Under the pieces are notes generated by a model. That model searched no databases. It was not told the origin of the DNA and worked only from the letters and a program-made list of their open reading frames with translations. A DNA stretch of 23,007 nucleotides from a virus: the IMG/VR virus record IMGVR_UViG_3300013233_000375, positions 1-23,007 of that record, one strand, 5' to 3'. Positions within the stretch are counted from its first letter, which is position 1, and each line of letters starts with the position of its first letter. Shown here one piece after another: positions 1 through 23,007 of this stretch. The position numbers were made by a program, and so were the translations under genes.

Positions 1-239
1 TAGAGCTCGCCCTGTTTGCCCGAGTTGACGCCGCGCAAGGTCATGAGCTTCTGGATCGCGCTGCCCTGCTGCTTGTGAATGAGCGGAGACATGCCGGCCT
101 GTATCATGTTTGCCGTGGCAGATGATGCGACATCGCTGTAGTCCCGCCGCTTCACGGCCAGGTCGAAGTAATCCGCGTGGTAGGCATAGAGCGATTGCAG
201 GTGCAACACCCAGTGGAAGGCGAAGGTAATCGACGGCGC
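1..239. repeat. Terminal direct repeat, left copy (circular overlap)
   Basis: Bases 1-239 are the same as 22769-23007. This is what a circular molecule looks like when an assembler has read past its own start. The overlap lies inside a gene that stays open across the join, so it is not a natural terminal repeat placed between genes. The real unit length is 22,768 bp. Confidence 0.95.
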
Positions 240-803
240 ATCGATTTGATACCAATATCCCCCGGTGAACTTGGCGAGGCCACCCCAACGGCTCTGTAGC
301 GTATCGGGGATCCCATCTCCATCGGTGTCGATGGCATAGCGTTCATCGACATAGGCATAGATCACGCCATTGTGCGCAATCATCGCCGTGGTGCTGAGTT
401 GCGACGTCAAGATATGATCGACCCACATTCCGGTCCCCGGCGGCGCCGTCGGATCGGTAAAATCCGCCTCGTTCCAGAGTTCTGTCAGGGTGCCGCCGCT
501 GAAGCGTTCGAGTGCATTGCCATTCTCGGTATAATAGAGGTCATTCGTGATGGGATCCCTGTAGAGGACATCGGCCGATAGCGTGAAGCCAGGAATGTTG
601 GATGATGCCAGGGACTTGGCGGCGACATCGAATTCGTACAGTTTGCCCCCGACGATCCAGATTACCTTTTCTCCATCCCAGGAGACACCGAAGCTGGTGA
701 AGTCGGAATAGCTGGGAGGCAGCAGGCCGCTGCCCAGCATGATCCAGCCGGAGGGGAAGCTGATGGCGGTCAGCTCCTGGAATGCGCCCTCATCATAGCC
801 CAC
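1..803 (-). CDS. Putative receptor-binding / tail tip protein, 5' part (continues at 22768-22618)
   Basis: This is the N-terminal part of a 317-aa protein that crosses the circular join: 803 nt here plus 151 nt at 22768-22618 make 954 nt, exactly 318 codons. I chose the GTG at 803 because the upstream gene stops at 805 and there is no in-frame ATG before about residue 22. The first ~120 residues contain short blade-like strands (for example VIWIVGGKLYEFD, DLYYTENGNALERF) that resemble a beta-propeller. Near residue 165 a DTDGDGIPD motif matches the calcium-binding thrombospondin type-3 pattern, and aromatic-rich segments follow. As last gene of the tail module, next to a beta-rich fibre protein, it is a candidate for host contact. 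I recognise no named family; function is inferred from position. Confidence 0.75.
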   Translation of the reverse strand, partial: MGYDEGAFQELTAISFPSGWIMLGSGLLPPSYSDFTSFGVSWDGEKVIWIVGGKLYEFDVAAKSLASSNIPGFTLSADVLYRDPITNDLYYTENGNALERFSGGTLTELWNEADFTDPTAPPGTGMWVDHILTSQLSTTAMIAHNGVIYAYVDERYAIDTDGDGIPDTLQSRWGGLAKFTGGYWYQIDAPSITFAFHWVLHLQSLYAYHADYFDLAVKRRDYSDVASSATANMIQAGMSPLIHKQQGSAIQKLMTLRGVNSGKQGEL

Positions 804-804
804 A

Positions 805-2064
805 TCACAGGCCCACGACCTGCAGTTCCTGGCGTCCGGCCGGGGTGTCCAGTGTGGTGATGGTCACAGCGGCATCGTCGAGCTTGAGGGCGCCGCCGTC
901 GGGATTGACGGTGCCCCAGGTGCGACTGGCACCGCTGCCAGTGGCATCCACGGTGCCGCCGGTGAGGTTGAGGGTCCCGATGGCGTTACCGGTAGCGGGC
1001 GCATTATGTGGGTGCAGGATACCGCCCGTGACGTTACAGGTGGTGATGCCAAAGTCGCCGTCCGTGAGCAGTACGCCGCCATCCACGTCCACCGTGGTCA
1101 CGGTGGCGGCGGCCTGCAGGACATTGTCGCCGCCGGCCTGCTGCCAGGTAGTGATGGTGACGCCATCGCTGAGGAATACCCGGCTGACCTGGGTGATATC
1201 GCTGATGACGACGCTGCCGATGGTGCTGGTCTCCCCGGGCTCGTCCACCGCCACGCCGACCCCCCCAGGGGCGTTGCGGACATAGAGATCGGCGCCGGCG
1301 TTGGCCGCAAGGAGGCGCACGGCCGGCAGATTGGCCTCGACTCCGGTGCCTGTATTATGGATGGTGGTAGTGCTGGCCCCGGTCTTGACATTGTCGATCT
1401 TGAGGCGGCCGCTGCCGGCGCTGTTGCCTGGCCCCAGGTGCTGTCCGATGGTCAGGGTCGTGACCCCCGCCTTGAGATAGTCCTGGCGATACTCCGTGGC
1501 GGTGGCGTCGGTGGTGTCGGCATCGGAGCTGGTGGCGAATACGCTGCGCGCCAGACCCAGTTTGCCGGTATAGGTCTGCTCGATGCGCAGCTCGGTGAGC
1601 GTGATCGCATTCTGATCCAGGCCCCAGGAGATATTCACCGCGGAGTCGGCCAGGATCACGGTGTCACCGGTGGCCGGCACGATGCCGTCGCTCCAGTTGT
1701 CCGCGGTGCTCCAGTCATTCGGGCCTGCGCTGGCCGTGGTGGTGCTGGGTGCGCCGATGGTGCCGGTGCCACCGGTGACGCTGGTGGTGGCGACGAAGGG
1801 GACACCGGCAACCGCCGCGGTCCCGGTGACGGTATCGGTTGCCACGGTCCAGGTGATCGCGGAGAAATAGGGATCGGTGCTGGCGGCCAGGGCGACTTGC
1901 AGGTCCGTAGCCGTGCTGTTCACACCACCGGCATTGCCCGGGACGCTCACGGTGACACCGCCGATGGTGACCTCATACGTCGTGGCGGTATCGTTGGCGG
2001 TGATCTGAATGGTGCTGATTTGCGCGACCGCCCCAGCGCCGCCCTTCCAGTATTTCTTCGCCAT
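805..2064 (-). CDS. Putative tail fibre / beta-helix surface protein
   Basis: 419 aa, very rich in Thr, Gly, Val and Ala and almost free of Lys. From about residue 120 short strands recur with spacing typical of right-handed beta-helix or other solenoid fibre proteins (TTLTIG, TTIHNTG, GTLNLTGGTVDATG). A segment around 115-135 (W-S-T-A-D-N-W-S-D-G-I-V-P with G-D-T-V-I after it) resembles the start of beta-solenoid domains in secreted proteins. The ATG at 2064 follows an AGGAG ribosome site six bases upstream. It lies in the distal tail position between a 102-aa protein and the receptor-binding candidate. A role as tail fibre or spike is inferred from composition and position; no catalytic residues are recognised. 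Confidence 0.75.
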   Translation of the reverse strand: MAKKYWKGGAGAVAQISTIQITANDTATTYEVTIGGVTVSVPGNAGGVNSTATDLQVALAASTDPYFSAITWTVATDTVTGTAAVAGVPFVATTSVTGGTGTIGAPSTTTASAGPNDWSTADNWSDGIVPATGDTVILADSAVNISWGLDQNAITLTELRIEQTYTGKLGLARSVFATSSDADTTDATATEYRQDYLKAGVTTLTIGQHLGPGNSAGSGRLKIDNVKTGASTTTIHNTGTGVEANLPAVRLLAANAGADLYVRNAPGGVGVAVDEPGETSTIGSVVISDITQVSRVFLSDGVTITTWQQAGGDNVLQAAATVTTVDVDGGVLLTDGDFGITTCNVTGGILHPHNAPATGNAIGTLNLTGGTVDATGSGASRTWGTVNPDGGALKLDDAAVTITTLDTPAGRQELQVVGL

Positions 2065-2073
2065 CTCAGGCTC

Positions 2074-2382
2074 CTAGACGTTGAATTGCAGGGTCATGCT
2101 CTCACCGGTGACCTGGTTGATGAGCGTGACGGTCTCGATGCGATCGACATCGACGTATTGCGTGGCATCGGCCGGATTGAAGATGCGCACGCTCTTGGTG
2201 GTGCGGCCGGCCTCTTCCCAGGTATCGCCGCCGAAGGTGCCGTCCTGGTTCTTGACCTTGCCCTTGAGGGATTTCGGACGCGCGATGGCCTCGATGTTGG
2301 CGTTGATGGCCTCGCCCAGGGTGTTGAGATAGCGCGCCGTAATGGGCTGGCCGCGGACGATCTGCGGGACCCGGGCTACCAT
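2074..2382 (-). CDS. Small tail-module protein, unknown function
   Basis: 102 aa. Residues ~1-50 form a basic, Gln/Arg-rich helix-like segment (MVARVPQIVRGQPITARYLN), followed by a compact beta-rich part ending TLINQVTGESMTLQFNV. The ATG at 2382 overlaps the TAG stop of the upstream gene at 2376, so translation is probably coupled. It lies between the putative distal tail protein and the fibre protein, which suggests a tail tip or fibre connector. I recognise no family. Confidence 0.7.
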   Translation of the reverse strand: MVARVPQIVRGQPITARYLNTLGEAINANIEAIARPKSLKGKVKNQDGTFGGDTWEEAGRTTKSVRIFNPADATQYVDVDRIETVTLINQVTGESMTLQFNV

Positions 2383-3167
2383 GTCGGCACCCGGGTCCAG
2401 GAGAGGACGGGATAGACATCGTGGTGCGCGATGCCATTGCCCTCGGTGACGTTGGTCGGGTTGAACCCGCCGATCTCTATGACGTCCACGAGCTGCCAGC
2501 CCTTGGGGTTGTAGCTGAATTCCCAGACCACCCGCCAGGTGCCATCGGCATTGCTGGTGGCATTCAGGCCGCTGCAGAGCCAGGTCTTGGGCTCGAAGCC
2601 GCTCCAGCGTTCGCGGTTGAGGGTGCCCAGGAACTGCACCAGGCTCTTGGGGTCTGCGGTGGTGACCTGCGTGATGCGCACCCCCAGGCGCGGGCGTTCG
2701 ACCTGGGCCTTGAGGGCCCTGCGGGTGCTGATGAGGACCCCGAAGACCCCCTCCCACTGCGGCAGGCCGCTCTGGCTGGCCCAGGACCAGTAGGTATTCC
2801 AGAGAAGGTTGCCCTCCTGGTCGGTCTGCGTTTCTTCGGAAACGGTGTCGCTGATCACCTCCACGCTCACCACGCCGGCGCTGGCGCCCGGGGTGGTGTT
2901 GCCGCCGGCGGGTGCCCCGTAGGTGATGGTGACCCGGGCCCTGTCGACGTCCACCGGCTCGGCCTGCAGCTCGGTGACGACGATCCCGGGGATGGTGGGG
3001 TGCGGATCGCCCTGGCGCGGCAGGGCGCTGGCGATCAGCGCCGCATAGAGCCTGCCGGCGGGCTGGCCGCCCAGGCCGGAGACATAAGCCGTGCGCACGG
3101 CCTCCAGGCCCTCTCCGCCCTGCCGGACCAGGGCGCCCTCCTCGAGGTCCATGGTGACGGTCGCCAT
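2376..3167 (-). CDS. Putative distal tail / baseplate-hub protein
   Basis: 263 aa, mostly predicted beta strands, with a Trp-rich C-terminal half (WRVVWEFSYNPKGW, VLSWTRVPTW). The first gene after the tape measure is usually the distal tail protein (Dit) or a gpM-type tip protein, and this fits in size and position. The ATG at 3167 starts one base after the tape-measure stop (3169-3171). Nothing in the residues proves the Dit fold, so the name rests on synteny. The module has no long gpJ-like host-specificity protein, so this and its three downstream neighbours must supply the whole tip. Confidence 0.65.
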   Translation of the reverse strand: MATVTMDLEEGALVRQGGEGLEAVRTAYVSGLGGQPAGRLYAALIASALPRQGDPHPTIPGIVVTELQAEPVDVDRARVTITYGAPAGGNTTPGASAGVVSVEVISDTVSEETQTDQEGNLLWNTYWSWASQSGLPQWEGVFGVLISTRRALKAQVERPRLGVRITQVTTADPKSLVQFLGTLNRERWSGFEPKTWLCSGLNATSNADGTWRVVWEFSYNPKGWQLVDVIEIGGFNPTNVTEGNGIAHHDVYPVLSWTRVPTW

Positions 3168-3168
3168 G

Positions 3169-4191
3169 TCAGCCGGCGGTGGCCACGATGCCCTTCTCCA
3201 GGGCCCCGGCGACCCGTCCCAGGGTGCGGGTCTGCTTCTTCTGCTCCTCGAGCTGGGCCTTGCTGGTGCTGGCGTCTTCGCCGAAGAGCTTGGCCAGGCC
3301 GTCCACGCTCTCGCCGAAGGACTTGCTCGCATCGCCGAAGCTGCCCTTCACGGCCTCCAGGGCCCCGGAGAAGTTGCCGCTGAGCAAGGCCCCGATCCCC
3401 GCTCCCGCACCGCCGATGAGCTTGCCGATGCCGCCGAACAGGCCGGAGACGACCTTGACGAGCGCCGGCAGGCGGGCGGTGAGGAAGTTGATGAAGTTGA
3501 CCATGTGCGGCGCGAGCTCCACGGCCAGGACGTTGGCGGCGCCGGCCATGGCGCCCTGCAGGTTGCTGATCGCGTCGTTGACCGCGGCCATCTGGTCGGC
3601 CTGCTTGCGCCCCAGGGTCAGGCCCAGCTTGTCGGCCTCACCGCGCATCTTGGCGATGCCCTTGGCGCCGCCCTCGAGCAGGGGGATGAGCTCGGTGCCG
3701 CTGCGGCCCATGATGTCCATGGCCAGGGCGGTGCGCCGGGCCGGGTCCTTGATGCTCGCCAGGGCCTCGGCCATGCGGGTGAACTGCTGGTCCGGGCGCA
3801 GCTTGAGGAAGTCGTCGGCGTTGATGCCCAGCTCGTCGAAGGCGTCCGAGTATTGCTTGGTGCCCTTGGCGGCCTCCACGGCGGCATCCTGCATCCGCTT
3901 GGTCCCCTTGGCCAGGGTCTCCAGGTTGGAGCCGGAGAGCTCGGCGGCATGGCCCATCTGGGAGAGGAACTCCGTGGAGAGGCCGGTCTGGATGGCGAGC
4001 TTCTGGATGCGGTCGCCGGCATCGATGCTCTGCTTGATCATCACGGCCAGGCCGCCGCCGGCGACTGAGGCGCCCAGCCCTGCGACCTTGCCGGCCAGGC
4101 CGGCGATACTGGCCCCCGCACGGCGCAGGCCACCGGTCAGACCCTTGGTATCAGCCCCCAGCTTGACGACGAGACTGGCGATGGTGCTCAT
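3169..4191 (-). CDS. Tape measure protein (short)
   Basis: 340 aa from the ATG at 4191 (an upstream in-frame ATG at 4206 is less likely). It begins with MSTIASLVVKLGADTKG, the usual start of tail tape measures (TP901/lambda-H superfamily). A Gly/Ala hydrophobic stretch at ~25-50 and Lys/Ala/Gln-rich helices follow, then a second hydrophobic Gly-rich stretch at ~235-270 with SGLFGGIGKLIGG, typical of the membrane-active part. The order G/T chaperone, tape measure, tip protein is standard for siphophages. At 340 aa it is far shorter than lambda gpH (853 aa), implying a short tail. Its start lies inside the end of the T frame (overlap 4151-4191). Confidence 0.88.
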   Translation of the reverse strand: MSTIASLVVKLGADTKGLTGGLRRAGASIAGLAGKVAGLGASVAGGGLAVMIKQSIDAGDRIQKLAIQTGLSTEFLSQMGHAAELSGSNLETLAKGTKRMQDAAVEAAKGTKQYSDAFDELGINADDFLKLRPDQQFTRMAEALASIKDPARRTALAMDIMGRSGTELIPLLEGGAKGIAKMRGEADKLGLTLGRKQADQMAAVNDAISNLQGAMAGAANVLAVELAPHMVNFINFLTARLPALVKVVSGLFGGIGKLIGGAGAGIGALLSGNFSGALEAVKGSFGDASKSFGESVDGLAKLFGEDASTSKAQLEEQKKQTRTLGRVAGALEKGIVATAG

Positions 4192-4836
4192 TATGCGCCT
4201 CCGCAAACAGACGCATGGTGGCGTGCATCTCGTGTGGATCTGCCCGCCGCGGCGCGCCGAACCGCGGCATGAAGTCGGCCGGGCGGAAGCGCCGGCCGGT
4301 CAGGGTGCTGGCCACGGTGGCGGCGACGATGGCCGCGCGCAGGTCCTCGCGCTCCGGGCCCCAGGGCTCGAGCTGCCCGTAGGCGAGCCATTCGGCGAAT
4401 TCGTCCGCCCCGATCCGCGCCTGCGCCTCCCGCACGCCCATGCCGAGCGCCAGGGCCAGCCGGAACCAGGCGCGCCGTTCCGGCCGGCGGGTCAGTTTCC
4501 CGCCAGGTCCCGGACATCCCGATCTCCGATCCGGTTCAGGCGCTGGGCGGCGGCAAACAGGCGATCCAGCGCCGCCCCGCTCTTGCGACCCAGGGCCTCG
4601 ATATCCTCCTCGCCGAACAGGCGCTTCCCGGACTCGTCGCAGAGGGTCAGGGCCACCAGGCGGGCCCGGACGTTAGCCAGGTTCTGCCGCCCGCCGGTGC
4701 CGATCACGCCGGCCTCGAAGGCGTCGCGCTCGGCCCCGGTCATGGTGCGCACCCAGACTGCCCCACTCCACTCCGGCACCTCGATCCTCTCCCGGGGCAG
4801 GTCGTCTGCGGCGAGAATCTGCTCGCGGGTCAGCAT
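4151..4836 (-). CDS. GT tail assembly chaperone made by -1 frameshift
   Basis: Reading the G frame from 4836 to 4495 and then slipping -1 on GGGAAAC gives a 228-aa G-T fusion. The T part runs in the second frame down to the stop at 4151. It contains FRLALALGMGVREAQARI, then EFAEWLAYGQLEPWG and FRPADFMPRFG, which match the lambda minor tail protein T / DUF4035 pattern. T has no convincing ribosome site of its own, and the T frame is open upstream through the slip site. By analogy with lambda, G and GT coat the tape measure before tube assembly and leave the finished tail. The frameshift is a strong prediction from the sequence, not a demonstrated event. Confidence 0.85.
4492..4836 (-). CDS. 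Tail assembly chaperone G
   Basis: 114 aa, starting at the ATG at 4836, which overlaps the tail-tube stop. An acidic, helix-rich protein (MLTREQILAADDLPRE at the start; RARLVALTLCDESGKRLF near residue 70) that fits the tail assembly chaperone class found between tube and tape measure. The stop TGA at 4492-4494 directly follows the slip heptamer GGGAAAC, so most ribosomes make G and a minority make GT. It is expected to act in the cytoplasm and to be absent from virions. Confidence 0.85.
   Translation of the reverse strand: MLTREQILAADDLPRERIEVPEWSGAVWVRTMTGAERDAFEAGVIGTGGRQNLANVRARLVALTLCDESGKRLFGEEDIEALGRKSGAALDRLFAAAQRLNRIGDRDVRDLAGN
4495..4501 (-). promoter_or_regulatory. Programmed -1 frameshift slip site GGGAAAC
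   Basis: On the minus strand the heptamer is phased as G GGA AAC in the G frame, the X XXY YYZ arrangement needed for -1 slippage. It is followed at once by the G stop codon TGA. After slippage the codons become GGG AAA CTG, in the T frame. Lambda uses GGGAAAG at the same place. Confidence 0.88.
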
Positions 4837-5225
4837 CACAGGGTGACCGTGATGTCGCCGCTGAACTTGAGCTTGGCGGTGGCGGTCATCTTGTCTTCCA
4901 GCGGGGCGCCCCATTCGAACTCGGTCAAAAAGCCCTGGGCCTGCCAGGTGGAGGTGCCGCTGGCGCCGGCGGCGCCGTTGGGCAGGGTCACGGTGACGGA
5001 CTCGGCCGCCGAGTCGATGGGCGGGCGGGTGCCCGGGTCCAGGGCCAGTTCCACGCCCAGTTCGCCCGGGTCGAACAGCGTGGCCGGGTCGAAGGTGCGG
5101 GCGGTGGTGGTGCCCATGTGGGTGCTGTCGATGGCCGCGCGGGAGATCCCGCTCCACTTGATATCGAGGATCTCGGCCATGAAGCCGCTGGAAAAGGTGA
5201 TGCTCGCGCCGGTGCCTACGTCCAT
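4836..5225 (-). CDS. Major tail tube protein
   Basis: 129 aa. Beta-rich with alternating Thr/Ser and hydrophobic residues, and a C-terminal KMTATAKLKFSGDITVTL pattern seen in many siphophage tail tube proteins. The segment EILDIKWSGISRAAIDSTHMG resembles the N-terminal half of small tube subunits (Phage_tail_2/TTP-like). It sits directly upstream of the G/GT chaperones and downstream of the gpZ-like gene, as expected. It is among the smaller tube proteins. No extra Ig-like domain is present. Confidence 0.82.
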   Translation of the reverse strand: MDVGTGASITFSSGFMAEILDIKWSGISRAAIDSTHMGTTTARTFDPATLFDPGELGVELALDPGTRPPIDSAAESVTVTLPNGAAGASGTSTWQAQGFLTEFEWGAPLEDKMTATAKLKFSGDITVTL

Positions 5226-5231
5226 TGGTCG

Positions 5232-5834
5232 TTACCTCGTCAGTTTGCGGATCTGATTCTGCAGGGCCCGCCGCAGTTCGAGCGGCAGGGTCTTGCGCAT
5301 GTGCTCGGCGGCGTGCCGCCGCAGGATGGGCTGCGCCTCCGGGTCGAGGCGCACTTGCGGCTGCTCGATGGGCAGGTTGTCGCTCCAGGCCCCCCGGCTC
5401 TTGCGGGTGGATGGCGTGCGGCGGGCGAACAGTCCGGCGCGGCCGCTCGGCATGGTGGCCTTGAAGACATCGCGAAAGACGCGCCGGCCCACCTTCAGGG
5501 TGCCCGCATGCTTGCCGGCGAAGAAGAAGGCGCCGCCGCCGAGCTCCTCGGCGCTGATGCCGCGCTTGAGGCCGAGCCAGAGGCGGGCCTCGAGGCGGCG
5601 GCGGCTGGCCTTGAACAGGGCCAGGCGGCGCTTGAGCACTTTCTGCGGGACCTGCTTCACCCGCGCGAGCTCGCGGCGGGCACTGGTGCGGGCCTTGGCG
5701 CCGGTCTTGTTGAGGGCCTGGGCCTCAGCGATGGGGATGGCCCGTTCGCCGAGGCGGCGCAATGTGCGCCGGGCCCGGGCGATATCCCGCCGGAGCGCCC
5801 GCTCGTCGATGTGGATGCCGGCCTGGGCGACCAT
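5232..5834 (-). CDS. Minor tail protein Z-like (tail completion)
   Basis: 200 aa, strongly basic (many Arg-Arg pairs), starting at the ATG at 5834, which overlaps the stop of the joining protein. The N-terminal helix IARARRTLRRLGERAIP, the segment AEAQALNKTGAKARTSARRE and the C-terminal AAEHMRKTLPLELRRAL match the prophage minor tail protein Z family (PF06763). In lambda gpZ acts at the head-proximal end of the tail and is needed for infective particles. Its place between head-tail joining and tube genes agrees. Confidence 0.85.
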   Translation of the reverse strand: MVAQAGIHIDERALRRDIARARRTLRRLGERAIPIAEAQALNKTGAKARTSARRELARVKQVPQKVLKRRLALFKASRRRLEARLWLGLKRGISAEELGGGAFFFAGKHAGTLKVGRRVFRDVFKATMPSGRAGLFARRTPSTRKSRGAWSDNLPIEQPQVRLDPEAQPILRRHAAEHMRKTLPLELRRALQNQIRKLTR

Positions 5835-6130
5835 CAGGCCGCCCCCAGTTGCAGCAGCACCAGGCCGAAGCCGTCCGGCTGGTAGCCCAGGATGTCGTAG
5901 CTCTTGCCGGCGATGGTGAGCACGTCGCCCTGGTTCAGGGTGGTCACATCGGAGGCCTGGGCCAGCAGCTGCGGGCTGCGGGGGTCCTCGACCTCGCCGA
6001 AGCCGTCGATGAGGATCGCGTCGAAGGTGGTCAGGTCGGCACGGGTCACGGTCTGTGCGAAGCCCTGGGCGGTGTCCATCAGGAGGGCATTGTCGGCCAG
6101 GACCTGGTTGCGCAGGGTGGTGACGGTCAT
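5834..6130 (-). CDS. Head-tail joining (stopper) protein, gpFII-like
   Basis: 98 aa. The pattern AILIDGFGEVED followed by GDVLTIAGKSYDILGYQPDGFGLVLLQL resembles the lambda FII / PF13856 class of small beta-barrel joining proteins, which bind the completed connector and receive the tail. Its C-terminus overlaps the start of the gpZ-like gene. The ATG at 6130 overlaps the stop of the preceding 89-aa gene. Assignment rests on size, fold-like pattern and position. Confidence 0.78.
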   Translation of the reverse strand: MTVTTLRNQVLADNALLMDTAQGFAQTVTRADLTTFDAILIDGFGEVEDPRSPQLLAQASDVTTLNQGDVLTIAGKSYDILGYQPDGFGLVLLQLGAA

Positions 6131-6396
6131 GCGGGGTGGTCCCGGTGATGCGGCGCAAGATCGTGACAGGCCCGCTCGATGGCGCCGGCGGAGGGTTTGC
6201 GACCCAAGGCCTCGAGGCTGCGCACGTAGCGCATGGCCAGCAGGTAGTCCCGGTAGTGGGCCGGGCGATAATGCCGGATATAGTAGGCCATCTGGATGCG
6301 CTTCTGCAGGTCCATGGCGGCCACTTCATGGACCATGTCCGACCAGAGGGAACAGGACATGGAGATGACGATGGCGACCGCCGCGATCCCGTTCAT
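6127..6396 (-). CDS. Small protein with N-terminal hydrophobic segment, unknown
   Basis: 89 aa from the ATG at 6396, which overlaps the stop of the upstream holin candidate (ATGA). Residues 1-20 (MNGIAAVAIVISMSCSLWSD) form a short hydrophobic segment that could be a membrane anchor or signal. A Cys at 15 lies in a poor lipobox context, so I do not call a lipoprotein. The rest is basic and Tyr/His-rich (YYIRHYRPAHYRDYLLAMRY). It lies between the lysis cassette and the joining protein. I recognise no family; a lysis accessory role is possible but unproven. Confidence 0.6.
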   Translation of the reverse strand: MNGIAAVAIVISMSCSLWSDMVHEVAAMDLQKRIQMAYYIRHYRPAHYRDYLLAMRYVRSLEALGRKPSAGAIERACHDLAPHHRDHPA

Positions 6397-6626
6397 CGCC
6401 CGATCGCCCGCATGAGTTCGTGCCAGACGGCCCAGCCGATCCAGCCCAGCACGCCGATGATGGCCCAGCCCGCGACGCGCTGGGCCACGGCCAGGAACAT
6501 CTGGCGGCGCCGGCGATCGCATTCGAGCTGTTCGCCGATCCAGTCGTGGTGCAGGCGATGGGTCTTGGCGTCCACCCGGTCGCGCTCGTCGAGCACCTCG
6601 GACAGGGCCCGCTTGAGGTCGTCCAC
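6393..6626 (-). CDS. Small tail-anchored membrane protein, holin-like candidate
   Basis: 77 aa from the GTG at 6626, chosen because GGGAG lies eight bases upstream; a GTG at 6635 and an ATG at 6647 are alternatives. The N-terminal ~45 residues are charged and helical (DDLKRALSEVLDERDRVD), followed by one hydrophobic segment (VAGWAIIGVLGWIGWAVW) and a short tail. This layout, a cytoplasmic coiled coil then a C-terminal membrane helix, resembles XhlA-type holin accessory proteins. Its place right after the spanin genes supports a lysis role. Not a confident family call. Confidence 0.6.
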   Translation of the reverse strand: MDDLKRALSEVLDERDRVDAKTHRLHHDWIGEQLECDRRRRQMFLAVAQRVAGWAIIGVLGWIGWAVWHELMRAIGR

Positions 6627-6631
6627 GCTGG

Positions 6632-6856
6632 TCACTCCCGCGCCCATCGCCGCAGGGCCTCGAGGCGGCCGTTGCATTGTTCGAGCGCTTCGCGCAGGTC
6701 CAGGGCATAGCCGGCGAGTTGCCGGAAGGTGCCGCCGGCGAAGGCCGGCACAGGACACGGGGCAAGCAGGTCCGCCGGCGGTGCGATGTTGTGGGTCTCG
6801 GTCATGATCACGGGCTCACTGGAGCAGGCCGACAACGTCAGCAGGCACGGGAGCAT
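6632..6856 (-). CDS. Rz1-like outer-membrane spanin lipoprotein
   Basis: 74 aa in a different frame from the Rz-like gene, overlapping its 3' end by 41 bp. The start MLPCLLTLSACSS carries a lipobox L-S-A-C with Cys at residue 11. The signal is short and lacks a positive charge at the very N-terminus, so an unrecognised upstream start is possible. The mature part has a Pro-containing linker (APPADLLAPCPVP) and an alpha-helical C-terminus. It should be lipidated, sit in the inner leaflet of the outer membrane and pair with the Rz-like protein to disrupt the outer membrane at lysis. Confidence 0.8.
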   Translation of the reverse strand: MLPCLLTLSACSSEPVIMTETHNIAPPADLLAPCPVPAFAGGTFRQLAGYALDLREALEQCNGRLEALRRWARE

Positions 6857-7169
6857 CCAGGCAGCCGCCCTGGTCCTTGACCGCGGCCAGGGCGGTGCGG
6901 GCGTCGGCGAGCTGGCGGCGCAGGCGCCGGCGTGCGAGGTCGAGGTGCTGGCGCAGGGCCTCGAGGCGCTCGCGCTCGGCCCGCTCACGGCGCACCTGGT
7001 CCCGGGCGCTGATGGCGGCCTGGCGCTGCAGGGCGGCCTCGGCCCGCGCCGCGGCGGCGGCATTGCGCAGGCTGCCGAGGTAGAGCCCGCCCACGGCCAG
7101 GCCCACGATGGCCAGGGCGGCCCCGACGAGCCGCCAGTTGCCGAACAGGGCCAGGAGCCAGCCGATCAT
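6816..7169 (-). CDS. Rz-like inner-membrane spanin
   Basis: 117 aa. One N-terminal membrane helix (residues ~10-32, LVGAALAIVGLAVGGLYLGSL) is followed by a long Ala/Arg/Gln-rich coiled coil (residues ~35-105). This is the normal architecture of i-spanins, anchored in the inner membrane with the coiled coil in the periplasm. The overlapping out-of-frame lipoprotein gene at its 3' end is the expected Rz1 partner. The ATG at 7169 overlaps the stop of the upstream membrane gene (ATGA). Confidence 0.83.
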   Translation of the reverse strand: MIGWLLALFGNWRLVGAALAIVGLAVGGLYLGSLRNAAAAARAEAALQRQAAISARDQVRRERAERERLEALRQHLDLARRRLRRQLADARTALAAVKDQGGCLDAPVPADVVGLLQ

Positions 7170-7393
7170 CGCCCGGAGAGCCAGCGATCGCCGAAGTCGG
7201 CGAGCTTGTAGAGGGCCAAGACGATGCCCGCCAGCTCGACGAAGTCGCCCCCGTCGAGTTGCCCGGTGTAGAGGGCGGCGATGCCGGCGGCGGTATAGCT
7301 GGCGGCGAACCAGAAGCGCCGCGAGAGGAACTTGCTCGCGTAATCCCGGCCGATGTCGTCATAGTGCTCCACCACCCTCACCCGCAGGCCCAT
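7166..7393 (-). CDS. Two-helix membrane protein, holin candidate
   Basis: 75 aa. Hydrophobic segments at ~28-45 (FWFAASYTAAGIAALYTG) and ~50-66 (FVELAGIVLALYKLADFG), with a charged N-terminus and a basic C-terminus (DRWLSGR). Size, two helices and position directly before the spanin pair fit a class II-type holin. It comes after the DUF2190 capsid gene, so the lysis cassette sits between head and tail genes. No sequence motif defines holins, so the call is by architecture and neighbours. Confidence 0.65.
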   Translation of the reverse strand: MGLRVRVVEHYDDIGRDYASKFLSRRFWFAASYTAAGIAALYTGQLDGGDFVELAGIVLALYKLADFGDRWLSGR

Positions 7394-7400
7394 CGGGCCA

Positions 7401-7730
7401 TCAGACGCCCGGGTTGAGCAGCACCTTGGCGGTGGTGTCGGCGCTGGCGGCGTCGGCCGCGGCGATGCCCACCGGGATGTTGGCGGTGGCCGTGGTGGTG
7501 AGCTCGTTGTTGGTGGCGTCCCAGTAGAGCTTGTCGCCCAGGGACCAGGCGGTGGCGGCGACCTTGGCGAGGTTGAACACGCCCGTCATGGCCACGGCGA
7601 CGGTTGCCCCGGAAACGGCATCCTTGGCGGCCACGCCGATGCAGTCGGTGAACTCGATGACGTCGCCCGAGGTGATGGTGGCGGTGGCGACGTAGTCGAG
7701 GACGTCACCGCGCTGGACATAGTTCTTCAT
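7401..7730 (-). CDS. DUF2190 capsid decoration protein
   Basis: 109 aa. The pattern MKNYVQRGDVLDYVATATITSGDVI, then GVAAKDAVSGATVAVAMTGVF, then KLYWDATNNELTTT and IPVGIAAADAASADTTAKVLLN is the classic DUF2190 (PF09956) signature: small beta-rich proteins made next to the major capsid protein, thought to decorate or brace the capsid. A ribosome site (GGAGGT) lies seven bases before the ATG at 7730. Confidence 0.9.
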   Translation of the reverse strand: MKNYVQRGDVLDYVATATITSGDVIEFTDCIGVAAKDAVSGATVAVAMTGVFNLAKVAATAWSLGDKLYWDATNNELTTTATANIPVGIAAADAASADTTAKVLLNPGV

Positions 7731-7784
7731 GGCAATACCTCCAGTAGTGGGCCCCGGCCCGCGGGCCGGGGCATTGGCCTGCGA

Positions 7785-9779
7785 TCAGGCGCCGGCGTTC
7801 TTGTACAGGGCCCGGTAGTCGAGCGCGCTGGCGGCGGCATCGATGCGTACCTTGTACTCCACGCCATCGGTGGTCCAGCCCTCCTGCTGCTCGAGGTAGG
7901 GCTCGGTGACGCCATCGAGGAAGGCCACCTCGACGGTATCGTAGAGCCCGGGGTTGCCGGCCAGGTACCAGGCGGTGGCGCTGTCGGCATCGAGGCGGGC
8001 ATCGCTGACGACCTGCAGGCGGCCGCGGAAGCCGTTGGGCTCGATGAAGCTGGTGACGGAGCCCTCGGCCGGGTTGACCTCGGCGGCCACCAGGACCCGG
8101 GCGGTGTATTCCAGCGCCGCCGGCACGATGATGTAGGCCGGACGGATGTTGAGGGTGGCGGCACCGCTCGGATCGGTCTGCTTGGCCATGGCGGTGAAGG
8201 CCGTGTCCAGGGTGCTGACGCTGGGCGCGGCGCCGGAGCCGGAGGCCACCAGGTTGCTGTGGTTGGCATGGAACAGGGCGGTGCTGTCCTGGTTGAGGGT
8301 CGGGTTGGACGTGAGCACGGCATAGGCCAGGTCGCCCACCTTGCGCCCGGCGGCGCGTCCCATCTTGCGCGGGATGGTGGTGAAGGCGGCGAGGTCGTCG
8401 TTGATGATGGCCTGCCGGGAGATGCGGAACAGCTTGCCGTAGGTGGCGAGCTGGATCGTCTCCTTGAGGTCGGACATGGTGCCCGCCTTGTATTCGCCGT
8501 CCTCGGGGACCAGGTCCAGGTCCTCGAAGTCGCTCAGGCCGACGCGGGAGTTGCTCTTGAAATCGGAGAGCGAGCCGGTGCGGGCCCAGAGCTGCCAGTT
8601 CTCGGGGGCCTCGGTCCAGCCCAGGAGCAGTGCCTTGCGGGCGGAGTCGGCCAGGACGTTGGCGAAGTCGCTGGTGGTGTGGCTGCCGGCGCGGGTCAAG
8701 GCCTCGCCGACCATCTGGACGCGGTTGAGCCCGCGCGTCTCGAGCCCCTGCAGGCGCAGGTATTCCCGGGCCATGTCGGCCAGCGACATGCTCAGGTATT
8801 CGCCCTCGCGGGCACGCTGCACGGCCTGCGGGTCGGTCTCGAGCTGGGCCCGCACGGCAATGGCCTCGGCCACGCCATCGCGGAAGCCGTCCAGTGCGTC
8901 CCTCCCGGGCTGGATCGCCGGGGTACCCTCGTGGCGGATGCCGCGCTCCGGGTCGGTGGCTGAGGGATCGGCCAGGGGGCCAGCCTGGGCGGCGGCATCC
9001 TGTTCGAGCAGGTGGCGCCGGAGCTGGTCCGCGTTCCAGCCCTCCTCGATGGCGGTCAGGCGCAGGGCCTGGCCGGCGGGGGTGTTGGTGCGGAATTGCA
9101 TGATCTGTTCGATCTCGGCGATGCGGGCGCGCTCGGCGGTGATCCCCGCCTGCCGGCCCTCCTGCTGGCCCACGGTGCGGGCGCGCTCGAACTCCACAAC
9201 GGTGCCACCGGCACCGCTGCCGTTGGCGGGCTGGGGCTCGCCGTTGCGGTTGTCAGTCATGGGAGTGTCCTCATGGTCGGGGTGGAAGTATCGCCCGATG
9301 CCCACGGTGGGATCAGCGGGCACGGTCACGACGCTGGCCTCGTTCACGGCCCAGCGGGTCACGATGATCAGATCGCTGTTGGCCTCTTCCTCCCACTTGC
9401 GGATGGAATAGCCGATGGAGATGCTGTCCAGGAAATCGTCGAGCACGTCCTGCCAGATCTCGGTGGCGCGGGCATTGCGGGAGAAGTGCAGGTAGCCCTC
9501 CAGGCGCCCGTCTTCGAGGCGCAGGTTGCGCACCTTGCCAATGAGGATCCGGTGGTCGTGGACCCAGAGCATCGGCAGGCCGTTGGCGGCCCGGCCCAGA
9601 TCCACGGCCTCGGGGGTGTGCTGGAGGACCTCGGTGCCGAACCACCGTTCCACGGGCTGCTCGCTGGAGAGGCTGGCCGGGACCATCCGCTCGGTCTCGG
9701 TATCGACCAGGCGGGCGAGATCGAGGGTCATGGTCCGTTCATAGCGGCCGGTGCGGATCTGCTTGTTGCGCTGGGTCAT
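7785..9779 (-). CDS. Prohead protease-major capsid protein fusion
   Basis: 664 aa. Residues ~10-165 look like an HK97-type (U35) prohead protease: LWVHD with His74, the DSISIGY box with Ser119/121, and NEASVVTVPADP at 146-157. A charged Gln/Glu/Arg-rich linker follows (~165-290, scaffold-like delta region). Residues ~300-664 form the capsid protein, with phage gpT/HK97-fold features such as TLNIRPAYIIVPAALEYTARV and a C-terminal YKVRIDAAASALDYRALYKNAGA. Cleavage in the linker would free the mature subunit. No separate protease or scaffold gene is present nearby. The ATG at 9779 overlaps the portal stop. Confidence 0.9.
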   Translation of the reverse strand: MTQRNKQIRTGRYERTMTLDLARLVDTETERMVPASLSSEQPVERWFGTEVLQHTPEAVDLGRAANGLPMLWVHDHRILIGKVRNLRLEDGRLEGYLHFSRNARATEIWQDVLDDFLDSISIGYSIRKWEEEANSDLIIVTRWAVNEASVVTVPADPTVGIGRYFHPDHEDTPMTDNRNGEPQPANGSGAGGTVVEFERARTVGQQEGRQAGITAERARIAEIEQIMQFRTNTPAGQALRLTAIEEGWNADQLRRHLLEQDAAAQAGPLADPSATDPERGIRHEGTPAIQPGRDALDGFRDGVAEAIAVRAQLETDPQAVQRAREGEYLSMSLADMAREYLRLQGLETRGLNRVQMVGEALTRAGSHTTSDFANVLADSARKALLLGWTEAPENWQLWARTGSLSDFKSNSRVGLSDFEDLDLVPEDGEYKAGTMSDLKETIQLATYGKLFRISRQAIINDDLAAFTTIPRKMGRAAGRKVGDLAYAVLTSNPTLNQDSTALFHANHSNLVASGSGAAPSVSTLDTAFTAMAKQTDPSGAATLNIRPAYIIVPAALEYTARVLVAAEVNPAEGSVTSFIEPNGFRGRLQVVSDARLDADSATAWYLAGNPGLYDTVEVAFLDGVTEPYLEQQEGWTTDGVEYKVRIDAAASALDYRALYKNAGA

Positions 9780-11248
9780 GCTGCCACCTGTGTCTGGTTG
9801 TTGCCGGTATTGTCGGCGCCGGTGCCCGGGATGTTCGCAGGCTGGGCAAAGGCATCGGCCGCGAGCTGGGCATCGACGGCCTCGGGGTCGCCGCCCAGGT
9901 CCAGGATGACCTGGTGCCGGCTCTTGAAGCCACCGGCCACGGCAAGTGCATAGCCCTCGACTTCCTTCTTGGGGTCGATCCAGGGGATGGCCGGGCCGCG
10001 ATATTCGGCATCGAACAGGGTGGTCCGGTCGATGCCGGGCTCCAGCCGCAGCAGGCCCTGCTCGATGGCGGTGCGCAGGAAGCGCTCGCGCACCGGGCGG
10101 TAGAAGGCGCCAACCAGATAGGAGCGCAGGCGCAGGTAGCCGATGCGTCCCTCGACGAGCTCCTGGCGCTGGGCCGAATAGGTGCCGTTGTAGTCGCGGG
10201 CGATGGCGCTGTAACGGGTACCTGTGCCGCCTGCGGCTGCGCGCAGCATGGCGGCGCGAAAATCGGCGAGTGCGCTGTTGGGCCGCTTGGCGTCAATGGT
10301 GCCGACATCCTCGCCGGGCAGGAGGTTGTCCCAGACCATGCCCTGGTCGATGGCGAATTCGCGCTGGGCATCGTCGCCCAGGACCTGGCCGCCGAAGCCC
10401 TCGCCGCGCTTGATGTAGGCCACCATGGAGGCGGCGATGCGGGCGGCGATGCGCTCGCTCTCCTCGTAGTCCTTGATGTCGTCCAGGCGCTCGAGCACGG
10501 CGTGGAAGACGGAGACGCCCCGGGTCTGGTGCAGGCGGCGCACGAATTTCAGATGCAGCATCTCCTCGGCCGGCACGCGCTTGGTCTGCAGATTGAGGCG
10601 GGCCCGGTTGCTGCCCGGATGCTGCTTATAGACGAAGTAGGCCTGCGGCTTGCCCCAGGCGTTCTTGGCGATGCCGTGGGTGATGGTATCGGCCGGCTGG
10701 AAAAGATCGAACGGGACGAAGTCGGCCTCCAGGGGTTCGAGCAGGTAAGGGATGGCGGTGGGATAGTCCTGGTAGATGGCGCCGGTGACCTGGTGGACGA
10801 ACAGCTCGCCATCGCGCAGCCAGGTGCGGCAGATGAGTCGCTCCAGTTCCGGGCCCGGGAGTTCGCCGGAGACCTCCGGCCGCCGCCACCACTCGCGCCA
10901 GAGGTCGCGCGCGTCCCGGTTGAACCGCGCGGCCGGGGCGCCATCCCCGAGCCGGGCCATGGGGCGGACCTGTATGCCGCCGCCCACGATGTTGTTGACC
11001 AGGTCATCGAGGACGGCCACGGCGAGGTCCAGGTTCTCATCGAGGTAGCGGGCGAATTCGCGCAGGTGGCCCCGGGCATGGTCCATGACGGCGTCTCCAC
11101 TGGCGCCGGAGCCGCGGCGCGGGCGGTAGCGGCTGGTGCTGGCGGCCTGGTAGAGCCGCTGGGCGTTGGCGAGCTGGGCCCGGGCCAGCAAGCGCCGCGC
11201 GGCGAGGCCCGGGGCGAAGGTGGAGAGGATGCGGGTGATCAGGTCCAT
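9776..11248 (-). CDS. Portal protein (lambda family)
   Basis: 490 aa from the ATG at 11248, which overlaps the end of the connector gene upstream. Longer in-frame starts are rejected because they lie antiparallel to nothing useful and lack ribosome sites. Key patterns: YRPRRGSGASGD near 40 and an ARYLDENLDLAVAVLDDLVNNIVGG helix at ~65-90. MLHLKFVRRLHQTRGVSVFH is typical of lambda portal (PF05136), and PGEDVGTIDAKRPNSALADF matches the same family. The portal forms the dodecameric ring at one capsid vertex and binds terminase during packaging. Confidence 0.92.
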   Translation of the reverse strand: MDLITRILSTFAPGLAARRLLARAQLANAQRLYQAASTSRYRPRRGSGASGDAVMDHARGHLREFARYLDENLDLAVAVLDDLVNNIVGGGIQVRPMARLGDGAPAARFNRDARDLWREWWRRPEVSGELPGPELERLICRTWLRDGELFVHQVTGAIYQDYPTAIPYLLEPLEADFVPFDLFQPADTITHGIAKNAWGKPQAYFVYKQHPGSNRARLNLQTKRVPAEEMLHLKFVRRLHQTRGVSVFHAVLERLDDIKDYEESERIAARIAASMVAYIKRGEGFGGQVLGDDAQREFAIDQGMVWDNLLPGEDVGTIDAKRPNSALADFRAAMLRAAAGGTGTRYSAIARDYNGTYSAQRQELVEGRIGYLRLRSYLVGAFYRPVRERFLRTAIEQGLLRLEPGIDRTTLFDAEYRGPAIPWIDPKKEVEGYALAVAGGFKSRHQVILDLGGDPEAVDAQLAADAFAQPANIPGTGADNTGNNQTQVAA

Positions 11249-11460
11249 GTCGCGACGGCGTGGCCGTCTCCTTTGCGCCCTGCGGCGGTGGCATTGAGGT
11301 TGTCGAGGACGCGCTGCCAGTAGGCAATCTGTCCGCGGATGGTGCTGGCGTCGGCCCGGGTCAGGCTGCGGCCAGCCACGGAGTAGCTCTGTCCATTGGC
11401 GACGGCAAGGTCTGCGGCGAGCCACTGGTCGAGGTGTGCCTGCGCGGTGCTGATGTCCAT
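11239..11460 (-). CDS. gpW-like head-tail connector (DUF6148 type)
   Basis: 73 aa. The pattern AQAHLDQWLAADLAVANGQSYSVAGRSLTRADASTIRGQIAYWQRVL, here split only in description, is the gpW / DUF6148 signature: two helices with a beta hairpin carrying GRSLTRAD. These small proteins sit below the portal, or act before it, in head completion. The 3' end overlaps the portal start by 10 bp. Confidence 0.85.
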   Translation of the reverse strand: MDISTAQAHLDQWLAADLAVANGQSYSVAGRSLTRADASTIRGQIAYWQRVLDNLNATAAGRKGDGHAVATWT

Positions 11461-11524
11461 GGCGCAATGATGGCCGCGAATGCAACCGGATGCAGAAAAA
11501 ACGGATCAGGGAGGAAAGGGGTTG

Positions 11525-11540
11525 TCCACCTCTCGGTGGA
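11525..11540 (-). terminator. Hairpin after the lectin cassette
   Basis: On the minus strand TCCACC-GAGA-GGTGGA forms a six-base stem with a GNRA loop, four bases after the stop of the 106-aa gene. It is followed by CAACCCCTTTCC, a weak U-run, so it is more likely an mRNA-stabilising or attenuating hairpin than a strong terminator. Confidence 0.45.
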
Positions 11541-11543
11541 AAA

Positions 11544-11864
11544 TCAGATGGACTGTTCGATGACCTGGAGGCCCAGGGCGGCGAGGACGCCGGGCCAGTC
11601 CCAGCCGTCGGCCGCGTAGTACACCTTGCCGCCGGGGATCACCCCCTGGCCATAATACTGGTCCACCGCCGCCTTGCCTGTGTCGGTTAGCATGGTACTG
11701 CAGCCGGTATACGTGGCTGGGGGCTGGCCGGTTGGGGATAGTTGCACGTCGCCAAAGGTCTTGTCACCGCCGCCCGCCGGATCCAGTTGAGCGGCTAGTG
11801 CATTGGCCGTCGCAGTCTGATCGACGGGGATGATGATATAGGCGCGGTGTTTCCAGTCAGACAT
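11544..11864 (-). CDS. Unknown protein paired with the LamG-like protein
   Basis: 106 aa from the ATG at 11864, which overlaps the stop of the LamG-like gene by eight bases, so the two are translationally coupled. N-terminal MSDWKHRAYIIIPVDQTATAN and C-terminal WDWPGVLAALGLQVIEQSI suggest a small alpha/beta domain. The middle is Gly/Thr/Pro-rich. I recognise no family. Its coupling to a lectin-like protein and its place in a lower-G+C insert suggest a shared job, perhaps attachment or folding of the lectin. Function is otherwise unknown. Confidence 0.65.
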   Translation of the reverse strand: MSDWKHRAYIIIPVDQTATANALAAQLDPAGGGDKTFGDVQLSPTGQPPATYTGCSTMLTDTGKAAVDQYYGQGVIPGGKVYYAADGWDWPGVLAALGLQVIEQSI

Positions 11865-12654
11865 TACCCAGGTACTCCACTTCGGCATCGGTTAGAACAC
11901 GGTTATAAAGAGCAAGAGCAACCAATGCGATATGCGCCCAACCCGATCCCGCAAAATTGGCACCTACGTAGATTTCTTTCCCGCTACCAGATACCGATGT
12001 TTTATCCGTATAGGCCGTATTTGTGTCACTACCAAAGCCGGGAACATCTGATTTAACTGCCACTCCAACATCCCAGCGTCCGACGAATACTGATCGTGTT
12101 CCGACTGTGAACGCGTTGTTAACACTTGCAGTTTTCGTCGCCCCGCCAGAGGTTATAGCTGTCACTTGTGCCGCCATGTTTGCGTCAAAACCCATGTCGC
12201 CGGGTTTCCATGGACTTGTCGGCAACTGTGGCTTGATCAACTTGTCGGTGCCTGTTGGTATAGCGGTTGGCTCGAACAATAGACACGCGGACCAGTGACC
12301 AGCATCAATCGACGGCCAAAGGTCAGTGTTGGGATCAATCTGCATAAGATCGTCAATGGCATCGAACACAACAGCGGGTCCATTGCTGTTGTAGTTGGCG
12401 CGGAATATCGGCTGTTTGCTAGTTGTTAACTGTTTCAGGTTATGGCTGGTGTTGCCAAGCAGATCGGGCCAGTCACTGACAGATGTGTTGTCCGCCAGGT
12501 CGAGATAGCGGGCGTCGTACCAGGCGACGAGGCCCGGCACGGAACGGGGATCGACAATCATCGGCTTGAAAATGCGGCCCTGATCGCGGATGCGATTGAA
12601 GTCCAGCTCCAGCGCATCGTGATTGATGAGGGCATGGGCGAGCGTTTGCGTCAT
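11857..12654 (-). CDS. LamG/concanavalin-like jellyroll protein
   Basis: 265 aa. From residue ~40 it follows the LamG-like pattern: VPGLVAWYDARYLDLADN, then WPDLLGNTSHNLKQ, then GPAVVFDAIDDLMQ, and the closing ALYNRVLTDAEVEYLG, the hallmark end of LamG-like jellyrolls. Such domains bind sugars and occur in phage fibres and decoration proteins. Base composition from ~11,870 to ~12,480 is visibly richer in A/T than the surrounding head and terminase genes. Its place between terminase and portal is unusual for a receptor-binding protein; a surface or head-fibre role, or a late acquisition, is possible. The substrate is unknown. Confidence 0.8.
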   Translation of the reverse strand: MTQTLAHALINHDALELDFNRIRDQGRIFKPMIVDPRSVPGLVAWYDARYLDLADNTSVSDWPDLLGNTSHNLKQLTTSKQPIFRANYNSNGPAVVFDAIDDLMQIDPNTDLWPSIDAGHWSACLLFEPTAIPTGTDKLIKPQLPTSPWKPGDMGFDANMAAQVTAITSGGATKTASVNNAFTVGTRSVFVGRWDVGVAVKSDVPGFGSDTNTAYTDKTSVSGSGKEIYVGANFAGSGWAHIALVALALYNRVLTDAEVEYLGNV

Positions 12655-12716
12655 GGCGTGACCTTAGCACTCCCGCCCCGGCCATGCAGGATTTTCGCGT
12701 AGCTCGTCATGCCGCC

Positions 12717-12736
12717 TGTCCACCCGGGAGTGGACA
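12717..12736 (-). other. Intergenic hairpin upstream of the lectin cassette
   Basis: TGTCCAC and GTGGACA form a seven-base stem around a six-base loop in the 110-bp gap between the 60-aa gene and the LamG-like gene. It shares TGTCCACC in the same orientation with the hairpin at 11523-11540 on the other side of the cassette. No U-run follows on the minus strand. Confidence 0.4.
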
Positions 12737-12764
12737 TCGACACCTCGTCGGCTTGGCCGACATC

Positions 12765-12947
12765 TCATGAATCCTCGAGCATCTGCGCGAAGTAGCGCAG
12801 GGCCCGCGCGGCCTCGAATGGGCTGAATTCATCCTGAGGCGCTGACTGCAGATAGCGCTGATAAAGGTGGTCCAGGTCCTCGAGGAAGGACAATTCCGCT
12901 CTCAGCCTCTGGGAATCTGGTTCCATTGGTGTGGGGACATCGGGCAT
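12765..12947 (-). CDS. Small acidic helical protein, unknown
   Basis: 60 aa from the ATG at 12947, chosen because GAGGAAG lies seven bases upstream. It is all-helical in appearance (RLRAELSFLEDLDHLYQRYL; FEAARALRYFAQMLEDS) and acidic. It follows DUF3310 by ten bases. I recognise no family. Confidence 0.6.
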   Translation of the reverse strand: MPDVPTPMEPDSQRLRAELSFLEDLDHLYQRYLQSAPQDEFSPFEAARALRYFAQMLEDS

Positions 12948-12957
12948 ATTCGCTTCC

Positions 12958-13227
12958 TCAGTCGTCGTCACGGGTGAAGGCCTCGCCCCAGGGTCCGCCG
13001 GCAGTCATCTCGATGAGCTTGTCCAGGTAATGCCGGGCCTTGCGCAGGTCATCCACCCCGCCCTTCTCCTGCCATCGTGTGACGTACTTGACGATGTTTC
13101 CCTCGGCGAAGCCAAGCCCATTGCTCAGGATGTAGTCCCAGGGCTGGATGGCCATGGAGCGGTAGTGGTCGCCACCCACCTGGTGAGTATTGGCGGCGGT
13201 GGCGGATTGGGGTGTGATCATCATCAC
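12958..13227 (-). CDS. DUF3310 protein
   Basis: 89 aa. The signature is clear: VGGDHYRSMAIQPWDYI, then GLGFAEGNIVKYVTRW, then KGGVDDLRKARHYLDKLIEM (PF11753, DUF3310). The family is widespread in phages and its biochemical role is not established; it is often found near nucleotide-metabolism or packaging genes. Three Met codons start the frame; I keep the first. It follows terminase with a 35-bp gap. Confidence 0.88.
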   Translation of the reverse strand: MMMITPQSATAANTHQVGGDHYRSMAIQPWDYILSNGLGFAEGNIVKYVTRWQEKGGVDDLRKARHYLDKLIEMTAGGPWGEAFTRDDD

Positions 13228-13262
13228 GATTTGACCTTTTCCGGTTTCATGAGAAACAGGGC

Positions 13263-15149
13263 CTAAATCCCGTCATAGAGGCCCCGACGCGGGGGGCTGA
13301 AGGCGCGTCGCGCGACATTCGCCGCATTGGTCATCCCGGGGCGTGGTTGCGGGTGCTCCGCGGGACGCTGCAGGGCGTGGACCTGCAGGCTCACGGCGGC
13401 GGCCCGGGCCAGCACCTCGCAATCGAGGTAATGGTTGGCGCCGCGGCAGATCCAGATGCGCTTGCCGCTGGGCTTGATGACGAGCTCTTCGGCGACCAGT
13501 TGCCGGCAATAGTCATCATCGATTTGTTGGGGCAGGTGATAAAGCGGCTCCTCGCCCGCTGGCATACGGATTTGCGCATGGAGCCACTGCTTGAAGTGGT
13601 CGGTATCGATGTGCCAGAGCTTCAGGCCCGCCCGGGTGGCGCGACCCGCCAGGTTGACCTCGATGGTACTGACCTTCAGCGGCCGATCCTGCGTATCATG
13701 GCCCTTGGTGGCGAACACGGTGCCGATGTGGCGCCGGCAATAGGCATAGACGGCATGCTCCGGTCGCCGGAAGCGATCGGCACCGGGTCGATAACCGGAA
13801 TCGACAAAGACGCGATTGATGGCCCGTCCACCCTCGAACTGTTGCTGCAGCACGCGGGTGAGCATGAGCCAGACATCATCGAATTCGGTCTCCCCCAACA
13901 AATACCCGTGATCCAGCATCCAGCTCTCGGAGTTGAAACCCCAGCCGCGCACCACGTAATACAGGCCGTTCTTCTGGACATCGACGCCGGCGGTGATGAG
14001 CTGCACGCCCGACGGAAGGTCGCCCTGGTCATAATCCGAGCGCAATGCGAGGACCTCTTCCCAGGCAGGCGCCTCGCCACTCTGGCGGTAGAGCTCGCCG
14101 AAGGCGGTATTGATCACGGCCTGGATACGCTCCGGCTCCCGGCTCGCGTAGGCCTTGATGAAGGTCTCGGCGAGCTGCCCGAAGGTCTGCCAGGGCGATG
14201 AGAGGCCGGAGATCCAGTAGCTGGCGGTACTGTTGGGCGTCTCCTCCTCGACCGGGATGTGCTCGCCGGCACTGTTGAGCACGTGCGGGATGTACCGCCC
14301 GGCGGCGTTCATCGCGTGCCGGTCGGCGGTGGTCAGTATGCCGCCGCAGTGCGGGCATACCACGACAGCCTGTTCGCGCGCCTGGCCGGCGGTGGCCCCC
14401 TCCGGCCACTGCAACAGCTCCAGCCGCGGGATGAAATACTCACCGCAATGTACGCAGGGCCAGGACCACTTGAACATCGTGCCCTCCTCGTACAGCCGCC
14501 AGATCGGACTGGCACCCTCCACCGTCGGGGTGCTGCAGATACCCAGCTTGCCGCCGGGGTAGTTCTTGAGGCGGGCGCGGGCCAATTCGACCGGATCGCC
14601 CTCCCCGCCGGCGTCCGAATCCATGCGGTCTCGCTCATCCACCAGCACCAGGCCCGCCGGATGGCTGGCCAGCTCGGTGGCGCTGCCGGCCCAGGCGAAG
14701 CCCAGGCGCACACCACCAATCCACTTTTCGGTGACCTTGTCGCGCTGGCCCTTCTCCAGCCGCTCCCACAGGATGGGGGTGGAGCGTAACATCTTGGCGA
14801 TGCGGTCGCCGCTCACAGAGCGCACCTGCTTTTCCGTGGGGCCGACGTAGAGCACCGGCACGTAGGGTCCATCGCTGAATCGGTGACCGATGATGTTGAA
14901 GATGCTCTCGGTCTTTCCCATCTGGGCCCCGCACACAACGACGACAGTGGCATAGCGTGGATCTGAGAATGCCCGCATCACCGGGATCATGAAAGGGATG
15001 CGATCACTGCGCCAGCGGCCGGGTTCCGGGCTCTCCGGCGGCAGGATACGCTCATCATCGGCCCATTGATCGGCGGTGCGCATTCGCGGGGGCATGATGA
15101 TCCCGGCTGCGGTTTTGACCAGGGCGCTGAGTTGCCTGCATGAAGTCAT
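13263..15149 (-). CDS. Terminase large subunit, GpA family
   Basis: 628 aa. ATPase: Walker A CGAQMGKT at 73-80, Walker B GLVLVDERD at 166-173, coupling motif ICSTPT at 204-209. A zinc-ribbon-like insert has C232-x2-C235 and C265-x2-C268, typical of GpA. Nuclease: TAGVDVQ with D390 and FVDSGY with D450. Length matches lambda gpA (641 aa). It cuts cos-type ends and drives DNA into the prohead with the small subunit. The ATG at 15149 overlaps the small-subunit stop. Confidence 0.95.
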   Translation of the reverse strand: MTSCRQLSALVKTAAGIIMPPRMRTADQWADDERILPPESPEPGRWRSDRIPFMIPVMRAFSDPRYATVVVVCGAQMGKTESIFNIIGHRFSDGPYVPVLYVGPTEKQVRSVSGDRIAKMLRSTPILWERLEKGQRDKVTEKWIGGVRLGFAWAGSATELASHPAGLVLVDERDRMDSDAGGEGDPVELARARLKNYPGGKLGICSTPTVEGASPIWRLYEEGTMFKWSWPCVHCGEYFIPRLELLQWPEGATAGQAREQAVVVCPHCGGILTTADRHAMNAAGRYIPHVLNSAGEHIPVEEETPNSTASYWISGLSSPWQTFGQLAETFIKAYASREPERIQAVINTAFGELYRQSGEAPAWEEVLALRSDYDQGDLPSGVQLITAGVDVQKNGLYYVVRGWGFNSESWMLDHGYLLGETEFDDVWLMLTRVLQQQFEGGRAINRVFVDSGYRPGADRFRRPEHAVYAYCRRHIGTVFATKGHDTQDRPLKVSTIEVNLAGRATRAGLKLWHIDTDHFKQWLHAQIRMPAGEEPLYHLPQQIDDDYCRQLVAEELVIKPSGKRIWICRGANHYLDCEVLARAAAVSLQVHALQRPAEHPQPRPGMTNAANVARRAFSPPRRGLYDGI

Positions 15150-15781
15150 GCTGTATCCGCCTCACTGGCCACAGACGCTCCCTGCTTCCTGGATTTCTTC
15201 TTTATCGCTCTTTTCTTTCGCGCGGCTCGCTGTTTTCCAATGGGTGCGGGCGATTGATCCGGCTCATGCTCTTTGCCTTGTCTGGCTACCAGGTCATCGG
15301 CATAGGTATGGGTGGCCTGTGCCACTGCCTCGCGGATCTGTCGCGTCTCCTCGAACAACTCACGCTGCACAGCTCCTGGCTCAGTGATCGCAGCCACCCT
15401 GCCGGCACATCGGCTCGCCAATCCATCGAGCTGCGAGCTCACGATCACGGCGATGTCATTTAATGCCCTCGCGACCTGGTCTGCCGGCAAGAGCTCGCCT
15501 GCCTTGCGTCGATTCTCAAGCTGCTGTCCCTCCGTCTGGGCCTTGACCAATTCGAGGCGGGCCGATTGCAGGTCATCCGGGTCGTCCCCTCCCCGGTGGC
15601 TCATCTTGGCCACCAGCCATTGCACGCATTTTCTCAGGTCATAGCGTCCCCGTGCTTCCCGTGGCATACCCTGGTCCTGGTATTTGTAGACCATGCTGCG
15701 CCCCACCCCGAATACCTCAGCCAGAAAATCGGCCGTGACAATGGGGGAAACACCCTCCCGGAACATATCTGCCTGCGCCAT
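15146..15781 (-). CDS. Terminase small subunit, Nu1-like
   Basis: 211 aa. N-terminal winged-helix part: PIVTADFLAEVFGVGRSMVYKYQDQGMP followed by RYDLRKCVQWLV, the Nu1 / DUF1441 pattern that binds cos DNA. A coiled coil at ~70-100 and a basic Lys/Arg-rich C-terminal tail (KQRAARKKRAIKKKSRKQ) follow. The ATG at 15781 has AAGGGG seven bases upstream. Located just before GpA, as in lambda, and just after a cos-like region. Confidence 0.9.
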   Translation of the reverse strand: MAQADMFREGVSPIVTADFLAEVFGVGRSMVYKYQDQGMPREARGRYDLRKCVQWLVAKMSHRGGDDPDDLQSARLELVKAQTEGQQLENRRKAGELLPADQVARALNDIAVIVSSQLDGLASRCAGRVAAITEPGAVQRELFEETRQIREAVAQATHTYADDLVARQGKEHEPDQSPAPIGKQRAARKKRAIKKKSRKQGASVASEADTA

Positions 15782-15825
15782 TTGATCCCCTTGCTGAGAA
15801 CTCCTAACTTATTGATGCCTTTAGA

Positions 15826-15853
15826 ATTCTACCCTATGCTGAGGCCCTGAAAA
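15826..15853 (-). promoter_or_regulatory. Possible late promoter before terminase
   Basis: On the minus strand TTTTCA (15848-15853) and TAGAAT (15826-15831) are 16 bases apart, upstream of the terminase genes. The -35 box overlaps the cos-like GAAATTTTC motif, so the match could be fortuitous. Confidence 0.3.
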
Positions 15854-15915
15854 TTTCACGAATTTCGCGCTGCCTTGCACCCGCAGGGGAGTGCCAGGGA
15901 GGACCCGCCGGGCAA
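15845..15915. other. Candidate cos region
   Basis: The gap between the lysozyme-like gene and Nu1 has the position of lambda cos. On the minus strand it holds an imperfect palindrome GCACTCCCCTGCGGGTGC (15877-15894), then GTGAAATTTTCAGGGCC (15845-15861), which resembles the lambda cos flank TGAAAATTTTCCGG. Cleavage positions cannot be read from sequence alone. Confidence 0.45.
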
Positions 15916-15920
15916 ATCGC

Positions 15921-16385
15921 TCACAGGATAGGAGTAATGACATGATTGAATGACTCGATCCACTCGGCTGCCGTGCCTCGTCCAGCGCTGGTGTTGTAAT
16001 GTTGTTTCCAATAGATGGAAAGCGCAGTTAGGTCATCAGCATCAGGAAGAGGTTCTGGACAGCGGTAATAGATGAGCCTGGCAATGGCAGTCTGATAGGG
16101 CAAGTTACCGATGAGGTCCAGTTCAGGCGCATTTGATGCCAGGGCCCTCACCTTGTTGGCCGTCTTCGGCCTATATGCCAGCCAGTGATACATCAAATCG
16201 GCATGGGTTGCAGGCTCTATCTGGTAAATGCCTCTCGCCGGGCCTCCGAGCTGTGCTAGATAGGTGAACAGGGATTCATGTGCCGCTGTACCCAGCATGA
16301 GCACCTCAGCGGCAGGAGAATAGAGTTCCAGCCTGTGTAGCACTGGTTTGAGGATCAGGTCGCGGAACTGCTTAACGTCCAGCAC
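15921..16385 (-). CDS. Lysozyme/transglycosylase-like protein, endolysin candidate
   Basis: 154 aa from the GTG at 16385, overlapping the P-like gene by 14 bp. The pattern AHES (Glu37), then QLGGPARGIYQIEPATHADL (45-64) resembles the catalytic Glu and the G-x-Y-Q core of the lysozyme-like/SLT superfamily. C-terminal DLTALSIYWKQHYNTSAG fits the same type of phage protein. There is no signal peptide, so it would need a holin. It stands between replication and packaging genes, where lambda keeps its lysis genes, while the spanins lie 9 kb downstream. Related phage proteins are often left unnamed, so endolysin activity is inferred. Confidence 0.6.
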   Translation of the reverse strand: MLDVKQFRDLILKPVLHRLELYSPAAEVLMLGTAAHESLFTYLAQLGGPARGIYQIEPATHADLMYHWLAYRPKTANKVRALASNAPELDLIGNLPYQTAIARLIYYRCPEPLPDADDLTALSIYWKQHYNTSAGRGTAAEWIESFNHVITPIL

Positions 16386-16737
16386 GAACTAGGATCTCCC
16401 TGCATTTGGCGATGTGCTCCAGGGCCGTCTGTTTGTCTGCTGGTGATAGCGGTGCTGGAGGTAAACAGGGCACTGACTTGTGAGGCGGAGCCTTGCGACA
16501 CACGGCTGCAAACTGCTGCAGCGTTGGGGGCATGGGATAATGCTTTTTGCATACATCAAGAGCCGCCTGCAGGCGGCGAGTGCTGTATGGGCCAAGCGTG
16601 ATAGACCATTCCTTTAGGGCGAGCTCGAGCAGCTCCTCGCTCTGGAACTGGCTGCTCCATAGGTTGCCATAGATGACAGAGAAGCGGGCAAAGAGCCTCT
16701 CCATGGTCTTGCGGGTGTGCACGGGCCTGTCAGTCAT
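16372..16737 (-). CDS. Lambda gpP-like helicase loader
   Basis: 121 aa from the ATG at 16737, overlapping the O-like stop. The pattern RLFARFSVIYGNLWSSQF, then WSITLGPYSTRRLQAALDVC, then YPMPPTLQQFAAVCRKA matches the conserved core of the lambda replication protein P family, which brings host DnaB to the O-bound origin. It is about half the length of lambda P (233 aa); the C-terminal part is absent or replaced by a short helix. Gene order O-P is conserved. Confidence 0.78.
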   Translation of the reverse strand: MTDRPVHTRKTMERLFARFSVIYGNLWSSQFQSEELLELALKEWSITLGPYSTRRLQAALDVCKKHYPMPPTLQQFAAVCRKAPPHKSVPCLPPAPLSPADKQTALEHIAKCREILVRAGR

Positions 16738-17530
16738 CCTCGAATGCTCCCTTGAGTTTCTCCGCGAGGAGTCGAGCGCCCCCCTTGCGAGATCGCCCGC
16801 GTTCTGCATGCGCACCTCCCGATGCTCGTTGATATGCCCTCGCACGGCCTAGCCACTTGCGGAACAGACGATGCCAGTCCTCCGCGGTCTGGCCCTGGTA
16901 ATGCGCCACGAACTCGGCTACATGCCGATGAGGATCTGGTAGACGATAGGCCTTTGCAAATTCGATGTCGGCGTGAGAGGGGACGAATGGATAGGGCAGC
17001 GGTGTCTTCGCGGATTGCAGAGTGGTTGATATATCTTCCCCCATATGATCTACTACATGAGGTAGGCCCCACCTTTGCAAAAACCCCGGCCCCACCTCCG
17101 GCCCTACCTCGCCGGTTGTGGCATCGCTTTTTGTTGTTTGGCCAACGGCTTGAGTAGAATTGTTGTCGGCCCCACCTCCGGCCCCTGCTGCGGCCCTACC
17201 TCGGCCCCACCTTTTCGGCGCCTGGAAATGCGCCGCCGCAAACGGGACCGAAAAAACGAGATCCAGATCACGGTGACGCTGAATGAGGCCCGCCTTGATG
17301 AGATGGTCGATGGCGATCCTGATGGCCTTAGTAGTAGGGGCACTTCCTCTGCGACCGTTGACAGTCGGCACATCACAATATTCCCGCATCATTTGCCGGC
17401 TGATGCGTCGCCGGATACCGACGATTCCTGTCTCGTGGTCCATGTATTGGCGCATGATCATCAGATAGATAATCCTCGCCAGGTGGGGAAGATCGATAAG
17501 TCGCTCGATTTCATCTTCCGACAGCCACAC
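16730..17530 (-). CDS. Replication initiator, O-like with DnaT-like C-terminus
   Basis: 266 aa from the GTG at 17530, directly after the upstream stop. Residues ~1-95 form a winged-helix domain (LARIIYLMIMRQYMDHETG; IRIAIDHLIKAGLIQRH) of the kind that binds origin iterons. A low-complexity Gly/Ala/Thr linker (~107-155) is encoded by the iteron DNA itself. The C-terminal part (~185-245) includes TAEDWHRLFRKWLGRAR, typical of the DnaT/helicase-loading C-terminal domain. As in lambda, the origin lies inside the initiator gene. Confidence 0.83.
   Translation of the reverse strand: MWLSEDEIERLIDLPHLARIIYLMIMRQYMDHETGIVGIRRRISRQMMREYCDVPTVNGRRGSAPTTKAIRIAIDHLIKAGLIQRHRDLDLVFSVPFAAAHFQAPKRWGRGRAAAGAGGGADNNSTQAVGQTTKSDATTGEVGPEVGPGFLQRWGLPHVVDHMGEDISTTLQSAKTPLPYPFVPSHADIEFAKAYRLPDPHRHVAEFVAHYQGQTAEDWHRLFRKWLGRARAYQRASGGAHAERGRSRKGGARLLAEKLKGAFEDD
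17065..17212. other. Replication origin: seven iterons inside the initiator gene
   Basis: GGCCCYACCT repeats, all in the same orientation, start at 17065, 17088, 17100, 17168, 17180 (8 of 10 bases), 17192 and 17203. Within clusters the spacing is 11-12 bp, about one helix turn. The two clusters are separated by an A/T-richer stretch (17110-17167) with a run of T and TTGTTGTTTGG. The layout matches lambda ori inside gene O. Confidence 0.82.
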
Positions 17531-17905
17531 TCAATCGAGGGCCCCCATCGCCCTGGCCAGCGCCCGGACTTCCCGCTGGGCACTCTCCCAGCGCTCCAGC
17601 AGTTCCGCGCGTTCATCATCCGGCGCCACCGGGATGATCTTGGCGTGAGCACGGCGCCCCAGGTAACTGATTGCGCATCGGCTGCCATTCTCGGCGGCCA
17701 TTTCAATCAGCTTGGCGACTTCATCCAGCGCGAGCTTTTCGGCCCGTTCCGAGTCCAGGCATCGCCGCAGATAGCGTGCCCCTTCTGCCATGCTTTTGGC
17801 CGGCCACAAGGCATATGCAACCGTTTTCGGCCCCCCGATGGCCATCACGTCAGCCTCCAATGCATCCTCTATCGAGTCGTGCCAGAGCGCGAGCTGGTCC
17901 ATCAT
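17531..17905 (-). CDS. Phage regulatory protein in the CII position
   Basis: 124 aa from the ATG at 17905 (a second ATG follows at 17902), with GGAAGG seven bases upstream. The upstream stop and this start share TGATG, so translation is coupled. The segment VMAIGGPKTVAYALWPAKSMAEGARYLRRCLDSERAEKLALDEV, seen here from ~22 to 65, resembles a family of proteobacterial phage proteins with a HTH-like N-terminal helix pair. C-terminal part is a coiled coil (RAELLERWESAQREVRALAR). Position between cro and the O gene is that of lambda cII. A DNA-binding regulator is likely; a CII-like role is inference. Confidence 0.7.
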   Translation of the reverse strand: MMDQLALWHDSIEDALEADVMAIGGPKTVAYALWPAKSMAEGARYLRRCLDSERAEKLALDEVAKLIEMAAENGSRCAISYLGRRAHAKIIPVAPDDERAELLERWESAQREVRALARAMGALD

Positions 17906-18153
17906 CACAACGCCTTCCAACTTTTGCCGGCCTGGGTTGTAGGCCGTTGTAAATCGGAGTGGCTACAAAAAAAGGGCGGGCGACCGGAGTCGCCCGAACT
18001 GTCAGGGGGAGGAAATGCCGGATTGAGCCGCCCCGGCAGGCGGAATTGTGGTGAACCCCAACATAGCCAGATGAGGCCCATCAAGATCATGCATGCCGAT
18101 ACGAAGACAATCAGCGCCAATATGAACAGAGGAGTCAACAGGACATCACGCAC
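17905..18153 (-). CDS. Small single-helix membrane protein, unknown
   Basis: 82 aa from the GTG at 18153, with GGAG seven bases upstream; the start overlaps the cro stop. One strong membrane segment at ~6-32 (FILALIVFVSACMILMGLIWLCW), then a Pro/Ser/Gly-rich tail. The 3' third of the frame includes a terminator-like hairpin and T-run (17967-17996), which is unusual for coding DNA. Its stop at 17905-17907 overlaps the next start (TGATG), supporting a real coupled gene. No family recognised. Confidence 0.55.
   Translation of the reverse strand: MRDVLLTPLFILALIVFVSACMILMGLIWLCWGSPQFRLPGRLNPAFPPPDSSGDSGRPPFFCSHSDLQRPTTQAGKSWKAL
17967..17996 (-). terminator. Terminator-like hairpin (tR1 position)
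   Basis: On the minus strand CGGGCGAC-TCCG-GTCGCCCG forms an eight-base stem, followed by CCC and seven T. It lies shortly after the Cro-like gene, like lambda tR1, but inside the reading frame of the small membrane protein. Confidence 0.75.
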
Positions 18154-18361
18154 AGGCCCGCTCCGATGCACGGCGTTTATCGAGAAGCAGCTCCACGGGT
18201 GTAATCACACCATCCACAGCCTCACTGACCGCCAGGGCCATGTCCCCGGGACAATATCCGCGGCTCCTCCATTGACTGATTGCTGCAGGGGTCCGCGATA
18301 CCTTGCGGGCCAACGCGATGCGTCCCCCGGCGGCCCTGATTGCTCGTTCCAGTGCGTTCAC
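18146..18361 (-). CDS. Cro-like repressor (YdaS type)
   Basis: 71 aa from the GTG at 18361. HTH: GGRIALARKVSRTPAAISQW at 12-31, the YdaS/Cro pattern (PF15943), then CPGDMALAVSEAVDGVITPVELLLD. A longer frame starting TTG at 18397 is rejected because that TTG is part of the promoter -35 box. The predicted transcript start is at or within a base or two of this GTG, so the mRNA may be leaderless. First gene of the lytic operon; expected to shut off the repressor promoter. Confidence 0.85.
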   Translation of the reverse strand: MNALERAIRAAGGRIALARKVSRTPAAISQWRSRGYCPGDMALAVSEAVDGVITPVELLLDKRRASERACA

Positions 18362-18368
18362 GCCCCTA

Positions 18369-18397
18369 AAGCTAGTATCACTAACTCCCGATGTCAA
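18369..18397 (-). promoter_or_regulatory. Lytic promoter PR with palindromic operator
   Basis: TTGACA (18392-18397, perfect -35) is 17 bases from TAGCTT (18369-18374, weak -10). The palindrome TAGT-ATC-ACTA (18373-18383, extended ends G and C at 18371 and 18385) overlaps the -10 and spacer, so bound repressor would block RNA polymerase. Confidence 0.7.
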
Positions 18398-18432
18398 GGG
18401 TTGCCTGCGATGAGAAAAGTCACGACATATTG

Positions 18433-18438
18433 CATACT
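18433..18438 (+). promoter_or_regulatory. Possible -10 box of the repressor promoter
   Basis: CATACT lies eight bases before the ATG at 18446, which would place the transcript start at the start codon. No good -35 box is seen, as for lambda PRM, so activation by bound CI is possible. Confidence 0.4.
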
Positions 18439-18445
18439 CCCCGGC

Positions 18446-18778
18446 ATGGGATTATCCGACCGCCTCAAAAAGGCCCGCCTGCGGGCCGGACTCAAACAAC
18501 AACAAGTGGCCGATCACCTGGGCGTGACGAGATCATCCGTGAGCCAATGGGAACAGGAACGGCACCGTTCAAAACCGACCTATCATCACCTCAAGGAATT
18601 GGCAGCCCTCTATGGGGTCAGCCTCGATGACCTCATTGGCCATCCATTATCGACAGGGATAGACGAAGAATCGGCGCCATACGGCACAATCCGGGCCCAG
18701 CTTGCTATGCTGACGGGTGAAGAACTCGAGGTCATCGAGAAACTCATACAGCTATTGCTGAATCGCAGGAGCCAGTGA
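18446..18778 (+). CDS. CI-like repressor, HTH only
   Basis: 110 aa from the ATG at 18446. An upstream in-frame ATG at 18410 would add 12 residues that do not fit the family. HTH_3/XRE domain at ~5-60: LKKARLRAGLKQQQVADHLG, then VTRSSVSQWEQ as recognition helix. The C-terminal ~45 residues form a helical region (LTGEELEVIEKLIQLLLNRR), likely for dimer formation. There is no S24 peptidase domain. It faces the Cro-like gene, so it is the likely lysogenic repressor. It has no ribosome site, in keeping with a leaderless transcript. Confidence 0.85.
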   Translation: MGLSDRLKKARLRAGLKQQQVADHLGVTRSSVSQWEQERHRSKPTYHHLKELAALYGVSLDDLIGHPLSTGIDEESAPYGTIRAQLAMLTGEELEVIEKLIQLLLNRRSQ

Positions 18779-18945
18779 TGTCCCGTATCAAGCCCTGCCC
18801 GGATTGCCGGCAGGAAATCAGCACCCGCGCCAAAAAATGCCCCCATTGCGGCCGAATCCTCCACCGCGACCTCATCAGCCTCATTGCGAAAGGCTTTGTC
18901 GCACTGCTGATCTTCCTGATTGTCTATGCAGTCGCATCGAGTTAG
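18778..18945 (+). CDS. Zinc-ribbon membrane protein, exclusion candidate
   Basis: 55 aa; ATG overlaps the repressor stop (TGATG). Residues 7-24 hold CPDC and CPHC pairs (C7, C10, C21, C24), a zinc-ribbon knuckle, and residues ~33-52 form one membrane helix (LIAKGFVALLIFLIVYAVA). Co-expression with the repressor in a lysogen makes a superinfection-exclusion or membrane role plausible, but the sequence does not prove it. Confidence 0.72.
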   Translation: MSRIKPCPDCRQEISTRAKKCPHCGRILHRDLISLIAKGFVALLIFLIVYAVASS

Positions 18946-18951
18946 GAATAC

Positions 18952-18980
18952 TTGACATGACGGGCAGCTAATACTATCTT
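18952..18980 (+). promoter_or_regulatory. Promoter of the ParB-like/integrase operon
   Basis: TTGACA (18952-18957) and TATCTT (18975-18980) with a 17-base spacer form a good sigma-70 promoter. Transcription would start near 18987, inside the palindrome that follows. Confidence 0.75.
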
Positions 18981-19006
18981 TCCCTCCAGGCCCGCCCTGG
19001 AGGGAA
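18980..19006. promoter_or_regulatory. Perfect 11-5-11 palindrome, operator candidate
   Basis: TTCCCTCCAGG, five bases (CCCGC), then CCTGGAGGGAA. It begins at the last base of the -10 box, and its right arm contains the ribosome site GGAGGG of the 81-aa gene. Because transcription would start inside the left arm, a DNA operator is more likely than a full RNA hairpin. Confidence 0.75.
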
Positions 19007-19009
19007 TCG

Positions 19010-19255
19010 ATGACGCACAAACAACTCGCCGCAATGGCCGTGGAAACGGCCCATTATTGTATCTATGCCTGGCGGTTGAACGCCTGGGCAGCCAAGGCCG
19101 CCCTGTCCGAGGGAGATGGCAGGAGCTGGTCCAGGCTCATGAATGAGGCCCGCGCCTGGAAACGCGACGCCCGCCACTGGGCCGATCGCGCCCGGGACAT
19201 GCTCTATCGGCAACCGATGCCCTGCGGTTCTTCGGGAAACGGGGGCCATTCATGA
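19010..19255 (+). CDS. Small Trp/Arg-rich protein, unknown
   Basis: 81 aa with a GGAGGG ribosome site six bases upstream of the ATG. It is helical and rich in Ala, Trp and Arg (YAWRLNAWAAKAALSE; ARAWKRDARHWADRARDM), compatible with a small nucleic-acid- or protein-binding helical bundle. The stop overlaps the start of the ParB-like gene (ATGA). First gene of the operon and directly behind the palindromic operator, so it or ParB may be the autoregulator. No family recognised. Confidence 0.65.
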   Translation: MTHKQLAAMAVETAHYCIYAWRLNAWAAKAALSEGDGRSWSRLMNEARAWKRDARHWADRARDMLYRQPMPCGSSGNGGHS

Positions 19256-20778
19256 GCCTCCCTGATCCCATCGAAGCTGCTCCCGATATCCCGCCTCGAG
19301 CCCTCCTGGAGCTGCCCATCGACCAGATTGCCCCGGATATGCAACAGCCCCGCCGGCACTTCGACCAGGAGGCCCTCCAGCTACTGGCCGACGATATCCG
19401 CGTGCGCGGCATACTCCAACCCATCGCCGTCCTGCCTACCGGCGAAAATCACTACACCATTTGCTACGGCGAGCGGCGCTGGCGCGCCGCGCAACTGGCC
19501 GGCCTCCAGACGATCCCCTGCCTCATCGATCGCCCGATCCCGGAGAAAATCGCAGAAGATGGAGGCATTTCCCGCGCCTTCGATCAGATCGCCGAGAATG
19601 TGCATCGCCAGAATCTCAACGCGATCGAATTGGGTACGTTCTTCAAGCGTCTGCGCGATTTGCACGATGTGCCTGTCGGCCAGATCCCGGAACTGTGCGC
19701 CCAGAACGGCCTGCCTATCTCCCGCAGTTATGTCAGCAACCTCATTCGCCTGACCGAGCTGCCGCAGTGGGCCCAGGACCTCATCCAGGCCGGTACGCTG
19801 ACCGCCGGCCATGGCAAGATCTTATGCATGGCCCGCGACCTCCCGGAGGTCATGCAAGACCTGCAAGATGAATTGACGGATCCCGACCTGGATCCAGACG
19901 ATTTGCCTACGGTCAAGGAACTCCAGGCATCGATTTATGGCGCCTGCCAGCGACACTACAACATCGTTCATGACTGGGTATTGCTGGAAGATGCCTTCGA
20001 TGAGAGGCGCGAATCCCTGCAAACCATTTCCCTGCCCAGTCCCTGGAATTCAGAACGTGTAGTGACATTCGCGCGCAACGTCGAGGCCTATCATGAACTG
20101 CTCGAACAGCTCCATGGAAAAAACGAGCCACAATCTGGCCAGCAGCACGACAACGGCGAAGACCTGGACCAGGACCCAGTGGCCACCGAGCCAGGCAATC
20201 CTTGGCCGGGATTCGACGAATACCGACAACTCCGAACTCTGAAGCAGCATCTGCGTGAATATCTGATAGAGCGGCTCATGGCAATCCTCGAACCGCGGCA
20301 ACTGCTCACCCTCACATTCTGGCTGGCGCTCGATGGTCCAGAATTTGACGATGAAGATCCCGATGTCGGCGATTGCACGAAGGGCTATGTCGATGTCGGC
20401 TGTGAAATCATGCAGGGTCTGAAACAGCGCCGTCCCGGGCAACTCATCGCGAAGTTCTCGACGGAAGCGGACCTGCAAATCCTGCTACAGGATCACCTGC
20501 CGGCAATCCTCTGCGAAGTGGAAACCGGCACCATCATCAGGCTCGCCCAGGATCTCGGCATCGGCATCGATGACTGGTACATCAACCGGGAAATACTGGA
20601 GACCCTCAGCTTGGAGCAATTCAACCAGATGATTGTTGCGGGAGATTCCCTGGCCCAATGTCCCGAAGCATGGCCAAGAGAACAGCGCCTCGCCTGGGCG
20701 GAAGAAAATGCCCAGGTCCTGCCACCGCCAGATGTGCTGCTCCAGTTGTGGGACAAAGAGGGAGAAATTGCAAGATGA
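19252..20778 (+). CDS. ParB-like protein with large unknown C-terminal region
   Basis: 508 aa. The N-terminal ParB/Srx domain is canonical: IAPDMQQPRRHFD at 26-38, DIRVRGILQPIAV at 48-60, the CTP-binding CYGERRWRAAQLAG at 71-84, and ENVHRQNLNAIE at 115-126. An HTH region follows: VGQIPELC with ISRSYVSNLIRLTELP at ~142-171 and GTLTAGHGK at 181-189. Residues ~200-508 are acidic and match no family I know. There is no ParA-type ATPase gene anywhere in the element. It may act as a CTP-dependent DNA clamp for control, silencing or partition using host factors; this is inference. Coupled by ATGA overlaps on both sides. Confidence 0.85.
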   Translation: MSLPDPIEAAPDIPPRALLELPIDQIAPDMQQPRRHFDQEALQLLADDIRVRGILQPIAVLPTGENHYTICYGERRWRAAQLAGLQTIPCLIDRPIPEKIAEDGGISRAFDQIAENVHRQNLNAIELGTFFKRLRDLHDVPVGQIPELCAQNGLPISRSYVSNLIRLTELPQWAQDLIQAGTLTAGHGKILCMARDLPEVMQDLQDELTDPDLDPDDLPTVKELQASIYGACQRHYNIVHDWVLLEDAFDERRESLQTISLPSPWNSERVVTFARNVEAYHELLEQLHGKNEPQSGQQHDNGEDLDQDPVATEPGNPWPGFDEYRQLRTLKQHLREYLIERLMAILEPRQLLTLTFWLALDGPEFDDEDPDVGDCTKGYVDVGCEIMQGLKQRRPGQLIAKFSTEADLQILLQDHLPAILCEVETGTIIRLAQDLGIGIDDWYINREILETLSLEQFNQMIVAGDSLAQCPEAWPREQRLAWAEENAQVLPPPDVLLQLWDKEGEIAR

Positions 20779-21104
20779 TTGATTACGCTGCAGCATCTCG
20801 ACGACAGATCATCGACCATGTCGTCACTCACCCCGGCATTGCTGCGGCGGCAGGCGCGGTAATCATGCCCACCGAAATCTGCGAATCGGGGCATTTGATC
20901 CATTGGAGCAATACCCGGGGCAGTCACAAGCCTACCACCTGCCATTGTGGAGGAGAGTTGCATCACGCAGAATATCGTGATGGAGAGTGGCGGCGGCGCG
21001 AAAAGCGCACCCGGCAATGGTGTGAAGTTCACCTGCGCCATCATTACGATCCAGATGGGTGCTACTGGTGCAAGATTGATCAAGTCCGCAAGCGCAATGA
21101 ATGA
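20775..21104 (+). CDS. Cys/His-rich small protein, putative zinc finger
   Basis: 109 aa from the ATG at 20775, overlapping the ParB-like stop. A Cys/His cluster in the C-terminal half (TCHCGGELHH, then QWCEVHLRHH, then GCYWCK) can form one or two zinc sites. The N-terminal part is a helix with SRRQIIDHVVTHPGIAAAAG, which resembles a HTH fragment. A DNA-binding regulator is plausible. No family recognised. Confidence 0.68.
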   Translation: MIDYAAASRRQIIDHVVTHPGIAAAAGAVIMPTEICESGHLIHWSNTRGSHKPTTCHCGGELHHAEYRDGEWRRREKRTRQWCEVHLRHHYDPDGCYWCKIDQVRKRNE

Positions 21105-21309
21105 CCTGCTCACTCTTGCGGAGCTCGAGAGCGTCACCGGCGCGAAGCGCGCAGACAAGCAGGCCCAGATCCTCAAACAGGCCCACATCTATCACTGGTG
21201 GGGACTGGACGGTCGCCCGAAAACCACCTGGCATCATGTGCATGCCGCTGGAACTTCGCCGCTGCCTCACCCATCGGTTACACTCCCGGCAATGGACCTG
21301 GTGCGATGA
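21097..21309 (+). CDS. DUF4224 protein (excisionase-position)
   Basis: 70 aa from the ATG at 21097. LLTLAELESVTGAKRADKQ, then ILKQAHIYHWWGLDGRPKTTW is the DUF4224 (PF13986) pattern, a small winged-helix-like protein normally found just upstream of phage integrases. It is a good candidate for the excisionase or directionality factor. It overlaps both neighbours (8 bp upstream, 4 bp with integrase). Confidence 0.85.
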   Translation: MNDLLTLAELESVTGAKRADKQAQILKQAHIYHWWGLDGRPKTTWHHVHAAGTSPLPHPSVTLPAMDLVR

Positions 21310-22385
21310 GCAAGAACCCTCCTCATTTCGTAGAGCGCCGCTGGCACTCCCGCAAGGGTATGCGCACGGCCTACTACTACCAGCACCCTCGCGACCCGGA
21401 AACCGAGAAGCGGCGCCTGGAGCCGCTGGGAACCGACAGACGCGCTGCCCTGGAGAAGTGGGCGGCCATAGAGGGCGAACACCTGGAACCTGCCCCGGGT
21501 GGAACACTGGAGGCGATCCATCGGGAATACATGGCCTGGGCCGAGCAGATCGCCCTCTCCCGGCTCTCTCCGCGCACCATCCGAGACAGGAGAGCCTACT
21601 GGCGCGCACTGGGGCCGGTATTCGGGCACATGCCAGCGGATGAGATCGCCCCCGAGCACCTGCTGGAATACTTCGAGCGCCGCTCCAGCCAGGTGAGTGC
21701 CAAGAAGGAGATCAAGTACCTGTCCGTCCTGTTCAACTGGGCCAGGGCGCGGGGGAAGATGCGGGCCAATAACCCCGTGCTGGGGATCACCCGGCAGATG
21801 CAGGTGGACGAGCGCCGGCGGCACTATGTAGATGACCACTCTTATCGGGTGCTGTGGGAGCGCGCCGACCAGGTGGTGCGGGACATGATGGAGTTCAGCT
21901 ATCTGTGCGGCAACCGTCCTGCGGAATCGGTCAACGCCAGGTGGTCGGATGTGCAGGGCGACACCCTGATCATCCGCCTGACAAAGACCGAGAAGTCCGG
22001 CGAGCGGCTCAAACGGATCCCAGTGGAGGGCAGCCTTCGCGCCCTCCTGGTCCGTCTGCAGCGCCGTCCCGTGCTCTCCGCCACCATCCTTTGCGATGAG
22101 CGCGGCCAATCCCTGCGCCTCACCGGCCAGCTCCGCTACCGATTCATGCAAGCCCGTACAGCCGCCCTCGCAGTGCAGGGCTTCCAACCCTTCCGCCTCC
22201 AGGACCTGCGCGCCAAGGCGGCCACGGACACGGCCATGAAATACGGACTGGAAGCCGCCCGTCGGCTGCTGGGGCACTCAACGCAGAAACAGACCGCCGA
22301 CTACATCCGCCCGCTGATGGGACAGATCGCCGACCGCAGCCCGGACCTGGAGAGGATCCTGGAGGGTGCCGGGACGGCAAAGTGA
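21306..22385 (+). CDS. int: Tyrosine integrase
   Basis: 359 aa from the ATG at 21306. Arm-binding N-terminus to ~60, core-binding (SAM-like) domain ~65-160, catalytic domain ~170-340. Catalytic residues: R204 in CGNRPAES, Lys227/230 in TKTEKSGE, R302 in LQDLRAKAATD, H324 in LLGHST, nucleophile Y333 in ADYIRP. The usual His of the HxxR box is Gln299, a known variant among phage integrases. It catalyses attP x attB recombination; attP follows directly, and the first arm site overlaps its stop codon. Confidence 0.95.
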   Translation: MSKNPPHFVERRWHSRKGMRTAYYYQHPRDPETEKRRLEPLGTDRRAALEKWAAIEGEHLEPAPGGTLEAIHREYMAWAEQIALSRLSPRTIRDRRAYWRALGPVFGHMPADEIAPEHLLEYFERRSSQVSAKKEIKYLSVLFNWARARGKMRANNPVLGITRQMQVDERRRHYVDDHSYRVLWERADQVVRDMMEFSYLCGNRPAESVNARWSDVQGDTLIIRLTKTEKSGERLKRIPVEGSLRALLVRLQRRPVLSATILCDERGQSLRLTGQLRYRFMQARTAALAVQGFQPFRLQDLRAKAATDTAMKYGLEAARRLLGHSTQKQTADYIRPLMGQIADRSPDLERILEGAGTAK

Positions 22386-22617
22386 GAAAGTGAACTACCC
22401 TCTGGTGAGAAAGTAGTTAGCGGGCGCTATCACTGCATCCCATATAGGAATTGGAGGCTGGGGTCGGAATCGAACCGGCGTACACGGCTTTGCAGGCCGC
22501 TGCCAAATCCTTTTCCCATCAATTAGTTAGCCGATTTTGCTTTCTCATTCCGGCCTTTATTCGTGCCTCGTAAGTGATTATTCTATCAGGGTTCGATATT
22601 CATGTGAGAAAGTGATT
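22382..22617. other. attP region (232-bp gap, arms plus tRNA-Cys core)
   Basis: No gene lies between integrase and the last tail gene. Direct GTGAGAAAGT copies at 22382, 22405 and 22604, plus an inverted near-copy GCTTTCTCAT at 22539-22548, look like integrase arm sites. TAGTTAGC repeats at 22414-22421 and 22524-22531 flank the tRNA core and may bind Xis or integrase. Confidence 0.85.
22452..22504 (-). other. attP core: 3' part of tRNA-Cys(GCA)
   Basis: On the minus strand this reads as the 3' ~53 nt of tRNA-Cys: anticodon stem GCGGC/GCCGU with loop CUGCAAA (anticodon GCA), T arm with UUCGAUU, acceptor 3' strand CCCAGCC, discriminator U and encoded CCA. There is no 5' half, so it is not a tRNA gene. 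The T stem has one C-A mismatch (positions 50-64). Confidence 0.88.
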
Positions 22618-23007
22618 TTAGAGGTTGGCTGCCCAGATTTGATCCTGATAGGTGCCGTAGATCCTGGTGTTATCTATGCCCACGGGAGTGGGGGGGGCCG
22701 TAGGATCTGTCGAGAATTCCGGGGTGGTCGATAAGAGGGACCAGGTCGAGGAGGCGTCGAGGTATTCATAGAGCTCGCCCTGTTTGCCCGAGTTGACGCC
22801 GCGCAAGGTCATGAGCTTCTGGATCGCGCTGCCCTGCTGCTTGTGAATGAGCGGAGACATGCCGGCCTGTATCATGTTTGCCGTGGCAGATGATGCGACA
22901 TCGCTGTAGTCCCGCCGCTTCACGGCCAGGTCGAAGTAATCCGCGTGGTAGGCATAGAGCGATTGCAGGTGCAACACCCAGTGGAAGGCGAAGGTAATCG
23001 ACGGCGC
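22618..23007 (-). CDS. Receptor-binding / tail tip protein, 3' part across the join
   Basis: Bases 22768-22618 encode the last 50 residues of the protein that starts at 803, ending DNTRIYGTYQDQIWAANL; bases 22769-23007 only repeat window bases 1-239. The segment around the join (GELYEY, then LDASSTWSLLSTTPEFSTD) is continuous. It is the last gene of the lytic unit and ends five bases after the third integrase arm site. Confidence 0.75.
   Translation of the reverse strand, partial: APSITFAFHWVLHLQSLYAYHADYFDLAVKRRDYSDVASSATANMIQAGMSPLIHKQQGSAIQKLMTLRGVNSGKQGELYEYLDASSTWSLLSTTPEFSTDPTAPPTPVGIDNTRIYGTYQDQIWAANL
22769..23007. repeat. Terminal direct repeat, right copy (circular overlap)
   Basis: Second copy of bases 1-239; see the left copy. 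It should be trimmed when the genome is circularised. Confidence 0.95.

Follow-up and report, generated by a model that had tools for sequence, protein, structure and literature searches.

A strong intrinsic terminator was found on the minus strand of the window, a 23,007-base viral record that was taken whole and is possibly a fragment of a phage, inside a small membrane-protein frame between cro and the replication genes. We propose, with a probability of about 0.48, that this terminator is an intrinsic attenuator of the early lytic operon, which would be partly suppressed by the ribosomes crossing it. It is the only strong terminator of the window and stands between cro and the other lytic genes, and no known antiterminator gene was found; with a single gate of this kind, how the phage passes it becomes a direct and testable question. 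If ribosomes do it, this would be a naturally occurring case of attenuation in the early operon of a phage. In addition, the terminator may have a function beyond stopping transcription, given its likeness to a family of regulatory RNAs.

The terminator and its operon

Scoring of all T tracts on both strands of the 23-kb window yielded three terminator candidates, among which the site at 17996-17967 is by far the strongest, with a hairpin of -16.7 kcal/mol and a U-tract tail score of 4.95 (Table 1). The minus-strand letters 18004-17964 read ...TGACAGTT CGGGCGAC TCCG GTCGCCCG CCC TTTTTTT GTAG..., confirming the 8-base stem and T7 that the original prediction had placed inside the membrane-protein frame. 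In dinucleotide shuffles of the window, equally strong hairpins occur at 0.017 per shuffled window, or 1 in 60. A simple consensus scan of the window revealed terminator-like sites overall at the chance rate (7 versus 7.5 expected). The significance lies in the strength of this single site and not in the number of sites. The GC-rich stem-loop together with the U tract, beyond chance, marks a predicted intrinsic terminator with an atypical 3-nt spacer; this CCC spacer, longer than usual, may weaken it. The hairpin, its strength, its position and the hydrophobic frame with its ribosome site were all computed from the letters, and computation likewise revealed neither a further strong terminator nor a recognisable antiterminator gene. 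An antiterminator RNA pairing upstream of the stem was considered and rejected, as the terminator hairpin remains the favoured fold. The exact terminator string was found nowhere else in viral contigs. A second, weaker terminator-like hairpin (GGCCCGCAGGCGGGCC TTTTT) is located at 18487-18472 on the minus strand, antisense within the start of the XRE repressor gene and upstream of cro.

The phage of the window is temperate. Its minus strand carries, in order, cro, the membrane frame, the 129-aa gene, the O-like and P-like genes and a lysozyme-like gene, followed by Nu1-like and large terminase genes, capsid and tail genes and an Rz-like spanin. The plus strand carries the XRE repressor, a zinc-ribbon protein, a ParB-like protein, an excisionase-like protein and an integrase. 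The ParB-like partition protein (19252-20778, plus strand) lies on the lysogenic strand beside the integrase and the excisionase-like gene. Cro, for which a shorter start is possible at GTG18361, is transcribed ahead of the terminator. The earlier statement that the site lies upstream of the lytic genes holds for all that comes after cro, from the 129-aa, O-like, P-like and lysozyme-like genes to terminase, capsid and Rz. The window scan revealed no second strong terminator in the replication and virion block, so that every lytic gene transcribed from the cro promoter lies behind this one gate.

Profile searches, covering the left-operon and other unassigned proteins, found no N-, Q- or NusG-like gene in the window. 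The absence of an N-like gene, already part of the original prediction, is thus right as far as such searches go; it is not proof, because N proteins are short and diverge fast. No nut site (boxA, boxB) was evident by eye in the sequence from cro to the hairpin. The 129-aa gene has its own Shine-Dalgarno sequence, GGAAGG, at 17918-17913, and the single-sequence fold of its product is of low confidence (pLDDT 65); phrog_24214 was found in none of 399 genomes of the phylum. Searches of viral contigs, phages and plasmids yielded no close homologue of the membrane frame, the 129-aa protein or cro. The TerL relatives in genome contigs belong to Alphaproteobacteria or Magnetococcales.

Table 1. Coordinates of the terminator, the neighbouring elements and the genes around them in the window
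Feature	Position	Strand	Remarks
Terminator stem-loop CGGGCGAC-UCCG-GUCGCCCG	17977..17996	-	8 pairs, 7 GC
U7 tract of terminator	17967..17973	-	after CCC spacer 17976-17974
UUUCCUCCC core, anti-Shine-Dalgarno-like	18007..18015	-	9/10 letters of ar8 core UUUCCUCCCU
Hairpin UGCCGGG-N9-UCCGGCA	18016..18038	-	abuts UUUCCUCCC core
Full-length sub-threshold match to Rfam RF00519 (suhB/mmgR)	17962..18044	-	24.6 bits, gathering score 41
Pro-Pro-Pro, codons 48-50, then Asp	18004..18012	-	from geometry, putative pause covering stem 5' arm
Small membrane-protein frame	17905..18153	-	82 codons, GTG18153 to TGA17907-17905; contains terminator
SD-like GGAG	18161..18164	-	7 nt before GTG18153, within cro end
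Cro-like regulator	18146..18397	-	PHROG 35 E 7e-13; Pfam YdaS_toxin family E 7e-9
129-aa protein	17531..17905	-	PHROG 24214, function not assigned; next gene after membrane frame
O-like replication protein	16730..17530	-	PHROG 13103
P-like helicase loader	16372..16845	-	PHROG 109
Divergent HTH (XRE/CI-type) repressor	18446..18778	+	profile match

Probable translation across the hairpin

The start of the membrane frame overlaps the end of cro, and its TGA overlaps the ATG17905 of the 129-aa gene (TGATG); the product would have 88 aa if the start is taken at GTG18171. It consists of a membrane segment and a Pro/Ser-rich tail. Its maximal 19-residue hydropathy of 2.94 ranks first among 159 window frames; of 1511 frames with 80-100 aa in related loci, 2 reach this value, and no shuffle out of 20,000 does. 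Based on the GGAG, the overlap with cro, the top hydrophobic segment and the TGATG junction, translation of the frame is probable, and its first half is probably translated. As the frame has no stop codon ahead of the hairpin, ribosomes starting at GTG18153 would run through it, barring a base shift. Within the 249-nt frame (GTG18153-TGA17905), the stem begins 157 nt in and spans codons 53-59 of 82, with 62 nt between the end of the U tract and the end of the frame. Frame 2 has a TGA at 18004, 8 nt ahead of the stem, and a TAG at 17965, right after the U tract; with a one-base shift in the C5 run, the membrane protein would end just before the terminator.

Two kinds of support for the frame were tried. 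Its codon score of -0.153 is no better than those of wrong frames (upper quartile from -0.145) and does not separate it from them; the codon signature is absent especially in the tail, and the neighbouring cro is low too (-0.087). Location within a frame was dismissed as evidence by a control over 168 related loci, where co-directional frames of at least 80 codons cross 24 of 77 comparably strong terminators (31%), and 19 of 47 comparable ones in GC-rich surroundings; lying inside a frame is therefore uninformative. Conservation gives no support either, since no homologue of the membrane frame of any kind was found in the collections searched.

In the proposed attenuator, polymerase from the cro promoter would make a short transcript of cro and the membrane-protein frame, mostly ending at 17967-17973 and carrying no stop codon, and the fraction of polymerase that passes would go on through all replication and virion genes. 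If a ribosome follows closely, it would cover the 5' arm of the hairpin, so that termination is partly suppressed. We infer in this scheme termination in vivo, translation of the frame to its end and an effect of ribosomes on read-through. When tR2 was tried at many positions, termination was efficient within the first ~100 bp of a coding sequence, almost fully repressed directly behind a gene and, through the ribosomes that follow, partly repressed farther along a coding sequence, to about 40% in a construct (Li et al., PMC4824070). The window hairpin lies 157 nt into a probably translated gene with no earlier stop, where coupling is just being reached, and therefore partial suppression by the ribosome is the expected default. 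Lambda tR2 placed in coding regions resembles the window site as an intrinsic terminator late in a frame and partly ribosome-repressed, which is predicted for the window, and differs in being an engineered construct (PMC4824070).

In a distant relative (L092), an intrinsic terminator occupies the corresponding point of the operon: it lies in the non-coding DNA that separates cro from O. Of the 30 relative clusters sharing the O gene, 29 have no strong terminator immediately ahead of O, and the strong terminators of those other clusters lie elsewhere, mostly downstream of the replication genes; with one cluster in 30, the place has a parallel and is not the rule. Lambda tR1 is Rho-dependent and is overcome by N at nut sites. 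The original prediction compared the site with tR1, and the two do share their operon place, as tR1/nutR with N also stands after cro and before the replication genes; however, the comparison is loose, with a Rho-dependent terminator on one side and an intrinsic one on the other, and profile searches of the window found no N-like gene. Translation-dependent attenuation at the membrane frame, as first suggested, is plausible: translation of the frame is probable and meets no stop ahead of the hairpin, and partial suppression is what the data of PMC4824070 predict. It does not stand as a shown regulator, in view of the uninformative in-frame position, the tail without codon signature, the absence of a homologue and the ar8-like RNA treated below. 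The points against the attenuator are the CCC spacer, the poor codon score, the 24 of 77 chance crossings, the lack of a homologue and the 29 of 30 clusters.

The same controls bear on an explanation in which the frame runs across the hairpin fortuitously, or the gene ends earlier, and an ordinary intergenic terminator ends the immediate-early transcript. The tail without coding signature and the 31% of comparable terminators crossed by chance frames agree with it, as does the TGA at 18004 just ahead of the stem, which after the one-base shift in the C5 run would give the usual layout of a gene followed by its terminator. However, the hydrophobic half and the TGATG junction favour one continuous frame as sequenced, with no sign of a base error, and this explanation appears unlikely. 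Given a frame that is probably translated, its translation rate might itself be the regulated signal in the style of the pyrBI leader, possibly tuned by a Pro-Pro-Pro-Asp pause. With Pro50 in its P site, a paused ribosome would extend to nt 162-164 and so occupy all of the 5' arm (nt 157-164); blocking five bases of the arm weakens the hairpin from -17.2 kcal/mol to above -4 kcal/mol. The assigned genes of this phage contain a single PPP in 4647 aa. Precedents are tR2 (PMC4824070) and pyrBI (pyrL) of E. coli, where an intrinsic terminator also lies in a short translated frame and close ribosomes prevent the hairpin (PMC4824070, PMC5021804). Ribosomes stalled upstream of the pyrL terminator raise termination, and polyproline stalls influence termination at its hairpin (Elgamal et al., PMC5021804). 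A candidate for the pyrBI-type pause element is the PPPD, which lies at a fitting place and whose sensing role would be hypothetical. By contrast, pyrL is a leader peptide with UTP-dependent pausing whereas the window frame is a membrane segment downstream of cro, the PPP was spotted after the fact, and a sensing element, a well-competing alternative structure and conservation were all absent, so that we consider such regulated translation quite improbable.

Termination at the site would leave a transcript that reaches codons 61-63 of 82 and lacks a stop codon in frame. Such a stop-less message might lead to tagging of the protein by tmRNA, and the protein would then build up only under overload of ribosome rescue, in the manner of ArfA and BrfA. 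In arfA and brfA, a Rho-independent terminator before the stop codon likewise results in a stop-less message; that of brfA lies within a 71-codon frame, and the terminator-like stem-loop of arfA is also cut by RNase III (PMC8012679, PMC6881298). However, these genes encode ribosome-rescue factors, to which the membrane frame is unrelated in sequence, with no family match, and a stop-less message follows from any terminator in a frame; regulation of this kind is very hard to credit.

Likeness to the ar8/MmgR RNAs

In the alphaproteobacterial ar8/MmgR family, a weak hairpin is followed by the 10-nt core UUUCCUCCCU and then by a Rho-independent terminator (PMC12559287). The window letters UUUCCUCCCC match this core at 9 of 10 positions, with a hairpin directly upstream and a Rho-independent terminator 10 nt away, true members having mostly 7 nt. 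The terminator might, as this layout would have it, be the 3' part of an ar8/MmgR-like sRNA that is either released from the cro/membrane-protein transcript or produced within it, composed of a 5' hairpin, a single-stranded anti-Shine-Dalgarno UUUCCUCCC and the terminator, a possibility we hold tentatively and with some doubt. Such an RNA would bind ribosome sites of host or phage messages, probably together with Hfq, while ending the early transcript. If this is true, operon control in a phage would be tied to a host sRNA family.

The likeness to ar8/MmgR/SisA (RF00519) covers the three elements, their order and their spacing range. The RF00519 match has an E value of 6.4e-5 for this family and this record and of 0.0032 for the 261-nt region and all families, and the SorX model aligns as well. 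Compared with 51 phage control records, the window scores best, the next best reaching 22.7 bits; that match and the other phage matches inspected align through a terminator, without UUUCCUCCC. TCCTCCC within 30 nt upstream is found at none of 129 other terminators, and none of the 164 phage loci used as controls (2.8 Mb of strands) has the whole layout with at most 1 mismatch, whereas this rule recovers 37 of 80 true ar8 loci among the matches listed. A core at this distance from the stem appears in 4 of 20,000 shuffles. In addition, the alphaproteobacterial or Magnetococcales affinity of the TerL relatives and the frequency of ar8 RNAs in phages are in line with this reading.

On the other side, the score of 24.6 bits is under the gathering score of 41, the E value rises to 0.28 when the whole window and every family are counted, and the phage controls have an inflated tail at low E. 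The linker differs, the conserved UARACUU is lost and the hairpin sequence of true members is not kept; moreover, the element lies inside a reading frame, no match for an own promoter was found upstream, and the motif was picked after Rfam had pointed to it. A first ar8 model (R1) was rejected because MAFFT misaligned the variable terminator, leaving only 4 spurious pairs. The head-only model (R2), built from 22 ar8 RNAs, fails to pick the window element, which scores 4.0 bits, at noise level. Since the element is below the Rfam cut-off and was missed by the head-only model, ar8 membership is not claimed: judged from its letters, the window element is ar8-like in layout and not a member.

ar8 RNAs and NusG-family genes in other phages

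The exact 21-nt ar8 core is present in at least 120 stretches of viral contigs, 80 of which were listed (L193-L272), and all 17 contigs tested exceed the Rfam cut-off with 48-77 bits; genuine ar8 RNAs are thus present in at least 80 viral contigs. Among the matches listed, 17 of the 80 ar8 loci have a NusG-family gene 96-407 nt upstream on the same strand (L193, L205, L210, L214, L215, L220, L232, L238, L244, L246, L249, L252, L253, L257, L259, L267 and L269), as identified by Pfam PF02357 and PHROG 6386 'transcription antiterminator'; any NusG-family gene is found in 2 of 164 control loci. Downstream of ar8, the NusG-linked loci examined carry terminase and, in some cases, HNH and portal genes. 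A conserved CATAGGNTGTGCGG(TAG) lies 30-60 nt upstream of the ar8 core in the NusG-linked loci, and this region is possibly a late promoter and/or a recruitment site of the NusG-like protein. Between gene and RNA, CATAGG occurs in 14 of 17 NusG-linked loci versus 2 of 63 others, and the ops-like GCGGTAG in 9 of 17 versus 4 of 63, both among the matches listed; we take GCGGTAG to resemble the RfaH ops site. At the window element, a NusG-like gene, CATAGG (by eye) and the ops-like motif are absent.

The NusG-ar8-terminase arrangement occupies the same place as lambda Q-pR'-6S-tR', with lambda's late terminator, and the NusG-ar8 pair looks like a late-operon antitermination module. It makes the question of the origin of ar8 testable. 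No paper on the NusG-ar8 phage arrangement was found in the literature searched, which has few subscription journals, and the arrangement looks more novel than the original terminator finding. A broader proposal would join both: the window element as a divergent phage-borne ar8/MmgR relative nested in a translated gene, serving as coding sequence, anti-Shine-Dalgarno regulator and operon gate, and ar8 RNAs more widely as phage leader-terminator modules, in many phages beside a NusG-like antiterminator in place of lambda pR'-6S-tR', from which MmgR and SisA may derive. We consider this joint proposal unlikely as a whole.

Some ar8 cores adjoin capsid or other virion genes instead of NusG. Two loci from the TerL search (L069 and L080, at about 6.1-6.95 kb) have a NusG-like gene with a strong intrinsic terminator directly behind it, ahead of TerL, and no ar8 core. 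In one ar8 phage, positions 3208-3340 of L252 correspond to the Rfam phage diversity-generating-retroelement RNA.

Follow-up and report, generated by a model that had tools for sequence, protein, structure and literature searches.

The locus downstream of the immunity region of this phage is best explained as an integration operon, carried by a temperate phage that integrates through an attP targeting a tRNA-Cys gene. The operon consists of five overlapping genes, orf81 through the integrase, the last two encoding an excisionase and a tyrosine integrase, and it is headed by a perfect 27-bp palindrome. We give about an even chance to the proposal that this excisionase-integrase operon is governed by an RNA-hairpin switch, with a ParB-like clamp encoded in it serving as a regulator or organiser.

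The integration operon and its attP

The window, that is, the whole stretch of DNA analysed, comprises the 23,007 bases of an IMG/VR virus record and is evidently a fragment. Its minus strand carries, running leftward, structural genes that are kin to those of VPHZ6, VP882 and phiHAP-1. On the plus strand the order is repressor, zinc-ribbon gene, palindrome, orf81, parB-like gene, orf109, excisionase (DUF4224), tyrosine integrase and attP (Table 1). An earlier note on this DNA had set the ParB-like operon beside the immunity region. The repressor and the Cro/YdaS-like regulator indeed adjoin it, and the coordinates given there for the ParB-like gene are also correct. Neither orf81 nor orf109 nor the ParB-like protein had a match in a defence library, and the viral contig collection held no relatives of the integrase or of orf109. 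Beyond attP, an open frame on the minus strand (22618-22977) shows coding-like codon use and has no family match.

Table 1. Features of the immunity region, the operon and attP, with the evidence for each.
Feature	Position	Strand	Evidence
Cro/YdaS-like regulator, GTG start, divergent from repressor	18149..18361	-	PF15943 above cut-off; phrog_35 transcriptional repressor 1.8e-13
CI/RstR-like repressor, HTH_3	18446..18778	+	PF01381 5.1e-15; RstR-family model 1.2e-15, below the model's cut-off
Small zinc-ribbon membrane-like protein, co-directional with repressor	18778..18945	+	Zinc-ribbon models, weak
Predicted operon promoter: -35 TTGACA 18952-18957, 17-bp spacer, -10 TATCTT 18975-18980	18952..18980	+	10/12 consensus
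Perfect 27-bp palindrome with 11-nt arms and a 5-nt centre; orf81 Shine-Dalgarno GGAGGG in its right arm	18980..19006		Sequence, RNA fold
orf81, 81 aa, no function assigned, first gene of the operon	19010..19255	+	ORF; weak phrog_2974 match 0.0085
Orphan ParB-like protein, 508 aa: ParB_N 18-95, HTH 121-196, unplaced largely helical 200-508	19252..20778	+	Profiles
orf109, small Cys/His-rich protein, no family	20775..21104	+	ORF, ATGA overlap
Excisionase, DUF4224	21097..21309	+	PF13986 5.8e-9, above cut-off; phrog_1266 excisionase 1.1e-14
Tyrosine integrase; GTG start at 21198 possible	21306..22385	+	PF00589 2.1e-7; phrog_1 integrase 4e-41
attP core, 3' half of tRNA-Cys(GCA)	22446..22503	-	100% over 58 bp with the tRNA-Cys gene of a gammaproteobacterial genome
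attP arm-type repeats TGAGAAAGT[G/A] flanking the core, at 22383, 22406, 22538 (minus strand, one mismatch) and 22605	22383..22614		Motif count

The features of an integrating temperate phage are all present: an integrase, an excisionase and an attP with identity to a host tRNA. The repeats TGAGAAAGT[G/A] resemble the arm-type sites that an integrase or excisionase would use in an intact attP. Five matches were counted in the window, four of them around attP, while 0.97 were expected, and none of 100 shuffles reached five. Repeats that flank the core in this way suggest that the contig represents the unintegrated form. Because the operon ends in the excisionase, the integrase and an attP whose core is identical to the 3' end of a tRNA-Cys, the prophage is most likely chromosomal. 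The same ending speaks against partition of the element, a role put forward in the earlier note: since the phage integrates, partition loses its main motive and is an unlikely function. The kinship with VP882 had raised the possibility of a linear plasmid prophage. This was rejected, as xis, int and attP are present and the window contains neither a protelomerase nor a ParA.

A palindrome over the predicted promoter and the ribosome site of orf81

The palindrome, TTCCCTCCAGG-CCCGC-CCTGGAGGGAA, was found exactly as it had been described, and it does overlie the promoter of the operon, itself predicted; the last base of the -10 hexamer is the first base of the palindrome. The promoter must be taken as a prediction only, because the scan of the region yielded three such promoters and 2.8 were expected from shuffled sequences. 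By length alone, the rarity of the palindrome is modest, perfect inverted repeats with arms of at least 11 and loops of at most 12 being found in 8 of 40 dinucleotide shuffles (mean 0.2). What is notable about it is its position over the promoter and the Shine-Dalgarno sequence. The viral contig collection contained no exact copy, and a relaxed search of the same collection gave at least 119 matches; 80 were examined, none of which was linked to a relative. A second perfect palindrome, of 22 bp and with no loop (GCCCCGGCCCGCGGGCCGGGGC, 7751-7772), lies in the gap between the head-region genes 7401-7730 and 7785-9779.

A hairpin in the RNA explains this position directly, because the right arm of the palindrome is the Shine-Dalgarno sequence of orf81 and the predicted transcription start falls inside the left arm. 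The RNA of the full palindrome folds with -20.5 kcal/mol (z -3.9), and an RNA starting at 18986 or 18987 folds with -6.9 kcal/mol or forms no hairpin. For RNAs whose 5' end is 18980 or lies farther upstream, the computed cost of opening the ribosome site of orf81 was 17.5-20.3 kcal/mol, with all Shine-Dalgarno bases paired; for RNAs that begin at 18985-18990 it was 4.7-8.2 kcal/mol. With the context fixed at 160 nt, the cost for orf81 was 22.0, the highest among 29 gene starts, with near-equal values at two other starts, g102 and parB (20.6 and 20.0), in a genome that is GC-rich. The plus strand showed no terminator-like site from the repressor genes to the palindrome, which, together with the shared direction of these genes and the operon, is consistent with transcription reading in from upstream. 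Rfam reported nothing above the gathering score at the palindrome.

We propose that the palindrome would act mainly as RNA. Transcripts reading through from the repressor and zinc-ribbon genes would form an 11-bp hairpin that buries the Shine-Dalgarno sequence and part of the start codon of orf81, and the overlapping downstream genes, including the integrase, would then be weakly translated in the lysogen. The RNA made from the operon's own promoter would start within the left arm, escape the hairpin and be translated, and the ParB-like protein would be made together with the excisionase and the integrase. This account builds on the observed gene order, protein families, attP, palindrome and computed folding; the transcription start, the read-through and the translational coupling are steps that it would further involve.

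A DNA operator is a possible but rather unlikely explanation of the same palindrome. It would lie over the transcription start, be bound by the ParB-like protein as an autorepressor, by orf81, by the phage repressor or by Cro, and shut the integrase operon off. The palindrome does reach from the -10 box to just ahead of the start codon, a dyad on a promoter is in the classical place of an operator, and within the ParB family P1 ParB autoregulates and KorB represses promoters (PMC11790492). However, the coincidence of one arm with the Shine-Dalgarno sequence would then be an accident. Moreover, the window has no second copy of the palindrome with up to three mismatches. The isolated half-sites that had been noticed elsewhere exist, but at chance level (12 matches with at most two mismatches, 8.7 +/- 2.7 expected), and none is near the cro/cI promoters. 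A 14-nt stretch beside the -35 box (18939-18952) is identical at 12 of 14 positions to the complement of 18374-18387, in the cro/cI intergenic region. This match hints at control of the operon promoter by the repressor, though not via the palindrome; as a cI site the lead is weak, with 12/17 identical positions compared with 11/17 for chance matches. Candidate repressor operators, with weak statistics, are GAGTTAGTGATACTAG in the cro promoter (minus strand, 18366-18446) and GAGTTAGGAATACTTG beside the -35 box (18939-18955). A likeness between the cro promoter and that of the parB operon was discarded, since its 20/34 identical positions are hardly above the 19/34 of the best chance match.

It is improbable that the inverted repeat arose by chance and does nothing by itself. 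Perfect repeats of this kind do arise in the shuffled windows at the frequency given above, and a second one occurs in the window at 7751-7772. Nonetheless, this one coincides exactly with the predicted promoter and the ribosome site, and the intergenic gap that contains it is some 60 bp long in a window of 23 kb.

The ParB-like protein and the clamp-loading proposal

The ParB N-terminal domain and the helix-turn-helix (HTH) recognised in the earlier note were confirmed by PF02195 (2.8e-24; 85.4 bits, cut-off 26.3), PF17762 (3.9e-9; 37 bits, cut-off 22.6) and TIGR00180 (1.4e-32; 112.9 bits, cut-off 58.45). The 508-aa protein thus has the ParB_N domain followed by a ParB HTH, with TIGR00180 above its cut-off, that define the ParB/Spo0J/Noc family. 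It aligns far better to the structures of ParB and Noc (ParB 1.9e-27) than to that of KorB (6.8e-7). In the alignment to ParB structures the three boxes of the nucleotide pocket, Box I-III, are intact (QPR at 32, GERR at 73, ENVHR at 115). The ParA-binding motif [LFI]G[KR]G[LFI], as defined in PMC12704722, is absent. Judged by its sequence, the protein is a ParB-family member of the orphan type, located outside a parAB operon and lacking the ParA-binding motif. The statement that there is no ParA holds within the window, which is itself a 23-kb fragment. As a member of this family the protein would bind and hydrolyse CTP and form a sliding clamp; for ParB-fold proteins, nucleotide specificity is not predictable from sequence (PMC12704722).

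The roughly 300 C-terminal residues that had been called unplaceable proved to be so, residues 200-508 having no Pfam match even at E<=10. An AlphaFold2 run with no alignment gave a mean pLDDT of 37.5, a model too poor for use. No homologue of the whole protein was found in viral contigs or genome contigs, and the matches in phage and plasmid collections covered its N-terminal 200 residues or little more. For residues 200-508 there was no relative among phages and plasmids at E<=10, in the Gammaproteobacteria and phylum samples or in the likely-host orders. The weak matches from the Gammaproteobacteria and phylum samples that were inspected were MukF-like and other unrelated proteins, and the matches from viral contigs had in common with this region only an EFDDEDPD stretch, the proteins being unrelated. 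Nor was such a ParB present at about 160 loci around related terminases, many of which are short.

Family knowledge suggests what the protein may do: it is most likely a nucleotide-switched DNA clamp that would regulate or organise the phage DNA and not partition it. We consider it improbable that a nucleotide-switched ParB clamp, its gene built into an excision and integration operon and its C-terminal domain without precedent, acts directly on site-specific recombination or on the decision between lysis and lysogeny, with CTP clamping gating integration. By such a route the clamp could, for example, load near attP or the immunity region and then slide.

Equally hard to credit is the earlier suggestion that makes the palindrome a loading site of the parS kind, where the ParB-like protein would close with CTP and slide so as to silence the immunity and integration region or partition the element. 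The known loading sites of the family (parS, NBS and the KorB OB) are dyads of about 13-16 bp without interruption (see also PMC7383237). The palindrome spans 27 bp around a non-palindromic 5-nt centre, occurs once and has no resemblance to parS, so that clamp loading at it received no positive support. The CTP-pocket motifs are intact and the HTH is of the ParB type, and P1 ParB and KorB do regulate close to their sites (PMC11790492), but several of the residues that contact parS are lost, the equivalents of R173, N178 and G201 being kept (alignment read against PMC7383237), and the element integrates.

The nearest parS-like sequence lies elsewhere, at 13243-13258, 4 nt past the terminase stop codon. 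It reads GGTTTCATGAGAAACA on the plus strand and TGTTTCTCATGAAACC on the terminase strand, and it has three mismatches to the chromosomal parS consensus, 0.04 such sites being expected by chance. A related contig (L019) has TGTTTCGCGCGAAACA, with two mismatches to parS, in the same place after its terminase gene; the other relatives, about 40 inspected, have none. A perfect consensus parS, TGTTTCACGTGAAACA, was seen in a further IMG/VR contig (L077:226-241), about 9.8 kb upstream of a related terminase.

Comparison with known systems

Orphan ParB-like proteins are common on prophages, and we know of no job established for them there. Orphan ParB-fold proteins of mobile elements were surveyed in 2025, and some were assayed for nucleotide binding (PMC12704722). 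The protein described here shares with them the ParB_N and HTH domains, a positive TIGR00180 match, the lack of a ParA-binding motif, an extra C-terminal region absent from Pfam and residence in a phage with no ParA alongside. It differs in that its C-terminal 309 residues have no detectable relative and its gene is in the same operon as xis and int. VarioGold, Dogfish and Maja, temperate phages with integrase and repressor, likewise encode ParB-like orphans 442-771 aa long, and their annotations show no ParA within 6 kb of these genes. However, the C-terminal regions of those proteins have no detectable similarity to that of the 508-aa protein, and their genes lie in longer early operons, not directly ahead of xis-int. 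The C-terminal region and the placement in the xis-int operon are what sets this protein apart from known orphan ParBs. The locus offers a compact and testable setting for an orphan ParB, which shares a single operon with the excisionase and the integrase, retains its nucleotide motifs intact and has a C-terminal region for which the collections searched yielded no relative.

KorB of RK2 is also a ParB-family protein, a CTP clamp that serves as a transcription regulator (PMC11790492). Unlike KorB, the present protein is phage-borne, and the two are distant in sequence, as the alignment values given above indicate. Neither a KorB operator nor a KorA-like partner was identified: the window had no match to the OB operators (TTTAGCSGCTAAA) with fewer than three mismatches, no KorA-like gene was recognised in the operon, and the KORA match of the phage repressor reached 0.019 only. 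The Vibrio phages VP882 and VPHZ6 and the Halomonas phage phiHAP-1 have related terminases (36-45% identity). Their annotations list ParA and protelomerase for VP882 and phiHAP-1 and ParA and an integrase for VPHZ6, and the present ParB-like gene is missing from all three.

For the hairpin reading, the same arrangement of hairpin and internal promoter has been established for I-TevI, I-TevII, I-TevIII, segB, e and soc of T4 and for mobE of Aeh1 (PMC2988022). At T4 I-TevI, segB, e and soc and at Aeh1 mobE the Shine-Dalgarno sequence is in the stem, as here, and the promoter starts transcription within it, as is predicted here, so that only the read-through RNA is blocked (PMC2988022). The present hairpin differs from those of T4 and Aeh1 in being predicted only, in having a sigma-70-like instead of a T4 late promoter and in standing before the first gene of a lysogeny and integration operon. 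Should the palindrome work in the computed way, the T4 type of control would be extended to an integrase whose translation is silenced in the lysogen by the phage's own repressor transcript.
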